Source: Actinomadura craniellae | GTDB lineage: Bacteria; Actinomycetota; Actinomycetes; Streptosporangiales; Streptosporangiaceae | Assembly: GCF_003289645.1 (NCBI RefSeq) | Contig: NZ_QLYX01000001.1 | Location: 372,001-436,000, forward strand | Reading direction: 5' to 3' | DNA length: 64,000 nt | Shown here: one piece after another, positions 1 to 64,000 of the stretch | Numbering within the stretch: the first letter of the stretch is position 1 | Layout of the letters: each line of letters starts with the position of its first letter | Position numbers and translations under genes: made by a program | Notes under the pieces: model-generated | Databases searched by the model: none | Told to the model about the DNA's origin: nothing | What the model saw: only the letters and a program-made list of their open reading frames with translations

Positions 1-2
1 CG

Positions 3-536
3 GCGCGGCGGGCCCTGCCGGGAACCCCCGCGAAGCCGCCCGTCGGCGCGGTGGCCCAGCGCGACGGCCGGTGGGCGCTCTCCGCGCTGGTCCCGCTCGG
101 GCGGCTGACACCGGCGCAGCTCTCCCGGCTGCGCGGCGCCGAAGAGATCATCATCACACCCTGGCGATCCGTCGTCGTGCCCGACTTGACCGATATGCCA
201 GACTCCTACGGCCTGGTCACCCGACCCGGCTCCGGCTGGGAGGGGCTGTCCTCCTGCGCGGGCCGGCCCGGCTGTGCCCGGTCCCTGACGGATGTGCGGG
301 CCGACTGCGCCCGCACGCTCGACGGCGCCGCGGAACCGGCGCGCCCGGAGCTTCCGGTGCACTGGTCCGGCTGCGAGCGCCGCTGCGGGAGTCCGCCCGG
401 CCGGCACGTCGCGGTGGTGGCCACCCAGGACGGCTACGAGGTGCGGCTGGAAGAGCGGGTCAGGGACCGGTCCCGGAGCCTGCCCGCGACGGCCGCCGCC
501 ATCGCGCGGACACGCGAGGAACAGGTGAACGAGTGA
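3..536 (+). CDS. cobG: Precorrin-3B synthase CobG, C-terminal part (cut by window edge)
   Basis: CobG is the iron-sulfur/siroheme-fold monooxygenase that prepares precorrin-3A for ring contraction in the oxygen-dependent cobalamin pathway. The frame is open to the left edge, so the N-terminal half lies outside the window and the GTG at 51 is internal. The visible 177 residues include SCAGRPGC (Cx5C) and CERRC (Cx3C), the two cysteine pairs that bind the cluster in the sulfite/nitrite reductase fold. The stop overlaps the GTG start of cobH (GTGA), so the two are translationally coupled. Identity is supported by these motifs and by the run of cob genes that follows. Confidence 0.9.
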
Positions 537-1153
537 ACGACTACCTCCGCGACGGTGCGGAGATCTACCGGCGATCCTTCGCCACCATCCGCGCCGAGAC
601 GGACCTGGGCGGGCTACCGGACGACGTCGCCCGGGTGGCGGTGCGCATGATCCATGCCTGCGGCATGGTCGACCTGGTGGACGACCTGGCGTACTCGCCG
701 GACGTGGTCGCCGCGGCCCGCGCGGCCCTGCTCGCCGGGCGGCCGATCCTGTGCGACGCCCGCATGGTGGCCGCCGGGGTGACCCGGTCCCGGCTGCCCG
801 CCGGCAACGAGGTCGTCTGCACGTTGCAGGACCCCCGCGTCCCGGCGCTGGCGGCCGAGCAGGGCACCACCCGCAGCGCCGCGGCCCTCGACCTGTGGCC
901 GGACCGGCTGGAGGGGGCGGTCGTGGCGATCGGCAACGCGCCGACCGCGCTGTTCCGGCTGCTGGAGCTGGTCCGTGCCGGCGCGCCGCGGCCGGCCGCC
1001 GTGCTCGGCATCCCGGTCGGGTTCATCGGGGCGGCCGAATCCAAGCAGGCACTGGTCGAGTCCGGGCTCACCCACCTGGTCGTCCGCGGCAGGCGCGGCG
1101 GCAGTGCCATCACGGCGGCGGCGATCAACGCGATCGCGTCCGAGGAGGAATGA
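533..1153 (+). CDS. cobH: Precorrin-8X methylmutase CobH
   Basis: CobH moves the C-11 methyl of precorrin-8X to C-12, giving hydrogenobyrinic acid. The product is 206 residues, the normal family length. It has the segment RMIHACGM, whose His41 matches the known catalytic histidine of CobH/CbiC, and the conserved C-terminal [13 protein letters not shown] placed the start at the GTG that overlaps the cobG stop, because the frame gives CobH-like sequence from that point on. The stop TGA overlaps the start of cobIJ. cobG, cobH and cobIJ therefore form one tightly coupled unit. Confidence 0.93.
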
Positions 1154-2670
1154 TGACCGGACGGCTGACCGGCGTCGGGCTGGGTCCCGGCGACCCCGAG
1201 CTCATCACCATCAAGGCCGCCCGGCTGATCGAGCGCGCCGACGTCGTCGCCTACCACGCGGCCCGGCACGGCCGGAGCATCGCCCGGTCGATCGCCGCGG
1301 CCCACCTGCACGACGGGCAGATCGAAGAGGCCCTGATCTACCCGGTCACCACCGAGCGCAACGAGCGCTACCGGGAGGTCATCGAGGAGTTCTACGGCCG
1401 CTGCGCCGAACGCCTGGCGGCGCACCTGGACGCCGGCCGTGACGTGGTGGTGCTGTGCGAGGGGGACCCGTTCTTCTACGGCTCGTACATGCATCTCCAC
1501 AAGCGGCTCGCCGACCGCTACCCGACCACCGTCGTCCCCGGGGTGACGTCGGTCAGCGGCGCCTCGGCCGAGCTCGGCCGCCCGCTGGTCGAACGCGACG
1601 AGGTGCTGACCGTGCTGCCCGGCACCCTGCCGCCCGGCGAGCTGGCCGAACGGCTGGCCGCCACCGACTCCGCGGCCGTCCTCAAGCTCGGCCGCACCTT
1701 CGGCCCGGTCCGCACGGCGCTGGAGAAGTCCGGGCGGCTGGCGGACGCCTGGTACGTCGAGCGCGCCACCACCGAGCAGCAGCGCGTCGCGCCGCTCGCC
1801 GAGGTGGACCCGGAGTCGGTGCCGTACTTCTCGGTGGCGATCCTGCCCAGCCGGGTGCACCAGGAGACCCGCCGCGCCCTGCTGGCGGAGCCCGCCGCCA
1901 CGGGCGGCACCGAAGCCGGCGGCCGGGGCGAGGTCGTCGTCGTCGGGCTCGGCCCGGCCGGCCGCGAGTGGCTGACCCCCCAGGCCCAGGACGCGCTGAG
2001 CACCGCGGACGACCTGGTCGGCTACGGCCCGTACCTCGACCGCGTACCGGCCAACGCCCGGCAGGCCAGGCACCCGTCCGACAACCGGCAGGAGGCCGAA
2101 CGCGCCGAGTTCGCGCTCGGCCTGGCCGCCGCGGGGCGCCGTGTCGCGGTCGTGTCCTCCGGCGACCCCGGCGTCTTCGCCATGGCGACCGCCGTGGTCG
2201 AGGCGGCGGCCGCGGAGCGGTGGAAGGACGTGCCCGTCCGGGTGCTGCCGGGCCTGACCGCGGCGCAGGCGGTGGCGTCCCGGGCCGGCGCCCCGCTGGG
2301 CCACGACTACTGCGTGGTGTCGCTGTCGGACCGGCTCAAGCCCTGGGAGGTCATCGCCGCGCGGCTGGCCGCCGCCGCGGCCGCCGACCTGGTGATCGTC
2401 GTCTACAACCCCGCGTCGCGCAGCCGCGTCGAGCAGCTCGCCCGGGCCCGTGACCTGCTCCTGGAGCACCGCGCTCCGGACACCCCGGTCGTCATCGGCC
2501 GGGACGTCGGCGGCCCCGAGGAGAGCGTGCGGGTGGTGCCGCTGGCCGAGCTCGACCCCGCCGAGGTCGACATGCGCTGCCTGCTGATCGTGGGGTCGTC
2601 CACCACCCGGGTCACCGGCCGGGGCGACGGCGGCACGATGGTGTTCACCCCTCGCCGCTACCCGGCATGA
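1153..2670 (+). CDS. cobIJ: Fused precorrin-2 C20-methyltransferase / precorrin-3B C17-methyltransferase CobIJ
   Basis: This 505-residue protein joins two SAM-dependent tetrapyrrole methyltransferases. The CobI half (about residues 1-240) starts with VGLGPGDPELITIKA and adds the C-20 methyl. The CobJ half (from about residue 258, VVVVGLGPAGREWLTP) adds the C-17 methyl with ring contraction. Both halves carry the SSGDPGVF/EGDPFFYG type of glycine motif. The same fusion is known in mycobacteria and other actinomycetes. GAGGAGG at 1143-1149 sits just upstream; an ATG at 1150 is also possible, but the spacing favours 1153. The 3' end overlaps the convergent cobK by 26 bp. Confidence 0.93.
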   Translation: MTGRLTGVGLGPGDPELITIKAARLIERADVVAYHAARHGRSIARSIAAAHLHDGQIEEALIYPVTTERNERYREVIEEFYGRCAERLAAHLDAGRDVVVLCEGDPFFYGSYMHLHKRLADRYPTTVVPGVTSVSGASAELGRPLVERDEVLTVLPGTLPPGELAERLAATDSAAVLKLGRTFGPVRTALEKSGRLADAWYVERATTEQQRVAPLAEVDPESVPYFSVAILPSRVHQETRRALLAEPAATGGTEAGGRGEVVVVGLGPAGREWLTPQAQDALSTADDLVGYGPYLDRVPANARQARHPSDNRQEAERAEFALGLAAAGRRVAVVSSGDPGVFAMATAVVEAAAAERWKDVPVRVLPGLTAAQAVASRAGAPLGHDYCVVSLSDRLKPWEVIAARLAAAAAADLVIVVYNPASRSRVEQLARARDLLLEHRAPDTPVVIGRDVGGPEESVRVVPLAELDPAEVDMRCLLIVGSSTTRVTGRGDGGTMVFTPRRYPA

Positions 2671-3397
2671 CCGGACGCTGATCCAGCCAGGCCACCGCCT
2701 CCTCGACGGTGGCCACGGCCGGGACGCCGGGGACGGGCGGCCGGTCGACCATGACCACGGGCAGGCGAAGCCGCCGGGCGGCGGCGAGCTTGGCCGCGGT
2801 CATCGCACCGCCGCTGTCCTTGGTGACCAGGACGTCGATGGCGTGCTCGCGCATCAGCGCGACCTCGCCCTCGACGTCGAAGGGCCCCCGCGCGAGCAGG
2901 ACGCGCATGCGCGGGGGCATCGGGGGCGCCGGCGGCTCGATCGAGCGGACCAGGAACCAGCGCCCCGCGTCGGCGGCGAAGGCCCCCAGCCCGGTCCGGC
3001 CGGTGGTCAGGAAGACCCGCTCGCCGGGAAGGTCCGCGGCGGCCGCCGCCAGCGAGGGGACCCGGCGCCAGTCGTCACCGGGTCCGGCGGTCCACCCGGG
3101 CCTGCGCAGCAGCAGCAACGGCACGCCCAGCCGTGCGCACGCGGCCGCCGCCGAGGCGGTGATGCCGGCCGCGAACGGGTGGGTCGCGTCGATGACGGCG
3201 GTGACGCGTTCCCGCGCCAGCCAGGCGGCCAGGCCCGCGGGCCCGCCGAACCCGCCGACCCGGGTCCGGCCGGCCGGCAGCACCGGGTCACCGACCCGGC
3301 CGGCGAGCGAACTGGTCACCTCGACGTCCGGCCGGCCAGCCAGCAGGGCGGCCAGCCGGCGGGCCTCGCCGGTGCCGCCGAGCAGCAGGACGCGCAT
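2645..3397 (-). CDS. cobK: Precorrin-6A reductase CobK
   Basis: CobK reduces precorrin-6A with NADPH in the aerobic corrin pathway. The 250-residue protein begins [19 protein letters not shown], the N-terminal nucleotide-binding segment of the family, and has the typical ATHPFAAGIT and VTKDSGGAMTAAKL segments. The start is the ATG at 3397, which overlaps the cobM stop (TGATG), and length agrees with the family. It is the last gene of a left-running unit cobL-cobM-cobK and converges on cobIJ, with 26 bp of overlapping coding sequence. I see no terminator hairpin in that overlap. Confidence 0.92.
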   Translation of the reverse strand: MRVLLLGGTGEARRLAALLAGRPDVEVTSSLAGRVGDPVLPAGRTRVGGFGGPAGLAAWLARERVTAVIDATHPFAAGITASAAAACARLGVPLLLLRRPGWTAGPGDDWRRVPSLAAAAADLPGERVFLTTGRTGLGAFAADAGRWFLVRSIEPPAPPMPPRMRVLLARGPFDVEGEVALMREHAIDVLVTKDSGGAMTAAKLAAARRLRLPVVMVDRPPVPGVPAVATVEEAVAWLDQRPVMPGSGEG

Positions 3398-4140
3398 CAG
3401 TCCCGGCACCGGCCGGCCGAGTACAGGTGGCTGTCGGGGAACGACCGGGCGCCCAGCACCGAGCCCACGATCACGACCGCGGTGCGGACGACGCCCGCCG
3501 CGCGCACCTCCCCGGCGATGTCGGCGAGCGTCCCGCGCAGCACGATCTCGTCGGGGCGGCTGGCGTAGGCGACGACGGCCACGGGGCAGTTCGCGCCGTA
3601 GTGGGGTGTCAGCTCCGCCACCAGCTCGTCGATCCGCTGGACGGCCAGGTGCAGGACGACCGTGGCCCGGCTGCGCCCCAGCGTCGCCAGATCCTCCCCG
3701 GGCGGCATCGGGGTCGCGCGCCGGGAGATGCGGGTGAGGATGACCGTCTGCCCGACCCCGGGGACCGTCAGCTCGCGGCCGAGCGTGGCGGCGGCCGCCG
3801 CGAACGCGGGAACGCCCGGGGTCACCTCGTAGGGCACTCCCGCGGCGTCCAGCCGCCGCATCTGCTCGGCCATCGCGCTGAACACCGACGGGTCGCCCGA
3901 ATGCAACCGCGCGACGTCCAGCCCCGCCTCGTGGGCGCGGACCATTTCGGCCACGATGTCGTCGAGGACCATGTTCGCGGTGTCCACCAGCCGCGCCCCC
4001 GGGGGGCACCGCTCCAGCAGCTCGGCCGGCACCAGGCTCCCGGCGTACAGGCAGACCGGGGAGGTCTCGACCAGGTTCCGGCCGCGCACGGTGATCAGGT
4101 CCGCCGCGCCGGGCCCGGCGCCGATGAAGTGCACGGTCAT
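3397..4140 (-). CDS. cobM: Precorrin-4 C11-methyltransferase CobM
   Basis: CobM transfers the C-11 methyl group from SAM to precorrin-4. The 247-residue product begins [20 protein letters not shown], the SAM/tetrapyrrole methyltransferase signature, and has [16 protein letters not shown] and [14 protein letters not shown], which match the CobM/CbiF subfamily. The start ATG at 4140 overlaps the cobL stop (ATGA), and its own stop overlaps the cobK start. Longer upstream starts in the frame run through cobL and are not credible. Confidence 0.93.
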
Positions 4141-5324
4141 GGCTTGTTCGCCGTCCACTGGGTCACCGGCATCATCGCTCTCCATCCCGTGTATCCGCCG
4201 ACCGGCGAAGCCCTGTTGATCGCTATCCGGACGAGGTCGCCGCCGAACCCGGCGTACGCGTCCGCCAGCACCCGCTCCCCTTCCAGGGTCACGGCGTTGG
4301 CGACGAGCCGGCCGCCGGAGGGAAGCGCGTCCCAGCAGGTCTCGATCATGCCTGACGTGGTGATTCCGCCGCCGATGAAGATCGCGTCCGGGGTCGCGAG
4401 CCCGGCCAGCGCCGCCGGCGCCCGGCCGTGCACGACGCGCAGTCCCGGCACCCCCAGGGCGGCGGCGTTGGCCGTGATCCGCTCGGCCCGGTCGGCCCGG
4501 GCCTCGACGGTGACGGCCCGGCAGGACCGGTGGGCGCGCATCCACTCGATGGCGATGCTGCCCGAACCGCCGCCGACGTCCCACAGCAGCTCGCCCGGGA
4601 CAGGCGCGAGCCGGGCCAGCGTGACCGCGCGCACCTCGCGCTTGGTGAGCTGCCCGTCGTGCTCGTAGGCGTCGTCGGGAAGGCCGGGGACCGACGACCG
4701 CGCCGGGCCGCGGCACTCCACCGCGACGATGTTGAGGGGGTCGGGCGCGTCGTGCGGCGGCCCGACCCGCTCGTCCGGCCCGCCGAGCCGTTCCAGCAGG
4801 ACGACGTCGCTGTCGCCGTGGCCCTGCTCCGCGAGCAGCTTCATGACCCGCGCCGGTGTCTCGGCGCCCGCGCTGAGCAGCAGGATCCGGCGGCCCGGCG
4901 TCAGCACGGCGGTCAGCGCCGCCAGCGGCCGGCCGACCGCGCTGACCACTTCGACCTCCTCCATCGCCCAGCCGAGCCGGGCGCAGGCCAGCGAGATGGA
5001 CGAGGGGTGCGGGAGCACCCGGACCCGGTCGCCGCCCAGCAGCCGGACCAGCGTCGTTCCCACGCCGTAGAACATGGGGTCGCCGCTGGCGAGCACGACG
5101 ATCTCCCGGCCCCGGTGCTCGGCGAGCAGGCCGGGCAGCGCGGGCACCAGGGGCGACGGCCACGGCACGCGCTCGGATTCCGGCCCGCCGGCGGGCAGCG
5201 CCGCGAGCTGGCGGGTGCCGCCGAAGACCACGTCGGCCGCCTCGACGGCCCGGCGGGCCGGCTCGGTCAGCCCCGCCCAGCCGTCCGCACCGATCCCGAC
5301 GACGGTGACGGCCGGCTCAGACAT
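4137..5324 (-). CDS. cobL: Precorrin-6Y C5,15-methyltransferase (decarboxylating) CobL
   Basis: CobL methylates C-5 and C-15 of precorrin-6Y and decarboxylates the C-12 acetate. The 395-residue protein is the usual CbiE-CbiT fusion: a tetrapyrrole methyltransferase domain at about 1-205 ([29 protein letters not shown]) and a Rossmann methyltransferase domain at about 225-395 (LTKREVRA, then [18 protein letters not shown]). It starts with ATG inside the last codons of the gene upstream (8-bp overlap) and its stop overlaps the cobM start. This gives a four-gene coupled unit running left. Confidence 0.93.
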
Positions 5325-5730
5325 TGCCGAGGACCCGGCTGATCGAGATCTCGATGACCACCCGCTCCGGGTTGGGCCGGGGCGGGCGGTAGCGCTCGGC
5401 GTAACGGCGCACGGCCTCCGCGACCGCCTCGGGCTCGTGCCGGATCGTCGCGGTCCCCTCGACGGTGGACCAGTGCCGGCCCTGGAACTGGCAGACCGCG
5501 ACGGGGAGTCCCGCCGCCCCGGTCCGGGCCACGTTCCTGGCCTTGAGGGAGCCGCTCGAAGTGATCACACGGACCAGTCCGGCGTCCGGATCCAGCGTGG
5601 CCCCCACCGGCACGACGTGCGGCGTCCCGTCCGGCCGGGACGTGGTCAGCGTGCACGTCAACCGTTCCGCCCAGAACGCCAGCAGGTTCTCGTCGCGGAG
5701 ATCCAGCTCATGACGGGTACGCCGGTTCAT
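5317..5730 (-). CDS. F420-dependent biliverdin reductase homologue (Rv2074-like, PNPOx split barrel)
   Basis: The 137-residue product has the split-barrel fold of the pyridoxamine-oxidase/F420 family: LTTSRPDGTPHVVPVGATLD, then HWSTVEGTATI and a C-terminal RPNPERVVIEISISRVLG. From memory, the last segment closely matches M. tuberculosis Rv2074, shown to reduce biliverdin with F420H2, and Rv2074 also lies near cobL/cobM/cobK. The start is the ATG at 5730 with GAGG 5 nt upstream; a GTG at 5736 is in frame. It is the first gene of the cobL-cobM-cobK unit and overlaps cobL. That position invites the idea that the true substrate is a corrinoid or another tetrapyrrole; this is inference. Confidence 0.75.
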   Translation of the reverse strand: MNRRTRHELDLRDENLLAFWAERLTCTLTTSRPDGTPHVVPVGATLDPDAGLVRVITSSGSLKARNVARTGAAGLPVAVCQFQGRHWSTVEGTATIRHEPEAVAEAVRRYAERYRPPRPNPERVVIEISISRVLGNV

Positions 5731-5833
5731 GTCCACCTCAATCCTTCCAGGTTGCGCCCAGCAGGTTCTCAGACCGCCGGAAGGGACTCGACGCGGGTAC
5801 CCGCCGGTTCCCCGGCGCCACGATCAGCGGCGG

Positions 5834-5854
5834 GGGAGCCGGGTCCCGGCTCCC
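5834..5854. other. Perfect hairpin in the cob divergent region
   Basis: GGGAGCCGGG and CCCGGCTCCC are perfectly complementary, separated by one T. Outer G/C-rich bases can extend the stem with mismatches. The element could be a leader RNA hairpin of cobF or a regulator site; sequence alone cannot decide. Confidence 0.5.
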
Positions 5855-5970
5855 ACCCGCACCGGTAGCGTGAGAGGCCGTGTCGCGGGGGGAACGCGGA
5901 TCGGGTGCACACGGAGCTCCTGCCCGCGGCTGACCTGCCACTGCGCATGATAGGCAACCGTCGTTCGCCG

Positions 5971-5986
5971 GCCCGCGAGGGCGGGC
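5971..5986 (+). other. Short GC hairpin just upstream of the cobF ribosome binding site
   Basis: GCCCGC-GAGG-GCGGGC forms a 6-bp stem with a 4-nt loop. It ends about 10 nt before GGGAG (5996-6000), the likely cobF ribosome binding site, so it could affect translation initiation. There is no U-tract. Confidence 0.4.
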
Positions 5987-6010
5987 GGTCACCCTGGGAG
6001 AACGAGCAGC

Positions 6011-6790
6011 ATGCGGAAGATCATCGTCATCGGTATCGGGGCCGGGGATCCGGATCACATGACCGTGCAGGCGGTGAACGCCCTCAACCGGGTCGACGTG
6101 TTCTTCGTTCTGGACAAGGGGACGGTCAAGCAGGAACTCGTGGACCTGCGGGCGGAGATCCTTCGCCGGTTCGTCCGCGACGGCTCCTACCGCGTGGTCC
6201 AGGGGGTCGATCCGCAGCGTGACCGCACCGCCGAGGGATACGTCGAGGCGGTGGACGACTGGCGGCGCCGCCGGGCGGACGAGTGCGAGCGGCTGATCAC
6301 CGACGAGCTCGGCGACGGGCAGACCGGGGCCTTCCTCGTCTGGGGCGACCCGACGCTGTACGACAGCACCCTGGCGATCCTGGACGACCTCGCCACCCGC
6401 GGGGTGCCCTTCGACGTCGAGGTCGTCCCGGGCATCAGCAGCGTGTCCGCGCTGCTGGCCCGGCACCGCACCAACCTCAACCGGGTCGGCGCACCGGTGC
6501 AGATCACGACCGGGCGCCGGCTGGCGGAGGAGTGGCCGGCCGGAGCGGACGACGTCGTGGTCATGCTGGACGCGCGCAACGCCTTCCAGCACTACGTCGA
6601 CGAGGACGTCGACATCTACTGGGGCGCCTACCTCGGCATGCCGGACGAGATCCTGATCCAGGGCCGGCTGTCCCAGGTCGCCGAACGGATCGCCGCCGAG
6701 CGGGCCGAGGCCCGTGACCGCAAGGGCTGGATCATGGACACCTACCTGCTGCGCCGCACCGGCCACCGGGAGCCCGAGCGCGACGACTGA
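6011..6790 (+). CDS. cobF: Precorrin-6A synthase (deacetylating) CobF
   Basis: CobF adds the C-1 methyl and removes acetate to give precorrin-6A, a step specific to the aerobic pathway. The 259-residue protein begins MRKIIVIGIGAGDPDHMTVQ and has the family features LDKGTVKQELVDLR, LVWGDPTLYDSTL and VVPGISSVSALLARH. GGGAG lies about 10 nt before the ATG. With cobG/H/IJ/K/L/M it completes the methylation part of the aerobic route to hydrogenobyrinate. It is separated from the other cob genes and has its own leader region. Confidence 0.93.
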   Translation: MRKIIVIGIGAGDPDHMTVQAVNALNRVDVFFVLDKGTVKQELVDLRAEILRRFVRDGSYRVVQGVDPQRDRTAEGYVEAVDDWRRRRADECERLITDELGDGQTGAFLVWGDPTLYDSTLAILDDLATRGVPFDVEVVPGISSVSALLARHRTNLNRVGAPVQITTGRRLAEEWPAGADDVVVMLDARNAFQHYVDEDVDIYWGAYLGMPDEILIQGRLSQVAERIAAERAEARDRKGWIMDTYLLRRTGHREPERDD

Positions 6791-6838
6791 CCTCCGCTCG
6801 GGGATGTGCGCGGGTACCCGCCGCAGCGCGCCGTGCCA

Positions 6839-6871
6839 CCCCGATATGCAACCAAAGGTTGCATATCGGGG
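6839..6871. promoter_or_regulatory. 15-bp inverted repeat, likely operator of the ArsR/SRPBCC operon
   Basis: CCCCGATATGCAACC, a 3-nt AAA centre and the exact reverse complement form a perfect hyphenated palindrome. Its core GCAACC-AAA-GGTTGC recurs 20 bp downstream. Location directly before an operon that encodes an ArsR-type repressor makes autoregulation the simplest reading. Confidence 0.7.
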
Positions 6872-6891
6872 TATGGTCGCGGTAGCTTGAC

Positions 6892-6906
6892 GCAACCAAA
6901 GGTTGC
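6892..6906. promoter_or_regulatory. Second copy of the GCAACC-AAA-GGTTGC operator core
   Basis: The core of the upstream palindrome is repeated exactly. A TTGACG hexamer at 6887-6892 touches its left arm. The repeat lies 15 bp before the ATG at 6922, so a bound repressor would cover the initiation region. Confidence 0.65.
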
Positions 6907-6921
6907 GAAAGGTTGGTGGGT

Positions 6922-7380
6922 ATGGAACACGGATCCATCGAGCGCGACATCCACGTCGACGCCTCACCCGAGGTGGTCTTCGAGGTGGTCAGCCGGCCCG
7001 AGCACATCCGGGAATGGTGGTCCGACGACGCCCGGTTCGAGCCGGTCGCGGGAGCGCCCGGCGAGCTCATGTGGTGCGACGCGGAGACCGGCGAGACGAT
7101 GACCGCCGCGCTCGCCGTCGTCGAGGTCGACCCTCCGAAGCGGTTCTCCTTCCGGTGGTGCTTCACCGGCGCGGACCGGAGCGGGCCCGCGCTGCTCGTC
7201 ACCTTCGACCTGGCCCCGGCCGGTGCGGGGACCCGGATCCGCATGACGGAGACCGGGTTCCGCGAGATGGGATGGGAGATCGCCGCCCTCGAGGAGCAGT
7301 ACCGCGACCACGAGAGCGGGTGGGACCACTACATTCCCGCGCTGGGCGCGTACGTCGCGCGGCCGGTCCTCACCGCATGA
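6922..7380 (+). CDS. SRPBCC (AHSA1/START-like) domain protein
   Basis: The 152-residue protein has the AHSA1-type START fold: an N-terminal IERDIHVDASPEVVFEVVSR, the helix segment EHIREWWSDDARF, and a C-terminal helix with GWDHYIPALGAYV. Such proteins bind hydrophobic ligands in a cavity; the ligand is unknown here. I chose the ATG at 6922 with AAGG about 9 nt upstream; in-frame TTG 6913 and GTG 6916 are alternatives. The stop overlaps the ArsR start (ATGA). With the ArsR gene and a second SRPBCC gene it forms a three-gene operon behind two palindromes. Confidence 0.8.
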   Translation: MEHGSIERDIHVDASPEVVFEVVSRPEHIREWWSDDARFEPVAGAPGELMWCDAETGETMTAALAVVEVDPPKRFSFRWCFTGADRSGPALLVTFDLAPAGAGTRIRMTETGFREMGWEIAALEEQYRDHESGWDHYIPALGAYVARPVLTA

Positions 7381-7727
7381 GCACGGCGGTCGATGACGAC
7401 CTGTGGTCGGCGATCGGCGACCCCGTCCGGCGCACGATGATCGACCTTCTTCTCGCCGGGGGGCCGGGCACCGCCACGTCGCTGAGCGAGCGGCTGCCCG
7501 TCACCCGCCAGGCCGTCTCGAAACACCTGGCCGTCCTGGACCGGGTCGGCCTGGTCCACTCTGCGCCGGCCGGCCGCGAGCGTCACTACCAGGTCGACCA
7601 GGCGCAACTGGCCCGGGCCGTCGCCCAACTGTCGGCGGTCGGCACCGCCTGGGACGCCCGACTCCGCCGGATCAAGCGGATCGCCGAGGCGATCGAACGC
7701 GACCGTAACAACGACCAAGGAGAATGA
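7377..7727 (+). CDS. ArsR-family winged-helix transcriptional regulator
   Basis: The 116-residue protein has an ArsR-type winged helix: AIGDPVRRTMIDLLLAGG (helices 1-2) and LPVTRQAVSKHLAVLDRVGL (helix-turn-helix), followed by a wing containing GRERHYQV. No cysteine-rich metal site is visible, which fits the non-metal ArsR proteins commonly paired with SRPBCC genes. It starts inside the stop of the upstream SRPBCC gene and is followed within 2 bp by another, so all three are probably co-transcribed. It probably binds the palindromes at 6839-6906. Confidence 0.85.
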   Translation: MSTAVDDDLWSAIGDPVRRTMIDLLLAGGPGTATSLSERLPVTRQAVSKHLAVLDRVGLVHSAPAGRERHYQVDQAQLARAVAQLSAVGTAWDARLRRIKRIAEAIERDRNNDQGE

Positions 7728-7728
7728 A

Positions 7729-8172
7729 ATGATCGACATCCTGCACCGGATCGGCGTCGTCGCTCCCCTCGATGACGTCTACCAGGCGGTGGCGACCCCG
7801 GAGGGCCTCGCCGGCTGGTGGACGACCGACACCACGGGCAAGAGCGAGATGGGCGAGCGACTGGCCTTCCGGTTCGGAGACCACGGCGGCTTCGACATGG
7901 AGGTCCTGGAACTCGACCCCTCCGGCCGCGTGCGGTGGCGGGTCACCGACGGCCCCGAGGAATGGATCGGTACCGAGGTCGACTGGCGCCTCGACCAGCG
8001 TGACGAGTACACGATCGTCCAGTTCAAGCACGAGGGCTGGCGCGAGCCGGTCGAGTTCATGCACCACTGCAGCACCAAGTGGGCGACGTACCTGATGAGC
8101 CTCAAGGAGCTGGTGGAGACCGGCCGCGGCAAGCCGGCACCGGACGACGTCCAGATCAGCGACTGGCACTGA
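7729..8172 (+). CDS. Second SRPBCC (AHSA1/START-like) domain protein
   Basis: The product is 147 residues with the START-like layout: ILHRIGVVAPLDDVYQAVAT, EGLAGWWTTDTTG, a beta-rich centre, and a long C-terminal helix CSTKWATYLMSLKELVETG. AAGGAG at 7716-7721 is an excellent ribosome binding site for the ATG at 7729. It is clearly a different subgroup from the first SRPBCC gene, so the pair is not a recent duplication. Function is unknown; ligand binding, or action on a substrate that also controls the ArsR protein, is a guess from context. Confidence 0.8.
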   Translation: MIDILHRIGVVAPLDDVYQAVATPEGLAGWWTTDTTGKSEMGERLAFRFGDHGGFDMEVLELDPSGRVRWRVTDGPEEWIGTEVDWRLDQRDEYTIVQFKHEGWREPVEFMHHCSTKWATYLMSLKELVETGRGKPAPDDVQISDWH

Positions 8173-8210
8173 CCCCGGCGGCCGGGCTCGGGTGCCGCCC
8201 CGCGGAGAGC

Positions 8211-8238
8211 GGGTGTGCCGCCGCCCGGCGGCACACCC
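8211..8238. terminator. 12-bp GC hairpin between convergent genes
   Basis: GGGTGTGCCGCC, a 4-nt loop GCCC and GGCGGCACACCC form a perfect stem 39 bp after the SRPBCC stop. There is no clear U-tract, as is common for actinomycete terminators. Confidence 0.6.
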
Positions 8239-8269
8239 GTGGGGACGCGAGTGCGTCACCGATCGGCAG

Positions 8270-8296
8270 CCCCTCCGGACGTCACGTCCGGAGGGG
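8270..8296. terminator. 11-bp hairpin overlapping the 3' end of the ammonia-lyase gene
   Basis: CCCCTCCGGAC and GTCCGGAGGGG are perfectly complementary around GTCAC, and the stem can extend inward. It includes the stop codon of the left-running ammonia-lyase, so it may end transcripts from either side. Confidence 0.55.
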
Positions 8297-9811
8297 GTCC
8301 TCGTCGTGGTGCTCCGCGGTGATCTCGTCGAGCAGGTCCGCGGCCCGCCGCACGTCCCCGTGTAGCGGCCGGTCGGGGTCGATCGGCGGGATCGCCTCCA
8401 TCAGCGCGTCCACGATGGCCGTGCAGGCGGGGGCGGTCGGGCGGGCGCCGAGGTGGACCGCCTGCCGCAGTGCCACGGCCAGGGAGCCGTGCAGCAGTCG
8501 CAGCGACCGGGTCACCTCCCAGGCCGTCTGGGCGGCCAGGGTGCCCAGGGGGACGATGTCCTGGTTGTGCAGGTTCGTGGGCAGGCTCTGGGAGCTGATC
8601 GGGATGACGCGCCGGCGCATGTCGGCCACGAGCGCGGTCGCGGCGAGCTGCACCCCGGCCACGCCGTGCTGGCGGCCGGGATCGGCGGCCAGCAGCGCCG
8701 GGAGGCCGGTGTTGCGGTGCGGGTCCACCAGCAGGTCCAGCTGCCGTTCGGCCAGGTTCCCCAGTTGCGTCGCCACCATCACCAGGACGTCGGCGGCGAA
8801 CGCCGCCGGCTGGCTGAAGAAGTTCCCGCCGTGGGCGATCACATCGGCGCCCGGGAAGAACAGCGGGTTGTCGCTGATGGAGTTCAGATCACGGGTGATG
8901 ACCTGCCGGGCGTGGTCGAGGTGCGATCGGGCGGGTCCCAGCAGCTGGGGGGTGCACCGCAGGGAGTACGGCTCCTGCAGGGCTCGCAGCCCCGAGGGCC
9001 GGCTTCCGGCCAGCAGCGCCCGCATGCGCTCACCGACCTCGGCGACCTCGGGATGGCCGAATGCCTCCAGCAGTTGCGGGGCCAGGAACGTGGGGGCGGC
9101 CCCCAGCACGTCGACCAGCACGCATGTCAGCACGGCCGCGATGGCATGGGAACGGTCCAGTTCCGCGACCGCCAGGCCGGCGGTGGCCGCGGTCAGCGAG
9201 GTGCCGTTGACCAGGGCCAGCCCGTCCCGCCCGTCGGGGCGCAGCGGCGGCAGCCCCAGCCGCCGCAGCGCCTGGGCGGCCGGCAGGTGCTCCGCGCCGA
9301 TGTAGGCGTGGGCGCCGTCGCTGCCCTTGAGCGCCTGGACCATGTGGGCGAGGGGGATCAGGTCGCCGCTGGCGCCCACCGACCCCAGCCGCGGAACCGC
9401 CGGGACCAGTGGGGTCCGCAGGGCCGCGATCAGGGCGTCGATCGTCGCGGTCGACGCCCCCGAGTGGCCTCGGGTCAGGGAGTGCAGGCGCACTAACATC
9501 ATCGCGCGTACCGTTCCCGGCTCCAGGTCCGGTCCCTGGCCGGCGCTCAGATGCGCCAGGATGCTTTCGCTCTGGTCGACGTCGTCGGCGCGGCCGGCGT
9601 GGACGACCAGCGGGCCGAACCCGGTGCTCGCCCCGTAGATCGGCCGGCCTTCGGCCAGGCAGCGCATCATGTACGCGCGGTTGGCGGCGACCCGGTCCCG
9701 GACCCCGTCCGCCAGACGGATCTCCAGGGGGCCGGCCGCGTGCCGGAGTTGGGCGGGGGTGAGCCGTCCGGGGACGGTGATGGTCAGCGCGGGGGCGGTT
9801 TGAGCGGGCAT
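8282..9811 (-). CDS. Aromatic amino acid ammonia-lyase / aminomutase (MIO family)
   Basis: This 509-residue protein belongs to the histidine/phenylalanine/tyrosine ammonia-lyase family, which removes ammonia using the MIO cofactor formed from an Ala-Ser-Gly triad. ASG is seen at 147-149 in RLGSVGASGDLIPLAHM. The catalytic Tyr59 is in IYGASTGFGPL, and EPYSLRCTPQ carries the second conserved Tyr. In the substrate-selectivity loop it has His87-Leu88 (AHLSAGQG), which aligns with the His-Leu of tyrosine ammonia-lyase rather than the Phe of PAL or the Ser-His of HAL. I chose ATG 9811 with GGAGG upstream; an in-frame extension to 10081 lacks support. There are no hut genes nearby, so a role in histidine use is unlikely. 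Confidence 0.85.
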   Translation of the reverse strand: MPAQTAPALTITVPGRLTPAQLRHAAGPLEIRLADGVRDRVAANRAYMMRCLAEGRPIYGASTGFGPLVVHAGRADDVDQSESILAHLSAGQGPDLEPGTVRAMMLVRLHSLTRGHSGASTATIDALIAALRTPLVPAVPRLGSVGASGDLIPLAHMVQALKGSDGAHAYIGAEHLPAAQALRRLGLPPLRPDGRDGLALVNGTSLTAATAGLAVAELDRSHAIAAVLTCVLVDVLGAAPTFLAPQLLEAFGHPEVAEVGERMRALLAGSRPSGLRALQEPYSLRCTPQLLGPARSHLDHARQVITRDLNSISDNPLFFPGADVIAHGGNFFSQPAAFAADVLVMVATQLGNLAERQLDLLVDPHRNTGLPALLAADPGRQHGVAGVQLAATALVADMRRRVIPISSQSLPTNLHNQDIVPLGTLAAQTAWEVTRSLRLLHGSLAVALRQAVHLGARPTAPACTAIVDALMEAIPPIDPDRPLHGDVRRAADLLDEITAEHHDEDPLRT

Positions 9812-10143
9812 GAGCGGCCTCCACAAAGCTCGGTGCCGAGCAGGTGTAGGGCGGGAGGTCTCTGGCTGACGGGCAGGAGCCAGGGCGGTGACGGCACGGG
9901 AGCGCGGATCCGATCTCCGCTTCCGCCGTCCGGGTGCGTTCATGGTGGCGTTTGAACGGATGTGGCTATATTTGACAGCTTTTATACAAGATTGACTAGT
10001 GGGGAAAGCGGTCAACCGCCGAAGAGATATTGGATCGTTCCCTGGCGGACACCGGATGATCCGGGCGGCGAACCCCTTCACCCGGGCCCGCGCCGCCCGG
10101 ACGACGTTTCCGGGCTGGTTCGACGGCGCGCCCCCGGCGCGGC
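9812..10143. promoter_or_regulatory. AT-rich upstream region of the ammonia-lyase gene
   Basis: This 332-bp stretch has no credible gene. Around 9960-10000 it is markedly AT-rich for this genome, with TTGACA at 9972-9977, TTTTATACAA and TTGACT at 9992-9997. On the minus strand TATAAA and TATAGC hexamers could serve as -10 boxes for the ammonia-lyase. The spaced TTGACA/TTGACT repeats could also be a regulator site. The exact promoter cannot be assigned. Confidence 0.4.
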
Positions 10144-11064
10144 TCAGGGGCCGGCCGGGCCGGGGCCGTTGAGGGCGGTGTCCAGGGCCTCGGTCTGGGC
10201 CTGGAGGTACTCGCGGGAGACGGGGGCCCTCGCCTCGAGGATGTCGAAGGCGTGGTAGGCGCCGGGGACCACGTGCAGGGCGCAGGGCACGCCGGCCTGG
10301 CGGAGCCGGTCGGCGTAGGCGACGTCCTCGTCGTGGAACAGGTCACGGGTGCCGACCCCGATCCACGCGGGCGCCACCCCGGACAGGTCGTCATGGCGGG
10401 CGGGCGCGGCCAGCGGCGGGACGGGCCCGGCGGCGGCCGGGCCGAGGTAGGCGCGCCAGCCGAACCGGTTGCTGGTGTTGTTCCAGATGCGCAGCCGGCG
10501 AGGGTCGGCGTCGGTGCGCGCCGCGGTCCGGTCGTCGAGCATGGGATAGGACAGCAGTTGCAGGACGGGGCTGATCAGGTCGCGTTCCCTGGCCAGGAGG
10601 GCGAGGGCGGCGGCCAGCCCGCCGCCGGCGCTGGCCCCGCCGATCGCGATCCGCCCGGTGTCGACGTCGGGCCGGGCGGCCAGCCAGCGCAGCGCGGTGT
10701 AGCAGTCCTCCAGCGGTAGGGGGAAGGGGTGCTCGGGCGCGAGCCGGTACTCCACCGAGGCGACGACGGCGCCCAGCCGCTCGGCCCAGTCCCGGCAGAG
10801 GCGGGCGTCCTGCAGGGCGCTGCCGAACACCATCCCGCCGCCGTGGATCCACAGCAGCGCCGGAGCGGGCTGCCGCGGCGAGCCGGGCCGGAACAGCTGG
10901 ACCGACACGTCGCGGTCGACCTGGACGGCCTGCGCCCTGGCCCGGGAGGCGAGCCCGGCCAGCCGGATGCCCGCCCGGAACAGCCGCAGGTTGCGCGGGC
11001 CGACCGTGGTCCGCGGCAGGAACCGCGCGGCCCGCAGCTGCGGGTGGAAGATCTGCTCGGCCAT
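10144..11064 (-). CDS. Alpha/beta hydrolase, HSL-type esterase/lipase
   Basis: The 306-residue protein is a hormone-sensitive-lipase-type esterase. It has the oxyanion-hole motif HGGG (LLWIHGGGMVFG), the nucleophile elbow GGASAGGG, where family members have GDSAG, the acid region GTRDLFHDEDVA, and the catalytic histidine in PGAYHAFD. No signal peptide is visible. The ATG at 11064 has AAGGAG upstream; the long upstream extension of the frame is not credible. It is divergent from the SDR at 11182 and shares a 117-bp control region with it. It probably hydrolyses an ester substrate for the neighbouring catabolic genes, which is inference. Confidence 0.88.
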   Translation of the reverse strand: MAEQIFHPQLRAARFLPRTTVGPRNLRLFRAGIRLAGLASRARAQAVQVDRDVSVQLFRPGSPRQPAPALLWIHGGGMVFGSALQDARLCRDWAERLGAVVASVEYRLAPEHPFPLPLEDCYTALRWLAARPDVDTGRIAIGGASAGGGLAAALALLARERDLISPVLQLLSYPMLDDRTAARTDADPRRLRIWNNTSNRFGWRAYLGPAAAGPVPPLAAPARHDDLSGVAPAWIGVGTRDLFHDEDVAYADRLRQAGVPCALHVVPGAYHAFDILEARAPVSREYLQAQTEALDTALNGPGPAGP

Positions 11065-11119
11065 CGCCGCTCCTTCCGCCGAATCTGCCCGATCGTAGCC
11101 GCCCTTCACCCGAGCCGAT

Positions 11120-11135
11120 CGATATACATGTATCG
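11120..11135. promoter_or_regulatory. Inverted repeat in an AT-rich divergent promoter
   Basis: CGATA-TACATG-TATCG lies in the AT-rich part of the gap between the esterase and SDR genes, followed by ATTTATATTA. It is a plausible operator/promoter for the divergent pair; no regulator gene is adjacent. Confidence 0.4.
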
Positions 11136-11181
11136 AATTTATATTAGGCAACACGGGTCGCATCACGGAGGGCGAGAGCTG

Positions 11182-12090
11182 ATGGACACACTGAAGGACC
11201 GGGTCTGCATCATCACCGGCGCCGGGCGCGGCATCGGCCGCGAGCACGCCCTGCTGTTCGCGGCCGAGGGCGCCAAGGTCGTGGTGAACGACCTGGGCGG
11301 CGCGCCGGACGGGTCCGGTTCGGATGCCACGCCCGGAGCGGAGGTGGTGGCGGAGATCAGGGCCGCCGGCGGTGAGGCGATCGCCAACGCCGACGACGTC
11401 TCGACCTGGGAGGGCGCCGAGCGCCTGGTCAAGCAGGCCATCGACACCTACGGCGACCTGCACGTCCTGGTCAACAACGCCGGCATCCTGCGCGACCGGA
11501 TGCTGGTGAACATGAGCGAGGCGGAGTGGGACGCGGTGATCCAGGTCCACCTCAAGGGCCACTTCGCGCCGCTGCGCTTCGCCGCCGCCTACTGGCGCGA
11601 CCAGTTCAAGGCGGGTGTCCGGGTGCCCCGCTCGGTGATCAACACCGCGTCCACCTCGGGCTTGTTCGGCCAGCCCGGCCAGACCAACTACGGCTCGGCC
11701 AAGAGCGGCATCGCCACCTTGTCGATCATCGCCAGCGCGGAGCTGGGACGCTACGGGATCCGGGTCAACGCGATCGCTCCCGCCGCCGCGACCCGGCTGA
11801 CCAGCTCGCTGGTCGACCAGACGGGGGAGGAGCGGGACCCGGACGCGTGGTCGCCGCTGGACCCCTCGAACGTCTCCCCGTTCGTCGCCTACCTGGCCAC
11901 CGCGGACTGCCCGATCAACGGGCGGGCCTTCTTCGTGATGGGCGGCGAGGTGCACCTGTTCCACCCCTGGCGGATCGTGGACTCGCTCAGCAAGGACGGC
12001 ACGTGGACGGTCGAGGAACTGCAGGAGCAGGCGGCCGGGTTCCAGGAGTTCACGTTCGACTACGGGCACCCGCTGGGGCCGCAGGCATGA
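11182..12090 (+). CDS. SDR-family oxidoreductase (HSD17B4/3-hydroxyacyl-CoA dehydrogenase-like)
   Basis: The 302-residue protein is a classical short-chain dehydrogenase with TGAGRGIGREHALLFAAEG (NAD(P) binding), VNNAGILRD, and the catalytic Tyr-Lys of NYGSAKSG. The insertion VNDLGGAPDGSGSD and the C-terminal extension after the Rossmann fold resemble the D-3-hydroxyacyl-CoA dehydrogenase part of HSD17B4-type proteins used in beta-oxidation. The GGAGG at 11167-11171 supports the ATG at 11182. It heads the run of CoA-metabolism genes to its right but is separated from the next one by about 160 bp with an AT-rich segment. Confidence 0.88.
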   Translation: MDTLKDRVCIITGAGRGIGREHALLFAAEGAKVVVNDLGGAPDGSGSDATPGAEVVAEIRAAGGEAIANADDVSTWEGAERLVKQAIDTYGDLHVLVNNAGILRDRMLVNMSEAEWDAVIQVHLKGHFAPLRFAAAYWRDQFKAGVRVPRSVINTASTSGLFGQPGQTNYGSAKSGIATLSIIASAELGRYGIRVNAIAPAAATRLTSSLVDQTGEERDPDAWSPLDPSNVSPFVAYLATADCPINGRAFFVMGGEVHLFHPWRIVDSLSKDGTWTVEELQEQAAGFQEFTFDYGHPLGPQA

Positions 12091-12136
12091 CGCGACGCTC
12101 CGGCCGGGTTTACCTCCGGTCCGGCGCGCGCTTATA

Positions 12137-12153
12137 TTACTAATCTTAGGTAA
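12137..12153. promoter_or_regulatory. AT-rich inverted repeat upstream of the crotonase operon
   Basis: TTAC-TAATCTTAG-GTAA sits in an AT-rich island (CTTATATTACTAATC) about 110 bp before the first crotonase gene. It is a candidate operator or promoter for the operon 12251-19184. Arms are only 4 bp, so support is modest. Confidence 0.35.
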
Positions 12154-12170
12154 GAAAGGCGGGTGCCTTC

Positions 12171-12254
12171 ATGCTCCTCCTCGCCGGCGTGGACCTGACC
12201 GCGCGCCCGGAGGGCGCCCCGGTCCTGGCCGAACCTCCCGCGGCGGCAGCATGA
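12171..12254 (+). CDS. Possible 27-residue leader ORF coupled to the crotonase gene
   Basis: An ATG preceded by AAAGG opens a 27-codon frame (MLLLAGVDLTARPEGAPVLA and seven more residues) whose TGA overlaps the ATG of the crotonase gene at 12251 (ATGA). The crotonase ATG itself lacks a good ribosome binding site, so translation may depend on this leader. The peptide resembles nothing I know. It may be only a vehicle for coupling, or chance. Confidence 0.3.
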   Translation: MLLLAGVDLTARPEGAPVLAEPPAAAA

Positions 12255-13039
12255 GCATCCACCACGAGATCGCCGGCGGCGTCCTGACGCTGCGGATCGA
12301 ACGCGAGCACAAGCGCAACGCGCTCGACCCGGCGTCGGTCCGGCAACTGATCGAGTTGCTCGAATCGGCGGCGCTGGACGGGGACCTGCGGGCCGTCCAC
12401 CTGACCGCGGCGGGCCGCGACTTCTGCTCCGGATCGGACTGGGTGTCCTCCAACACCGGCACCGGGGAGCGGCCCCGGCCCGCGAACATCGTCCGGCGGC
12501 TGCCGCTGCAGAGCCACCGCCTGATCGAACTGCTGGTGACCCTCCAGCTCCCCGTCGTCGCGACCGTGCGGGGCGTCGCGGCGGGGCTGGGCTGCCAGCT
12601 CGCCCTCGCCGCCGACTTCGCGGTCGCCGACGAGGAGGCGACGTTCTGGGAGCCGTTCGTGCACCGCGGCTTCACCCCCGACACCGGCGCGTCGTGGCTG
12701 CTGCCGCGGCTGGTGGGCCTGGCCCGGGCGCGGCGGATGCTGCTGCTGGGGGAGAAGGTGAGCGGCGCCCGGGCGGCCGAGTGGGGCCTGATCCACGAGG
12801 CGGCCCCCGCCGCCGAACTGGACGCCCGCGCGGGGGAGCTGGTCGCCTCCCTGGCGCAGGGGCCGACCGTCGCGCTCGGGCTGACCAAGCAGGTCCTGGC
12901 CCGGTCGGCGGAGGCGCCGCTCGCCCGCGCCCTGGTCGACGAGTCGTTCGGGCTGGAACTGGCCGCCCGGACGGCCGACTTCCGCGAGGGCCTGGCCGCG
13001 TTCACCGACCGCCGCGACCCCGACTTCACCGGACGATGA
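12251..13039 (+). CDS. Enoyl-CoA hydratase/isomerase family protein (PaaG/ECI-like)
   Basis: The 262-residue protein has the crotonase fold: oxyanion segments FCSGSDW and RGVAAGLGCQLALAADFAVA, then FTPDTGASWLLPRLVG. The position of the first hydratase glutamate (GCELAL in classical hydratases) is Gln, and the second is not Glu. The motif PDTGASWLLPR, with an Asp, is the pattern of isomerases such as PaaG and delta3-enoyl-CoA isomerase. An isomerase role is therefore more likely than hydration. It starts inside the stop of a 27-codon leader ORF and its own stop overlaps the next crotonase start. Confidence 0.85.
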   Translation: MSIHHEIAGGVLTLRIEREHKRNALDPASVRQLIELLESAALDGDLRAVHLTAAGRDFCSGSDWVSSNTGTGERPRPANIVRRLPLQSHRLIELLVTLQLPVVATVRGVAAGLGCQLALAADFAVADEEATFWEPFVHRGFTPDTGASWLLPRLVGLARARRMLLLGEKVSGARAAEWGLIHEAAPAAELDARAGELVASLAQGPTVALGLTKQVLARSAEAPLARALVDESFGLELAARTADFREGLAAFTDRRDPDFTGR

Positions 13040-13854
13040 CCGAGCCACCCGAGGAGGCCGCGCTGACCGCGAACGCCGACTACGAGACGATCCGGCTGGA
13101 GACCGACCACGAGGCGAGGGTCGCCACCCTCACCCTGAACCGGCCGGACCGGCTCAACGCCTTCAACCGGCGGATGTGCCACGAGGTCGCCGACGCCTGG
13201 CACCGGATCAAGCTGGACGAAAAGGTCAACGCGGTGGTGCTGCGCGCCGCCGGCGACCGCGCGTTCAGCGCGGGCCTCGACGTCCGCGAACCCTACGGGC
13301 AGCCCGACGACATCTGGAACCACGAGGACCCCGGCGAGCTGCTGAGCCCCAAGTGGCAGAAGCTGTGGAAGCCGGTGGTCTGCGCGGTCCAGGGCATCTG
13401 CACGGGCGGCGCGTTCTACTTCGTCAACGAGGCCGACATCGTCATCTGCTCGCAGGACGCGACCTTCTTCGACTCGCACGTCACGTTCGGCATGGTGTCG
13501 GCGATCGAGCCCATCGGGCTGATGCGCCGGATCGGGCTGGGCGACACCCTGCGCATGGCGCTGCGCGGAAACGACGAGCGGGTCGGCGCGGAGACCGCGC
13601 TGCGGATCGGCCTCGTCACCGAGATCGTCCCGGCCGGGGAACTGTGGGCGCGCGCCGACGAGCTCGCGCGGAGCATCGCGGAGAAGCCGTCGGCCGCCAC
13701 CCAGGGCACCGTGCGGGCGATCTGGGAGTCGCTGGACAAGCCGTACCGGGCCGCGGTGGAGCAGGGCCTCACCTACACCCGGCTCGGCAACCCCATCGGC
13801 ATGAGCCAGGTCGACCGCGCCGCGGTCGCCACACCGGACGTGGTCATCCGGTGA
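13036..13854 (+). CDS. Enoyl-CoA hydratase/isomerase family protein
   Basis: This 272-residue crotonase-fold protein has AFSAGLDVREPYG (first oxyanion segment) and CTGGAFYFVNEADIVI (second). Its middle region reads FFDSHVTFGMVSAIEPIGLM, a pattern shared with the crotonase at 35425 (FFDPHVSIGLVSGRESV) and different from the classical hydratase, where two glutamates sit. The precise reaction is therefore open. Start and stop both overlap neighbours (ATGA at 13036, GTGA at 13851), placing it inside a coupled operon with the upstream crotonase and the downstream ligase-like gene. Confidence 0.85.
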   Translation: MTEPPEEAALTANADYETIRLETDHEARVATLTLNRPDRLNAFNRRMCHEVADAWHRIKLDEKVNAVVLRAAGDRAFSAGLDVREPYGQPDDIWNHEDPGELLSPKWQKLWKPVVCAVQGICTGGAFYFVNEADIVICSQDATFFDSHVTFGMVSAIEPIGLMRRIGLGDTLRMALRGNDERVGAETALRIGLVTEIVPAGELWARADELARSIAEKPSAATQGTVRAIWESLDKPYRAAVEQGLTYTRLGNPIGMSQVDRAAVATPDVVIR

Positions 13855-15320
13855 GCGCCGAGACCGCCGGTGCCCTCGCCCGCCGGATCGCCCGGACACT
13901 GGAGCTGGACCGGGCGGCCCGCGCCATCGAGTACGAGGACGCCTGGTGGACCTGGGGCCAGGTCGCCGACGTCGCGAACGCCGTCGCCGCGGCCGTGCCG
14001 GGGCCCGGCGCGCCCCTCGGCGTGGTGCTGCGGAACTCGCCGTGGCACGTCGGTGTCCTGCTCGGCGTCCTGCTCGCCGACGCCTGCGCCGTCACGATCA
14101 ACCCGAGCCTCGGGCCCGAGCGCCTCCGTACCGAGATCGGCGAACTGGCTCTGGCGGGCCTCGCCGGGACCGAGGCCGACCTGGACGCGATCGGCGCGGA
14201 CTTCGGCGTGCGCCTCACCCCCGCCGCCATCCCCGCCGCCCCGCCCGCCGTGCCGCCCGGGGCCGTGCCCCGGCCCGGCGTGGCGGTGCGGATGCTCACC
14301 AGCGGCACCACCGGCCCGCCCCAACGGGTGGACCTCGGGGCGGACACGCTGCTGCGGACCTTCGAGGGCGCCAAGCACTACGAGTCCAGGCGGAGCCGGG
14401 AGCCGGCGCTGCGCGGCGGGGTGGCGATCGTGAGCGCGCCGCTCATCCACGTCGGCGGGCTGTTCCGCGTCCTGCAGTGCGTGCTGGACGGGCGCTCCTT
14501 CGTGCTGCTGCCCCGCTTCGAGGTCGCCGCGTGGGCGGCGGCGGTGCGCCGGTACCGGCCGAAGACGGCGAGCCTGGTCCCGGCGGCGCTGCGGATGGTC
14601 CTGGACTCGGACCTGACCCGCGACGACCTGTCCAGCCTGCTGTCGGTCGTGTCCGGAACGGCGCCGCTGGACGTCGCCGACCAGGACGCGTTCACCGAGC
14701 GGTTCGGCGTCCCGGTGCTGCGGTCCTACGGGGCCACCGAGTTCGGCGGCGGCGTGGCCGGCTGGAACCTCGCCGACCACCGCGAGTTCGCGGCGGCCAA
14801 GCGGGGCAGCGTCGGCCGCGCCCACGCGGGCTGCGGCCTGCGGGTGATCGACCCGGACGGTGCGGAACTGCCTGCCGGCGAGGTCGGCGTGCTGGAGGTG
14901 CGGCCCGCCCAGCACGGCGCCGGCGCGGACTGGATGCGCACCGCCGACCTGGCGCGCATCGACTCCGACGGGTTCCTCTACATCGTCGGCCGCGCCGACC
15001 AGACGATCGTCCGCGGCGGCTTCAAAATCCACCCCGAGCACGTCAAGTCCGTCCTGGAGCGGCACCCGGCGGTGTCGGCGGCGGCGGTGCTGGGCGTCCC
15101 GGACGCCCGGCTCGGCGCCGTACCGGTCGCGGTCGTCGAACCGCGACCGGGGCACGCGCTCGACCACGAGACCCTGCTCGCCCACGCCGGCGGGGAACTG
15201 GCCCGCTACGAGCTGCCGGCCCGGGTGCGGTTCGTCGCGTCCCTGCCGCGGACCCCGTCCGGGAAGGTCGATCTGGCCGCCGCGCGCGCACTCGCCGAGC
15301 CGGGGGAGGGCACCGGATGA
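13851..15320 (+). CDS. Acyl-CoA synthetase-like adenylate-forming protein
   Basis: The 489-residue protein belongs to the ANL (acyl/aryl-CoA synthetase) superfamily. It has LTSGTTGPPQRVD at the P-loop position, YGATEFGGG (A5), RTADLARIDSDGFLYIVGRA (A7/A8), and TPSGKVD with the C-terminal catalytic Lys. The P-loop lacks the usual PKG lysine (PQR instead), which could weaken activity or point to another acceptor. The GTG start overlaps the preceding stop. It sits in the same operon as two other ligases, so three paralogous enzymes may act on successive intermediates. Confidence 0.8.
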   Translation: MSAETAGALARRIARTLELDRAARAIEYEDAWWTWGQVADVANAVAAAVPGPGAPLGVVLRNSPWHVGVLLGVLLADACAVTINPSLGPERLRTEIGELALAGLAGTEADLDAIGADFGVRLTPAAIPAAPPAVPPGAVPRPGVAVRMLTSGTTGPPQRVDLGADTLLRTFEGAKHYESRRSREPALRGGVAIVSAPLIHVGGLFRVLQCVLDGRSFVLLPRFEVAAWAAAVRRYRPKTASLVPAALRMVLDSDLTRDDLSSLLSVVSGTAPLDVADQDAFTERFGVPVLRSYGATEFGGGVAGWNLADHREFAAAKRGSVGRAHAGCGLRVIDPDGAELPAGEVGVLEVRPAQHGAGADWMRTADLARIDSDGFLYIVGRADQTIVRGGFKIHPEHVKSVLERHPAVSAAAVLGVPDARLGAVPVAVVEPRPGHALDHETLLAHAGGELARYELPARVRFVASLPRTPSGKVDLAAARALAEPGEGTG

Positions 15321-15376
15321 CGTTCCGGACGCCCGCGCCGGCCGAGCGGATCCCCGGCCTGCCGAAGGGAGCCTGA
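15317..15376 (+). CDS. Possible 19-residue coupling ORF between ligase and thioesterase genes
   Basis: The frame MTFRTPAPAERIPGLPKGA starts with an ATG inside the ligase stop (ATGA) and ends with a TGA that overlaps the thioesterase ATG (TGATG). Both ends are thus joined to neighbours. AAGGGAGCC near its end is also the ribosome binding site of the thioesterase. It is probably a re-initiation bridge rather than a functional peptide. Confidence 0.3.
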   Translation: MTFRTPAPAERIPGLPKGA

Positions 15377-16008
15377 TGGAACCGTGGGTCTTCGGCGAGG
15401 CCGCGCTGCCCGAGCAGGAACGGTTCGCGTGGGAGGTGCGGGAGCTGTGCGCGCTGGTGCTCCGCCTGGAGCGGGCTGACCCGCTGCTGGACGACGTCAC
15501 CCGCGCGCTGCGCCGGGCGCGCCACGGGCTCGAACACCGCGTTCCCGCCGACCCGGCGCCGCGCGTCGGCGCCCGGGCGGACGGCGCGGGCCGCGTCTAC
15601 CTCGACCACGGGCGGGACGCCGGCGACTTCAACCCGATGTTCCCCACCTACCGGATCAGTGTCGCCGGCCCGGAGCACGCCACCGGGACCGTGCGGTTCC
15701 CGCTCTGCTACGAGGGCCCGCCGGGCTGCGTCCACGGCGGGTTCCTCGCCGTGTTCGCCGACTGCGTCGTCCAGCACCACAACTGCGAGGTCGGCCAGAC
15801 CGGCAAGACGCGCGGCATGGAGGTCCGGTACCGGCGCCCGGTCCCGCTGGAGACCGACCTGGACTTCGCGGTCGCCCGGACGGTCGCCGCCGGCTCGGTG
15901 CACTCCGAGCTGCGGCTGACTTCCGCCGGCGAGCTGCTGTGCACCGCGTCGGCGAGCGCGGTGTGCGGCGACCGCGCGAACCTGCCCGCCGTCTCCCCCC
16001 GGAGGTGA
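15376..16008 (+). CDS. PaaI-type hotdog thioesterase
   Basis: The 210-residue protein has an N-terminal helical stretch (about 1-65) and a C-terminal hotdog domain containing PPGCVHGGFLAVFADCVVQH, the signature of PaaI/4HBT-like acyl-CoA thioesterases, followed by EVRYRRPVPLETDLDFAVAR. It probably releases CoA from dead-end or product thioesters of the surrounding pathway. AAGGGAG lies a few bases before the ATG. It is longer at the N-terminus than single-domain PaaI proteins (about 140 residues). Confidence 0.83.
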   Translation: MEPWVFGEAALPEQERFAWEVRELCALVLRLERADPLLDDVTRALRRARHGLEHRVPADPAPRVGARADGAGRVYLDHGRDAGDFNPMFPTYRISVAGPEHATGTVRFPLCYEGPPGCVHGGFLAVFADCVVQHHNCEVGQTGKTRGMEVRYRRPVPLETDLDFAVARTVAAGSVHSELRLTSAGELLCTASASAVCGDRANLPAVSPRR

Positions 16009-16045
16009 CACCATCGACGCGCACCCGGAGGAACCCGCCCGGACC

Positions 16046-17623
16046 GTGGGAGAGGTGCTGCGGCGCCGGGCGGCGGACGCGGCCGACCACACGTTCCTGG
16101 TCTGCGACGACGAGCGGCTGACCTTCCGGCAGGCCGCCGCGGAGTCGCGACGCCTGGCGAAGGGCCTGGTCGCAGCCGGTGCGGGCCGCGGCTCCCACCT
16201 CGCGCTGCTCATGCCCAACGGCGCGGACTTCGTGCTGGCCGCCCTGGCGGCCGCCCGGATCGGCGCGGTGGCGGTGCCGATCAGCACGATGTCCACGGCG
16301 GCCGAACTGCGCACCCTGCTCGACCGCTCCGACAGCGACCTGCTGCTGGCCTTCGCCGGTTACCGGTCGCAGGACTTCCGCCGGTCGCTGCGGGAGGCGA
16401 TCGGCCTCGACACCACCGCACCGCCGCCGCTTTGGACCACGGCCGCGCCTGCGCTGCGGCACGTCCGCTTCACCGGCGAGGACGCCGCCCCCGGCTGGGC
16501 GGTGTCCGAACTGCTGCGCGACGGCGCGGCGGTCGGCGACGAACTGCTCGCCGCGATCGAGGCCGACGTGGCGCCGTCGGACGACCTGGTGATCGTGCAC
16601 ACCTCCGGCTCGACGAGCGCGCCCAAGGGCGTCGTGCACACCCACGGCGCCCTGCTGGACCACCTGCGGGTGCTCAACGACCTGCGCGGCTACGGCCCGG
16701 CGGAGGTGCTGTTCTCCAACTCGCCGTTCTTCTGGATCGGCGGGTTCGCCTACACCCTGCTCGGGACGCTGCTCGCGGGCGCCACCCTGGTCTGCTCGCG
16801 GGCCGCCGAGCCGGCCGCGGTGCTGGACGTCATCGAGCGCGAGCGGCCCACCATGGTGAACGGCTACGCCTCGTCGGTGGCGGCGCTGGCGGCCGACCCG
16901 AGCTTCCCGCACCGCGACCTGTCGTCCATCCGGCGCGGCAACCTCTACCCGATCATGCCGGCCGCGGTCCGGCCCGCCGATCCGGGCCTGCGGCCGAACA
17001 TGCTCGGGCTGACCGAGGGCGGCAGCGTGGTCCTCGCCGCGGCCGACGAGGCCGACCTGCCGGAGCGCAGGCGCGGCTCGTTCGGGCGGCCGGTGCCCGG
17101 CTACGAGGGCCGGATCGTCGACCGGGAGAGCGGCACGGACTGCCCGCCGGGCGAGATCGGCGAGCTGTGGCTGCGCGGCCCCGCGCTGATGCGCGGCTAC
17201 CACGGCATGGAGCGCTTCGCCGCCTTCGACGCCGACGGCTGGTTCCACACCGGCGACCTGGCCCGCACCGACGAGGACGGGCACTGGTACTTCCTCGGCC
17301 GCGGCGACGACCTGATCAAGACCGCGGGCGCGAACGTCTCCCCGGCCGAGGTGCAGGAGGCCATCCTCGCCGCGACCGGGCTGCCCTCCCACGTCCTGGG
17401 CCTGCCGGACGCCGACCGCGGCCAGATCGTCGCCGCGGTCCTGGTCGCCGAGCCCGGCGACCCGGCCCCCGACGTCGCGGGGCTCCGCGCCGCCCTCGCC
17501 CCGCTGCTGTCCCCGTACAAGATCCCCCGAGCTGTCCGCGCGGTGCCGGTGGCGCAAGTGCCGCTGCGCTCCAGCGGCAAGGTGGATCTGCGCGCGCTCA
17601 TGGAGGCGTTCGATGACCGCTGA
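16046..17623 (+). CDS. Acyl-CoA synthetase (ANL superfamily)
   Basis: This ligase of 525 residues has a full P-loop HTSGSTSAPKGVVHTHG, GLTEGGS (A5), WFHTGDLARTDEDGHWYFLG (A7), and SSGKVDLRAL with the catalytic Lys. It activates a carboxylic acid as adenylate and transfers it to CoA; the substrate is unknown. The first normal start codon in frame is the GTG at 16046, but it gives a short N-terminus and a distant ribosome binding site. An in-frame ATC at 16013 lies 7 nt after a strong GGAGG (16001-16005), so initiation at a rare codon is possible. The 3' end overlaps the next ligase by 11 bp. Confidence 0.87.
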   Translation: MGEVLRRRAADAADHTFLVCDDERLTFRQAAAESRRLAKGLVAAGAGRGSHLALLMPNGADFVLAALAAARIGAVAVPISTMSTAAELRTLLDRSDSDLLLAFAGYRSQDFRRSLREAIGLDTTAPPPLWTTAAPALRHVRFTGEDAAPGWAVSELLRDGAAVGDELLAAIEADVAPSDDLVIVHTSGSTSAPKGVVHTHGALLDHLRVLNDLRGYGPAEVLFSNSPFFWIGGFAYTLLGTLLAGATLVCSRAAEPAAVLDVIERERPTMVNGYASSVAALAADPSFPHRDLSSIRRGNLYPIMPAAVRPADPGLRPNMLGLTEGGSVVLAAADEADLPERRRGSFGRPVPGYEGRIVDRESGTDCPPGEIGELWLRGPALMRGYHGMERFAAFDADGWFHTGDLARTDEDGHWYFLGRGDDLIKTAGANVSPAEVQEAILAATGLPSHVLGLPDADRGQIVAAVLVAEPGDPAPDVAGLRAALAPLLSPYKIPRAVRAVPVAQVPLRSSGKVDLRALMEAFDDR

Positions 17624-19184
17624 GCCGCCCGCCGGCACGCCCGGCACGCTGCCCGCCGCGCTAGCGCGGCACGCGGCGGAGCGCCCGGACCGCGCGGCGC
17701 TGGTGACCGCGGACGAGCGGATCACCTGGGCCGGGCTGGACGCGGCGAGCCGCGACCTGGCGGCCGAGCTCGTGGCGCGCGGCGTCTCCCGGCGTACCCG
17801 GGTCGGGCTGGTCATGGAGAACGGCGTCGACTGGGCGGTCTGCGCCTTCGCGATCATGCGGGTGGGGGCGGTGCTCGTCCCGCTCAGCACCCTGCTCCGC
17901 GCCCCCGAACTGGAGCAGCAGTTGCGCGTCGCGGCGGTGGAACGGCTGGTGCTGGTCGACGGGTTCCGCGGCCGGGACTTCCGCGCCGAGTACGGCGAGC
18001 TGCTGCCGCGGGGCGCCGGTGACGGCCGGACGCCCCGGCTGCCCGCGCTGCGATCCGCCTGGCGGTGGGACGACCTCAAGGGGCGGACCGCCCCCGCCGC
18101 CCGGGAACTGGCGGCGGCCATGGAGCGCCGGGTGCGGCCCGCCGACGACCTGGCCGTCCTGTTCACCTCCGGCAGCCGGGGCATGCCCAAGGGCGTCGTC
18201 CACACCCACGGCAACGCGCTGCGCGCCGTGGCCGCCGGGCTCCCGGCCCGCTGCGTCCGGGAGGACGAGCGGCTCTACATCCCGATGCCGTTCTTCTGGA
18301 TGGGGGGCTTCGGCGGCGGGCTGCTCACCGTGCTCGTCGCCGGCGCGACGCTGCTCACCGAGGCCGTCCCCGAGCCCGAGCGGACGCTGGACCTGCTGGC
18401 CCGGGAACGCGTGACGCTGTTCCGGGGCTGGCCCGACCAGGCCGCGCGGTTGGCGGCCCACCCCCGCGCCGCCGGGGCGGACCTGTCGTTGCTGCGGCCG
18501 GGCAGCCTGCCGGCGATCCTGCCGCCCGGTCGGCGGAGCGGTCCGGGCGCCCGCGCGAACCTGTTCGGGATGACCGAGACGTTCGGCCCCTACTGCGGTG
18601 ACCCGCTCGACCGCGACATGCCGCCTGACGCGTGGGGGAGCTGCGGCACCTCGTTCGCGGGCGTCCAGGTGCGGATCGCCGCCCCGGAGACCGGTGCCGG
18701 GCTCCCGCCGGGGGAGCACGGCGAGATCTGGGTGCGCGGCCCGAACCTCATGCGCGGCGTCTGCGGCCGGTCCCGCGCGGAGGTCTTCACCCGGGACGGC
18801 TGGTACCGCACCGGTGATCTGGGGCACCTCGGCGAGGACGGGCGGCTGTGGTACCACGGCCGGATCGACGACATGCTCAAGGTCCGCGGCGCCACCGTCT
18901 ACCCGGTGGAGGTGGAGGCCGCGCTGCTGGCCGTCCCGGACGTGCGGCACGCGTTCGTCACCGGCATCGCCGGGGCGGACGGCGCGGAGCGCGTCGCGGC
19001 GGCCGTCGTCCCCCGCAGCGGGGTGCGGTTGGACGAGGCGGCGGTCCTGGCGGCCGTGCGGGACCGGCTGAGCGCCTTCAAGGTGCCGGCCGTGCTGCGC
19101 GTCCTGCCGCCCGGCGGGGACGTGCCGCGCACCGCCAGCGGGAAGGTGGACAAGGCCGGGTTGCAGCGCCTGCTCGCCGGCTGA
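17613..19184 (+). CDS. Acyl-CoA synthetase (ANL superfamily)
   Basis: The 523-residue product has FTSGSRGMPKGVVHTHG, FGMTETFGPY, WYRTGDLGHLGEDGRLWYHG, LKVRGATVYPVEVE and ASGKVDK. All core motifs are present, so it should be an active ligase. It shares the PMPFFWMGGF segment with the preceding ligase (SPFFWIGGF), showing that the two are closer to each other than to the other ligases in the window. The ATG lies 11 bp inside the upstream gene. It ends the operon 12251-19184 and converges on a GntR gene 7 bp away. Confidence 0.87.
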   Translation: MTAEPPAGTPGTLPAALARHAAERPDRAALVTADERITWAGLDAASRDLAAELVARGVSRRTRVGLVMENGVDWAVCAFAIMRVGAVLVPLSTLLRAPELEQQLRVAAVERLVLVDGFRGRDFRAEYGELLPRGAGDGRTPRLPALRSAWRWDDLKGRTAPAARELAAAMERRVRPADDLAVLFTSGSRGMPKGVVHTHGNALRAVAAGLPARCVREDERLYIPMPFFWMGGFGGGLLTVLVAGATLLTEAVPEPERTLDLLARERVTLFRGWPDQAARLAAHPRAAGADLSLLRPGSLPAILPPGRRSGPGARANLFGMTETFGPYCGDPLDRDMPPDAWGSCGTSFAGVQVRIAAPETGAGLPPGEHGEIWVRGPNLMRGVCGRSRAEVFTRDGWYRTGDLGHLGEDGRLWYHGRIDDMLKVRGATVYPVEVEAALLAVPDVRHAFVTGIAGADGAERVAAAVVPRSGVRLDEAAVLAAVRDRLSAFKVPAVLRVLPPGGDVPRTASGKVDKAGLQRLLAG

Positions 19185-19191
19185 GCGGCGG

Positions 19192-19998
19192 TCAGTCCGC
19201 CGGCGTGACCGCCGCCGCACGGATGGTGGTGCGCTCCGCCCAGGCGAGGGTGCGGTCGCGGGCGAGCGACAGGTGCGCCGACGCGACCTCGCGGGCGCGA
19301 TCCTCGTCGCCGGCCTCGATCGCCGCCAGCAGGTTCTCGTGGGCGCGCAGCGCGTCGCGGCGCACCCTGCGCGACATCGGCGCGTTCAGCGTGTCCGGGT
19401 CGGCGTCCGCGACGGGCCGCGGCGCGCGGCGGCGGGCGCCGGGCGCGGCGCTCCACACCGCCGACTCGTGCGCGGACCAGATCGCCTCCAGCGACCCGAC
19501 GACCACGATCATGGTGTCGCTGCCGCAGAGCTCGACCACGGCCTCGTGGAAGCGGCGCGCGTTGGGCACGTAGGCGTCCAGGTCGTCGAGCTCGTCGGAC
19601 TGGCGTGCCAGGATCGCCCGCAGCGCCGGCACGACGGTCCGCGCGCGGTCCGGGCGGGCCGCGCACAGGGCCGCGCAGACCGGTTCGATGTGGCCGAGCG
19701 CGGCGCCGACGTCCGCGGCGGTGGTGGTGCGCGCCTGCAGCACCATGCTGATCATCTGGGCGGCCCGGTCCACGGTGGGGGCGTGCACGACGGCGCCGCC
19801 CACGTTCCCGCGCCGCACCAGCAGCAGCCCGTCGTTCTCCAGCAGCCGCAGGGCCTCCCGGACCACGCCGAAGCTCACCTGCAGCTCGGCCATGAGCTGT
19901 TCCTGCGGCGGCAGCAGGTCGCCCTCGCGCAGCTCGCCGCTGAGGATGCGCTCGCGCAGCCGGGCGGCGACGAGTTCCGCCAACAGAGGTTGCCGCAC
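19192..19998 (-). CDS. FadR-type GntR-family regulator
   Basis: The 268-residue protein has a GntR winged helix at about residues 5-75 (LLPPQEQLMAELQVSFGVVR, then EALRLLENDGL and a glycine-rich wing RRGNVGGAVV) and a C-terminal helical FCD-type ligand domain with the typical RRFHEAVVELCG and HENLLAAIEAGD. Such FadR-group proteins usually sense acyl-CoAs or organic acids. It is convergent to the ligase operon and divergent from the acyl-CoA dehydrogenase operon at 20293, which it may control through the palindrome at 20150-20161. Confidence 0.87.
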   Translation of the reverse strand: MRQPLLAELVAARLRERILSGELREGDLLPPQEQLMAELQVSFGVVREALRLLENDGLLLVRRGNVGGAVVHAPTVDRAAQMISMVLQARTTTAADVGAALGHIEPVCAALCAARPDRARTVVPALRAILARQSDELDDLDAYVPNARRFHEAVVELCGSDTMIVVVGSLEAIWSAHESAVWSAAPGARRRAPRPVADADPDTLNAPMSRRVRRDALRAHENLLAAIEAGDEDRAREVASAHLSLARDRTLAWAERTTIRAAAVTPAD

Positions 19999-20149
19999 GT
20001 ACCGCTCCCGTCGCTGCCGGCGCCTTTTCCCAGGTGTCCCGGGTGCCGTGCGACGAGTCTAGTCGGCGGGTCGAAGCCGGCCGCCCGGGTGACCTCGGGG
20101 TGGAGCGGGGTGCGGAGAGACGGCTGACAGCTCGGTCAGGGCGAGTTAA

Positions 20150-20161
20150 ACATCTAGATGT
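20150..20161. promoter_or_regulatory. Perfect palindrome ACATCTAGATGT, candidate operator
   Basis: The 12-bp palindrome is immediately followed by TTGACA (20163-20168), a good -35 box for the right-running operon at 20293. The core ATCTAGAT recurs in the palindrome at 35389-35402 in front of a left-running crotonase gene, suggesting one regulator for both. The rest of the gap 19999-20292 holds no gene. Confidence 0.6.
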
Positions 20162-20292
20162 ATTGACAGCCGTTTCATGGTCGTGTTCAGTGAGAGGCGT
20201 CCTGATCGGGGGCGCGCCGGTGGCGTCCCGCAGGCGCGTCGAGCCTGCTCGCGCACGGTTCGGCGCTCCCGCCGCGTGCTGAGGGGATCTCT

Positions 20293-21420
20293 ATGGAGCT
20301 GGGGCTCTCGCCTGATCAGAAGCTTTTCCAGGCGTCGGCGAAGGGCTTGCTGGAGAAGGAGTACTCCCTCGATCGCATCCGCGACATGGCGGACGGCGAG
20401 CCCCGCTGGAACCGTGACTGGTGGCGGCAGGGCGCCGAGCTCGGCTGGGCCGCGGCCATCGTGCCGGAGGAACTGGGCGGCGGGAGCGTCTCCGGGGAAG
20501 GGGTGCGGGATCTGGCGCTGCTGGCGGAGGAACTGGGCGCCGGGCTGGCCCCGGGGCCGCTGCTGCCGGTGAACGTCGTGCTCGCCGGCCTGGTGGAGAC
20601 GCACGGCACCGGTCCCGACCACACCGCCGAGATCGAGGCGCTGGTCGCGGGGGAGAGCGTGGCGAGCTGGGCGGTCTACGAACCGGGCCGCGAGTGGTCG
20701 CCCGTCGCGCCCGGCCTGACCGCGACTCCGGCGGCCGGCGGGTTCGTGCTCGACGGCGTCAAGGACCGGGTGGAGGACGCCGGGCAGGCGGATCTGCTGC
20801 TGGTGACGGCCGCGACCCCGGAGGGTGTCGCGCAGTTCCTGGTGCCCGCCTCGGCTGTGGGTGTGACGGTCTCTCCGCAGTGGTCGCTGGACCTGTCCCG
20901 GTCCTTCGGTGAGGTCCGCTTCGACGGCGTCCAGGTCACGGCGGACGCGATGGTGGGCGTGGCCGGAGCGGACCAGGTCATCGAGCGGCAGCTCCAGATC
21001 GCCGTCGTCATCCAGTGCGCCGAGGTCTGCGCGGTGCTGGACCGGGCCTTCGCGATGACCAGGCAGTGGGCGTTCGACCGGTACTCCTTCGGCCGGCCGC
21101 TGGCGTCCTACCAGGCGCTCAAGCACCGGTTCGCCGACATGCGGACCTGGCTGGAGGCCTGCCACGCCACGACGCAGGCGGCCGCCGCGGCCGTTCAGGA
21201 GAGGTCGCCGAACGCCGCCGAACTGGCCAGCGTGGCCAAGTCGTACGTGGGGGACCGGTCGCTGGTGATCCTCCAGGACTGCGTGCAACTGCACGGCGGT
21301 ATCGGGGTGACCTGGGAGCACGACCTGCACCTGTACCTGCGGCGCGCGACCCTGGACCAGGCCCTGTACGGGACCCCGCAGGACCACCGCCTCCGCCTCG
21401 CCGACCTCGCCGCCATCTGA
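20293..21420 (+). CDS. Acyl-CoA dehydrogenase family protein, subunit-like
   Basis: The 375-residue protein has the acyl-CoA dehydrogenase layout: helical N-terminus, central beta domain, and C-terminal helical domain with FDRYSFGRPLASYQALKH and CVQLHGGIGVTWEHDLHLYL. Where classical enzymes have YEGT it reads LYGTPQD, so the usual C-terminal base is missing. It is followed 20 bp later by a second dehydrogenase gene. Such pairs form alpha2beta2 enzymes (for example FadE26/27 or FadE28/29 in cholesterol side-chain degradation), and this one is probably the partner subunit. GAGGGG lies 6 nt before the ATG. Confidence 0.85.
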   Translation: MELGLSPDQKLFQASAKGLLEKEYSLDRIRDMADGEPRWNRDWWRQGAELGWAAAIVPEELGGGSVSGEGVRDLALLAEELGAGLAPGPLLPVNVVLAGLVETHGTGPDHTAEIEALVAGESVASWAVYEPGREWSPVAPGLTATPAAGGFVLDGVKDRVEDAGQADLLLVTAATPEGVAQFLVPASAVGVTVSPQWSLDLSRSFGEVRFDGVQVTADAMVGVAGADQVIERQLQIAVVIQCAEVCAVLDRAFAMTRQWAFDRYSFGRPLASYQALKHRFADMRTWLEACHATTQAAAAAVQERSPNAAELASVAKSYVGDRSLVILQDCVQLHGGIGVTWEHDLHLYLRRATLDQALYGTPQDHRLRLADLAAI

Positions 21421-21440
21421 CACCCGAGGGCTGAATCGCG

Positions 21441-22682
21441 ATGACCGAGAGCACGATGGAGAGTGTCGAGTCCTTCCGCCTGCGCGCCCGGGCGTGGCTG
21501 GCGGAGAACATGCCGCGGCAGGCCGGGGACGAGCCGCCCCCGCTGAGCGACGACGACACCAGTGACTGGATACGGGCCCGCGAGCTGCAGCGGATGCTGT
21601 ACGCCGGTGGTTTCGCCGGGATCTGCTTCCCGCAGGAGTACGGCGGGCTCGGCCTGACCCGCGCCCACCAGCAGGCGTTCACCGAGGAGAGCATCGGCTA
21701 CGAGATGCCGCTGCCGCTGAACATCCCGACCTTCGCCATCTGCGCCGCGACCCTGCTCGACATGGGCACCGAGGAGCAGAAACGCGACCGGATCGGCGCA
21801 GCGATCCGGGGCGAGGAGGTGCTGTGCCAGTTCCTGTCCGAGCCCCGGGGCGGCTCCGACCTGGCCGGTGTGACCACCCGGGCCGACCGCGACGGCGACG
21901 GCTGGATCCTCAACGGGGCGAAGACCTGGAGCACCTCGGCGTACGCGGCGGACTGGGGACTGTGCCTGGCCCGCACCAACTGGGAGGTGCCCAAGCACCG
22001 CGGGCTGACGATGTTCCTGGTCCCGACGAAGGCACCGGGCGTGACGATGAACCGCATCCGGATGGTGAACGGGGTCCGGGAGTTCTGCGAGGAGTTCTTC
22101 GACGACGTGTGGGTTCCGGATTCGGCCGTCGTCGGCGAGGTCGACGCGGGCTGGACCGTGGCGTCCCGGCAGCTGTTCCACGAGCGCAACTCCATGGGCG
22201 GCGGCTCCCCCTACGTCAGCGGGCGGGGGCACCCCCGGACCGTGCCCAAGGTGACGCCGCTGGAGATCGTGCGCGCGTGCGGCCGGACCGAGGACCCCCG
22301 GATCAGGGAGCTGGTCGGGGAGTACCTGGCCATGGCGGCGGTGCAGCGGCAGACCTCCGACCGGGTGACGCGCGCGGTCGGCACGGGCGCGCTGGACCCG
22401 GCGGCGGTGTCCCTGATCCGCCTCCTGCACGCCGAGGGCGCCCAGCTGAGCGACGACCTGGCGGTGCGGATCGCCGGGGCGGGCGTCGCGACCGGCACCG
22501 GCGCCGAGCCCGGGGTGGCCGGCCGGGTCGCCATCGGCTACCTCATGCGGCAGAGCGCCAGCCTCGGCGGCGGCAGCACCGAGATGGCGCGCAACGTCAT
22601 CAGCGAGCGGCTGCTGGGGATGCCCCGGGAGGCCGCCCCCGACCGCGACGTCCCTTTCAAGCAGGTCAAGCAGGGCCGCTGA
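21441..22682 (+). CDS. Acyl-CoA dehydrogenase family protein
   Basis: This 413-residue flavoprotein has FPQEYGGLGLTRAHQQAFTE, the FAD-contacting CQFLSEPRGGSDLAGVTTRA, WILNGAKTWSTSAYAADWGL, and the C-terminal SASLGGGSTEMARNVISER. It should oxidise an acyl-CoA at C2-C3 using FAD. It lies directly after another dehydrogenase gene, with which it probably forms a heteromeric enzyme. The next gene, a ligase 25 bp downstream, would supply the CoA ester. Substrate length cannot be told from the sequence. Confidence 0.88.
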   Translation: MTESTMESVESFRLRARAWLAENMPRQAGDEPPPLSDDDTSDWIRARELQRMLYAGGFAGICFPQEYGGLGLTRAHQQAFTEESIGYEMPLPLNIPTFAICAATLLDMGTEEQKRDRIGAAIRGEEVLCQFLSEPRGGSDLAGVTTRADRDGDGWILNGAKTWSTSAYAADWGLCLARTNWEVPKHRGLTMFLVPTKAPGVTMNRIRMVNGVREFCEEFFDDVWVPDSAVVGEVDAGWTVASRQLFHERNSMGGGSPYVSGRGHPRTVPKVTPLEIVRACGRTEDPRIRELVGEYLAMAAVQRQTSDRVTRAVGTGALDPAAVSLIRLLHAEGAQLSDDLAVRIAGAGVATGTGAEPGVAGRVAIGYLMRQSASLGGGSTEMARNVISERLLGMPREAAPDRDVPFKQVKQGR

Positions 22683-22707
22683 CCGGACCACACACGCTGG
22701 AGCTGCG

Positions 22708-24207
22708 ATGAACCTCGCGATGATCCTCGACATGGTCGCCGACGGCATGCCCGACCGGGTCCTGATCGGGGACCGCACCACCGGCCTCACCGGCGCGGGC
22801 CTGCGCGCCCGGGCGCTGGCCGGCGCCGAGCGTGCCGCCGGCGCCCGGCGGCTGGTCTACCTGGGCCCGAACGGCCCGGCGTTCCCGGTGGCCCTGTTCG
22901 CCGCCGCCTACGCCGGGGTGCCGTTCGTGCCCCTCAACTACCGGCTGGGGCAGGACCAGCTCGCCGAGATCATGAGCCGGCAGGAGTCCCCGCTCGTGGT
23001 GACCGACACCCCCGAGCGGATGCCCGGGACGGCGACCCTCGGCCTGGCGGAGTTCCTGGCGCTGCCGGGCGCCCCGGGAGGCCCGGCAGCGTCGGCGGCG
23101 ACCACGGTCGCCCCCGACGAGGTCGCCGTGCTGCTGATGACGAGCGGGACCACCGCGGCGCCCAAGAGTGCGGTGTTGCGGCACCAGAACCTCACCGCGT
23201 ACCTGTTCGGTTCGGTGGAGTTCGCTTCCGTCGCGGAGGAGGATGCGACGCTGGTCAGCGTCCCGCCGTATCACATCGCGGCGGTCGCCAACGCGCTGTC
23301 GAACCTCTACAGCGGGCGCCGGATCGTCTACCTCGACCAGTTCGCGGCCGGCACGTGGCTGGACACCGTGGAGCGCCAGCAGGTCACCCACGCCATGGTG
23401 GTGCCCACGATGCTCGCCCGGATCGTCGCCGAACTCCGGGACCGGGGCGCGCAGGGGCCCACCTGCCTGCGCTCCCTGTCCTACGGCGGGGCGAAGATCG
23501 CGCCCGCGGTCGTCGCGGACGCGCTCCGGTTGTTCCCGGGCACCGGGTTCGTCAACGCCTACGGGTTGACGGAGACCGCCTCCTCGATCGCCGTGCTCGG
23601 CCCCGACGACCACCGGACGGCCGCCGCCGCCACCGACCCCGGGATCCACGCCCGGCTCGGTTCGGTCGGCCGCGCGCTGCCGTCGGTCGAGATCGAGGTG
23701 CAGGACGAGGACGGCCGCGCGTGCCCGCCGCACGTCGTCGGCGACATCGTGGTGCGCGGCCCGCAGGTGGCGGGAGAGTACCTGGAGGCCGGCAGCAAGA
23801 TCCGCGCGGACGGCTGGTTCCCCACCCGCGACCGCGGCTATCTCGACGACGACGGGTACCTGTTCGTGCGCGGCCGGGCTGACGACACGATCATCCGTGG
23901 TGGGGAGAACATCGCGCCCGCCGAGATCGAGGACGTGCTCGCCGGCCACCCCGCCGTCCGGGAATGCGTCGTGGCCGGCGTACCCGACGACGAGTGGGGC
24001 GAGCAGATCGGCGCGTTCGTCATCGTCCGCCCCGGGGCCGAGGTCGACGCCGAGGAGCTGCGGACCTGGGTACGCGAGCGGCTGCGCGGCTCCAAGACCC
24101 CGCACTACGTGCTCTTCCTCGACGAGTTCCCCACCACCCCCACCGGCAAGGTGCTGCGCCGGGAACTCGTCGCGCGCCTGCACCGGGACGAGCCCCTCCG
24201 CACGTAG
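22708..24207 (+). CDS. Acyl-CoA synthetase (ANL superfamily)
   Basis: The 499-residue ligase has MTSGTTAAPKSAVLRHQN (P-loop), YGLTETASS, DGYLFVRGRADDTIIRGGEN and TPTGKVLRREL with the catalytic Lys. At the A7 motif it reads WFPTRDRGYLDDD, with Arg where most have Gly (TGD), which is known in a subset of CoA ligases. GGAG precedes the ATG by 5 nt. It is the third gene of the long operon 20293 to about 34438. Confidence 0.87.
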   Translation: MNLAMILDMVADGMPDRVLIGDRTTGLTGAGLRARALAGAERAAGARRLVYLGPNGPAFPVALFAAAYAGVPFVPLNYRLGQDQLAEIMSRQESPLVVTDTPERMPGTATLGLAEFLALPGAPGGPAASAATTVAPDEVAVLLMTSGTTAAPKSAVLRHQNLTAYLFGSVEFASVAEEDATLVSVPPYHIAAVANALSNLYSGRRIVYLDQFAAGTWLDTVERQQVTHAMVVPTMLARIVAELRDRGAQGPTCLRSLSYGGAKIAPAVVADALRLFPGTGFVNAYGLTETASSIAVLGPDDHRTAAAATDPGIHARLGSVGRALPSVEIEVQDEDGRACPPHVVGDIVVRGPQVAGEYLEAGSKIRADGWFPTRDRGYLDDDGYLFVRGRADDTIIRGGENIAPAEIEDVLAGHPAVRECVVAGVPDDEWGEQIGAFVIVRPGAEVDAEELRTWVRERLRGSKTPHYVLFLDEFPTTPTGKVLRRELVARLHRDEPLRT

Positions 24208-24273
24208 CCCACCCCCTCTGATCGGCGTCGCCGGCCGGCGGCCGGCCCGGTGCCAGGAAGCCGAGGTCCGCCC

Positions 24274-25503
24274 GTGACCAAACCGATGGAAGGCGTCCGC
24301 GTCCTCGAGGTCGCCCAGTTCACCTACGTGCCGTCCGCGGGCGCCGTCCTGGCGGACTGGGGCGCCGACGTGATCAAGGTCGAGCACGCGGAGAAAGGCG
24401 ACGCGCAGCGCGGCATCATCAAGGTGTTCAGCCAGAACGTCGGCGCCGAGGGCTCGACGTTCTCCCCGATGATGGACGGCCCGAACCGCGGCAAGCGCAG
24501 CATCGGGCTGGCGCTGGAGAAGCCGGAGGCCACCCGGGTCCTGCACGAGCTGATCCGCTCCAGCGACGTGTTCCTGACCAACTTCCTGCCGAGCGCCCGC
24601 GTCAAGCTCGGCATCACGGTCGAGGAGGTCCGGGCGGTCAACCCGGACATCATCTACACCGTCGGCACGGGCTTCGCGCACAGCGGCCCCGAGGCCGACA
24701 AGGGCGGCTACGACAGCACCGCCTACTGGGCGCGGGGCGGCAGCGCCGACTCCGCCACGGTCCCCGGCGCCGAGTTCGTCACCCAGCAGCCGGTCGGCGC
24801 CTACGGCGACAACATCGGCGGGATGACCATCGCGGGCGGGATCGCGGCGGCGCTGTTCGCCCGGTCCCGGACCGGCGTCGCGCCGACCGTGGACATCTCG
24901 CTGCTGGGCGTCGCCGCCTGGGCCACCCAGATGAACGTGAACCTGGCGCTGATGGCCGGCCGGCCGCTGCCGAAGCGCTCCCCGCTGGAGTCACGGGCGA
25001 GCAACCCGCTGACCGGCCTGTACGAGACGTCCGACGGCCGCTGGCTGTCGCTGTCGATGCTGCAGCCCGGGCGGTACTGGCCGGAGTTCTGCGCGAAGGT
25101 GGGCCGCCCCGAGCTGGGCACCGACGAGCGGTTCGACACGGCCGAGAAGCTGATGGGCCGCGCCGCCGAGGTGGCCGACATCATCGCCGGGATCATCGCC
25201 TCCCGGACCAAGGACGAGTGGGTCACCGCCTTCGAGGACATGGAAGGCCAGTGGGCGGTGGTGCAGAACACCTACGAGCTGGGCCAGGACCCGGCGCTGG
25301 TCGGGATCGGCCAGATCGCCGACGTGGTCGACGCCGAGGGCGTGACCCGCAAGCTCGTCGCCAGCCCGGTCCAGTTCGACCGGCAGGCGCCGCAACTCAC
25401 CCGCGGCCCGCTGTTCGCCGAGCACACCGACGAGATCCTCGCCGAACTCGGGATCACCGGCGAGGACCTGATCAACCTCAAGATCGCCGGAGCGGTCACA
25501 TGA
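24274..25503 (+). CDS. CaiB/BaiF-type (class III) CoA transferase
   Basis: The 409-residue protein begins with the family hallmark GVRVLEVAQFTYVPSAGAVLADWGADVIKVE and continues with NRGKRSIGLALEKPEA and FLTNFLPSARVKLGI. The likely catalytic Asp is in GYDSTAYWARGG. It should move CoA between an acyl-CoA donor and a free acid, or act as a racemase of the Amacr type, which belongs to the same family; both occur in branched side-chain degradation. I chose the GTG at 24274, with GAGG upstream, over the ATG at 24250. Confidence 0.88.
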   Translation: MTKPMEGVRVLEVAQFTYVPSAGAVLADWGADVIKVEHAEKGDAQRGIIKVFSQNVGAEGSTFSPMMDGPNRGKRSIGLALEKPEATRVLHELIRSSDVFLTNFLPSARVKLGITVEEVRAVNPDIIYTVGTGFAHSGPEADKGGYDSTAYWARGGSADSATVPGAEFVTQQPVGAYGDNIGGMTIAGGIAAALFARSRTGVAPTVDISLLGVAAWATQMNVNLALMAGRPLPKRSPLESRASNPLTGLYETSDGRWLSLSMLQPGRYWPEFCAKVGRPELGTDERFDTAEKLMGRAAEVADIIAGIIASRTKDEWVTAFEDMEGQWAVVQNTYELGQDPALVGIGQIADVVDAEGVTRKLVASPVQFDRQAPQLTRGPLFAEHTDEILAELGITGEDLINLKIAGAVT

Positions 25504-26339
25504 GCGCGGGAGGCACGATGCGGGTCGGGTTCATCGGACTGGGCAGCCAGGGCGGGCCCATCGCCCGCCGGATCGCCGACTCCGGCGTCCCGACCACGCT
25601 GTGGGCGCGCCGCCCCGAAACCCTCGTCCCGTTCGAGGACACCGCGGCGGTCACCGCCGCGACGCCCGCCGAACTGGGCGCCGCCAGCGACCTCGCCTGC
25701 GTCTGCGTGGTCGACGACGCCGGGGTGCGGGAGGTCGTCGCGGGCCCCGGCGGCCTGCTGGAGGGCCTGCGCCCGGGAAGCATCATCGCGATCCACAGCA
25801 CCGTGCACCCGGACACCTGCCGGGCGCTCGCCGAGCAGGCCGCCGAGCGGGACGTCGCCCTGCTCGACGCCCCGGTCAGCGGCGGCGGGCCGGCCGCCGC
25901 GCAGGGCACGCTGCTGGTGATGGTCGGCGGAGACACCGGGACCCTCGAACGCGCCCGCCCGGTCCTCACGACCTTCGGCGACCCGGTGGTGCACCTGGGG
26001 CCGCTCGGCGCGGGACAGCGCGCCAAGCTCATCAACAACCTGCTGTTCACCGCCCACCTCGGTGTCGCCGAGAGCGCGTTCGCCCTGGCCCAGGAGCTGG
26101 ACGTCGATCCGGAGCAGCTCGCGGTCGTGCTGTCGAAGGGCTCGGGCAACAGCTTCGGGACGAGCATCGTGGGGCGGCCGGACTTCACGCTCGGCCCGAT
26201 GGGCCAGGCCGCCGGCGGGCTGCTGAACAAGGACGTCGGCCTCGTCGCCGACCTGGCCGAGGCCGCCGGCGCCAAGTCCGCCGCCACCGTGCTCGACGCC
26301 GCGGACGCCGCGCTCCGGTCGATGGGGCACCCCCGATGA
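25500..26339 (+). CDS. 3-hydroxyisobutyrate dehydrogenase-family NAD(P)-dependent oxidoreductase
   Basis: The 279-residue protein has the beta-hydroxyacid dehydrogenase signature: GFIGLGSQGGPIARRIADSG (NAD(P) binding), DAPVSGGGPAAAQGTL (substrate loop) and GAGQRAKLINNLLF with the catalytic Lys. The ATG at 25500 overlaps the CoA transferase stop (ATGA). An ATG at 25518 has a stronger GGGAGG and would remove six residues. It probably oxidises a beta-hydroxy acid or reduces a semialdehyde for the pathway, alongside the aldehyde dehydrogenase two reading frames later. Confidence 0.87.
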   Translation: MSAGGTMRVGFIGLGSQGGPIARRIADSGVPTTLWARRPETLVPFEDTAAVTAATPAELGAASDLACVCVVDDAGVREVVAGPGGLLEGLRPGSIIAIHSTVHPDTCRALAEQAAERDVALLDAPVSGGGPAAAQGTLLVMVGGDTGTLERARPVLTTFGDPVVHLGPLGAGQRAKLINNLLFTAHLGVAESAFALAQELDVDPEQLAVVLSKGSGNSFGTSIVGRPDFTLGPMGQAAGGLLNKDVGLVADLAEAAGAKSAATVLDAADAALRSMGHPR

Positions 26340-26422
26340 CCGGCCCGGCACCCGCCGACATCCCCGTGCCTCCGGCGGAGGCCCCCACCCACGACCTGGA
26401 GGTCCGCAATGGCCGCTCTTAA
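26336..26422 (+). CDS. Possible 28-residue coupling ORF before the aldehyde dehydrogenase
   Basis: A frame starting MTGPAPADIPVPPAEAP begins inside the dehydrogenase stop (ATGA) and ends 14 bp inside the next gene. It covers the whole intergenic gap, so it could carry ribosomes to the next start, but that gene has its own GGAGG. It is listed because similar short frames bridge other junctions here. Confidence 0.2.
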   Translation: MTGPAPADIPVPPAEAPTHDLEVRNGRS

Positions 26423-27872
26423 CGAACGGATGCTCATCGACGGAGAGTTGGCGGCGGCCGCCGGCGGCCGTACCTTCGCCAACCTCAACCCGGCGACGGA
26501 GGAGGTGATCGGCCAGGTCCCCGAGGCCGAGGTCACCGACCTGGAGCGCGCGATCCACGCCGCCCGGCGCGCCTTCGACACCACCGACTGGTCCACGAAC
26601 GTGGAGCTGCGGAGCCGCTGCCTGGTACAGCTGCGCGACGCGCTGCGCGAGAACGTCGAGACGCTGCGGTCCCTGTACGTGGCCGAGACCGGCTGCCCGG
26701 TGGGCCAGACGCCGGGCGTCGCGCTGGACGCGGCGATCGGCTACCTCGACCACTACATCGGGCTACTGGCGGGCTACGAGTTCGAGCACCCGATCCCGAC
26801 CAAGACCATCATGGGCATGCCCGCCAACCGGGTGATCCGGCGGGAGGCGGTCGGTGTGGTCGCCGCCATCACCCCGTGGAACTACCCGTTCTACCTGAAC
26901 ATCTGCAAGGTGAGCGCGGCGCTGGCGGCGGGCTGCACGATCGTGCTGAAGCCCGCCCCCGACACCCCGTGGAGCGCGCTGGTGCTCGGCGCACTCGCGG
27001 CCGAGCACACCGACATCCCGCCCGGCGTGCTGAACGTGGTCACCACCAGCGACAACGAGGTGGCCCAGGTGCTGGCCACACACCCGGAGGTCGACGCGGT
27101 CACCCTGACCGGCTCGACCGCCACCGGCCGCAAGGTGATGGCGGCGGCGTCCGGCACCGTCAAGCGGGTGACGCTGGAGCTGGGCGGCAAGTCGGCCGCG
27201 GTCTTCCTGGACGACTTCCCGCTGGAACTCGTCGCCGGGCCGCTGGCCGGCGCCGTGTGCATCCACGCGGGCCAGGGCTGCACGCAGCTCACCCGGCTGC
27301 TGGTCCCGCGGGCCCGCCTGGACGAGGCGGTCGACCTGGCCGCAGCGGCCATGGGGCAGGTCCAGTGGGGCGACCCGACCGACCCCGCCAACGTCATGGG
27401 GCCGGTCATCAACGCCGCGCAGCGCGACCGGATCCTGGGCTACTACGAGTCCGCCGCCAAGGACGGCCGGGTCGTCGTGGGCGGCAAGCCGACCGACCGG
27501 TTCGAGCGCGGCTACTTCGTCGAGCCCACCCTGATCACCGATGTGGACCCCGGCGCGACCGTCGCACAGGAGGAGATCTTCGGCCCGGCGCTGGTGGTGC
27601 TGCCCCACGACGGCGACGACGACGCCGTCCGGATCGCCGACGGCACCATGTACGGCCTGTCCACGGCCGTCTTCGGCGTCGACCAGGAGCGGGCGATGGG
27701 GCTGGCCCGCCGGTTCCGGACCGGCACGGTCAGCGTGAACGGCGCGCAGTGGTTCGACGTCGAGTCGCCGTTCGGCGGCTACAAGCAGAGCGGCCTCGGC
27801 CGCGAGTGGGGCACCGAGGGCCTGGAGGACTTCCTGGAGGTCAAGACCATCTCCTTCCCGCCCGCCCGCTGA
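26409..27872 (+). CDS. NAD(P)-dependent aldehyde dehydrogenase
   Basis: The 487-residue protein is a standard aldehyde dehydrogenase: TPWNYPFYLNICKVSAALAA, TGSTATGRKVMAA (cofactor loop), VTLELGGKS with the general-base Glu, and HAGQGCTQLTR with the nucleophile Cys291. PFGGYKQSGLGREWG closes the fold. GGAGG lies 6 nt before the ATG. Placed before a ferredoxin and a P450, it may oxidise the aldehyde formed after terminal hydroxylation by the P450, giving the acid that the ligases activate. That link is inference. Confidence 0.92.
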   Translation: MAALNERMLIDGELAAAAGGRTFANLNPATEEVIGQVPEAEVTDLERAIHAARRAFDTTDWSTNVELRSRCLVQLRDALRENVETLRSLYVAETGCPVGQTPGVALDAAIGYLDHYIGLLAGYEFEHPIPTKTIMGMPANRVIRREAVGVVAAITPWNYPFYLNICKVSAALAAGCTIVLKPAPDTPWSALVLGALAAEHTDIPPGVLNVVTTSDNEVAQVLATHPEVDAVTLTGSTATGRKVMAAASGTVKRVTLELGGKSAAVFLDDFPLELVAGPLAGAVCIHAGQGCTQLTRLLVPRARLDEAVDLAAAAMGQVQWGDPTDPANVMGPVINAAQRDRILGYYESAAKDGRVVVGGKPTDRFERGYFVEPTLITDVDPGATVAQEEIFGPALVVLPHDGDDDAVRIADGTMYGLSTAVFGVDQERAMGLARRFRTGTVSVNGAQWFDVESPFGGYKQSGLGREWGTEGLEDFLEVKTISFPPAR

Positions 27873-27910
27873 CCGCGGCGCCGATCACCATCCGAGAAAG
27901 AGGATCACCC

Positions 27911-28102
27911 GTGCAGGTCCGCGTCGACTCCGACCTCTGCCAGGGCCACACGCTGTGCGCGATGGCCGCCCCCGACCTCTTCGCCCTGCGGGACGAGGAC
28001 GGTCACGCCTACGCCCCCGACGAGAACGTCCCGGCCGCACAGGAGGAACGGGCCCAGGAGGCGGCCCGTTCCTGTCCCGAGCGCGCGGTCCAACTGTCGT
28101 GA
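27911..28102 (+). CDS. Small P450-type ferredoxin
   Basis: The 63-residue protein has CQGHTLC (Cys10, His13, Cys16) and a distal SCPERAV (Cys54). This C-x2-H-x2-C-n-CP pattern is typical of actinobacterial ferredoxins with a [3Fe-4S] or variant cluster that feed cytochromes P450. It starts with GTG and lies 33 bp before a P450 gene, with a ferredoxin reductase gene further down the same operon. It should pass electrons from that reductase to the P450. Confidence 0.9.
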   Translation: MQVRVDSDLCQGHTLCAMAAPDLFALRDEDGHAYAPDENVPAAQEERAQEAARSCPERAVQLS

Positions 28103-28135
28103 CGACCATCGGCCGCCTCCGGCCTGGAGAAGTTC

Positions 28136-29524
28136 ATGGACACTGAAGAGAGCCGCACCGAAGAGAACCGCGCCGGTGACGCGGAGCGCAGGAAGCCCGC
28201 CATCAGCCTGGACCGGCTCTCCTCCCGCTACCGCCTGGAGTTCGAGGAACTCTCGACCGAGTTCCACGGCAAGTGCCCGGTTGCCTGGAACGACACCCAC
28301 GGCGGCTACTGGTTCACCAGCGGCCACAAGGAGTTGTTCGATCTCGCCCGGCGCGCCGACGTCCTGTCCAACGACTTCGACGTCGAGGGTGTCAGGCGCG
28401 GCTACCAGGGGATCAGCATCCCGTCGCCGACCGGTGAGCGCCGCTTCCGGGGCGGGTTCCTGGAGATGGACCCGCCGGAGCAGCGGTACTACCGGCAGGC
28501 GCTGAACCCCTACCTGTCGCCGGCGGCGGTCCAGGGATGGAAGCCGGTGATCGAGGAGATCACCCGGGCCTGTCTCGACGAGAAGATCGAGAGCGGCCGG
28601 ATCGACTTCGTCGACGACCTGGCCAACATCGTGCCGGCGGTGCTCACCCTGGCGCTGCTCGGCATGCCGCTGAAGGACTGGGACGTCTACTGCGAGCCCA
28701 TCCACGCCATGGTGTACACCCCGATGGACTCGCCGCTGTACGAGCGGGTGCGGGAACTCCAGATGACCATGGGCGTCCACATGATGGAGACGATCAACGG
28801 CATCCGGAACAACCCGCGCCCGGGTCTGATCGACGAGCTGGTCACCTGCGAGATCAACGGTTACCGGCCCGACGACATGGAGATCTTCGGCGTCCTCCTG
28901 CTGCTGATCGGCGGCGGGTTCGACACCACGACCGCGCTGACCGCGCACTCGCTGGAGTGGCTGTCGGAGCACCCCGACCAGCGGGAGCGGCTGAGCCGGG
29001 AGCGGGAGACGCTCCTGGACAGCGCTACCGAGGAGTTCCTGCGGTTCTACACCCCCGCGCAGGGCGACGGGCGCACGATCTCCCAGGACTGCGTGATCAA
29101 CGGCACGGAGTTCAAGGAGGGCGACCGGCTGTGGCTGTCGTGGGCGATGGCCAACCGGGACGAGAAGGTCTTCGAGGACCCCCACACCATCCACCTGGAC
29201 CGGAAGGGCAACCGGCACAACAGCTTCGGGCTGGGCATCCACCGGTGCATCGGGTCGAACGTGGCCCGGGCGACCTTCAAGATCATGCTCACCCAGGTGC
29301 TGGACCGGATGCCCGACTTCGTCTGCGACCCCGCCGGCGCCGTGCACTACGACACCACCGGCGTCATCAACGGCATGAAGCACCTGCCGGCCACCTTCAC
29401 CCCCGGCAAGAGGCTGGGCGCCGGCCTGGACGAGACGATCGCGAAGATGCAGCGCGTCTGCGACGAGCAGCGTCTCGCCGAGCCGGTCACCGTCCGCAAG
29501 GCCCGGGCGAAACTCGATGACTGA
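28136..29524 (+). CDS. Cytochrome P450
   Basis: The 462-residue P450 is cytosolic, with no membrane anchor. It has the I-helix motif GGGFDTTTAL, the ExxR-region FLRFYTPAQ, and the haem loop FGLGIHRCIGSNVAR with Cys371 as the axial ligand. GGAG sits 6 nt before the ATG. Ferredoxin lies directly upstream and a matching FAD reductase downstream, giving a complete class I chain in one operon. The family is not one I can name, and the substrate is unknown. Confidence 0.9.
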   Translation: MDTEESRTEENRAGDAERRKPAISLDRLSSRYRLEFEELSTEFHGKCPVAWNDTHGGYWFTSGHKELFDLARRADVLSNDFDVEGVRRGYQGISIPSPTGERRFRGGFLEMDPPEQRYYRQALNPYLSPAAVQGWKPVIEEITRACLDEKIESGRIDFVDDLANIVPAVLTLALLGMPLKDWDVYCEPIHAMVYTPMDSPLYERVRELQMTMGVHMMETINGIRNNPRPGLIDELVTCEINGYRPDDMEIFGVLLLLIGGGFDTTTALTAHSLEWLSEHPDQRERLSRERETLLDSATEEFLRFYTPAQGDGRTISQDCVINGTEFKEGDRLWLSWAMANRDEKVFEDPHTIHLDRKGNRHNSFGLGIHRCIGSNVARATFKIMLTQVLDRMPDFVCDPAGAVHYDTTGVINGMKHLPATFTPGKRLGAGLDETIAKMQRVCDEQRLAEPVTVRKARAKLDD

Positions 29525-29588
29525 ACGATCGGAGTACCACGTGATCCAGCTGGTGAACGGCCCGGCGGCACGGGAACCGGGCCGGTGA
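29517..29588 (+). CDS. Possible 23-residue coupling ORF between P450 and the DUF35-thiolase-like gene
   Basis: The frame MTERSEYHVIQLVNGPAARE (23 residues in all) starts 8 bp inside the P450 gene and ends with a TGA overlapping the GTG start of the next gene (GTGA). An in-frame GTG at 29541 has GGAG 7 nt upstream and could be the true start. The next gene has no clear ribosome binding site of its own, so translation may pass through this frame. Confidence 0.3.
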   Translation: MTERSEYHVIQLVNGPAAREPGR

Positions 29589-31270
29589 GCGCGCCGCGCC
29601 GGCCGCTGCCGTTCGTCACCCCCTGGAACGAGTTCTACTGGACGGCGGGTGCGGACGGGCGGCTCCGGATCCAGGAGTGCGCGTCCTGCGCGGCACTGAT
29701 CCATCCGCCGAAGCCGTCGTGCCCGCACTGCCGGGGTGCGGAGGTGGGCGTGCGGGAGGTGTCGGGGTTCGCGACGCTGTTCGGGTTCACCGTCAGCCAC
29801 CGGTTCGCGCTGCCGGGGCTGCCGACCCCCACCATCGTCGCCCAGGTCGCGTTGGAGGAGGACCCGCGGGTCCGCCTCACCACGCGCCTGGTGGATTGCG
29901 TCGAGGAGGATCTTCGGCTCGGTATGCGGATGGAGGTGACGTTCGAGCAGGTCGAGGACGTGTGGTTGCCGTTGTTCCGGCCCACCGCCGAGCAGCCCGA
30001 GCAGCCGGCCCCGCTGCCGGAGGACGAGCTGCCCGCCGCGGCGGCCCGGGCCCTGTCGGCCCGGCTGTCGGCCCGGACCGCGCCGGCCGGCCGCAAGTTC
30101 GAGGACGACGTCATCCTGTCGGGAGCCGGGCACTCGGCGATCGGCCGCCGCCAGATGCGCGACCCGCTCGCGTTGACGGTGGAGGCGTGTCGGGCGGCGG
30201 TGGCCGATGCGGGTCTGGCGATGGAGGACATCGACGGTCTGTCGACGTATCCGGGTGGTGGCCTGGAGCACGGGATGGGTGAGGGTGGGGTCACCGCGTT
30301 GGAGGCGGCGCTGCGGATCCGTCCTGCCTGGTTCAACGGTGGTGGGGAGACGTTCGGGCCGGGCGGGTCGGTGATCGCGGCGATGCTGGCGGTCTCCGCC
30401 GGGCTGGCCCGGCACGTGCTGTGCTTCCGGACCGTGTGGGAGTCCACGCACACCCAGCTGCTGAAGGAAGGCCGCCTGCGCCTGGGCGGGGGCGGCCGCG
30501 TCACCGGTGACATGGGCTGGGGCATGCCGTTCGGCGCGACCTCGGCCGCGCACGTCCTGGCGCAGACCGCCCAGCGGTACATGCACCGCTACGGCGCCAC
30601 CCGGGAGACCCTGGGCTGGATCGCGCTCAACCAGCGGGCGAACGCGGCGCTCAACCCCACCGCGGTGTACCGCGAGCCGATGACGATGGACGACTACCTG
30701 GGCGCACGGATGATCACCACGCCGTTCGGGCTCTACGACTGCGACGTCCCCTGCGACGCCTCGGTCGCGGTGATCGTCTCGGCCGCCGACACCGCGGGCG
30801 ACCTGCGGACCCGCCCCGTCCGGGTCGAGGCCGTCGGCACCCGGATCACCGAGCGGCTGGAGTGGGACCAGAGCACGTCCACGCACGAGCCCCAGGTGAT
30901 GGGCCCGGCCGCGCACCTGTGGACCCGGACGTCGCTGCGTCCCGACGACGTGGACGTGGCGCAGCTCTACGACGGCTTCACCTTCAACTGCCTGTCCTGG
31001 ATCGAGGCGCTGGGTTTCTGCGGGATCGGGGAGGGCCGGGATTTCCTGGACGGTGGCAAGAACATCGCCCGGGACGGGGTGCTGCCGCTGAACACCCACG
31101 GCGGGCAGCTCTCCCACGGCCGCACCCACGGCATGGGCCTTCTCCATGAGGCGATCGTGCAGCTCCGCGGCGACGCCGGAGAACGCCAGATCGACAACGC
31201 CCGCGTGGCCGTGGTCAGCAGCGGCGGCCTCACACCCAGCGGAGTCATGCTGCTCCGCACCGACACCTGA
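29585..31270 (+). CDS. DUF35 (zinc ribbon/OB-fold) fused to a thiolase-like, Ltp2-type aldolase domain
   Basis: The 561-residue protein has an N-terminal DUF35 region: a zinc ribbon with Cys32, Cys35, Cys46 and Cys49, then an OB-fold to about residue 130. From about residue 165 there is an SCP2/thiolase-like domain (GAGHSAIGRRQMRDPLALTV; VAQLYDGFTFNCLSWIEALG). The usual nucleophile segment NACATG is replaced by FGPGGSVIAA, and the GHP motif by SHGRTHGMG, so it is not a classical thiolase. Ltp2-type retro-aldolases of steroid side-chain degradation lack the same residues and need a DUF35 partner (ChsH2); here both parts are one chain. The GTG start overlaps a short upstream frame. Confidence 0.82.
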   Translation: MSAPRRPLPFVTPWNEFYWTAGADGRLRIQECASCAALIHPPKPSCPHCRGAEVGVREVSGFATLFGFTVSHRFALPGLPTPTIVAQVALEEDPRVRLTTRLVDCVEEDLRLGMRMEVTFEQVEDVWLPLFRPTAEQPEQPAPLPEDELPAAAARALSARLSARTAPAGRKFEDDVILSGAGHSAIGRRQMRDPLALTVEACRAAVADAGLAMEDIDGLSTYPGGGLEHGMGEGGVTALEAALRIRPAWFNGGGETFGPGGSVIAAMLAVSAGLARHVLCFRTVWESTHTQLLKEGRLRLGGGGRVTGDMGWGMPFGATSAAHVLAQTAQRYMHRYGATRETLGWIALNQRANAALNPTAVYREPMTMDDYLGARMITTPFGLYDCDVPCDASVAVIVSAADTAGDLRTRPVRVEAVGTRITERLEWDQSTSTHEPQVMGPAAHLWTRTSLRPDDVDVAQLYDGFTFNCLSWIEALGFCGIGEGRDFLDGGKNIARDGVLPLNTHGGQLSHGRTHGMGLLHEAIVQLRGDAGERQIDNARVAVVSSGGLTPSGVMLLRTDT

Positions 31271-31301
31271 CGGCATCGAGCGGACCGATACGGAGGACAC
31301 G

Positions 31302-31601
31302 ATGAGATTGCGCGTAGGACAGACGATCCGCAGCGCGGTGGACGCGACGGCGCTGGTGGTCATCCGGTGCCCGGACGACGACCTGACGGTCACCTGCGGC
31401 GGGCGTGAGATGACCGAGGAGGGCGGGACGGGGGAGCAGGCGACCGCGGCCGGCGGCCCCGGCATGGCGCTGGGCAAGCGCTACACCGCCGACGGCGTCG
31501 ACATCGAACTGCTCTGCGTCCAGGCCGGAGACCACCCCGTCGCCGTCAACGGCACGGAGGTGGCGCAGCAGAACGCCAAGCCGCTGCCCGCCTCGGACTG
31601 A
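31302..31601 (+). CDS. Conserved small protein of unknown function
   Basis: The 99-residue protein has no known catalytic motif. It reads MRLRVGQTIRSAVDATALVV, then RCPDDDLTVTCGGREM, a variable acidic/Gly-rich middle, and an ending with LGKRYTADGVDIELLCVQAG and NAKPLPASD. I have an impression of similar proteins in actinobacterial lipid-catabolism clusters but cannot name a family. A good CGGAGG precedes the ATG. It lies 31 bp after the aldolase-like gene and 5 bp before the ferredoxin reductase, so it belongs to the operon and may be an accessory or carrier protein. Confidence 0.75.
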   Translation: MRLRVGQTIRSAVDATALVVIRCPDDDLTVTCGGREMTEEGGTGEQATAAGGPGMALGKRYTADGVDIELLCVQAGDHPVAVNGTEVAQQNAKPLPASD

Positions 31602-31606
31602 CCGAC

Positions 31607-32809
31607 GTGCCGAAAACACCTGAGACACCTGAGCACGTCGTGGTGGTGGGCGCCGGCCTCGGCGGCCTGCGCACGATCGAGCGGCTCCGCGCGGACGGGT
31701 ACCCGGGCCGGATCACCCTCATCGGCGCGGAGGAGCACGAGCCCTACGACCGCCCGCCGCTGTCCAAGCAGGTGCTGTCGGGCGACTGGGAGCCGGGCCG
31801 GGCGGTCCTGCGGGATCGGGCGGGCCTGGCCGGGCTCGACGTGACCGCACGGCTGGGCACCGGCGCCGTCGCCCTGCACGGTACGACCGTCGAGCTGGAC
31901 GACGGCGGCACCGTCGCCGGCGACGCGGTGGTCATCGCGACCGGGCTGGTGGCGCGGCGGTTGCCGCACCAGCCGGACGGGGTGGCCGTGCTGCGCACCC
32001 TCGACGACGCCCTCGCGCTGCGGCGGGCGCTCGGCACGGCCCGCTCGATGATCGTCATCGGTGCGGGGTTCGTCGGCGCGGAGGTCACGTGCGCGGCGCT
32101 CCGCAGGGGCGTCCGGGTCACCGTGCTGGAGGCGCTGGACGCGCCGTGCCAGCGGGTGCTGGGGCGGCGGGTCGGCGAGCTGGCGACCCGGCTGTTCACC
32201 GAGGCGGGCGCCGACCTGCGCTGCGGGACGCGGATCGGCCGGCTGCTCGACGGCCGCACGGTCGAGCTGGCCGACGGGAGCGTGCTGTCGGCCGACCTCG
32301 TGCTCGCCGGCGTCGGTGCCGTCCCGGACCTGCGCTGGCTCGACGGCGCCGGGGTGCGGGTGAACGACCGGCTGGCGTGCAACGAGCGCGGCCGGGTCGT
32401 CGGCATGAGCGGCGTCTGGGCGGTCGGGGACGCGGCCGCCTGGTGGAACCCGGCGACCGGCGATCACCACGGCGGCGAGCACTGGACCCTGACCGGTGAG
32501 CAGGCGGCCCGCGCCGCCTGCGACATCCTCGGCACCGAGCCGCCGGCGGCCGGGCCACCGTATGTGTGGTCCGACCAGTTCGGCCTCAAGGTACAGGTCA
32601 TCGGGCGGACCGACACCGCCGACGAGCTGGTCCAGCTGCATGGCACCGGCCTCGACGGCGGACCCGTCAAGGGCACCGTGGTCGGCTACCTCGCCGGCGG
32701 AGTCCTGGCCGGGGCCGTCTCCTTTGGCGCCCCGGCCCGCTTCGCCCGCTACCGCGCGCTCGTCGCGTCCGGCGCGCCCCGCGAGAAGGTGCTCGCTACC
32801 ATCGAGTAG
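31607..32809 (+). CDS. FAD-dependent ferredoxin reductase (P450 redox partner)
   Basis: The 400-residue flavoprotein has two dinucleotide-binding motifs, VVVGAGLGGLRTIERLRADG (FAD) and IVIGAGFVGAEVTCAALRRG (NAD(P)H), plus the GVWAVGDAAAWW segment that contacts FAD. The length and the YDRPPLSKQVLSG segment match the putidaredoxin-reductase/ThcD type. It should reduce the small ferredoxin encoded at 27911. The GTG start is 5 bp after the stop of the 99-residue protein. Two GntR genes follow closely. Confidence 0.9.
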   Translation: MPKTPETPEHVVVVGAGLGGLRTIERLRADGYPGRITLIGAEEHEPYDRPPLSKQVLSGDWEPGRAVLRDRAGLAGLDVTARLGTGAVALHGTTVELDDGGTVAGDAVVIATGLVARRLPHQPDGVAVLRTLDDALALRRALGTARSMIVIGAGFVGAEVTCAALRRGVRVTVLEALDAPCQRVLGRRVGELATRLFTEAGADLRCGTRIGRLLDGRTVELADGSVLSADLVLAGVGAVPDLRWLDGAGVRVNDRLACNERGRVVGMSGVWAVGDAAAWWNPATGDHHGGEHWTLTGEQAARAACDILGTEPPAAGPPYVWSDQFGLKVQVIGRTDTADELVQLHGTGLDGGPVKGTVVGYLAGGVLAGAVSFGAPARFARYRALVASGAPREKVLATIE

Positions 32810-32823
32810 GGGGAAGACGGGCC

Positions 32824-33600
32824 ATGACTGGAGGGCGTGTGGCCGACGGCAGGCGGGACGGGACCCGGCCGCGGGAGAAGCCGCATCGGATCGCGGACGA
32901 GCTGCGCGCCCTCATCGCGTCGGGTGAGCTCGGCGAGGGCGACTCGCTCGGCCGGGAGCCCGAGCTGGTCGAGCGGTTCGGGGTGTCGCGGCCGTCGCTG
33001 CGCGAGGCGCTGCGCATCCTGGAGGCCGAGGGCCTGATCACCATCGTGCGCGGCGTGCGCGGCGGCGTCGTCGTGCACGAGCCGCACGAGCGGATGGCGG
33101 CGCGGACCGCCGCGCTCGTGCTGCAGTCCAACGACGTGCCGATCGACGACGTGTTCGAGGCCCGCGCGATGGTCGAGCCGCTCGCGGCGAAGCTGATCGC
33201 CGGGCGGCCCGGGCGGGAGGCCGCGGTCGGCGAGCTGCGCGCGCTGGTGGAGCGGCAGCGCGGCCGCGTCGACGACCCCGAGGAGTTCCACCTGGCCAGT
33301 GCCGAGTTCCACGAGCGGCTGGTCTCCCTGGCCGGCAACCAGACGCTGAACCTGGTGGCCGAGATGGTCACCGAGATCCTGTACCGGGCGGTCACCGCCG
33401 TCCGGGAGGACGGCCACACCGTCGGCTCGGTGTCCAGCCGGCGGCGCAGCATCCGGTCGCAGGAGCGGCTGCTCGCGCTGCTCGCCGAGGGCGACGCGGA
33501 CGGCGCCGAGAAGCACTGGCGCGCGCACATGCAGGCCGTCCGGCGCGTCCTGCTGGGGCACATGGGCATGACCGTCGTGGATCTGGAGCACCACTCCTGA
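32824..33600 (+). CDS. FadR-type GntR-family regulator (tandem copy 1)
   Basis: The 258-residue regulator has an N-terminal winged helix (HRIADELRALIASGELGEGD, LVERFGVSRPSLREALRILE, VRGVRGGVVV) and an all-helical FCD-type ligand domain with SAEFHERLVSLAGNQTLNLV. It lies 14 bp after the reductase gene, so the operon may control itself through it. An 81-nt stretch across the helix-turn-helix is identical to the next gene, while the ligand domains are well diverged. The two proteins may thus bind the same operators but answer different ligands. Confidence 0.87.
   Translation: MTGGRVADGRRDGTRPREKPHRIADELRALIASGELGEGDSLGREPELVERFGVSRPSLREALRILEAEGLITIVRGVRGGVVVHEPHERMAARTAALVLQSNDVPIDDVFEARAMVEPLAAKLIAGRPGREAAVGELRALVERQRGRVDDPEEFHLASAEFHERLVSLAGNQTLNLVAEMVTEILYRAVTAVREDGHTVGSVSSRRRSIRSQERLLALLAEGDADGAEKHWRAHMQAVRRVLLGHMGMTVVDLEHHS
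32946..33026 (+). repeat. 81-nt exact repeat in the GntR HTH region, copy 1
   Basis: This stretch, starting GCTCGGCCGGGAGCCCGAGC, is identical at every base to 33784-33864. It encodes the helix-turn-helix of both tandem GntR proteins. Flanking coding sequence differs at many synonymous sites, which suggests recent gene conversion or strong constraint. Confidence 0.9.
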
Positions 33601-33661
33601 GCCCGCGGGCACGATACGATCAGGACGATCAGGCTGGAAGCCGACACGCGCGCCGGCCGAT

Positions 33662-34438
33662 GTGGGGACGGTTCAGGTGGTTGCCGAAAAGCAGGGCGAG
33701 GGCCGTTCCCGGGGGAAGCCGCAGCGGATCGCGGACGAGATCCGCGCGATGATCGTCAGTGGCCGGCTGGGCGAGGGCGACCTGCTCGGCCGGGAGCCCG
33801 AGCTGGTCGAGCGGTTCGGGGTGTCGCGGCCGTCGCTGCGCGAGGCGCTGCGCATCCTGGAGGCGGACGGTCTGATCACGGTGCTGCGCGGGGTGCATGG
33901 CGGGGTCATCGCGCACCGGCCCGACCAGCGGATGACGGCGCGCACCGGGTCGCTGGTGCTGCGCGCCCGCAACGTGTCGCTGGCCGACGCGTTCGAGGCC
34001 CGGGCGCTGCTCGAACCGCTCGCCGTGCGCGCGATCGCGGCCCGGCGGCACCGCCGCACCGCCATCGCCGAGCTGCGCGCCCTGGTCGACCGGCAGGAAG
34101 AGACGATCGAGGACCTGGAGCGGTTCGCCGTCGCCAACGCGCGCTTCCACGAGCGGCTGGTGGCGCTCGGCGGGAACCGGACGCTGGCGGTCGTCGTCGA
34201 GATGCTCAACGAGATCGTCGTCCGGTCGATCGCGGCGGTGGGCGACACCGGCGACGGGGCCGGGTCGCCGGCGACGCGGCGGCTCGGCCTGCGCTCCCAG
34301 CGGCGCCTGGTGGAACTGCTGGAGGCCGGGGACCCCGCGGCCGAGGGGTACTGGCGGGAGCACATGACCGCGGTCGGGCGGGTCATGCTGGGGCAGGAGG
34401 CGTCCCGGGTGGTCGATCTGCTCGTCCGCGACGCCTGA
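33662..34438 (+). CDS. FadR-type GntR-family regulator (tandem copy 2)
   Basis: The 258-residue product is a paralogue of the preceding regulator: QRIADEIRAMIVSGRLGEGD, LVERFGVSRPSLREALRILE, LRGVHGGVIAH, then an FCD-type domain with NARFHERLVALGGNRTLAVV. The GTG at 33662 is used here; a GTG at 33677 would remove five residues. It follows copy 1 after 61 bp and is convergent to the crotonase at 34448, with 9 bp between them. Its DNA-recognition segment is identical to copy 1 at the DNA level. Confidence 0.86.
   Translation: MGTVQVVAEKQGEGRSRGKPQRIADEIRAMIVSGRLGEGDLLGREPELVERFGVSRPSLREALRILEADGLITVLRGVHGGVIAHRPDQRMTARTGSLVLRARNVSLADAFEARALLEPLAVRAIAARRHRRTAIAELRALVDRQEETIEDLERFAVANARFHERLVALGGNRTLAVVVEMLNEIVVRSIAAVGDTGDGAGSPATRRLGLRSQRRLVELLEAGDPAAEGYWREHMTAVGRVMLGQEASRVVDLLVRDA
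33784..33864 (+). repeat. 81-nt exact repeat in the GntR HTH region, copy 2
   Basis: It is identical to 32946-33026; the spacing between the copies is 838 bp, nearly the length of one gene, so they occupy the same position in the two tandem paralogues. Confidence 0.9.
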
Positions 34439-34447
34439 CCGGGGAGC

Positions 34448-35341
34448 CTAGGGCTCGGGAACCTCGAAGTGCTCGTCGCGGAGCTGGAACGCCCGCTTCA
34501 CCCCGTGCTCGGCACGGACCTTCACGAAGTTGAACTCGTCGTCCTCGAACTGGAGGTTCGTGCCGAAGGCGTGGAACAGGTAGCTCGCGACCTCCTCGCC
34601 CTGGTACGCCTGCAACTGCTCCACCAGCCGGAAGGCCTCCTTGGCCATGACGATGCCGTCGGCGGGCATCTTGGCCGCCTTGCGCGCCCACCAGGCCGCG
34701 CGGTCGGCGACGCGGGCGTCGTCGTCGAGCACCTCGGTGAAGACGCCCAGGTGCGCGATCTCCGCCGCCTCGATCGTGTCGCCGGTGAGGAGCATCCGGC
34801 GGGCGAGCACCGGCCCCAGCCGGTGGAAGAACATGTGCAGCGATCCCAGGGCCGGGCCGAGGAAGCGGGTCGCGGGCATGCCGATCCTCGCGTTCCCCGC
34901 GACCACCGCGATGTCGGCCATCAGCGCCAGCTCGAAGCCGCCGCCGAGGGCGAAGCCGCGCACTTCGGCGACCGTGACCTTCGGGTAGCCCATGAACTCG
35001 TGGTAGAAGTCGAACGTCCGGCGGTCGACGCCGAGGCGCCTGCGCTGGCTGGGCCGCCGCCGCTGTCGCGCGCCGCCCGGGGCGCCGCCCTCGCCGCCGC
35101 GCGCCTTGTCGCCGTACCAGGCGTAGGCGTTGCCCATGTCGGCCCCGGTGCTGAACACCCCTTCCGCGCCGCGCAGGTGGACGACCTTGACGGCGTCGTC
35201 CATCGCCAGGTCGTCGAGGTGCTCGCCCAGCCGCCGGCGCATCGCGGCGTCGTAGGAGTTGCGCCGTGCGGGGTTGTTCAGCGTGATGAGCGCGACGCCC
35301 GTCTCTTCATCACGTTCCAGCAGGACCCGATCGTCGGTCAC
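34448..35341 (-). CDS. Enoyl-CoA hydratase/isomerase family protein with an Arg/Gly-rich insertion
   Basis: The 297-residue crotonase has VFSTGADMGNAYAWYG, EVRGFALGGGFELALMADIA (keeping the first catalytic-type Glu in FELAL) and IGMPATRFLGPALGS, where the second Glu is absent. Between residues of about 75 and 105 there is an unusual basic stretch rich in Gly, Pro and Arg (GGARQRRRPSQRRRLGVD), absent from typical crotonases. It starts with GTG behind GGAGGG. The palindrome at 35389-35402 lies just upstream and probably controls it. It is the last gene of a left-running group. Confidence 0.83.
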   Translation of the reverse strand: MTDDRVLLERDEETGVALITLNNPARRNSYDAAMRRRLGEHLDDLAMDDAVKVVHLRGAEGVFSTGADMGNAYAWYGDKARGGEGGAPGGARQRRRPSQRRRLGVDRRTFDFYHEFMGYPKVTVAEVRGFALGGGFELALMADIAVVAGNARIGMPATRFLGPALGSLHMFFHRLGPVLARRMLLTGDTIEAAEIAHLGVFTEVLDDDARVADRAAWWARKAAKMPADGIVMAKEAFRLVEQLQAYQGEEVASYLFHAFGTNLQFEDDEFNFVKVRAEHGVKRAFQLRDEHFEVPEP

Positions 35342-35388
35342 GTGAATCGTGCCCTCCGTTGGTTGCGGCCGCTCCGACCCGCAACGAT

Positions 35389-35402
35389 AATATCTAGATA
35401 TT
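35389..35402. promoter_or_regulatory. Perfect palindrome AATATCTAGATATT, candidate operator
   Basis: The 14-bp palindrome lies 48 bp upstream of a left-running crotonase start, in an AT-rich patch, flanked by CGATAA and TTATCG that extend the symmetry with a 2-nt offset. The core ATCTAGAT matches the palindrome at 20150-20161. Confidence 0.6.
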
Positions 35403-35424
35403 TTATCGGTAAATATCCAGCTCT

Positions 35425-36228
35425 TCAGCGGGCGCGCCAGACCGGTTCCCGCTTCTCGACGAACGCCCGCGGCCCTTCCAGCGCGTCCTCGGTGAGCTTG
35501 ACCCGCTCCCGGAACGCCTCGGCGAGGATCTCGCCCTCGTGCAGAGGCAGGTCCAGGGTCTTGTGGATCGCCAGCCGGGTACCCCGCACGGCCAGCGGCG
35601 CGTTGCGGTTCACCAGCCCGGCCACCTCGCGGGCCCGCTTCAGCAGCATGTCGTGCGGCACGACCTCGGAGACGAGCCCGAGCTCGTAGGCGCGCTCCGC
35701 GCCCATCCGCTCGTGCCGGCCGGTCAGCGCCATGCGCAGCGCGACGGTCCGGGGGAGCACCTTGGCCAGGCGCACCGACTCGCGGCCGGAGACCAGGCCG
35801 ATGCTCACGTGCGGGTCGAAGAACTCGGCCCGTTCCGAGGCGATGACGATGTCGCCCGTCGTCACCAGGTCGAGCCCGGCGCCGCAGCACAGCCCGTTCA
35901 CCGCGACGATGATCGGCTTGGCCATCGTCCGGAACGGCGGGGTCGCCTCCTGCGGCGCCTCCCAGTGCGCGTACCTCGACAGGAACGGCTCGGGGGCGAT
36001 GCCCTTGCCGTCCTCGGGGATGTCGGTGACGTCGGCGCCCGCACAGAACGCCCGGCCGTTGCCGGTGACCAGCACCAGCCACACGTCGTCGTCGTCTTCG
36101 GCGGCCCGGTAGGCGATGTCCAGTTCGCGGATCATCGCCGGGTTGACGGCGTTGAGCCGGTCGGGCCGGTCGAAGGTGATGGTGGCCACGCGGTCGGCCA
36201 CGTCGTACCGGATCGTTTCGAAGTCCAC
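35425..36228 (-). CDS. Enoyl-CoA hydratase/isomerase family protein
   Basis: The 267-residue crotonase has AFCAGADVTDIPEDGKG, VNGLCCGAGLDLVTTGDIVI and FFDPHVSIGLVSGRESVRLA. The last segment places it with the crotonase at 13036, in a group lacking the two classical glutamates. I start it at the GTG of VDFETIRYD (36228), with GGGGAG about 8 nt upstream, rather than 13 codons earlier. It lies downstream of an SCP2-type thiolase in the same left-running group, consistent with a beta-oxidation-like step. Confidence 0.85.
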   Translation of the reverse strand: MDFETIRYDVADRVATITFDRPDRLNAVNPAMIRELDIAYRAAEDDDDVWLVLVTGNGRAFCAGADVTDIPEDGKGIAPEPFLSRYAHWEAPQEATPPFRTMAKPIIVAVNGLCCGAGLDLVTTGDIVIASERAEFFDPHVSIGLVSGRESVRLAKVLPRTVALRMALTGRHERMGAERAYELGLVSEVVPHDMLLKRAREVAGLVNRNAPLAVRGTRLAIHKTLDLPLHEGEILAEAFRERVKLTEDALEGPRAFVEKREPVWRAR

Positions 36229-36307
36229 GAGCTGTCTCCCCTCACCGGTGGCCGGCCCGGCCCGCACGGCCGGCGCGTGCGCCGGCCGTGTGGGCGGACG
36301 GACACGG

Positions 36308-37513
36308 TCACGCGGCGGCGCGCTCCAGGATGTGCACGCCGCAGGCCGAACCGAGCCCGATCACGTGGGCCAGGCCCACCTTCGCGCCCTCGATCTGCCG
36401 GTCGCGGCCCTCGCCGCGCAGGTGCTGGCAGACCTCCCAGATGTTGGCGATCCCGGTCGCCGCCACCGGGTGGCCCTTGGACTGCAGCCCGCCGGACACG
36501 TTCACCGGGGTGGAACCGTCCCGCCAGGGGGCGCCCGACTCGAAGAAGTCGACGGCGCCGCCCTCCTCGCACAGCATGAGGTTGTCGTAGTGCACGAGCT
36601 CGGCGGTGGCGAAGCAGTCGTGCAGCTCCACCAGGTCCAGGTCGGACGGGCTCACCCCGGCCTGCTCGTATGCCTGCTTCGCCGCGTTGCGGGTCAGCGT
36701 GTTCACGTCCGGCAGGACCTGGCACGCCTCCTGCCACGGGTCGGAGGTCAGCACCGACGCCGACACCTTCACCGCGCGGCGCTGCTGCTCCTTCGGCAGG
36801 GTCTTCAGGACGGAACCCGAGGTCACCACCGCGGCGGCGGCGCCGTCGCAGTTGGCCGAGCACATCGGCCGGGTGTTCGGGTAGGAGATCATGATGTCGT
36901 TCATGATCTCTTCGAGGGTGAACCGCTTCTGGTAGGCGGCCAGCGGGTTCAGCGTCGAGTGCGCGTGGTTCTTCTCGCTGATCCGCGCGAACAGTTCGAA
37001 GCTCGTCCCGCCGTACTTGTGCCCGTACTCCTGGCCGATCTGCGCGAACACGCCGGGCATCGTGCCGGTCCCGACATGCCCCTCCAGGCCGGCGACCGCG
37101 CCCTGCCGCCCCCGCGGCGTCCACGTGTCGTCGGCGGGACGTGCGGCCTGCTGGCCGAGCAGCCCGGCACCCGACAGCTTCTCGACGCCCACCGCGAGTC
37201 CGTAGTCGGCCTCGCCGGCCTTCACCGCCATGATGGCGGTGCGCAGCGCGGTGGCGCCGGTCGCGCACGCGTTGGCGACGTTGTACACCGGGATGCCGGT
37301 CTGGCCGATCTGCTTCTGCAGTTGCTGGCCGATCCCGGCGTTCGCCGCCATCAGGTTGCCGGCGGCCAGCACGCCCATCTGCTTCATGGTCACGCCGCTG
37401 TCGGCCAGGGCGCCCATCGCCGCCTCGGCCGCGAGGTCGACGGTGTCCTTGTCCTTGTGCTTGCCGAACTTGGTCATGTGGATCCCGAGGATCCAGATGT
37501 CGTCACTGGCCAT
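36308..37513 (-). CDS. SCP2/lipid-transfer-type thiolase
   Basis: The 401-residue protein is a thiolase of the SCP2/nonspecific lipid-transfer group. The nucleophile Cys83 is in NACATGATAL, HDCFATAEL carries the second conserved region, and GGLQSKGHPVAATG has the catalytic His. It should cleave 3-ketoacyl-CoA with CoA. The upstream gene encodes a DUF35 zinc-ribbon protein and overlaps it by 11 bp; such thiolase/DUF35 pairs usually form a complex. Unlike the fused protein at 29585, this one keeps all catalytic residues. Confidence 0.9.
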   Translation of the reverse strand: MASDDIWILGIHMTKFGKHKDKDTVDLAAEAAMGALADSGVTMKQMGVLAAGNLMAANAGIGQQLQKQIGQTGIPVYNVANACATGATALRTAIMAVKAGEADYGLAVGVEKLSGAGLLGQQAARPADDTWTPRGRQGAVAGLEGHVGTGTMPGVFAQIGQEYGHKYGGTSFELFARISEKNHAHSTLNPLAAYQKRFTLEEIMNDIMISYPNTRPMCSANCDGAAAAVVTSGSVLKTLPKEQQRRAVKVSASVLTSDPWQEACQVLPDVNTLTRNAAKQAYEQAGVSPSDLDLVELHDCFATAELVHYDNLMLCEEGGAVDFFESGAPWRDGSTPVNVSGGLQSKGHPVAATGIANIWEVCQHLRGEGRDRQIEGAKVGLAHVIGLGSACGVHILERAAA

Positions 37514-37916
37514 CGATCGTCGTCTCCAGGGGCTCGAAGCCGAAGCCGATCGCTTCGGTGCCTGCGCTGTCGGTACCGACGAGGTACGTCGTCAGCCGTA
37601 CCTTCATGCCGAGCCGCACGTGCTCGGGGTCGGGTGTCACGTTCACGAGGTTCGCCTTCACGCTCGTGCCCGCGCAGTCGACCGTGGCCGCGACGAACGG
37701 GACGGGGACTCCGGGGGCGGCCACGGCCACGATGGTGAACGCGCGCACCTCCCCGGCGGTCGCGACCGCCGCCTTCCGGAACTCCGTGCCGAAGCACGCC
37801 GCGCACGCGTTGCGCCGGTCGAAGTAGCGCGCGCCGCAGCCGGCGCACTCGTTGGCGACGAGATGTGGCTCCTCGCCCAGCATCAGGTAGTCGACCAGGG
37901 GAACTTGCTCTGGCAT
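37503..37916 (-). CDS. DUF35 zinc-ribbon/OB-fold protein, thiolase partner
   Basis: The 137-residue protein has a rubredoxin-like zinc ribbon with Cys24, Cys27, Cys38 and Cys41, followed by an OB-fold (FTIVAVAAPGVPVPFVAATV). DUF35 proteins bind thiolase-like enzymes and acyl-CoA. The ATG at 37916 has a perfect AGGAGG upstream, so the longer N-terminal extension in the frame is rejected. It overlaps the thiolase gene and is the first gene of the left-running group 37916-34448. Confidence 0.9.
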   Translation of the reverse strand: MPEQVPLVDYLMLGEEPHLVANECAGCGARYFDRRNACAACFGTEFRKAAVATAGEVRAFTIVAVAAPGVPVPFVAATVDCAGTSVKANLVNVTPDPEHVRLGMKVRLTTYLVGTDSAGTEAIGFGFEPLETTIDGQ

Positions 37917-38252
37917 GCCGGTGGCCTCCTCAAAGCCTGCGCGGGAACGGGGGCGTGGCGGGCGTGGGCCGGAACACGCGCTCGGCGTCGCCGCGCAATG
38001 GTTTCGGTGAACTCCCATTCCGTGAAGTTTTCCGCTTCGTGCTCGCTCTATATCTCGCGAGCGGTGGGCGCATATCGCTTCTGAATGGTGCCGAACGCCT
38101 GGGCTGATCCGTCGTTGGTAGCGGGCGGGGATGGTTGCCCGTACTATTCTGCACTACGCGATGAACGCATATCGACGGCACCCCTGCTTCGGGATTCACG
38201 GGTCCAGGGTAACGGTGTTTTATCCGCATTGGAAGGGGGCCTGAGCTGCGGT
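37917..38252. promoter_or_regulatory. Intergenic region upstream of the DUF35/thiolase group
   Basis: This 336-bp stretch holds no credible gene. It is less GC-rich than the genes around it and contains two copies of CGCATATCG (38070-38078 and 38166-38174), TATATCTCGCGAG, and a weak hairpin CCTGA/TCAGG around 38240-38256 at the end of the gene at 38253. It probably carries the promoter of the DUF35/thiolase operon and the end of the upstream transcript. Confidence 0.4.
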
Positions 38253-39122
38253 TCAGGGGCTGTCCGCCGGGGGCACGACCTTGAGCACCGCCGAGGCCGA
38301 GGTCACCCTGCGGTCCTCGTTGCCCTCGTCGTGCAGGGTCAGCCGGACGCCGACCCGGCCGCCGGTGCCGTGCACCGCCTCTCCCTCCGCGCGGAACGGG
38401 CCGGCCTTCCCGCGGGCGAGGAACATGACGTGCCAGGTCTCCATCTGCAGGCGATCGGTGCCGGTCAGGGCGGCGGCCAGGTCGATCGCGGCCGTTTCGA
38501 GCAGGACGTGCTGCGGCCCGATGTGCAGCGCGGCGTCGGGCGAGGCGAGCTCGACCTGGAGTTCGGGCAGGGCCCAGCGGCCGTCGGCGCGGCGGAAGGC
38601 GCCGAACGCCTCCCAGAGCGGCGGCAGGTCGGGGGAGTCCACGATCTCCAGCCTGTCCTCGGGCATCTTCTCCAGCCCCTCGGGCACCGCGCCGATCCGG
38701 ACGCCCTGCCCCTCCATGAACGCGATCACCCGGTCCGGGTCGTCCGCGTCGACGATCTTGGACCTGCTGTAGCCCATGCGGGTGCCCGAGTGCAGGACCT
38801 GCGACTCCACCACCTCGATGCGCCGCACGTCGCGGGCGCCGTCGAGGATCTGGCATGAATGGATCACCGGGTTCGGCACGGTCTCCAGATCCGACCCCAC
38901 GCTGCCCTCGGGTGCGCTGATCGACAGCGGTGCGACAAGCAGGCCGCCGGCGGCGTTGCGCATGTCGCGGCGCAGGGTCACGGTGTTGTCCTCCGGCCCG
39001 GTGTTCATCGCGCCGTGGTTCCGGCCGATGTACCGGTAGCTCAGCAGCCCGGTCCAGCGCCGGCGCAGTTCGGCCTGGTACGCCGTCGGGTCGTCCTTCA
39101 GCTCTCGGATGTCGCGCAGCAT
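38253..39122 (-). CDS. Conserved protein of unknown function, possibly hotdog-fold
   Basis: The 289-residue product is not one I can name. It reads MLRDIRELKDDPTAYQAELR, then RNHGAMNTGPEDNTVTLRRD, and its two halves show alternating hydrophobic strands, with MGYSRSKIVDADDPDRVIAF and WHVMFLARGKAGPFRAEGEA, as in thioesterases with two hotdog repeats. That is only a loose impression. GGGAGG precedes the ATG at 39122; a longer start at 39239 is not supported. It is divergent from an amidohydrolase gene with a 152-bp control region between them. Confidence 0.6.
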   Translation of the reverse strand: MLRDIRELKDDPTAYQAELRRRWTGLLSYRYIGRNHGAMNTGPEDNTVTLRRDMRNAAGGLLVAPLSISAPEGSVGSDLETVPNPVIHSCQILDGARDVRRIEVVESQVLHSGTRMGYSRSKIVDADDPDRVIAFMEGQGVRIGAVPEGLEKMPEDRLEIVDSPDLPPLWEAFGAFRRADGRWALPELQVELASPDAALHIGPQHVLLETAAIDLAAALTGTDRLQMETWHVMFLARGKAGPFRAEGEAVHGTGGRVGVRLTLHDEGNEDRRVTSASAVLKVVPPADSP

Positions 39123-39274
39123 GCGGCCTCCCAGGCCGCCGGAGCGGCCCGTGTCGTTTCTTGTCTCCGGTTGAAGGTAAGGGCGTCGGAGTCGCCGGAC
39201 AAGGGGCTTCCGAGTTGCGGAAAACGATGTTACCGTCACCTTGAAACACGCTTACCACGAGGCTGGAGGTCGCG

Positions 39275-40504
39275 GTGTCTCGCCGACTTGATTTCCCGGT
39301 GTTCGATGCGGACAACCACATGTACGAGACCACGGACGCCTTCACGAAATACCTGCCGGAAAGCCATGCGGGACTCGTGAAGTACGTCCAGATCAACGGC
39401 CGTACGAAGATTGCCCTGAAGAACACGATCAGTGAGTACATTCCCAACCCCACCTTCAACAAGGTGGCCCCGCCCGGCGCGCAGGAGCTGGAGTTCAGGC
39501 TGAAGAACCCCTCCTCCAAGACGCGGCCCGGCGACAAGGAGATCGCGCCGCCGCCGAAGTACATCGAGTCGCCGCCCGCGTTCTTCAACCCGGCGGACCG
39601 GCTGGAGCTCATGAACGAGCTGAGCATCGACCGGGCGCTGATGTGGCCGACGCTCGCCAGCCTGCTGGAGGAGCGGCTCGCCGACGACCCGGAGGCCACG
39701 CACGTCGTCGTGCACGCCCTGAACCGGTGGATGCACGAGCACTGGACCTTCAACTACGAGGACCGGATCTTCCCGACACCGGTGATCACGCTGCCGGTCG
39801 TGGACGAGGCCATCCGCGAACTGGAGTGGGTCCTCGAACGCGGCGCCCGCGCCATCCTGATCCGGCCCGCCCCGGTGCCGGACCTCGGAGGCCGCCGGCG
39901 CTCGTTCGCCCTGCCCGAGTACGACCGGTTCTGGAAGATCGTCGAGGACGCCGGCGTCGTGGTCGGCCTGCACGCCTCCGACGACGGGTTCGTGCGCTAC
40001 CTCAACGAGTGGGAGGGGCGCACCAGCGAGTACCTGCCGTTCAAGTCCAAGCCCTCGGCCTTCTCGGCGGTGGTGAGCTCCGAGTACCGCACCATCAAGG
40101 ACGTCATCGTCTCGATCATCGCGCACGGGCTGGCCACCCGCTTCCCCGACCTGCGCTTCGTCCCGGTGGAGAACGGCAGCGCCTGGGCCCGACCGATGAT
40201 CGCGAACCTGAAGAAGGTCTACGAGCGGTCGCCCGACATCTTCCCTGAGGACCCGCTGGTGGCCCTGCGGCGGTCGATCTACATCCACCCGTTCCACGAG
40301 GAGGACGTGCTCGGCCTGGTGGAGGCGATCGGCGCGGACCGGGTCATCTTCGGCTCGGACTACCCGCACCCCGAGGGGCTGTTCGACCCGGTGACGTTCG
40401 TCGACGAGCTGGACTCCCTGCCCAAGGAGGACCAGGCCAAGATCATGGGCGGTAACCTCGCGCAGATCATGGGCGTCGACCCCGCCAAGGGCGCGCTGCC
40501 CTAG
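39275..40504 (+). CDS. Amidohydrolase_2-family metal-dependent hydrolase
   Basis: The 409-residue protein starts with FPVFDADNHMYETTDAFTKY, where the usual metal motif DxHxH of the family appears as DADNH. Later segments GLHASDDGFV, SIIAHGLATRFPDLRFVPVENG and VIFGSDYPHPEGL supply the remaining histidines and the final Asp of an amidohydrolase_2 TIM barrel (relatives include ACMSD-type decarboxylases). It could be a hydrolase or decarboxylase. GGAGG lies 6 nt before the GTG. The protein at 46305 is a clear paralogue (DADNHYYE). Confidence 0.83.
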   Translation: MSRRLDFPVFDADNHMYETTDAFTKYLPESHAGLVKYVQINGRTKIALKNTISEYIPNPTFNKVAPPGAQELEFRLKNPSSKTRPGDKEIAPPPKYIESPPAFFNPADRLELMNELSIDRALMWPTLASLLEERLADDPEATHVVVHALNRWMHEHWTFNYEDRIFPTPVITLPVVDEAIRELEWVLERGARAILIRPAPVPDLGGRRRSFALPEYDRFWKIVEDAGVVVGLHASDDGFVRYLNEWEGRTSEYLPFKSKPSAFSAVVSSEYRTIKDVIVSIIAHGLATRFPDLRFVPVENGSAWARPMIANLKKVYERSPDIFPEDPLVALRRSIYIHPFHEEDVLGLVEAIGADRVIFGSDYPHPEGLFDPVTFVDELDSLPKEDQAKIMGGNLAQIMGVDPAKGALP

Positions 40505-40589
40505 CCGGGGCGGGCCCGTTCGACCCCGCCGCGGGCATCGTCCGATCCCGACCTCGCCGCCGGCGTCGTCCGGACGGGCCGACGGGAAC

Positions 40590-40620
40590 GCGGGCCCGGC
40601 CGTCGTGACGGCCGGCCCGC
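40590..40620. terminator. GC hairpin after the amidohydrolase gene
   Basis: GCGGGCCCGGCCGTC and GACGGCCGGCCCGC pair over 14 bp with one bulged C and a 2-nt loop. It lies 86 bp after the amidohydrolase stop and before the next crotonase gene, a likely terminator or attenuator. Confidence 0.5.
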
Positions 40621-40683
40621 GCCGCCCGGTGGCCGCGCGGGAGCATGGTGTTGTCCGAAACTGGGAGAGGTGTGGAAGACCGG

Positions 40684-41595
40684 ATGGCAGAGTACGAGTT
40701 CATCAGCACCGAGTCGTTCGACGACGGCGCGATCACGCGCATCATGCTGGACCGGCCCAAGCAGCGCAACGCGCAGAACCGCGGCATGCTGGTCGAGCTG
40801 AACGACGCGTTCCTGGCCGCCGAGGCCGACGACGACGTCCGCGTGGTGATCCTGGGCGGCATGGGGCCGATGTTCTCCTCGGGCCACGACGTGGGCTCCA
40901 AGCAGGCCATCGCCGAGCAGGTGCCGGGGCCCGAGCAGCACGTCTCGTGGCGGACCAACGGCGGCACCCGGTCCGGTGTCGAGCGGCTGTACCTCCAGGA
41001 GTGGCACTACTTCTTCCAGAACACCAAGCGCTGGCGCGACCTGCGCAAGATCACGATCGCGCAGGTGCACGGCAACGTGTTCTCCGCCGGCCTGATGCTG
41101 ATGTGGGCGTGCGACCTCATCGTGGCCGCCGACGACACGATGTTCGCCGACGTGGTGGGCCAGCGCCTGGGCATGTGCGGCATGGAGTACTTCGCGCACC
41201 CCTGGGAGTTCGGGCCGCGCAAGACCAAGGAGCTGATGCTCACCGGCGACTCCATCGACGCCGCGGAGGCCCACCGCCTCGGCATGGTGAGCAAGATCTT
41301 CCCCGAGGGCGAGCTGGGCGACCGGACCCTGGACTTCGCCCGCCGCATCGCCGCGCTGCCCACGGCGACGGCACTGTTCATCAAGGAGTCGGTCAACCAG
41401 ACCGTCGACAACATGGGCTTCTCCAACGCCCTGAACGCCACCTTCACGCTGCACGAGCTCAACCACGCGCACTGGGCGGTCGAACACGAGGACCGGTTCC
41501 CCGTCGCCCGCCCCGAGGACGGCATCGTCGACTGGCGCAACGCGCCCCCCGTCCAGCCCGCCCACCCCAACACCCCCGGCGGATCCGCGTCCTGA
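40684..41595 (+). CDS. Enoyl-CoA hydratase/isomerase family protein
   Basis: The 303-residue crotonase has MFSSGHDVGSKQAIAEQ, QVHGNVFSAGLMLMWACDLI and FADVVGQRLGMCGMEYFAHP. The two classical glutamates are absent, and an insertion near residues 85-110 makes it longer than typical (about 260). Chemistry could be hydration, isomerisation or C-C bond cleavage. I use ATG 40684 with GGAAG upstream, since residues before it are not conserved-looking. Its stop overlaps the SDR start (TGATG). Confidence 0.83.
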   Translation: MAEYEFISTESFDDGAITRIMLDRPKQRNAQNRGMLVELNDAFLAAEADDDVRVVILGGMGPMFSSGHDVGSKQAIAEQVPGPEQHVSWRTNGGTRSGVERLYLQEWHYFFQNTKRWRDLRKITIAQVHGNVFSAGLMLMWACDLIVAADDTMFADVVGQRLGMCGMEYFAHPWEFGPRKTKELMLTGDSIDAAEAHRLGMVSKIFPEGELGDRTLDFARRIAALPTATALFIKESVNQTVDNMGFSNALNATFTLHELNHAHWAVEHEDRFPVARPEDGIVDWRNAPPVQPAHPNTPGGSAS

Positions 41596-42386
41596 TGGAC
41601 CTGCTGCTGGCGGGCAAGCGGATCGTCGTCGTCGGCGGCAGCGCGGGCATCGGCCGCGCCGCAGCCCGGCAACTCGCCACGGAGGGCGCCCGCGTCGCGA
41701 TCGTCGCGCGCGGGCGGGAGCGGGCGGAGGCCGCGGCGGCGGAACTGGCGGACGCCGGCGCGGCGGAGGCCATCGTCGTCACCGCCGACGTCGGCCGGCC
41801 GGGCGAGGCGGAACGGGCCGTCTCCACCGCGGCCGACCGGCTCGGCGGCCTGGACGGCATCGCCGTGACCACCGGGCTGCTGGGCCACGAGCCGATCGAG
41901 GTCGGTGACGACCGGTGGGACGAGGTGTTCCACGACGTCCTGCTGGGCACCGTGCGCAGCGTCCAGTCCGCCCTGCCCCACCTCCGCCGCGGCGGGGGGA
42001 CCATCGTCACCACCGCGGCGTACAGCATCCGCGCACCCGAGATCGCGCGGCTGCCGTACGCCTCGCTCAAGAGCGGTGTCGCCACGTTCACCAAGGGCAT
42101 CGCCAAGGCGTACGGCTCCGCGGGGATCCGGGCGAACTGCGTGTGCCCCGGGGCGATCGAGACCGAGGCCATGGCCCGCCTGCGCGCCCGGATCGCCGAG
42201 GAACGCGGGATCCCCGTCGAGGGGGCGCTGGAGCGGGTGATGACCGAGGAGTGGAACCTCGACATCGCGCTGGGCCGTCCCGGGCGCCCGGCCGAGGTCG
42301 GCGAGCTGATCGCGTTCCTGCTGTCGCCCCGGGCCGGCTACCTCACCGGAGCTCTGGTCAACATTGACGGCGGAACCGATTTCTGA
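41595..42386 (+). CDS. SDR-family oxidoreductase
   Basis: The 263-residue enzyme has VVVGGSAGIGRAAARQLATE (NAD(P) binding), the catalytic Tyr-Lys in LPYASLKSGVATF, and ANCVCPGAIETEAM. The second motif reads VTTGLLG in place of NNAG. It should oxidise or reduce a hydroxyl/keto group, perhaps 3-hydroxyacyl-CoA formed by the preceding crotonase, to which it is translationally coupled. No regulatory site is visible before it. Confidence 0.87.
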   Translation: MDLLLAGKRIVVVGGSAGIGRAAARQLATEGARVAIVARGRERAEAAAAELADAGAAEAIVVTADVGRPGEAERAVSTAADRLGGLDGIAVTTGLLGHEPIEVGDDRWDEVFHDVLLGTVRSVQSALPHLRRGGGTIVTTAAYSIRAPEIARLPYASLKSGVATFTKGIAKAYGSAGIRANCVCPGAIETEAMARLRARIAEERGIPVEGALERVMTEEWNLDIALGRPGRPAEVGELIAFLLSPRAGYLTGALVNIDGGTDF

Positions 42387-42430
42387 GCGTCGCTAAAGTA
42401 AGGGCGGGACGGGACGAGGTTGGGAGCACG

Positions 42431-43012
42431 GTGAGTCTGACGACCCACACCAGAGGCGAGCTGGCGGTGCTCCGGGCGGTGATCGGACTGCTCGAGACGG
42501 AGGGCTACGAGGCCGTCCGGATCCGCGCGGTGTCGGCCCGCGCGCACGTGTCGACCCGGACCATCTACCAGAGTTTCGGCAACCGCGACGAGATGATCGC
42601 CTCGGCGCTCCAGCAGTGGATGCAGGAGAACATCAAGGAGCCGGTGGAGGCGATCGCGCCGATCCCCGGCAAGCCGATCGACGAGGGCCTCATGCGCCTC
42701 TTCCGGCAGATCTTCGAGCCCTGGGAGCGCCACCCCCGGCTGCTCATGGCCGTGGACGCCGCGCGGAGCCGCCCCGGCGGCGACCGGCTCGTCAGCTTCG
42801 GCAAGCGCGCCTTCCAGCCCGCGATCCGCCAGGTGCTGCGCGACACCGACCCCGCCTACGCCAGGGACGTCAGCGAAATCCTCTACCACGTCGTCAGCGG
42901 GCTGCTCGGCCAGTTCCGCACCGGCGACCTGCCGGTCACCGGCCTGCTGCCCATCATCGAGCGGACCGTCCACCGGCTGACCGAGTCCCGCGTCCACCCG
43001 CCGGCGGAGTAG
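42431..43012 (+). CDS. TetR-family regulator
   Basis: The 193-residue protein has the TetR N-terminal helix-turn-helix at about residues 28-55 (IRAVSARAHVSTRTIYQSFG, then NRDEMI) and a helical ligand domain. It starts with GTG behind a GGGAG and follows the SDR gene by 44 bp, so it is probably co-transcribed with it or has its own weak promoter in TAAAGTAAGG. It is convergent to an amidohydrolase gene 21 bp away. Confidence 0.87.
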   Translation: MSLTTHTRGELAVLRAVIGLLETEGYEAVRIRAVSARAHVSTRTIYQSFGNRDEMIASALQQWMQENIKEPVEAIAPIPGKPIDEGLMRLFRQIFEPWERHPRLLMAVDAARSRPGGDRLVSFGKRAFQPAIRQVLRDTDPAYARDVSEILYHVVSGLLGQFRTGDLPVTGLLPIIERTVHRLTESRVHPPAE

Positions 43013-43033
43013 GCGGGGCCCTGATCCTGGCGT

Positions 43034-43861
43034 TCATGCCGGGGCGAGGCCGAAGAACTCCGCCGCGTTGCCGTGCAGGAAGGCGTCCAGCACGTCGGCC
43101 GGCAGGTCGAGGGCACGCGCCTCCCCGACGCAGCGCGTGATCGACAGCACCGGCGAGTCGGACGCGAAGATCACCTGATCGCGGCCCCGGCCGCGCATGA
43201 AGCGCAGCAGCTCGGCCGGGAGCCGGCGCGGCGCCCAGGCGGAGGTCATCAGCCGCAGGTTGCGGTACTTCAGCATGAGCCGGATGGCCACGTCCCACCA
43301 GGGGTCCGCGCCATGGTGCATGCACAGCTTCAGCTCAGGGAAACGCTGGCACACCCGGTCCAGGTGCATCGGGTGCTGCGCCTCGCCGCCGATCGGGGGT
43401 CCGGGCAGGCCGGTGGCCAGGCAGAGCGGGAGGTCCCATTCGCAGCACTTGGTGTACAGCGGGTAGTACACCGCGTCGCTCGGCGGGTACTGCCCATCAC
43501 CCCAGAAAGCGGGCCCGACCTGCGCGTACGCCACCGGGTGGGAGCGGCGGAACGCGTCGAGCGCGCGCAGCGTCGGGATGGGCCGGAGCAGGTCGAGCCG
43601 GCCGATGCCGAGGGCGAACCGGTCCGGGCGGGCCTCCACGTAGGAGAGCGCGCGGCGGGACGGCTCGGCGAGGCCGGTCAGCAGGATCGCCCGGGTGACG
43701 CCGCCGGCGTCCATCTCCGCCAGGAGCGCGTCGAGGGGCGTGCTGGCCAGCATCTCGTCCCCTGCCTTGAAGTAGTCCTCCTTGACCCGGACCATCCAGT
43801 CCGGCTGCGCGCGGTCGCCGAAATCGACGTTGACCAGGCAGTCGATCACTTCGGCGGTCAC
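43034..43861 (-). CDS. Amidohydrolase_2-family metal-dependent hydrolase
   Basis: The 275-residue protein belongs to the amidohydrolase_2 barrel family but is shorter than the other two here. It begins VTAEVIDCLVNVDFGDRAQP, where the DxHxH motif appears as DCLVN, so the first metal ligands are altered. KLCMHHGADPWWDVAIRLML and QVIFASDSPV supply later ligands. The GTG start overlaps the stop of the upstream ligase (GTGA). Activity could be decarboxylation or hydrolysis; altered ligands leave this open. Confidence 0.8.
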   Translation of the reverse strand: MTAEVIDCLVNVDFGDRAQPDWMVRVKEDYFKAGDEMLASTPLDALLAEMDAGGVTRAILLTGLAEPSRRALSYVEARPDRFALGIGRLDLLRPIPTLRALDAFRRSHPVAYAQVGPAFWGDGQYPPSDAVYYPLYTKCCEWDLPLCLATGLPGPPIGGEAQHPMHLDRVCQRFPELKLCMHHGADPWWDVAIRLMLKYRNLRLMTSAWAPRRLPAELLRFMRGRGRDQVIFASDSPVLSITRCVGEARALDLPADVLDAFLHGNAAEFFGLAPA

Positions 43862-45534
43862 GAGTCCACCGCCGCGAGCAGCGCGGTGCGCAGGACCTTG
43901 CCGGCCGCGTTCCGCGGCAGCGGTTCGGTGCGCAGCCGCCAGGACGTCGGGACCTTGTACGGCGGCATCGCGGCCCCGCACCAGTCCGCCAGTTCCCGCT
44001 CGCCCGCGGCGGCCCCCTCCCGCAGGACCACGAAGGCCCGCACCGCCTGCCCGGTGACGGGGTCGTCGATCCCGGCGACGGCGCACTCTAGGACGTCGCG
44101 GTGCGCCTCCAGCCGGTTCTCGACCTCGGACGGGTGGACGTTCTCCGCCGAGACGAAGATCATGTCGCGGGCCCGGGAGTTGACGTAGAGGAGACCGTCC
44201 TCGACCCTGCCGACGTCGCCCATCGCCAGCCACCGGCCGGGGCCGATCACCTCCGCCGTGGCCCGCGGGTCGTTCCAGTAGCCCAGCATGGTGTAGGGGC
44301 TGCGGACGTGGATGAGGCCCTCGGCGCCCGGCGGCAGGTCGTTGCCCGCCCTGTCCCGGACGGCGATCTGCACGCCGTCCTGGATCGGCCCGGTCGACTC
44401 CGGGAACGCGGCGAAGTCGGCCCCGCCGATGCTGGCGACGATGCTGCCGCCCTCGCTGCTGGTGTACCCCATCCGGAAGCCCTGCGCGGCGGCCGGGAAC
44501 GCGGCGCAGAGCAGCCGTTTGACGGTGGGGCTCATCGGCGCGCCGCCGACCACCACGCTCGCCAGGCCGGACAGGTTGTACCGGTCCCGCGCGGGGTGCG
44601 CGGCGACGCGGGGCGCGGCACTGCCGACCGACAGCCAGACGCTCACCCGTTCGGACTCGAGCGCGCGCAGGGTGCGTTCCTCATCGAACCGGCCGGGGCG
44701 CATGACGAGCAGCCCGCCCGAGACCGTGAACATGAGGACGGCCCCGTACAGGGCGGACAGGTGGAACAGCGGAGGGGACACCAGGACCCGGGCCGGCGGG
44801 GGCGGCGCCGCGGGCGGCGCGCCGGCCCGGAGCAGCGCGTTGAACCGGTTGCAGGCGACGAACCCGAGGAGCGCACGGTGGCTGTGCGCGACGGCCTTCG
44901 GGCGCCCGGTCGTCCCGCTGGTGAAGATCAGCAGCGCCGGGGCGTCCTCCGCCGGCCGCGGCACGGCGGGCAGCTCGTCCGGTGTGCGGGTGATCCGGGC
45001 GTGCAGTTCGGGGGTGAACTCCAGCCGCGGAACCTCCGGGGCGACGCGCGCCAGCAGGTCCAGCCGCCGCCCGTCGCCCAGGACGGCGCGCGGCCGCACC
45101 AGCGCCAGCGCGGAGTCGAGTTCGGGCTCGCTCCAGAAGCTGTTCATCGCCGTCGCCACGGCACCGGCCGCCAGCGCGGCCCAGAAGCCGATGACCCAGT
45201 CGATGCCGTTGGCCGCGAACAGCGCCACCCGGTCCCCGGGGGCCACCCCGTACTCGTCGCGCAGGATCCGCGCCAGGCGGGCCACTGCGGACAGGTGCTC
45301 GCCGTAGGTCAGCCTGCGGTCGTCGTCGGCCAGGTACTCGCGGTCGGGCCAGGTGCGCGTGGCGTCGGTGAGCAGGTCGAGGACCGAGGTCGAGCGCCGC
45401 TCGAACACGGCCATCCGCTCGCCGAGCACCTCCGCCACGACGACGGCGTACGGCCCTTCCGGGGCGATCAGAGAGCGCCCGAACGGGGTGCTGGACGCGT
45501 GGCGGAACGTCTCGCGCACGAGGTCTGCGCTCAT
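43858..45534 (-). CDS. Acyl-CoA synthetase (ANL superfamily)
   Basis: The 558-residue ligase has IFTSGTTGRPKAVAHSHRA, YTSSEGGS, WLAMGDVGRVEDGLLYVNSR and NAAGKVLRTAL. All catalytic motifs are present, with the Asp of the A7 motif in MGD. An N-terminal extension of about 45 residues precedes the usual fold. It lies in a left-running group with a crotonase, amidohydrolases, a dehydrogenase pair, another ligase and a P450 (52601 down to 43034), and is coupled to the amidohydrolase gene that follows. Confidence 0.87.
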   Translation of the reverse strand: MSADLVRETFRHASSTPFGRSLIAPEGPYAVVVAEVLGERMAVFERRSTSVLDLLTDATRTWPDREYLADDDRRLTYGEHLSAVARLARILRDEYGVAPGDRVALFAANGIDWVIGFWAALAAGAVATAMNSFWSEPELDSALALVRPRAVLGDGRRLDLLARVAPEVPRLEFTPELHARITRTPDELPAVPRPAEDAPALLIFTSGTTGRPKAVAHSHRALLGFVACNRFNALLRAGAPPAAPPPPARVLVSPPLFHLSALYGAVLMFTVSGGLLVMRPGRFDEERTLRALESERVSVWLSVGSAAPRVAAHPARDRYNLSGLASVVVGGAPMSPTVKRLLCAAFPAAAQGFRMGYTSSEGGSIVASIGGADFAAFPESTGPIQDGVQIAVRDRAGNDLPPGAEGLIHVRSPYTMLGYWNDPRATAEVIGPGRWLAMGDVGRVEDGLLYVNSRARDMIFVSAENVHPSEVENRLEAHRDVLECAVAGIDDPVTGQAVRAFVVLREGAAAGERELADWCGAAMPPYKVPTSWRLRTEPLPRNAAGKVLRTALLAAVDS

Positions 45535-45570
45535 GTCGGCTGCGGTTCCTCTCGGCAGGGGTTCGGGGGC

Positions 45571-46299
45571 TCAACCACGCAGCGCCGCCACCGCGCGCTG
45601 CTGGGCCGAGGCCTCCGCTTCCAGGGCGTCAGGGAAGGAGGTGGTCCAGGCCCGGTCGATGAGGTCGAGCGTTTCGGCGGCCACGACGGGCGAGCACGCC
45701 GCGACGCGCTCGCACCACCGGCCGGTCACCGCGTCGAGTTCGCCGGCCGGCACGACGGTGGTGGCCAGGCCGAGCCGCCCCGCCTCCGCGCCGTCGACGA
45801 GCCGGCCGGTGAGGGTGAGTTCCTTGGCCCGGTGCGAGCCGACGGCGCGGGGCAGCAGCCAGCTCAGCCCGCCGTCGGGGACCAGGCCGTGCCGGGAGAA
45901 CACGGCGCCGAACCGGGCCCGGTCCGACGCGATCACGAGGTCGCAGCCCAGCGCGATGCTCATGCCCACGCCGACGGCCACCCCGTCGACCTTCGCCACG
46001 GTCGGCTTCGGCATGCCGTGCAGCCGGACGATGATCGACGCGATCTCCCGCATCTTCGCCGCGACCTGTTCGGACGAGCCGTTGATGTTGCCGGACAGGT
46101 CGGCGCCGGAGCAGAATTCGCCGCCCGCGCCGGAGAGCACGAGGACCCGGGCGCCGGGATCCCGCTCGAACCGGTCGAGCGCCTCGGCCAGCAGCCGCCA
46201 GGACTCGGCGTCGAGCGCGTTCTTGACCTTCGGGCGGTTGAACAGCAACTGCGCGATCTTCCCCGGCCGGTACAGGACGGGCGCGGCGGTGTGGCCCAT
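45571..46299 (-). CDS. Enoyl-CoA hydratase/isomerase family protein
   Basis: The 242-residue crotonase has EFCSGADLSGNING, KVDGVAVGVGMSIALGCDLV and FSRHGLVPDGGLSWLLPRAV. The motif PDGGLSWLLPR with Asp is the PaaG/enoyl-CoA-isomerase type, as in the protein at 12251. I chose ATG 46299, giving MGHTAAPVLYRPGKIAQLLF, because upstream residues in the frame are the antisense of the next gene. Only 5 bp separate it from the amidohydrolase stop. Confidence 0.85.
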   Translation of the reverse strand: MGHTAAPVLYRPGKIAQLLFNRPKVKNALDAESWRLLAEALDRFERDPGARVLVLSGAGGEFCSGADLSGNINGSSEQVAAKMREIASIIVRLHGMPKPTVAKVDGVAVGVGMSIALGCDLVIASDRARFGAVFSRHGLVPDGGLSWLLPRAVGSHRAKELTLTGRLVDGAEAGRLGLATTVVPAGELDAVTGRWCERVAACSPVVAAETLDLIDRAWTTSFPDALEAEASAQQRAVAALRG

Positions 46300-46304
46300 C
46301 GCGC

Positions 46305-47504
46305 TCAGCCGCCCACGGGCAGGCCGAGGCATTCGGCCGCGTTGTCGCGCATGATCCGGCGGACGGCGTGGTCGTCGAACCCGGCCAGCTCCTTGACGTA
46401 GTCGGTCGGCTCGGCCAGGCCCTCGCCGTGCGGCCAGTCGGAGCCGAAGAGGACCCGCTCGACGCCGATGTGCCCGGCGAGTTCGGCGACGTCCTCCTCG
46501 AAGTACGGCGCTACCCACACGTGCGCGCGCAGCGTGTCGCCCGGGTCGGCTGCGAAGTGCTTGGGCTGCTGGTTGGCCAGTTTGCGCAGCCGTTTGATCA
46601 GCAGCGGGACCCAGGCGGACCCGTTCTCGATGCTCATGACCTTGAGCTCCGGGTGCCGGTCGAACGCGCCGTGGATGATGAGCGAGCCGATCGAGTCGTG
46701 GATGGCGCGGTCACCGGCCAGCAGCTTGGTGAACGGGTCGATGTGGAACGGGTCGTAGTCCGCGGGGCCGCCCCACAGCGCCGACAGGCTGGTGTACCCG
46801 CTGTCGGACAGGTGGAGGGCGACCGGCACCCCCGCCTCGGCCAGCCGCGCCCAGACCGGGTCGTGCGCCGGGTCGCCGAGGGAGCGCGGCCGGCCGTCCG
46901 CGCCGGGCACGGGCGCGGGGCGGACGCTGACCACCCGGGCACCGCGGTCCAGGACCCGGTCCAGTTCGGCGAGCGCGGCGCCCGGGTCGGCGAGTGAGAG
47001 CATCGGCGCGGCGTAGAGCCGGTCCTGGTGGTGGAAGCCCCAGTCCTCGTCGAGCCAGAGGTTGAACGCCGACAGCGTCGCCATCGTCGCGGGGACGTCG
47101 TGGCGGAGCGCCTGCTCCACCCCGCAGCCCTGGGTGGGGAAGAGCAGCACCGCGGCGAGTCCCTGCTCGTCCAGCCGGTCCAGCCGCGCGTCCCGCAGCC
47201 GGTACTCCGGGTGGATCGGCTCGACGACCCGCAGGCTGGCGGGGTCCACGCCGGCGGGGATCCGCCCGCGGAAGTAGGGGTCCAGGGCGCCGGGCACGAG
47301 CACGGGGTCGAAGGTGGGGTCGGGGATGAACCGGTTGACCTTCTCACCGATGAGGATCATCGTCCGGTCGTTCGCCTGGACGACCTGCACCCCGCGCCGG
47401 CGGAACCGCCGGTCGAGGTGCCGGGTGAACGAGTCCACCGTCTCGTAGTAGTGGTTGTCCGCGTCGATCGGCTGAAACGGGCGGCCACCGAGGGTCATGG
47501 GCAT
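46305..47504 (-). CDS. Amidohydrolase_2-family metal-dependent hydrolase
   Basis: The 399-residue protein is a paralogue of the one at 39275: it starts PFQPIDADNHYYETVDSFTR and has VALHLSDSGYTSLSALW, LIIHGAFDRHPELKVMSIEN and VLFGSDWPHGEGLA. The pattern DADNH, where the family usually has DxHxH, is shared by the two, so the change is an ancestral feature of this subgroup. It may act on a cyclic or acyl intermediate. Two in-frame ATGs (47504, 47498) are possible starts; the first follows GGAGAA on the minus strand. Confidence 0.83.
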   Translation of the reverse strand: MPMTLGGRPFQPIDADNHYYETVDSFTRHLDRRFRRRGVQVVQANDRTMILIGEKVNRFIPDPTFDPVLVPGALDPYFRGRIPAGVDPASLRVVEPIHPEYRLRDARLDRLDEQGLAAVLLFPTQGCGVEQALRHDVPATMATLSAFNLWLDEDWGFHHQDRLYAAPMLSLADPGAALAELDRVLDRGARVVSVRPAPVPGADGRPRSLGDPAHDPVWARLAEAGVPVALHLSDSGYTSLSALWGGPADYDPFHIDPFTKLLAGDRAIHDSIGSLIIHGAFDRHPELKVMSIENGSAWVPLLIKRLRKLANQQPKHFAADPGDTLRAHVWVAPYFEEDVAELAGHIGVERVLFGSDWPHGEGLAEPTDYVKELAGFDDHAVRRIMRDNAAECLGLPVGG

Positions 47505-47559
47505 GGCGTTCTCCTCTCTGGTCGGTTCTGGCCGGTTCCGGTCGGTTCCGGAGCGGTTC

Positions 47560-48717
47560 TCACGGCGAGCGGGGGAGCCCGAGGCCGCGCTCGGCGATGA
47601 TGCGGCGCTGTACCTCGCTGGACCCGCCCCAGATCGGCATGATGACGGCGTGCCGGAACTCCTCCACGAAGGCGCCGCCGGCCACGGCCCGGGGGTCGCC
47701 GACCTCGCGCAGGCCCTGCGGGCCGAGGAGGTCGAGCATCACGGCGGAGAACCGCACCCGCGACTCGGCGTGGAAGAGCTTGTGCATCGACGACTCGACG
47801 GTCGGGGTCCCGCCGGTCGCCTCGATCCAGCAGCTGCGCCGGCCCAGCAGCTTGGCGACCTCGACGTCGATGGCGAGCCGGGCCAGCCGGTCGCGCACCA
47901 CCGGGTCGTCGATCGACGCCGAGTGCGCCGCGCCGGTGTCGCGGGCCGCCCGGACGAGCTCGTGGAGCAGCCGCGAGTCGTCGCCGATGCCGCTGCGCTC
48001 GTGGGTCAGGGCCGTCATGAGGACGTCCCAGCCGCCGTCGACGGCGCCCACGCGGGCGCTGTCGGGCACCCGGACGTCGGTGTAGTGGACGGTGTTCGTG
48101 CGTTCGCCGCCGAGCGTGCGGATCGGATGGACCTCGATGCCGGGGGTGTCCATGGGGACGAGGAACACGGTGAGCCCGCGGTGCTTGGCGACCTCGGTGT
48201 TCGTGCGGGTGAGCAGGAAGACGTAGTGGGCCTCCTCGGCCAGGGTCGTGAAGACCTTCTGGCCGTTGACGACCCACCCGTCCCCGTCCCGGTCCGCCCG
48301 GGTGCGCGCGGACGCCACGTCCGAGCCGCCCTGGGGCTCGGTGTAGCCGAGGCAGATCAGGATCTCGCCGTTGATCGCGCGCGGGATGACCTCGGCGCGC
48401 ATCCGCTCCGTCCCGGTGGCGAGGATCGTGCGCGCCACGAGCATCGTCATGCCCATGCCCTCGGTGGGCGCGTGCCGTTTCTTCAGTTCCTCCCGCATGG
48501 CCATGAGCTCCAGCGGGCTGCGCCCCTGGCCGCCGTACTCCTTCGGCCAGCCCGCGGCCAGCCAGCCCCGCTCCGCGAGCGCGCGGTGCAGCGGCCAGTC
48601 GTGCATCGAACCGCTGCGCCGGACGCGCTCGCGCACCCGTGGCGTCAGGTGCTCGTCGAGGAACGCGGCGACCTCCGCCCGGAAGGCCTCGCTCTCGGCG
48701 CCGAGACCGAAGTCCAT
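47560..48717 (-). CDS. Acyl-CoA dehydrogenase family protein
   Basis: The 385-residue flavoprotein has GWPKEYGGQGRSPLELMAMR, CLGYTEPQGGSDVASARTRA, WVVNGQKVFTTLAEEAHYVF and, at the C-terminus, PIWGGSSEVQRRIIAERGLG. GGAGGAG precedes its ATG, and it starts inside the stop of the upstream dehydrogenase (1-bp overlap). The pair probably forms a heteromeric alpha2beta2 dehydrogenase, as for the genes at 20293/21441, and this is the subunit with the more standard sequence. Confidence 0.88.
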   Translation of the reverse strand: MDFGLGAESEAFRAEVAAFLDEHLTPRVRERVRRSGSMHDWPLHRALAERGWLAAGWPKEYGGQGRSPLELMAMREELKKRHAPTEGMGMTMLVARTILATGTERMRAEVIPRAINGEILICLGYTEPQGGSDVASARTRADRDGDGWVVNGQKVFTTLAEEAHYVFLLTRTNTEVAKHRGLTVFLVPMDTPGIEVHPIRTLGGERTNTVHYTDVRVPDSARVGAVDGGWDVLMTALTHERSGIGDDSRLLHELVRAARDTGAAHSASIDDPVVRDRLARLAIDVEVAKLLGRRSCWIEATGGTPTVESSMHKLFHAESRVRFSAVMLDLLGPQGLREVGDPRAVAGGAFVEEFRHAVIMPIWGGSSEVQRRIIAERGLGLPRSP

Positions 48718-49736
48718 CAGGGTGCTCCTCCTCCGGCCGCGCCGAAGAGCCGGTCGGCGAGGCGCTGGTACTCGCGCTGCACCGGACCCCAGACGAGCGG
48801 GTGGGCCCGCGCGCGCCGGTAGTACAGCTGGATGTCGTAGTCGAGCGTGAAGCCGTAACCGCCGTGGTAGTGCAGGCTGTCGCCGGCGACGGCGACGGCC
48901 TGGTCGGCGGCGAAGCAGAACGCCATGCTCGTCAGGGCGGCGGCCCGGGGGTCGTGCACGTCGGCGGCCCACGCGGCCTCCCGCACCAGCAGCCGCGCCC
49001 CGTCGACGGCCGTCGCGTGGTCGGCCAGCGTGTGCGCGACGGTCTGGAACGCGCCGACGGGACGGCCGAACACCTGGCGTTCGCGCACGTACTCGACGCC
49101 GAGTTCCAGGGCCCGGGCCGCCAGCCCGACCAGCTGTGCGGCGGTCAGCAGCTGCCAGTCCCGCCGCGCGTCCTCGAACGCCTCCCGCGCCCGCCCGCCC
49201 CGGGCGAGCGGTTCGACCGGGCCCGCCGTCAGGTCGCGGTCGGCGAGGGGCAGGTCGCCGAGGTTGGGCGCCGCGCGCAGCGGCGGGTCGGCCAGGACGG
49301 CGGTGAGCGCGTCCCCGTCGTAGCGCAGGACGATCTCCGCCACCGCGCCCGCGGGGACGAGTTCCGCCCGCGCCGCGCCGGTGGGGTGCGGCACCAGGGT
49401 CGCGATCGCCCCGGCCGCGCACCGGGCCGCGAGCGCGTCGGCGGCCGGGCCGCCGCACCGCCCGAGCAGCCTGGCGGTCACCAGGGTCTCGACGACCGGG
49501 GCGCTGGCGAGATGGCGGCCGGCCTGCTCGGCGATCAGCACGAGCCGCCCGGCCGTGGCGGCGTCGGGGCCGAGCGCGAGCTCCGGTACGCCGAGCCCGT
49601 GCAGCGCCGCCCACAGCGCGGGGTCGAAGCCGAGGCCCTCGGCGGCCCGGACGCGGTCGGTCGAGGACTCCTTGGACAGCAGGGCGGCCAGGACCGCCAC
49701 CATCTCCTCGTCCTCGGGATCGAGCGCCAGATCCAT
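48717..49736 (-). CDS. Acyl-CoA dehydrogenase family protein, subunit-like
   Basis: The 339-residue protein is shorter than typical dehydrogenases and has a diverged N-terminal half with low similarity at the FAD segment. The C-terminal half keeps FGRPVGAFQTVAHTLADHAT and HYHGGYGFTLDYDIQLYYRR. The canonical YEGT Glu is missing (AHPLVWGP). It matches the partner-subunit pattern of two-gene dehydrogenases of steroid/lipid pathways. GAGGAGG lies before the ATG at 49736, and the stop overlaps the next gene. Confidence 0.85.
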   Translation of the reverse strand: MDLALDPEDEEMVAVLAALLSKESSTDRVRAAEGLGFDPALWAALHGLGVPELALGPDAATAGRLVLIAEQAGRHLASAPVVETLVTARLLGRCGGPAADALAARCAAGAIATLVPHPTGAARAELVPAGAVAEIVLRYDGDALTAVLADPPLRAAPNLGDLPLADRDLTAGPVEPLARGGRAREAFEDARRDWQLLTAAQLVGLAARALELGVEYVRERQVFGRPVGAFQTVAHTLADHATAVDGARLLVREAAWAADVHDPRAAALTSMAFCFAADQAVAVAGDSLHYHGGYGFTLDYDIQLYYRRARAHPLVWGPVQREYQRLADRLFGAAGGGAP

Positions 49737-49747
49737 CGAACGCCTCC

Positions 49748-51295
49748 TCAGCCCTCGGGGTCGCGCAGGAGGCGGTCGCGCAGTTCGCGCTTGAACAGCT
49801 TGCCGGTGTCCGAACGCGGTAGCTCGTCGGCGAACCGGATGCGGCGCGGGCACTTGTAGCGGGCCAGCCGGGCGGTGCACCAGTCCGCCAGTTCGGCCGC
49901 GAGCGCGGGCCCGGCCGCGGCGGGATCGACGGGCCGGACGACCGCGACGGCGATCTCACCGAGGTCGTCGTCGGGCAGCCCGACGACCGCGGCGTCGTAC
50001 ACCCGCGGGTGTTCGATGAGGGCGTTCTCCGCCTCCTGGGGGTAGATGTTCACCCCGCCAGAGATGATCATGAATGATGCGCGGTCGGTCAGGTAGAGGT
50101 AACCGTCGCCGTCGATCCGCCCGATGTCGCCCACGCTGCGCCAGCCCTCCGGGCTGGTCGTCTGCGCGTCCTTCTCCGGGTCGTTGAGGTAGGTGAAGCC
50201 GGTGGGGACCTCGGCCCAGATCACGCCCGTCTCGCCGGTGGGCAGCTCCCGCCCGTCGGCGTCGCAGATGTGCAGGGGGCCCAGCAGCGATCGGCCCACC
50301 GAGCCGGGGCGTTCGAGCCACTCGGCGGGGGTGATGAAGGTGAAGCCGGCCCCCTCGGAGGACGACCAGTACTCGTGGACGATCGGCCCCCACCAGTCGA
50401 TCATGGCCCGCTTCACCTCGACGGGGCAGGGCGCGGCGGCGTGCACGACCCCCCGCAGACTGGAGACGTCGTAGCCGTGCCGTTCCCGCTGGTCCAGCTT
50501 GAGCATGCGGGTGAACATCGTGGGCACGAACTGCCCGTGCGTCACCCGGTGCTCCTGGATCAGCCGCAGCGCGCCGTGCGGGTCGAACCTGGTCATCAGC
50601 ACGACGGTGCCGCCGAGCCGGAGCACCGCCATCGTCCAGATGATCGGGGCGGAGTGGTGGAGCGGCGCGGGGCACAGGTAGACCGAGGACCGGTCGACCC
50701 CGATCAGCCCGACGAGGAACGTGAACGTGTCCTCCTCCGGCGACCGGGGCGCGAGGCGGAGCGGGCGCCGGATGCCCTTGGGCCGGCCGGTCGTCCCGGA
50801 GGAGTACTGGAGGAGGTCCCCTTCGAGGTCGGTGTCGCGCTCGTAGTGCGGGGCGCTTGCGAGCACGGCCTCGTAGTCGTCCCAGTCCGGGTGCGCGCCG
50901 CCGCGCAGCAGCCGGTGCTCGACCTTGGGGGCGCGCCCGGCCGTCAGCTCCGCGTGGACCGCGAGGTTCGCCGAGGCCAGCACGGCCCGGGCGCCCGAGT
51001 CGTCGAGGATGTAGGCGATCTCGGCGACGCCCAGGTGACTGTTCACGGTGACGTGGTACAGCCCCGCGAGCCGGCAGGCCCACGTCATCTCCAGGTAGGC
51101 GGGCGCGTTCTCCGAGACGATCGCGACGACGTCCCCGACCTGGAGGCCGCGCAGGCGTAGCGCGCCGGCCAGCCGGGACGCGCGGTCGGCGAGCTCCCCG
51201 TAGGTCAGCGACTCGCCGGAGTCGCAGACGACGGCGAGCCGGTCGGGGTCGGTTCCGGCGTGGGGGAGGGCCTGGACGGCGGCGCTGGTTCGCAT
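49748..51295 (-). CDS. Acyl-CoA synthetase (FadD-like, ANL superfamily)
   Basis: The 515-residue ligase has QYSSGTTGRPKGIRRPL, EYWSSSEGAGF, SVGDIGRIDGDGYLYLTDRA, MIISGGVNIYPQEAE and SDTGKLFKREL. The SSGTTGRPKGI P-loop and the YWSSSEG motif are common in FadD proteins of actinobacterial steroid and lipid clusters, so it is the most FadD-like of the ligases here. It lies between a P450 gene and a dehydrogenase pair in one left-running group, a sensible order for oxidation, activation and desaturation. Confidence 0.88.
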   Translation of the reverse strand: MRTSAAVQALPHAGTDPDRLAVVCDSGESLTYGELADRASRLAGALRLRGLQVGDVVAIVSENAPAYLEMTWACRLAGLYHVTVNSHLGVAEIAYILDDSGARAVLASANLAVHAELTAGRAPKVEHRLLRGGAHPDWDDYEAVLASAPHYERDTDLEGDLLQYSSGTTGRPKGIRRPLRLAPRSPEEDTFTFLVGLIGVDRSSVYLCPAPLHHSAPIIWTMAVLRLGGTVVLMTRFDPHGALRLIQEHRVTHGQFVPTMFTRMLKLDQRERHGYDVSSLRGVVHAAAPCPVEVKRAMIDWWGPIVHEYWSSSEGAGFTFITPAEWLERPGSVGRSLLGPLHICDADGRELPTGETGVIWAEVPTGFTYLNDPEKDAQTTSPEGWRSVGDIGRIDGDGYLYLTDRASFMIISGGVNIYPQEAENALIEHPRVYDAAVVGLPDDDLGEIAVAVVRPVDPAAAGPALAAELADWCTARLARYKCPRRIRFADELPRSDTGKLFKRELRDRLLRDPEG

Positions 51296-51305
51296 GGCCG
51301 GCCCC

Positions 51306-52601
<1,296 letters not shown>

Positions 52602-52674
52602 CCGTCACGTCCGTTCGGTTGCCGTTCCGGGGGTGTTCCTCGGCAGAGGACGGTGTGGATCACAGCGACTCGTC

Positions 52675-52690
52675 GTGTGACCTGTCACAC
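52675..52690. promoter_or_regulatory. Inverted repeat GTGTGAC-CT-GTCACAC, candidate TetR operator
   Basis: Two perfect 7-bp arms around CT lie in the gap between the divergent P450 (start 52601) and TetR (start 52748) genes. The half-site resembles the arms of the next repeat, so one regulator may bind both. Confidence 0.65.
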
Positions 52691-52695
52691 TGCCC

Positions 52696-52725
52696 GACAG
52701 TACACTTTTACTTTCGTGTCCTGTC
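52696..52725. promoter_or_regulatory. Inverted repeat GACAGTACAC-N10-GTGTCCTGTC, candidate TetR operator
   Basis: The 10-bp arms match at 9 of 10 positions around an AT-rich 10-nt spacer. The element lies 23 bp before the TetR start. With the neighbouring 16-bp repeat it makes a two-site operator, fitting autoregulation plus control of the P450. Confidence 0.6.
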
Positions 52726-52747
52726 AAGAAGTGGTTATGTTGACCGG

Positions 52748-53383
52748 GTGCGCACACACGGATGGGGAGGATCACCTCCTGCGGGTGACGAGGAAGCGAT
52801 CCTCAGGATCAAGAACGCGACGCACCGGTGCGTCGCGGAGCACGGCGGCACCACCACCATCGCCCACGTCGCGGCGGCCCTCGGGATCAGCCGGCAGACC
52901 GTCTACCGGTACTTCCCGAGCACGGAGGCACTGCTGATCGCCGCGGCGCTGGACGGGACGCAGCCCTTCCTGGCGCGGCTCGCGCGCCGGCTCCACCCCG
53001 TCACTGACCCCGGCGAAGCACTGGTCGAGGCGATCACCTACACGATCCACCAGATCCCGGCGGAACCGTACCTGCGGCTGCTGCTGGACGCCGGGCGCGG
53101 CCACTCGCTGCTGCGGAGCGTGACCTCGCAGCCGGCCCGCGACATCGGCCGGACCCTCCTCGAACAGACGGCGGTGGCCTGGGACGCCTCGGGGATCGGC
53201 CCCAAGCAGATGGACGAGCTGATCGAGTGGACCCTGCGCACCATCCAGTCGTTCCTCATCGACCCGGGCGACCCGGAACGCACCGAAACGGAACTCCGGG
53301 GCTTCCTGCGGCGCTGGCTCGCGCCCGGGGTCATCGCCGCCGCCGTCTCAGGCATCACGGACGACTCGCCGGTGGTGTCCTGA
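52748..53383 (+). CDS. TetR-family regulator
   Basis: The 211-residue protein has a TetR helix-turn-helix (TIAHVAAALGISRQTVYRYF, then PSTEALL) at about residues 33-60 and a helical effector domain. It starts with GTG; no other start codon fits better. It is transcribed divergently from the P450 and its left-running operon, and is followed 1 bp later by a thioesterase gene with which it is co-transcribed. It probably binds the repeats at 52675-52725. Confidence 0.87.
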   Translation: MRTHGWGGSPPAGDEEAILRIKNATHRCVAEHGGTTTIAHVAAALGISRQTVYRYFPSTEALLIAAALDGTQPFLARLARRLHPVTDPGEALVEAITYTIHQIPAEPYLRLLLDAGRGHSLLRSVTSQPARDIGRTLLEQTAVAWDASGIGPKQMDELIEWTLRTIQSFLIDPGDPERTETELRGFLRRWLAPGVIAAAVSGITDDSPVVS

Positions 53384-53384
53384 C

Positions 53385-54206
53385 ATGACCGCCGAGAACG
53401 CGGCGCCCAGCCGCGCGCTGTTCGAACGCGACGGCCGCCTGGTCGTCCCCACCGACCACGCCCGCGGCCCCTGGCGCCCGGACGCGCTGCACGGCGCCGC
53501 CGTCGCGGCGCTGCTCGCGAGCGCGATCGACGTACCAGGGCGGACCCCCGCGCGCATCACCTTCGACCTGCTGGCGCCCGTCCCCAACGCCCCGATGGCC
53601 CTGGCCGTGACGGCGCCCGAGGGCGGTCAGCGGGTGGTCCGGCAGACCGTCACGCTGCTCGCGGACGACGCGCCGGTGGCCCGCGCCCAGTGCGTGGCGG
53701 TGCGCCGGACCGAACTCGACCTGCCCGAGGGGGCGCTCGACCACCCCGACCCGTTCGCCGGAGTGCCGGTGCCGGACCTGAGCCGCCCCCGGCCGGGTGT
53801 CAGCGAGGCCGTCGGCTGGGAGTGCTTCGACAGCGGCGCGGTGTCCATGCGCGGGCTGAAGTCGCCGGCGCCGGAGCCGGGGAGCACCGGCCTCTGGGTC
53901 AACCTGCTCGTGCCGGTCGTCGCCGGTGAACCGACCCCCGGGATCGCCCGGGTCGCGGCCGCGGCGGACTACGCGTCCACCGCGACGAACGTGCGGCTGC
54001 CCTACGGCAGGTGGACTTTCATGAACGCGGAGCTGAGCCTGCACGTCGCGCGGGAACCGGCCGGGCCCTGGATCGGCCTGACGAGCACGGGCGTGGTCCA
54101 GCCCAACGGCTGCGGCTTCAGCATGGCCACCCTCTACGACTCCGCGGGACGGCTCGGGCAGTCCGCGCAGGCGCTCGTCGTCGAGGACCGGCAGCGCGCG
54201 GGCTGA
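53385..54206 (+). CDS. Acyl-CoA thioesterase family protein (double hotdog, TesB-like)
   Basis: The 273-residue protein shows two hotdog repeats: the first with WRPDALHGAAVAALLASAID and ARITFDLLAPVPNAPMALAV, the second with TNVRLPYGRWTFMNAELSLH and GVVQPNGCGFSMATLYDSAG. This is the arrangement of TesB-like acyl-CoA thioesterases. It sits directly after a TetR gene. A housekeeping role in releasing CoA from stalled acyl-CoA intermediates fits the context. It is convergent to another TetR gene 14 bp away. Confidence 0.8.
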   Translation: MTAENAAPSRALFERDGRLVVPTDHARGPWRPDALHGAAVAALLASAIDVPGRTPARITFDLLAPVPNAPMALAVTAPEGGQRVVRQTVTLLADDAPVARAQCVAVRRTELDLPEGALDHPDPFAGVPVPDLSRPRPGVSEAVGWECFDSGAVSMRGLKSPAPEPGSTGLWVNLLVPVVAGEPTPGIARVAAAADYASTATNVRLPYGRWTFMNAELSLHVAREPAGPWIGLTSTGVVQPNGCGFSMATLYDSAGRLGQSAQALVVEDRQRAG

Positions 54207-54220
54207 CCGGCCCGGTCGTC

Positions 54221-54826
54221 TCAGCCCGCGCCGGGGCCGGACTGCCGTTCACCCTCGATGTCGCGGAGGTGTTTCTCGACGAGGGCGATGGTCTCCTCGT
54301 GGCCGGTGAAGAGATCGAACGCCTCCTCCATCAGCAGGAAGCGGGAGATGCCGGACAGCATCAGGATCATGGTGATGGGCGAGCAGATGTCCGGGCCGAT
54401 CCCGTAGCCCTCCAGCAACTTGGACACTGCGTCGAGCTGCATCGTGCGGAATCGCCGGGAGTACTTGGAGATCTCGCTGCGGATCGCCTTGCGGTGGTTG
54501 GCCAGCGCGATGAACTCCATCGTGAGCGCCGTGTGGGACTGGTCGTGTATCGACTCCCACAGGGCCCACAGCGGCTGGGCGGAGGACAGCGCCCGGGCCT
54601 GCCGCTCGAAGCTCTGGTCGGCCCCGCGCCGGAACAGCGCGATGAACAGGTCGTCCATGGTGCCGAAGTGGTAATACACCATTGCTGAGTTCACGCCGGC
54701 CCGGTCGGCCACCCGCCGGGAGCTCACCGCGGCGTAACCCTGCTCCATCATGAGCTGCTCGGCCGCGTCGAGGATGGCGGTGCGGGTCTTCGAACTCTCT
54801 GTGCCGCTCCCCTGGCCCGATCCCAT
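54221..54826 (-). CDS. TetR-family regulator
   Basis: The 201-residue protein has the TetR N-terminus TRTAILDAAEQLMMEQGYAA, the helix-turn-helix SRRVADRAGVNSAMVYYHFG, and a helical ligand domain. GGAGG lies close upstream of the ATG. It is divergent from the Rieske oxygenase operon, with 463 bp between, and may bind the palindrome at 55062-55079, although the distance is large. Confidence 0.87.
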   Translation of the reverse strand: MGSGQGSGTESSKTRTAILDAAEQLMMEQGYAAVSSRRVADRAGVNSAMVYYHFGTMDDLFIALFRRGADQSFERQARALSSAQPLWALWESIHDQSHTALTMEFIALANHRKAIRSEISKYSRRFRTMQLDAVSKLLEGYGIGPDICSPITMILMLSGISRFLLMEEAFDLFTGHEETIALVEKHLRDIEGERQSGPGAG

Positions 54827-55027
54827 GGCGTACTACCTCCGTCGGCGGGACGGCCCACGCCCCGTTCCGGGCGGCATTCTCCCACCTCGCCCCCGGCGGG
54901 CGGCTGGCGGCCGCGCACGCCGGTTCGCCGTCCGGGTGCGGCATCCGGCACCCCTGCCACGTGCTCGATGTGGTGATACGTCATCGGATGGGCACCTTCG
55001 GTGGTCGATGCCCTTCGACGCCGCCCC

Positions 55028-55056
55028 TTGACAGTCACCGGATCAATGTCATAGAA
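55028..55056 (+). promoter_or_regulatory. Sigma-70-like promoter of the Rieske oxygenase operon
   Basis: A perfect TTGACA at 55028-55033 is followed at 16-18 bp by CATAGA/TAGAAG hexamers that could be the -10 box. The palindrome at 55062-55079 begins just downstream, at the expected transcription start. Confidence 0.45.
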
Positions 55057-55061
55057 GATCT

Positions 55062-55079
55062 ATTAATCAGTCGATTAAT
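55062..55079. promoter_or_regulatory. Palindrome ATTAATC-AGTC-GATTAAT, candidate operator
   Basis: Perfect 7-bp arms around AGTC in an AT-rich island, which stands out in this GC-rich DNA. Its position over the expected transcription start suggests repression. The divergent TetR protein encoded at 54221 is the nearest candidate. Confidence 0.6.
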
Positions 55080-55289
55080 TACTTAGGAGATCATTGTAAA
55101 AGAGTGGTCCGGCGCCTCTGGTGAAGATCGGAGAGCCGGGCGATGTGCAGTGTTTTCGGAGTCGAGTCGGGAGTGGTTTTGCCGTGAGTTCATGCTGCCC
55201 TGCGGAGGGCCATTGCGGGGGAGAGTTCGCGCTTCGAGTTCGCGCCCTGCACCTTTTCCGAGGGAAAGCGGTCGTGTCGCCGGCGGCCG

Positions 55290-56357
55290 GTGCCCGTGAT
55301 GCAGCGCAGTGACGTGGCCCGCCGGCCGGCCGGATCGCCGCGCGACCGCGGGGTCCATGCGCTGCGGGTGGTCCGGGCGGTACGCGAGACCGCGGACGCC
55401 AGATCGTTCGTGTTCGAGATACCTGCCGAACTTGCCGACAAGTACATTTATCAGGCCGGTCAGTTCCTGACCTTCCGCCTGGAACTGGACGGCCGGACGC
55501 ATCTGCGGTCCTACTCGATGTCGTCTTCGCCCGCGATCGACGATCAGGTTCGGGTGACCGTCAAGCGGGTGTCCGGCGGGGTCGTCTCGAACTGGATGAA
55601 CGACACCCTCCAGCCGGGGGACGAGATCGAGGCGACCGTCCCGGCCGGGGCCTTCGTCCTGGGCGAGGTCGAGCGCGACGTCGTCGCCTTCGCCGGCGGC
55701 AGCGGCATCACCCCGGTGTTCTCCATCGTGAAGACCGCGCTGGCGACCTCGTCACGGCGGGTGCGGCTCCTGTACGCGAACCGGGATCGGGATTCGGTCA
55801 TCTTCGGCGCGGAACTGGCGGAACTGGCCGAGCGGTACGGGGACCAACTGGCGGTGACACACCACCACGACGCCGACTCCGGCCTCGTCCGGGAAGGCGA
55901 GATCCGCCCCCTCCTCGACTCCGCGGGTGACGCCGAGTTCTACCTCTGCGGTCCCGAGCCGTTCATGGAACTGGTGGAGCGCACCTTGCTGGCCGCCGGG
56001 GTCGGCACCGACCGCATCCACATCGAGAGGTTCACCCCGCTGGATCCGGCCGGGCCCGTGGAGCCCTCCGCCGAAGCGGCGGCGCCCGTACGGGTCACCG
56101 TCCGGATCGGCCGCGACACCGTCACCGGAGATCACCGCCACGGTTCCACGATCCTGCAGACGGCGCGCTTCCTGGGGCTGCGACCGCCCTCGTCGTGCGA
56201 GTCCGGAAGCTGCGCGACCTGCATGGCCCGGGTCGTCGAGGGCGCGGCCTCGATGCGCAACAACGAGGCGCTGACCCCGGAGGAGGTGGCCGAGGGATGG
56301 GTGCTCACCTGCCAGGCCGTGCCGACCGGTCCGTCCGTGCATGTCGTCTACGAGTAG
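55290..56357 (+). CDS. FAD/NAD(P)H [2Fe-2S] reductase (KshB/PaaE-like), Rieske oxygenase partner
   Basis: The 355-residue protein has a ferredoxin-reductase FAD domain with RSYSMSSSP, an NAD-binding domain with FAGGSGITPVFSIVKTAL and YLCGPEPFMELVE, and a C-terminal plant-type [2Fe-2S] domain with Cys303, Cys308, Cys311 and Cys341. This FNR-ferredoxin order is that of KshB, HmpA-like and PaaE-type reductases that feed Rieske oxygenases. It should serve both oxygenases of the operon. The start may be GTG 55290, GTG 55296 or ATG 55299; none has a strong ribosome binding site. Confidence 0.9.
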   Translation: MPVMQRSDVARRPAGSPRDRGVHALRVVRAVRETADARSFVFEIPAELADKYIYQAGQFLTFRLELDGRTHLRSYSMSSSPAIDDQVRVTVKRVSGGVVSNWMNDTLQPGDEIEATVPAGAFVLGEVERDVVAFAGGSGITPVFSIVKTALATSSRRVRLLYANRDRDSVIFGAELAELAERYGDQLAVTHHHDADSGLVREGEIRPLLDSAGDAEFYLCGPEPFMELVERTLLAAGVGTDRIHIERFTPLDPAGPVEPSAEAAAPVRVTVRIGRDTVTGDHRHGSTILQTARFLGLRPPSSCESGSCATCMARVVEGAASMRNNEALTPEEVAEGWVLTCQAVPTGPSVHVVYE

Positions 56358-56371
56358 AGGAGAACGCCCCC

Positions 56372-56458
56372 GTGACAAGCTCACCAGGGCACCGCACCAG
56401 GTGCCTTCCGGCGTGCGGCCCCGCCGCACGGCCCCGGCTCGCGGCGGGGTCCGCATGA
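56372..56458 (+). CDS. Possible 28-residue ORF coupled to the SDR gene
   Basis: A GTG 9 nt after a strong AGAGGAG (56356-56362) opens a 28-codon frame that starts MTSSPGHRTRCLPACGPAAR and ends with a TGA overlapping the SDR ATG (ATGA). It fills the whole gap between reductase and SDR genes. The SDR start has only a weak site of its own. Of the short frames in the window this has the best initiation signal. Confidence 0.4.
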   Translation: MTSSPGHRTRCLPACGPAARPRLAAGSA

Positions 56459-57198
56459 AGCGGGTGGCCGTGGTGACGGGCGGCGCGTCGGGAATGGGGC
56501 TGTCCATCTGCCACCATCTCGCCCGGCGCGGTCATCAGGTCGCCGTCATGGACGTCGACGGCCCGGCCGTGCGGCGGGCCTGCGCGGAACTCCGGGCGGC
56601 CGGCGCGCGGGCGCTGGCATGCGAGGCGGACGTCACCGACCGGCCGGCGGTCGAGGAGGCGTTGCGCGAGGTCCGTGCCGGGCTCGGCCCGGTGGAGATC
56701 CTCGTCACGAGCGCCGGGCTGGTGGCGTTCGACTCCTTCACCGACATCACGCCCGAGTCGTGGGACCGGGTCCTCGAGGTCAACCTGACCGGCACCTTCC
56801 ACTGCGTCCAGGCAGCCGTCCCGGACATGCTGGCGGCCGGGTGGGGGCGCATCGTCACGATCTCGTCGTCGAGCGCGCAGCGCGGCTCGCCCGGCATGGT
56901 CCACTACACGGCGTCCAAGGGCGCCGTCATCGCCATGACGAAGGCACTGGCACGGGAGTACGCCGGGTTCGGCATCACGGTGAACACCATCCCGCCGTCG
57001 GGCATCGACACCCCGATGTCCCGCAGCTCCCAGGCGGCGGGTCACCTGCCCGGCAGCGAGGTCATGGCGAAGGCGATCCCGGTCGGCCATCTCGGGACGG
57101 GCGACGACATCGCCGCGGCGTGCGCCTTCCTCTGCTCCGAGGAGGCCGGCTACATCACCGGCCAAGTGCTCGGAGTCAACGGCGGGGCGGTGATATGA
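56455..57198 (+). CDS. SDR-family oxidoreductase
   Basis: The 247-residue enzyme has VVTGGASGMGLSICHHLARR (NAD(P) binding), VTSAGLV in place of NNAG, the catalytic YTASKGAVIAMTKALAREY, and the cofactor/product loop TIPPSGIDTPM. It is FabG-like in length. It probably oxidises an alcohol formed by the oxygenases of the same operon. The ATG at 56455 overlaps the stop of the short upstream frame; a longer in-frame start at 56341 would overlap the reductase gene and is rejected. Confidence 0.88.
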   Translation: MKRVAVVTGGASGMGLSICHHLARRGHQVAVMDVDGPAVRRACAELRAAGARALACEADVTDRPAVEEALREVRAGLGPVEILVTSAGLVAFDSFTDITPESWDRVLEVNLTGTFHCVQAAVPDMLAAGWGRIVTISSSSAQRGSPGMVHYTASKGAVIAMTKALAREYAGFGITVNTIPPSGIDTPMSRSSQAAGHLPGSEVMAKAIPVGHLGTGDDIAAACAFLCSEEAGYITGQVLGVNGGAVI

Positions 57199-57273
57199 GC
57201 ACCGCCCCGGCGCGGTGCCCCGCACCTTTTCCCGCTGAACCACGTCCGAGCCACCCGGAATGGAGGAACGACC

Positions 57274-58530
57274 ATGGCGCGTTGGCCGAAACCGGCTGAA
57301 GGAAGCTGGACGGAGCATTACCCGGAGATCGGAACAGGGCTGATCTCCTTCGAGGATTCTGTTTCGCCGGAGTTTTATGAGTTGGAGCGGGAGGCGATTT
57401 TTCGGCGGGCCTGGCTGAATGTGGGTCGGGTGGAGCAGTTGCCGCGGAAGGGGAGTTACTTCACCAAGGAGGTTCGGGTTGCCCGGACTTCGGTGGTGGT
57501 GGTGCGTGATGGTGGGGGTGGGGTGCGTGCTTTTTTCAATGTGTGTCGGCATCGGGGGAACAAGCTGGTGTGGGATGAGTTTCCGGGGGAGGAGACCTCG
57601 GGTTTTTGTCGTCAGTTCACCTGCAAGTACCACGGGTGGCGGTATGGCCTGGACGGTGCGCTGAACTTCGTTCAGCAGGAGGGTGAGTTCTTCGACCTGG
57701 ACAAGGAGGACTTCGGTCTGGTCCCGGTGCACTGCGAGGTGTGGGCGGGGTTCATCTTCGTCAACCTGGCCAGGGAACCCGAGCAGTCACTGCACGACTT
57801 CCTCGGCCCGATGGTCACCGCACTCGACGGCTACCCCTTCGACAAAATGACCGAGTGGTACGTCTTCCGGGCCGACAACAGAAGCAACTGGAAGATCTTC
57901 GCTGACGCCTTCCAGGAGTACTACCACGTGCCCGCCCTGCATCCGCAGCAGGTCCCGATCGAGGTGCGCACGCCAGGGTCGGGTTTCGAGTGCGCGCACT
58001 TCCAACTGGACGGCCCGCACCGCGTGGTCAGCACCGGCGGCGCCCGCCGCTGGACCCTGCCGCCCGAGTACATGTATCCCATCGAGCGGGCCACCCGCAG
58101 CGGCCTGGTCGGCCCCTGGGAGTCGCCGGAGATCGGCGAGCCGCCCCCGGGACTCAACCCGGGCCGCATCGACCCCTGGGGCATCGACAACTTCCAGATC
58201 TTCCCCAACCTGGAGATCCTGATCTATCGCGGCTGGTACCTCCTCTACCGCTACTGGCCGACCTCGCACAACACCCACCACTTCGAGGCGATGCTCTGCT
58301 TCCAGCCCGCCACCACGGTGCAGGAACGGGTGGAGCACGAGGTGGCGGCGGTCGTGTTCAAGGAATTCGCGCTCCAGGACGCCGGCATGCTCACCGGCAC
58401 GCAGACCGCGCTGGAGTCCGGAGTGCTCGACCGGTTCCCACTCAACGACCAGGAAGTGCTGGTCCGGCACTTCCACAAGGTGGTCGCCGACTGGGTCGCC
58501 GACTACCAGAAGAACCACGCGGAGGTGTGA
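57274..58530 (+). CDS. Rieske non-haem iron oxygenase, alpha-subunit type (copy 1)
   Basis: The 418-residue protein has an N-terminal Rieske [2Fe-2S] domain with Cys91, His93, Cys117 and His120 (CRHRGNK and CKYHGW; the 23-residue spacing is longer than usual) and a catalytic domain with DAFQEYYHVPALH, giving the two His ligands, and a downstream Asp. It should insert oxygen into a ring or activated C-H using electrons from the reductase at 55290. The DNA of the Rieske domain is almost identical to copy 2 at 59820, while the catalytic domain differs strongly. AGGA lies before the ATG. Confidence 0.9.
   Translation: MARWPKPAEGSWTEHYPEIGTGLISFEDSVSPEFYELEREAIFRRAWLNVGRVEQLPRKGSYFTKEVRVARTSVVVVRDGGGGVRAFFNVCRHRGNKLVWDEFPGEETSGFCRQFTCKYHGWRYGLDGALNFVQQEGEFFDLDKEDFGLVPVHCEVWAGFIFVNLAREPEQSLHDFLGPMVTALDGYPFDKMTEWYVFRADNRSNWKIFADAFQEYYHVPALHPQQVPIEVRTPGSGFECAHFQLDGPHRVVSTGGARRWTLPPEYMYPIERATRSGLVGPWESPEIGEPPPGLNPGRIDPWGIDNFQIFPNLEILIYRGWYLLYRYWPTSHNTHHFEAMLCFQPATTVQERVEHEVAAVVFKEFALQDAGMLTGTQTALESGVLDRFPLNDQEVLVRHFHKVVADWVADYQKNHAEV
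57364..57855 (+). repeat. 492-bp near-identical block shared by the two Rieske genes, copy 1
   Basis: This block matches 59910-60401 at 491 of 492 positions; the only difference is T at 57402 versus C at 59948. It covers codons for the Rieske domain and the linker to the catalytic domain. Identity ends abruptly on both sides. The first two thirds use many T-ending and TTG codons unlike the genes around it. Confidence 0.95.
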
Positions 58531-58535
58531 GGAAG

Positions 58536-58871
58536 ATGACCGACCGCCTGCTGCCCGCCGGGTTCGCCGAACTCGAACCCTTCGCCGGGACCTGGTGCCT
58601 CGCCACGGAGACCGAACGGTACGCCCGGCGCATGGCCAGTTCCATGGAGGAGATGCGGACCTTCTACGACGCCTTCTTCCCCCGGCTGGAGGAGGCCGTC
58701 GCCCACTGCGACACGTTCCCCCTCGACGCCCTTCCCGAGGACGCCCGGCGGCTGTTGCAGCTCGTGTACTCGCTGGTCATGGTCTCCATGTCGATCGAGA
58801 TCTTCCACCAGCCCAAGGCGGTCGACGCCGCCGACGCCGAGATCGAACGCGTGCGGGAGCCGGTTCCGTGA
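58536..58871 (+). CDS. Small conserved partner protein of Rieske oxygenase (copy 1), unknown function
   Basis: The 111-residue protein starts 5 bp after the Rieske stop, with GAGGTGTGAGGAAG as ribosome binding site. It has no metal or cofactor motif. It shares with copy 2 (61091) the patterns LLPAxFAxLEP, WCLATETERY, AHCDxFPLDAxPEDA and an EPVP ending, and is predicted mostly helical. It is not the beta subunit (NTF2-like, about 170 residues) of ring dioxygenases. Because each Rieske gene has one, it may be a subunit or assembly factor. Confidence 0.8.
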   Translation: MTDRLLPAGFAELEPFAGTWCLATETERYARRMASSMEEMRTFYDAFFPRLEEAVAHCDTFPLDALPEDARRLLQLVYSLVMVSMSIEIFHQPKAVDAADAEIERVREPVP

Positions 58872-58917
58872 CCGGCCGACCGCGACGGCCCGGAAGAGGA
58901 CAGGGAGGAGCGGCACC

Positions 58918-59760
58918 ATGGCAGTGATCACAGTGCGGAAGCTCGGCCGGGACGTCGGCGCCGAGGTCGTCGGCGTCGACCGCGACCGGATGCTGTCCGA
59001 CGGCGCCCTGCCCGCCGCGGTCATGGACGCGCTCGAAGCGCACGGCGTGCTGGTGTTCCGGAACCTGCACCTCGACGCGGAGACCCAGGTGGCGTTCTGC
59101 CGCAGGCTCGGGGACGTGGACACCTCGCCCGGGCACCATCCGGTCGCGGGCATCTACCGGGTCAGTCTCGACACCACGAAGAACTCCTCCGCCGCCTACC
59201 TGCGCGCCACCTTCGACTGGCACATCGACGGGTGCACCCCGGAGGACGACGCCTACCCGCAGTCGGCCACGATGCTCACGGCCCGGGCCGTGGCCGCCGC
59301 GGGGGGTGAGACCGAGTTCGCCAGCACCTACCGGGCCTACGACGACCTGACCGACGAGGAGAGGAAGCGGTTCGCCGACCTGCGCGTCGTGCACTCCCTG
59401 GAGGCGTCGCAGCGCTCGGTGACGCCCGAGCCCACACCGGAGCAACTGGCCGCGTGGCGGCGGCGCCCCGTCAAGGAACACCCGCTGGTCTGGACCCACC
59501 GGTCCGGCCGCCGTTCCCTGGTGCTCGGTGCCTCCGCCGACCGGGTCGTGGGCATGGACCACGAGGAGAGCCGGGTGGTGCTCGACGGCCTGCTCGACCG
59601 GTGCACCGAGCCCGAACGGGTGTACCGCCACGAGTGGTCGGTGGGCGACACGGTGATCTGGGACAACCGGGGCGTCATCCATCGCGCGGCGCCCTACGAG
59701 CCCGACTCGCCCCGGGAGATGCTCCGCACGACGGTGCTGGGCGACGAACCGATCCAGTGA
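58918..59760 (+). CDS. TauD/TfdA-type Fe(II)/alpha-ketoglutarate dioxygenase
   Basis: The 280-residue enzyme has the iron ligands His102 and Asp104 in WHIDGC and His255 in DNRGVIHRA, and a C-terminal Arg (PREMLRTTV) that would bind the alpha-ketoglutarate carboxylate. It is a typical TauD/TfdA-family length. GGAGG lies 8 nt before the ATG. It stands between the two Rieske/partner modules, so three different oxygenases are co-expressed. Hydroxylation or C-O/C-N cleavage of a pathway intermediate is likely; the substrate is unknown. Confidence 0.9.
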   Translation: MAVITVRKLGRDVGAEVVGVDRDRMLSDGALPAAVMDALEAHGVLVFRNLHLDAETQVAFCRRLGDVDTSPGHHPVAGIYRVSLDTTKNSSAAYLRATFDWHIDGCTPEDDAYPQSATMLTARAVAAAGGETEFASTYRAYDDLTDEERKRFADLRVVHSLEASQRSVTPEPTPEQLAAWRRRPVKEHPLVWTHRSGRRSLVLGASADRVVGMDHEESRVVLDGLLDRCTEPERVYRHEWSVGDTVIWDNRGVIHRAAPYEPDSPREMLRTTVLGDEPIQ

Positions 59761-59819
59761 CCGATGAGCGGGCGAAGCCCCATCACCCCCACCGCTGAAC
59801 CTCACGAAGGAGTACAGGC

Positions 59820-61085
59820 ATGTCCCGTCTGCCCAAGCCGCCCGAAGGAAGCTGGACGGAGCACTACCCGGAGTTGGGCACCGCGCCGGTGTCGTACGAG
59901 GACTCCATCTCGCCGGAGTTTTATGAGTTGGAGCGGGAGGCGATTTTCCGGCGGGCCTGGCTGAATGTGGGTCGGGTGGAGCAGTTGCCGCGGAAGGGGA
60001 GTTACTTCACCAAGGAGGTTCGGGTTGCCCGGACTTCGGTGGTGGTGGTGCGTGATGGTGGGGGTGGGGTGCGTGCTTTTTTCAATGTGTGTCGGCATCG
60101 GGGGAACAAGCTGGTGTGGGATGAGTTTCCGGGGGAGGAGACCTCGGGTTTTTGTCGTCAGTTCACCTGCAAGTACCACGGGTGGCGGTATGGCCTGGAC
60201 GGTGCGCTGAACTTCGTTCAGCAGGAGGGTGAGTTCTTCGACCTGGACAAGGAGGACTTCGGTCTGGTCCCGGTGCACTGCGAGGTGTGGGCGGGGTTCA
60301 TCTTCGTCAACCTGGCCAGGGAACCCGAGCAGTCACTGCACGACTTCCTCGGCCCGATGGTCACCGCACTCGACGGCTACCCCTTCGACAAAATGACCGA
60401 GCGCTTCTACTACCGCGCGGAGGTCGGCGCCAACTGGAAGCTCTACATGGACGCTTTCCAGGAGTTCTACCACGCCCCTGTCCTGCACGCTAAGCAGACG
60501 CCGGCGAAGTTCTCGACGGCGGCCCAGCAGTCGGGTTTCGAGGCGCCGCACTACCAGCTCGACGGTCCGCACCGGCTGGTCAGCACGTCGGGCATCGTGG
60601 CCTGGGAACTGGCCTCGGACATGCGCAAACCGATGGAGGACATCACCCGCAGCGGGCTGTTCGGCCCCTGGGACGGGCCGGAACTCGGCGAGATGCCCCC
60701 CGGGCTCAACCCGGCGGGCTGCGACCCCTGGGGCCTGGACTCGTTCCAGCTGTGGCCGAACTTCGTGATCCTGATCTGGTCGGGAGGCTGGTACCTCACC
60801 TACCAGTACTGGCCGACCTCGTACAACACGCACACGTTCGAGGGCAACCTCTACTTCGTGCCGGCCAGGAACGCCCGGGAGCGGGTGGCCCACGAGATGG
60901 CCGCGGTGACCTTCAAGGAGTACGGGCTGCAGGACGGCAACACGCTCGAGGCGACGCAGATGTCGCTGGAGTCCCGGGCGGTCACCCACTTCCCGCTGAA
61001 CGACCAGGAGATCCTCTGCCGGCACCTGCACAAGGTCGCGGCCGACTGGGTCGAGGACTACAAGAAGAACCACACGGAGGTGTGA
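59820..61085 (+). CDS. Rieske non-haem iron oxygenase, alpha-subunit type (copy 2)
   Basis: The 421-residue protein has the same Rieske domain as copy 1 (Cys91, His93, Cys117, His120) and a catalytic domain with DAFQEFYHAPVLHAKQ, carrying the two His ligands, and PLNDQEIL near the end. From about residue 195 it diverges clearly from copy 1 across the active-site domain, so the substrate or site of attack probably differs. AAGGAG precedes the ATG. A copy of the 111-residue partner follows after 5 bp. Confidence 0.9.
   Translation: MSRLPKPPEGSWTEHYPELGTAPVSYEDSISPEFYELEREAIFRRAWLNVGRVEQLPRKGSYFTKEVRVARTSVVVVRDGGGGVRAFFNVCRHRGNKLVWDEFPGEETSGFCRQFTCKYHGWRYGLDGALNFVQQEGEFFDLDKEDFGLVPVHCEVWAGFIFVNLAREPEQSLHDFLGPMVTALDGYPFDKMTERFYYRAEVGANWKLYMDAFQEFYHAPVLHAKQTPAKFSTAAQQSGFEAPHYQLDGPHRLVSTSGIVAWELASDMRKPMEDITRSGLFGPWDGPELGEMPPGLNPAGCDPWGLDSFQLWPNFVILIWSGGWYLTYQYWPTSYNTHTFEGNLYFVPARNARERVAHEMAAVTFKEYGLQDGNTLEATQMSLESRAVTHFPLNDQEILCRHLHKVAADWVEDYKKNHTEV
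59910..60401 (+). repeat. 492-bp near-identical block shared by the two Rieske genes, copy 2
   Basis: It matches 57364-57855 at 491 of 492 positions, at an offset of 2546 bp. The codon register is the same in both genes. It is long enough to support recombination that would delete the TauD gene and one partner gene. Confidence 0.95.
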
Positions 61086-61090
61086 CGGAC

Positions 61091-61426
61091 ATGGCCGACA
61101 GCCTGCTGCCCGCCGAGTTCGCCGACCTGGAGCCGTACGCGGCGGACTGGTGCCTGGCGACCGAGACCGAGCGTTACGGAAAGCGTCTCGCCACGTCGAT
61201 GCAGGACATCCAGGCGTTCTACGACGCGGTCGTGTCGCGGGCCGAGGCGGCGATCGCGCACTGCGACCGGTTCCCGCTGGACGCCATGCCCGAGGACGCG
61301 CTCAACCTGCTGCACCTGCTGTACTCGATGATCAATGTGTCGTTCTGCGTGGAGGCATGGGGCCAGCAGCGGGTCCCCGACACGGGCGCGGCCATGCTGG
61401 ACTGCCTCATCGAACCCGTCCCATGA
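61091..61426 (+). CDS. Small conserved partner protein of Rieske oxygenase (copy 2), unknown function
   Basis: The 111-residue protein is a diverged paralogue of that at 58536, the same length without gaps, and follows its Rieske gene by 5 bp with GGAGGTGTGACGGAC upstream. It contains WCLATETERYGKRLATSM and AHCDRFPLDAMPEDALNLLH. The central cysteine in AHCD is shared by both copies. Its stop overlaps the amidohydrolase start (ATGA). No function can be assigned from sequence. Confidence 0.8.
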   Translation: MADSLLPAEFADLEPYAADWCLATETERYGKRLATSMQDIQAFYDAVVSRAEAAIAHCDRFPLDAMPEDALNLLHLLYSMINVSFCVEAWGQQRVPDTGAAMLDCLIEPVP

Positions 61427-62664
61427 CCGACGCGATCGTCCTGCGGGCCGGGCGCTGGGTCGACGTCGACGCCGGACGGGTCCGGTCGCCGGCGGTGGTC
61501 GTGGTGGAGGGAGGGCGCATCACCGCGCTGAACCCCGCCGAGCCGCCCACCGCCGCGACCGAGATCGACCTGGGCGACCTGACCCTGCTGCCCGGCCTGA
61601 TGGACATGGAGATCAACCTGCTCATCGGCGGGCCCGACAACCCGACGGGCCTGCCGAACCCGCTGCACGGCGTGCAGGACGACCCGGTCTACCGCACGTT
61701 GCGGGCGACGGTGAACGCCAGGACGACGCTCCTCGCCGGGTTCACCACGGTGCGCAACCTCGGGCTGATGGTGAAGACGGGCGGCTACCTGCTCGACGTC
61801 GACCTGGCCCGGGCGATCGACCAGGGCTGGGCCGCGGGCCCGCGGATCGTGGCGGCCGGCCACGCCATCACGCCCACCGGCGGGCACCTCGACCCCACGA
61901 TGTTCCAGCGGCTCGCACCGCACATCATGCCGTTGAGCGTCGAGGAGGGCATCGCCAACGGCGTCCCCGAGGTGCGCAGGGCGGTCCGCTACCAGATCAA
62001 GCACGGCGCGGGGGTCATCAAGATCTCGGCGTCCGGCGGGGTGATGTCCCACGGCACCACCGCCGGCGCGCAGCAGTACTCCGACGAGGAACTTGCGGCG
62101 ATCGTCGACGAGGCGCATCGTGCGGGGATCAAAGTGGCCGCCCATGCCCACGGCGACGCCGGGATCAGGGCTTGCATCCGTGCCGGGGTGGACTGCATCG
62201 AACACGGTTCGCTCGCCAGCGATGAGACGATCCAGCTGATGGTCGACCACGGCACGTTCCTCGTTCCCACGAGCTACCTGTCGGAGGGGCTCGACCTCTC
62301 CAAGGCGCCCCCCGCACTGCAGAGAAAGGCCGCGGAGGTCTTCCCCCGGGCTCGGCGAACGCTGGGTAAGGCCATCGAGGCCGGAGTGAAGATCGCCTGC
62401 GGCACCGACGCCCCCGCGATCCCGCACGGGCACAACGCCAAGGAGCTCTGGGCCCTGGTCGACCGCGGCATGACCCCGATGCAGGCCCTGCGCGCCGCGA
62501 CCGTCACCAGTGCCGAACTGATCGACGCCGACGACCGGGGCCGCCTGGCCCCCGGCCTGCTGGCTGACATCATCGCGGTGCCCGGCGACCCGTCCCAGGA
62601 CATCACGGCCGTTCAGGATGTCCGGTTCGTGATGAAGGACGGCCAGATCTACAAGAACGACTGA
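61423..62664 (+). CDS. Amidohydrolase-family protein lacking the canonical HxH motif
   Basis: The 413-residue protein has the fold of imidazolonepropionase/prolidase-like amidohydrolases: a small beta domain formed by both ends and a TIM barrel. It keeps the likely bridging Lys in GAGVIKISASGG, the histidines of AAHAHG and CIEHGS, and the catalytic Asp in CGTDAPAIPHG. The first metal motif after LPGLMD, usually HxH, reads MEINLL. The enzyme may bind a single metal or use Glu/Asn as ligands. It is coupled to the partner gene upstream and may hydrolyse a lactone, amide or ring product. Confidence 0.85.
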   Translation: MTDAIVLRAGRWVDVDAGRVRSPAVVVVEGGRITALNPAEPPTAATEIDLGDLTLLPGLMDMEINLLIGGPDNPTGLPNPLHGVQDDPVYRTLRATVNARTTLLAGFTTVRNLGLMVKTGGYLLDVDLARAIDQGWAAGPRIVAAGHAITPTGGHLDPTMFQRLAPHIMPLSVEEGIANGVPEVRRAVRYQIKHGAGVIKISASGGVMSHGTTAGAQQYSDEELAAIVDEAHRAGIKVAAHAHGDAGIRACIRAGVDCIEHGSLASDETIQLMVDHGTFLVPTSYLSEGLDLSKAPPALQRKAAEVFPRARRTLGKAIEAGVKIACGTDAPAIPHGHNAKELWALVDRGMTPMQALRAATVTSAELIDADDRGRLAPGLLADIIAVPGDPSQDITAVQDVRFVMKDGQIYKND

Positions 62665-62723
62665 ACCGGGCCGAGACCCGGCCCCGCCCCCACCCGACGA
62701 CCTCCATAGAAGGAGCCCGGCGA

Positions 62724-63044
62724 ATGCCCAGGGGAATTCTCTACGTCGAGTCGCGCCCGAGCTCACCGGAGCAACTGGCCGATTTCCACCGGTGGTACGA
62801 CGAGACGCACGTGCAGGAGATCGTGGCCGTCGACGGGTTCGTCTCGGCTCGCAGGTTCGCCCCGCTCGGCGACGATGGCCCGTTCATCGCGATCTACGAG
62901 ATCGAGGCGGATGACGTCGAGACGGCGCAGGCGAAGCTCGCCGAGGCCACCAAGGCGGGCGGGATCTCCGCACCCGTGGGCGTGCAACTCGACCCGCCCC
63001 CCACGATCCGCTTCTACCGGGAGATCACCGCGTACACCCCCTGA
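62724..63044 (+). CDS. EthD-like dimeric alpha/beta-barrel protein
   Basis: The 106-residue protein has the ferredoxin-like dimeric barrel pattern of EthD-type proteins: ILYVESRPSSPEQLADFHRW, then YDETHVQEIVAVDGFVSARR and FIAIYEIEADDVETAQAKLA. Conserved YDETH resembles the WYDxxH segment of the family. These proteins often accompany oxygenases and act as small isomerases, lyases or accessory factors. AAGGAG lies before the ATG. It is the last gene of the oxygenase operon, followed by a strong hairpin. Confidence 0.82.
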   Translation: MPRGILYVESRPSSPEQLADFHRWYDETHVQEIVAVDGFVSARRFAPLGDDGPFIAIYEIEADDVETAQAKLAEATKAGGISAPVGVQLDPPPTIRFYREITAYTP

Positions 63045-63098
63045 CCCGGCCCTTGCCGCGGCGCGGCGGCCCCGATCGAGCCGCCGGGCGGGCTGCCC

Positions 63099-63131
63099 GG
63101 CCCGGTGCGCCGGTGACCGGCGCACCGGGCC
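63099..63131. terminator. Perfect 15-bp hairpin between convergent genes
   Basis: GGCCCGGTGCGCCGG, a 3-nt TGA loop and CCGGCGCACCGGGCC form a perfect stem 54 bp after the EthD-like stop and 4 bp from the stop of the left-running membrane protein. It is probably a two-way terminator. No U-tract is present. Confidence 0.75.
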
Positions 63132-63135
63132 CGGC

Positions 63136-63999
63136 TCAGGCGAAGTCGAACAGCGGCGGGAAGGTGAGGACGACCGTCCAGGCCCAGGCGGCGTACACGA
63201 CCATGTAGCGGGTCTGCCAGCGTTCCAGGTGGGCGAAGGGCATCCGGCCGCGCACGAAGCCGAGGAGCAGCCAGGCCGACCACGCCAGGTTGGCGAGCAG
63301 GATGATGTTCTCGCCCAGCGCCGCGGTCTTGTTGGGGGTGAAGCCCCATTCGGTGATCCGGCCGGTGATCGCCAGCAGCACCAGGGCGTCGATGACCAGG
63401 GCGCTGACGACGAGCGCGAGTTGCATGCGGTCGAAGAAGCCGGGCGGGGCCGTGAGGTCGCGGGCGGAGATGGAGTACAGCAGCAGGCCCAGCACGACGA
63501 CGAGCAGCAGGTCGAAGAGGATGAGCGCGTCGCGCTCGACGTCGATGCCGTTGTTGGTCCAGGCGACGGCGACCAGGAAGGCTAGCAGGGTGGCCGCGAA
63601 CAGCGGGGTGAAGACGCGGGTCAGCACCGGCGCCATGTTCTCGATGACGCTCTGCTTGGCCTCCACCAGCCAGGCCGACACGATGACCGCGGCTGCGAAG
63701 CCGCAGGGCGCCAGCCACGATCCGATGAACTCCTCGGCGTCGAGGCCGATGGCGTTGAAGGTGCCGGCCGTGAAGGCCATGAGCATGCCGCCGCCCGCGC
63801 CGAGGAGGTTGAGGTAGATCAGCCACTCCCCGCTGAACCGGACGAAGTCCATCCGCCGCCGGTCCGAGCGCCAGTCGCCGCCCGTGTAGGCGACGCCGAC
63901 GACCAGCCACAGCGCGAGCGGCAGGTGGATCGCCGTGATCGCGAGGCTCTGCGAGCCGTCGTCCAGCGGGTACGCGTTCGCGGCGATCGCGCCGAGCAC
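63136..63999 (-). CDS. Multi-pass membrane protein of unknown function (cut by window edge)
   Basis: The visible 287 residues hold about seven or eight hydrophobic segments (for example ALWLVVGVAYTG, AAVIVSAWLVEA, LFAATLLAFLVAVAW, LFDLLLVVVLGLLLYSI, VVSALVIDALVLLAIT). The frame is open to the right edge, so the true start is probably outside; the GTG at the edge is not a trusted start. The pattern is reminiscent of DUF4153-like membrane proteins, but I cannot name it with certainty. It converges on the oxygenase operon and looks unrelated to it. Confidence 0.7.
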   Translation of the reverse strand: MLGAIAANAYPLDDGSQSLAITAIHLPLALWLVVGVAYTGGDWRSDRRRMDFVRFSGEWLIYLNLLGAGGGMLMAFTAGTFNAIGLDAEEFIGSWLAPCGFAAAVIVSAWLVEAKQSVIENMAPVLTRVFTPLFAATLLAFLVAVAWTNNGIDVERDALILFDLLLVVVLGLLLYSISARDLTAPPGFFDRMQLALVVSALVIDALVLLAITGRITEWGFTPNKTAALGENIILLANLAWSAWLLLGFVRGRMPFAHLERWQTRYMVVYAAWAWTVVLTFPPLFDFA

Positions 64000-64000
64000 G

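Follow-up and report, generated by a model that had tools for sequence, protein, structure and literature searches.

The analysed window, a stretch of 64,000 nucleotides, contains two paralogous Rieske oxygenase genes, gene A (57274–58530, an ORF of 418 aa) and gene B (59820–61085, an ORF of 421 aa). Both genes and all neighbours described here lie on the forward strand. Upstream of A are a FAD/NAD/2Fe-2S reductase (55290–56357; PF00970, PF00175, and PF00111) and a short-chain dehydrogenase (56455–57198; PF13561). A is followed, here and in relatives, by a 111-aa ORF (58536–58871), and a TauD-type dioxygenase (58918–59760; PF02668) separates A from B. Behind B come a paralogue of the first 111-aa ORF (61091–61426), which occupies the same position in relatives, and an amidohydrolase (61423–62664; PF01979), which also comes after B in relatives. 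The two 111-aa ORFs had no Pfam match.

Both oxygenases carry the Rieske domain (PF00355) and the Ring_hydroxyl_A catalytic domain (PF00848). Cys91, His93, Cys117, and His120, which we take to be the Rieske 2Fe-2S motif, are present in A and B. His218, His223, and Asp369, presumably the 2-His-1-carboxylate ligands of the mononuclear iron, were invariant among 47 sequences, as was Glu215, which aligned with the EcYH motif and the bridging glutamate of CntA. Quaternary-amine Rieske oxygenases (CntA and Stc2; PDB 6y8j, 6zgp, and 4quq) were among the best fold matches, and the top hit by sequence also belonged to them (6y9c; E 2e-27 over residues 31–223); they differ from A and B in that identity by fold alignment is about 20%. 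The score against NF058607 was 124 bits, below the curated GbcA cut-off of 670. A and B presumably act on different substrates.

Codons 31–194 of the two genes are almost the same DNA. The A copy of this block (57364–57855) and the B copy (59910–60401) are identical at 491 of 492 positions, and the sole mismatch (57402 T, 59948 C) is synonymous at Phe43 (TTT/TTC). In its own genome the block was found at these two places, plus one relative at 72%. Its 3' edge is sharp (GAG|TGG versus GAG|CGC), and its 5' edge lies between codons 30 and 31. Outside the block, A and B share 74% of nucleotides in codons 1–30, and 70.7% of nucleotides and 58.5% of amino acids in codons 195–421. Both the agreement and its abrupt end before differing catalytic halves had been described in an earlier sequence-only reading and were confirmed here. 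Identity at four-fold sites reached 100% within the block (82 sites), compared with 65% in the catalytic half (62 sites); this contrast indicates that the block match is due neither to conservation at the protein level nor to chance.

The sequences flanking the block retain their A or B character. Directly before it, codons 24–30 form a short strip specific to A (57343–57363; Phe26 and Val30) or to B (59889–59909; Tyr26 and Ile30), with Phe26 in 43 of 43 A sequences and Tyr26 in 43 of 43 B sequences. In the genomes L126 and L056, this strip remains different between A and B while lying between converted DNA. The unconverted catalytic halves of A (57856–58530) and B (60402–61085) fell into supported A and B clades (100/100 and 99/94, respectively) in the tree of codons 195–421. 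In the predicted fold of A (monomer model, pLDDT 84.7), a helix begins at residue 32 and the first catalytic strand at residue 194, so that the block borders match modelled fold elements.

A search for relatives covered the best 80 of 307. Genomes were grouped by layout. In the tandem set, which comprised 43 genomes, A and B are separated by about 2.5 kb (40 genomes are Nocardia and three belong to the window's family); the non-tandem set comprised 49 pairs with other layouts. A match occurred in 48 Nocardia genomes, and in 40 of these both genes lie near each other on one contig; the others were G475, with the genes on two contigs, G476, with a different order, G376, with only B, and five genomes that gave a single weaker match. 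Pair alignments dropped minus-strand genes of a locus, genes cut by contig ends, and genes below 50% identity. The tree contained 55 pairs, namely the 43 tandem pairs and 12 of the 49 non-tandem pairs.

In this tree, the catalytic halves split into A and B with one label change. Codons 31–194 required 13 label changes, 12 of them forced by supported branches, which indicates independent recurrence. Same-genome A and B copies were supported sisters for codons 31–194 in seven genomes (the window, L056, G259, L155, L126, L123, and L143). By a whole-gene run-length permutation test (global p < 0.05), 8 of 43 same-genome pairs were significant, compared with none of 3612 other pairs. The same test on the catalytic half alone gave no significant pair among the 43, and restricted to codons 1–194 it gave 4 of 43, since there is nothing to contrast once the region is converted throughout. 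With a local threshold of p ≤ 0.001, the whole-gene test picked out 9 of the 43 same-genome pairs, but also 5 of 1806 A-B pairs across genomes. All 25 identical runs of at least 40 nt fell within codons 3–195, and the tracts varied between genomes.

Silent sites and residues gave the same picture. Four-fold identity was 82–100% in the eight significant tandem pairs and 37–66% in the 49 non-tandem pairs. Columns separating A from B numbered 0 in codons 31–194 and 66 in codons 195–421 across the 43 tandem pairs, and 17 and 78, respectively, across 43 mycobacterial-layout pairs at the same threshold. This count omitted six of the 49 non-tandem pairs (L063, L072, L080, L094, L103, and L121), which the conversion test kept. 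Same-genome paralogues that resemble one another more than their orthologues within a bounded segment, the pattern of concerted evolution, were thus seen in seven genomes by sister grouping and in eight by tracts, not in every one of the 43. For 35 of the 43 tandem pairs, which had no globally significant tract, the support consists of the tree and the absence of A- or B-specific residues; a genome's own B was the closest B to its A in codons 31–194 in just 17 of 43. Uniform divergence of orthologous pairs had been named beforehand as a result that would speak against conversion; it was looked for, and the tandem layout does not show it. Gene conversion of the Rieske module between A and B, as first suggested from the window, is therefore strongly supported, and it is recurrent.

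Conversion was associated with spacing. None of the 49 non-tandem pairs was converted. In within-genus controls, namely Nocardia G476 with a spacing of 5.4 kb and four G259 relatives with spacings of 4.6–9.3 kb, the longest identical runs were 14–30 nt, against 206–443 nt in four tandem genomes in the same comparison. Closeness of A and B thus seems to be needed for conversion. In mycobacteria, gene order is confounded with phylogeny.

Conversion in the tandem layout was also associated with the linked reductase. A full-length linked reductase was present in 7 of the 42 tandem genomes with upstream sequence, the window included; L140 was not counted, its contig having no upstream sequence. Significant tracts occurred in 7 of 7 tandem genomes with the full linked reductase and in 1 of 35 without it. 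Conversely, the full reductase was found in 7 of 8 significantly converted genomes and in 0 of 34 other tandem genomes (Fisher p = 3e-7, kinship ignored). Three other tandem genomes retain just the 90-aa ferredoxin-like end of the reductase. In the 9 of the 35 tandem genomes without the full linked reductase that were searched genome-wide, the best reductase match was only 42–52% identical, so the orthologue seems to have been lost there. Counted by loci, a reductase hit of at least 80 aa was present in 3 of 17 tandem loci and in 52 of 59 loci from L064 to L122 (40 full-length and 12 partial). The proposal, based on these locus counts, that the linked reductase is irrelevant was wrong as stated; when all tandem genomes were checked, the full reductase marked the converted ones.

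The sequence-only reading had offered docking to a single reductase as the reason for the shared block. The evidence on that idea is mixed: it agrees with the association within the tandem layout, but the full linked reductase was present in 32 of 48 non-tandem pairs while none of the 49 was converted, and G259, itself tandem, was converted without a linked full reductase. In its stronger form, docking to the shared reductase would be the main driver of homogenisation and closeness merely permissive. The restriction of the full reductase to converted tandem genomes (7 of 8), the distant best matches in the nine searched genomes lacking it, and the CntA/CntB system, in which the reductase is described as supplying the Rieske cluster (PMC7948474), argue for this form. 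Against it are the unconverted non-tandem pairs and G259, as well as the supported independent contrasts, which numbered three (two in favour, none against, and one neutral; p 0.5). The linkage could instead mirror expression or age of the cluster. We consider docking as main driver a serious candidate, though on balance somewhat doubtful; a shared reductase plausibly favours keeping a module once homogenised, and such a preference would be the reason for the association.

The block also has an unusual composition. Its G/T-skewed part spans codons 31–125 (57364–57648 in A and 59910–60194 in B), as defined by third-position composition and one-way substitutions. At the third positions of codons 31–120 of the window block, C was 0.11–0.18, T 0.22–0.36, and A 0.00. 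A G/T-rich coding strand was found in the three most complete blocks (the window, L126, and L123), which represent two lineages; two of the blocks come from sister species. The window and L126 showed a one-way change from C/A to G/T that ended at the block. L123 alone showed no significant substitution asymmetry, and its composition was intermediate (keto3 0.60, between 0.42 and 0.84). The partly converted L056, G259, L143, and L124 had ordinary composition, and across the 43 genomes the G/T skew did not correlate with conversion (Spearman 0.11, p 0.49). The link between skew and conversion is thus confined to the three most complete blocks.

The window has another G/T-rich patch (30170–30350), in a gene with an approximately 90% identical second copy elsewhere in the genome. 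It sits in a stretch of mostly 90–100% identity, and other 100% stretches of that copy are ordinary in composition. As a parallel to the skewed block this patch is only suggestive.

Conversion and strand-specific mutation might reinforce each other. The coding strand would become single-stranded, as in an R-loop or D-loop, and suffer C to T/G and A to G changes; the resulting G/T-rich DNA would be converted more often, which would carry the changes into both copies. Two independent cases of such a self-reinforcing, mutating recombination hotspot would then be known, in the window and in one Nocardia lineage. RecA is reported to hold G/T-rich DNA best (TGG repeats, PMC3763553). We regard this loop as unlikely.

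Codons 31–125 of the window block, with their unusual composition, may have come from outside. A further-reaching alternative is that foreign DNA carried the block into both genes, so that the sharing would reflect horizontal transfer instead of internal conversion. The window block was at most 83.5% identical in amino acids to any aligned relative while the catalytic halves reached 85–88%, and L126 and L123 differed by 14% in the block and by 5–7% in the catalytic halves; these values, together with the odd composition, are in its favour. However, two independent insertions of one piece identical from edge to edge are less likely than one import followed by conversion, the composition of L123 is intermediate, and the partly converted genomes are compositionally ordinary. 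A plasmid origin was rejected, as PLSDB gave no match at E < 1e-40. Double import is accordingly quite improbable.

For the window event itself, the block grouped with B of Parafrankia soli (98/93, tree of codons 31–194), which is a weak hint, from sequence grouping, that conversion may have run from B to A. The first 30 codons of A also have low GC3, with A and T instead of G and T, so composition does not decide the direction.

An assembly artefact, in which both copies were built from the short reads of a single one, would explain the near identity. The window genome is a draft of 41 contigs, the three longest blocks (the window, L126, and L123) are all on contigs shorter than 1 Mb, and in G475 the genes are on separate contigs, with B beginning at base 37 of its own. 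Nevertheless, the block contains one mismatch, graded mosaic identity was present in many assemblies, some of them on multi-megabase contigs (L124, 180 nt; L161, 63 nt), and the composition anomalies stop at the block borders, which makes an artefact very improbable. Purifying selection alone, keeping the Rieske halves alike with no recombination, has practically no chance: the Rieske half is indeed more conserved than its catalytic counterpart in most unconverted pairs as well (about 70% versus 60% of nucleotides in mycobacteria), but the four-fold identities of the eight significant genomes, their bounded tracts, and the sister grouping of same-genome copies refute it there.

Therefore, recurrent gene conversion that copies the Rieske half while the catalytic halves stay distinct is very probably the correct account, with closeness as the enabling factor and the shared reductase probably favouring the outcome. 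A and B would be old paralogues in one cluster, where they share their orientation and A precedes B by about 2.5 kb. Stretches of the Rieske half (codons ~31–194) would be copied repeatedly by homologous recombination, without exchange of the flanks. Conversion would halt at codon 195, and in many cases also at codon 31: beyond these points the genes have diverged too far to pair, and selection presumably keeps the A- and B-specific parts (codons 24–30 and the catalytic half) distinct. Closeness would enable the process, and one reductase dedicated to both oxygenases would probably favour a homogenised module. The Rieske module would thus evolve as one interchangeable part beside two specialised catalytic halves, and the window would represent a very recent, near-complete event.

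Such a system would amount to a natural repeated experiment in which an electron-transfer module is swapped between two catalytic halves, and the borders near residues 31 and 194/195 would mark where enzymes of this kind tolerate recombination. Because relatives differ in gene order and in whether they have kept the reductase, what permits conversion and what rewards it are separately testable. If confirmed, the one-way base drift, seen in none but the most converted blocks, would tie recombination to strand-specific mutation in bacteria.

Among the papers listed by searches of the open PMC literature, none concerned, by title or abstract start, gene conversion or concerted evolution of Rieske or ring-hydroxylating oxygenases. 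In Neisseria pilin variation, a single expressed gene is diversified from silent, partial copies; in contrast, A and B are two full genes that are homogenised, and their G-rich block has no demonstrated G4. As described for pilin antigenic variation (G4-linked; PMC10094033), A/B conversion is bacterial gene recombination tied to a G-rich element. The tuf-type concerted evolution of prokaryotic genes is likewise recurrent among bacterial paralogues over long times, but the abstract of that study refers to genes and not to one domain, and its main text mentions neither Rieske proteins nor oxygenases (PMC6053082). A close parallel in pattern is mammalian TLR1/TLR6, tandem paralogues in which almost the same segment is described as having been converted independently in many species, with one region homogenised and the other diverging; this was attributed tentatively to binding partners that the two share (PMC2077338). 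Unlike these animal receptors, A and B show more variable tract positions and allow spacing and the partner gene to be compared across genomes; strand-biased base drift in some A/B blocks is a further difference from the abstract of that study (PMC2077338). Region-limited concerted evolution was thus already known from TLR1/TLR6, and its occurrence in a bacterial enzyme is new.

The two Rieske oxygenase genes of the window, A (57274-58530) and B (59820-61085), share a block that occupies codons 31-194 of each. The agreement at 491 of 492 bases noted in the sequence-only reading was confirmed, and the sole mismatch (T at 57402, C at 59948) is synonymous. Outside the block, A and B are, on sequence grounds, old paralogues. 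Their DNA identity is 74% in codons 1-30 and 70.7% in the catalytic half (codons 195-421; 58.5% for protein), and four-fold sites agree fully in the block, at 100%, but at 65% in the catalytic half. Both proteins contain PF00355 and PF00848.

The window genome (7.5 Mb, 41 contigs) has the same family code as Actinocorallia populi (NZ_PVZV01000005.1). The cluster order is TetR, reductase, SDR, A, 111-aa ORF, TauD dioxygenase, B, 111-aa ORF, amidohydrolase and 106-aa ORF, and these neighbours do not indicate the substrate of A or B. Carnitine monooxygenase and stachydrine demethylase are among the nearest solved structures of the oxygenase, and the bridging glutamate of CntA has Glu215 as its aligned counterpart; the score against the curated GbcA model was far from its cut-off. 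The 111-aa ORFs (58536-58871 and 61091-61426), one directly 3' of each oxygenase gene, lack any Pfam match. The related loci that were inspected have such ORFs beside their oxygenases too, and the ORF products are possibly a small partner subunit. Elsewhere on the genome's contig C1, a third, remoter oxygenase paralogue (571918-573162; 62% amino acid identity to B) lies about 139 kb away, and a second reductase (580346-581332; 53% amino acid identity) lies about 7 kb from that paralogue.

The scan of genome contigs found 307 relatives, and its listing comprised the best 80 of them. In Nocardia, 48 of 150 genomes gave a match at E<1e-185; the analysis took in the 40 whose A and B lie about 2.5 kb from each other on a single contig (start to start, 2461-2582 bases). 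Together with the window, Actinocorallia populi and the genome G259, these made up 43 tandem pairs. The comparison set was 49 pairs of other layout, mostly mycobacterial, with the B module first and the A module roughly 4-5.5 kb on. In six loci examined from Mycobacterium and Gordonia (L064, L081, L090, L100, L103 and L114), the cluster is split into two modules in reversed order, B-ORF-amidohydrolase and then reductase-SDR-A-ORF-TauD.

Trees were built from 55 pairs (43 tandem and 12 of the 49 non-tandem), two lone B genes and four outgroups. The catalytic-half tree placed A genes in a single clade (100/100) and B genes in another (99/94), both supported, with 1 label change. The tree of codons 31-194 needed 13 label changes, 12 of them forced by supported branches, and A and B of the same genome were supported sisters in seven genomes. 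In a GENECONV-like permutation test of third positions over the whole gene (global p<0.05), 8 of 43 same-genome pairs were significant: the window, Actinocorallia populi (L056), G259 and the loci L124, L155, L143, L126 and L123. None of the different-genome pairs reached this level (0/1806 A-B, 0/903 A-A, 0/903 B-B). The same test was significant for 4 of 43 same-genome pairs with codons 1-194 alone and for 0 of 43 with the catalytic half alone. At local p<=0.001 over the whole gene, 9 of 43 same-genome pairs were retained, along with five A-B, no A-A and no B-B pairs from different genomes.

Tract positions varied among genomes: codons 32-124 in L143, 63-131 in G259, 90-172 in L155, 87-146 in L124, 3-25, 40-64 and 99-195 in L056, and 31 to about 183 in L123. 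In the Nocardia locus L126, a tract with a single mismatch covered codons 31-192, almost the extent found in the window but with a different sequence. Identical stretches of 40 nt or longer numbered 25 in 15 genomes, all within codons 3-195. A genome's own B was the B closest to its A in 17 of 43 cases for codons 31-194 versus 2 of 43 for the catalytic half. In the remaining tandem genomes, conversion is older or rarer. In three related Nocardia (L054, L055 and L057), A-B identity drops to 50-58% around codons 97-112, while the rest of the Rieske half is similar, as if one copy had acquired a short stretch from elsewhere.

The tract started exactly at codon 31 in four cases (window, L126, L123 and L148) and at 32 in one (L143), and ended at 194-195 in two (window and L056). 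In the structure predicted for A (pLDDT 84.7), a helix starts at residue 32 and the first catalytic-domain strand at 194; since these match the borders, the block corresponds to the Rieske module with its linkers. Across the 43 genomes, 66 columns separated A from B in codons 195-421, none in 31-194 and one upstream. The upstream column was residue 26, Phe in every one of the 43 A proteins and Tyr in every one of the 43 B proteins, and Val30/Ile30 separated them nearly as fully. A and B differed, silent changes included, at codons 24-30 of L126 and at codons 25-30 and 34-35 of L056, despite converted DNA on either side. We infer that selection keeps this strip, which precedes the Rieske module, together with the catalytic half of the same gene.

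No conversion signal was found in any of the 49 non-tandem pairs, where the longest identical run was 38 nt, and the 43 pairs of mycobacterial layout had 17 A/B-separating columns in codons 31-194. In the Nocardia genome G476, A and B are 5.4 kb apart in the other order; four genomes with the genus code of the converted G259 (G256, G263, G264 and G307) have a spacing of 4.6-9.3 kb. The longest runs in these five genomes were 14-30 nt versus 206-443 nt in four tandem genomes. In our reading, nearness of A to B permits conversion.

For the earlier proposal that conversion keeps both enzymes docking to a single reductase, the evidence is mixed. Upstream sequence was covered for 42 of the 43 tandem genomes; all seven with a full-length linked reductase orthologue were significantly converted, and only G259 was among the other 35. 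Against the proposal, none of the 32 non-tandem pairs (of 48) with a full linked reductase was converted. The catalytic-half tree offered three supported independent contrasts in reductase presence, two with conversion, none against and one neutral (p 0.5). Most tandem Nocardia clusters lack a linked reductase. For nine of the 35 genomes the search extended over the whole genome, and the best match there had 42-52% identity, compared with 59-68% for the linked reductase in the six other genomes having it, so the orthologue appears lost in those nine. Among relatives of the window reductase (55290-56357), three tandem and 12 other loci keep only a fragment, roughly 90 aa long, that corresponds to the ferredoxin-like end. 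The association is consistent with both enzymes depending on a single dedicated reductase, a dependence that plausibly favours a common Rieske module.

The three most complete blocks (window, L126 and L123) also had G/T-rich third positions, at 57364-57648 and 59910-60194 in the window. Their six genes had the highest third-position T in codons 31-120 among 190 aligned genes, with third-position C of 0.14-0.28 against a median of 0.51. Keto (G+T) third positions in codons 31-194 reached 0.82-0.84 in L126, 0.68 in the window and 0.58-0.60 in L123, whereas the other 80 tandem genes stood at 0.42 (sd 0.05, max 0.55); GC skew was about +0.37, +0.25 and +0.11, respectively, and -0.01 in the others (sd 0.05, max 0.12). 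Relative to related sequences, substitutions in the window and L126 blocks were one-way, C/A to G/T on the coding strand. In window codons 31-125, the changes at third positions were C 21/32, A 1/1 and G 0/14; those at first and second positions were C 3/34, A 6/36, G 0/46 and T 0/37 (p 0.00065); codons 126-194 had one change. The L126 figures were C 32/55 and G 2/35 at third positions (p 1e-7), and C 7/58, A 5/64, G 2/80 and T 0/73 at first and second positions (p 0.0017). The asymmetry was not significant in the catalytic halves of both genes (window and L126), in L056 and L143, whose blocks are partly converted, or in L123 taken alone.

A composition scan covered 17,544 windows, each 60 codons long, in 82 loci, the best 80 of 307 relatives plus L126 and L123, which were put in on account of their blocks. 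Of 17 G/T-rich windows, 16 were in the oxygenase genes of L126 and L123, which share 93-95% identity in the catalytic halves and 86% in the block; the remaining one was in L043 (11820-12612, minus strand). The pattern was limited to two lineages, and skew did not correlate with conversion over all 43 genomes (Spearman 0.11). Separately, 28726-31280 of the window is about 90% identical, with stretches of 98-100%, to contig C1 of the same genome around 517-520 kb, and this repeated segment holds a G/T-rich patch (30170-30350) in a ChsH2/thiolase-like gene.

One-strand C-to-T and A-to-G changes are those expected from single-strand exposure of that strand, as in mitochondrial DNA. RecA is reported to prefer TGG repeats (PMC3763553). 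Because the changes are of the single-strand type and G/T-rich DNA suits RecA, a self-reinforcing recombination hotspot is a conceivable, though unlikely, reading. A block brought in from an unsampled source with the same G/T-rich composition would give much the same picture.

Among the papers listed by searches of an open library that lacks most subscription journals, no title or abstract opening reports that Rieske oxygenases undergo conversion or concerted evolution, and the main text of PMC6053082 contains neither "Rieske" nor "oxygenase". That paper describes long-lasting concerted evolution in prokaryotic genes, and PMC2077338 describes region-limited concerted evolution of TLR1/TLR6 through independent conversions whose borders nearly coincide. 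Given these precedents and the literature covered, the type of phenomenon is known, and its occurrence in Rieske oxygenases appears to be new.
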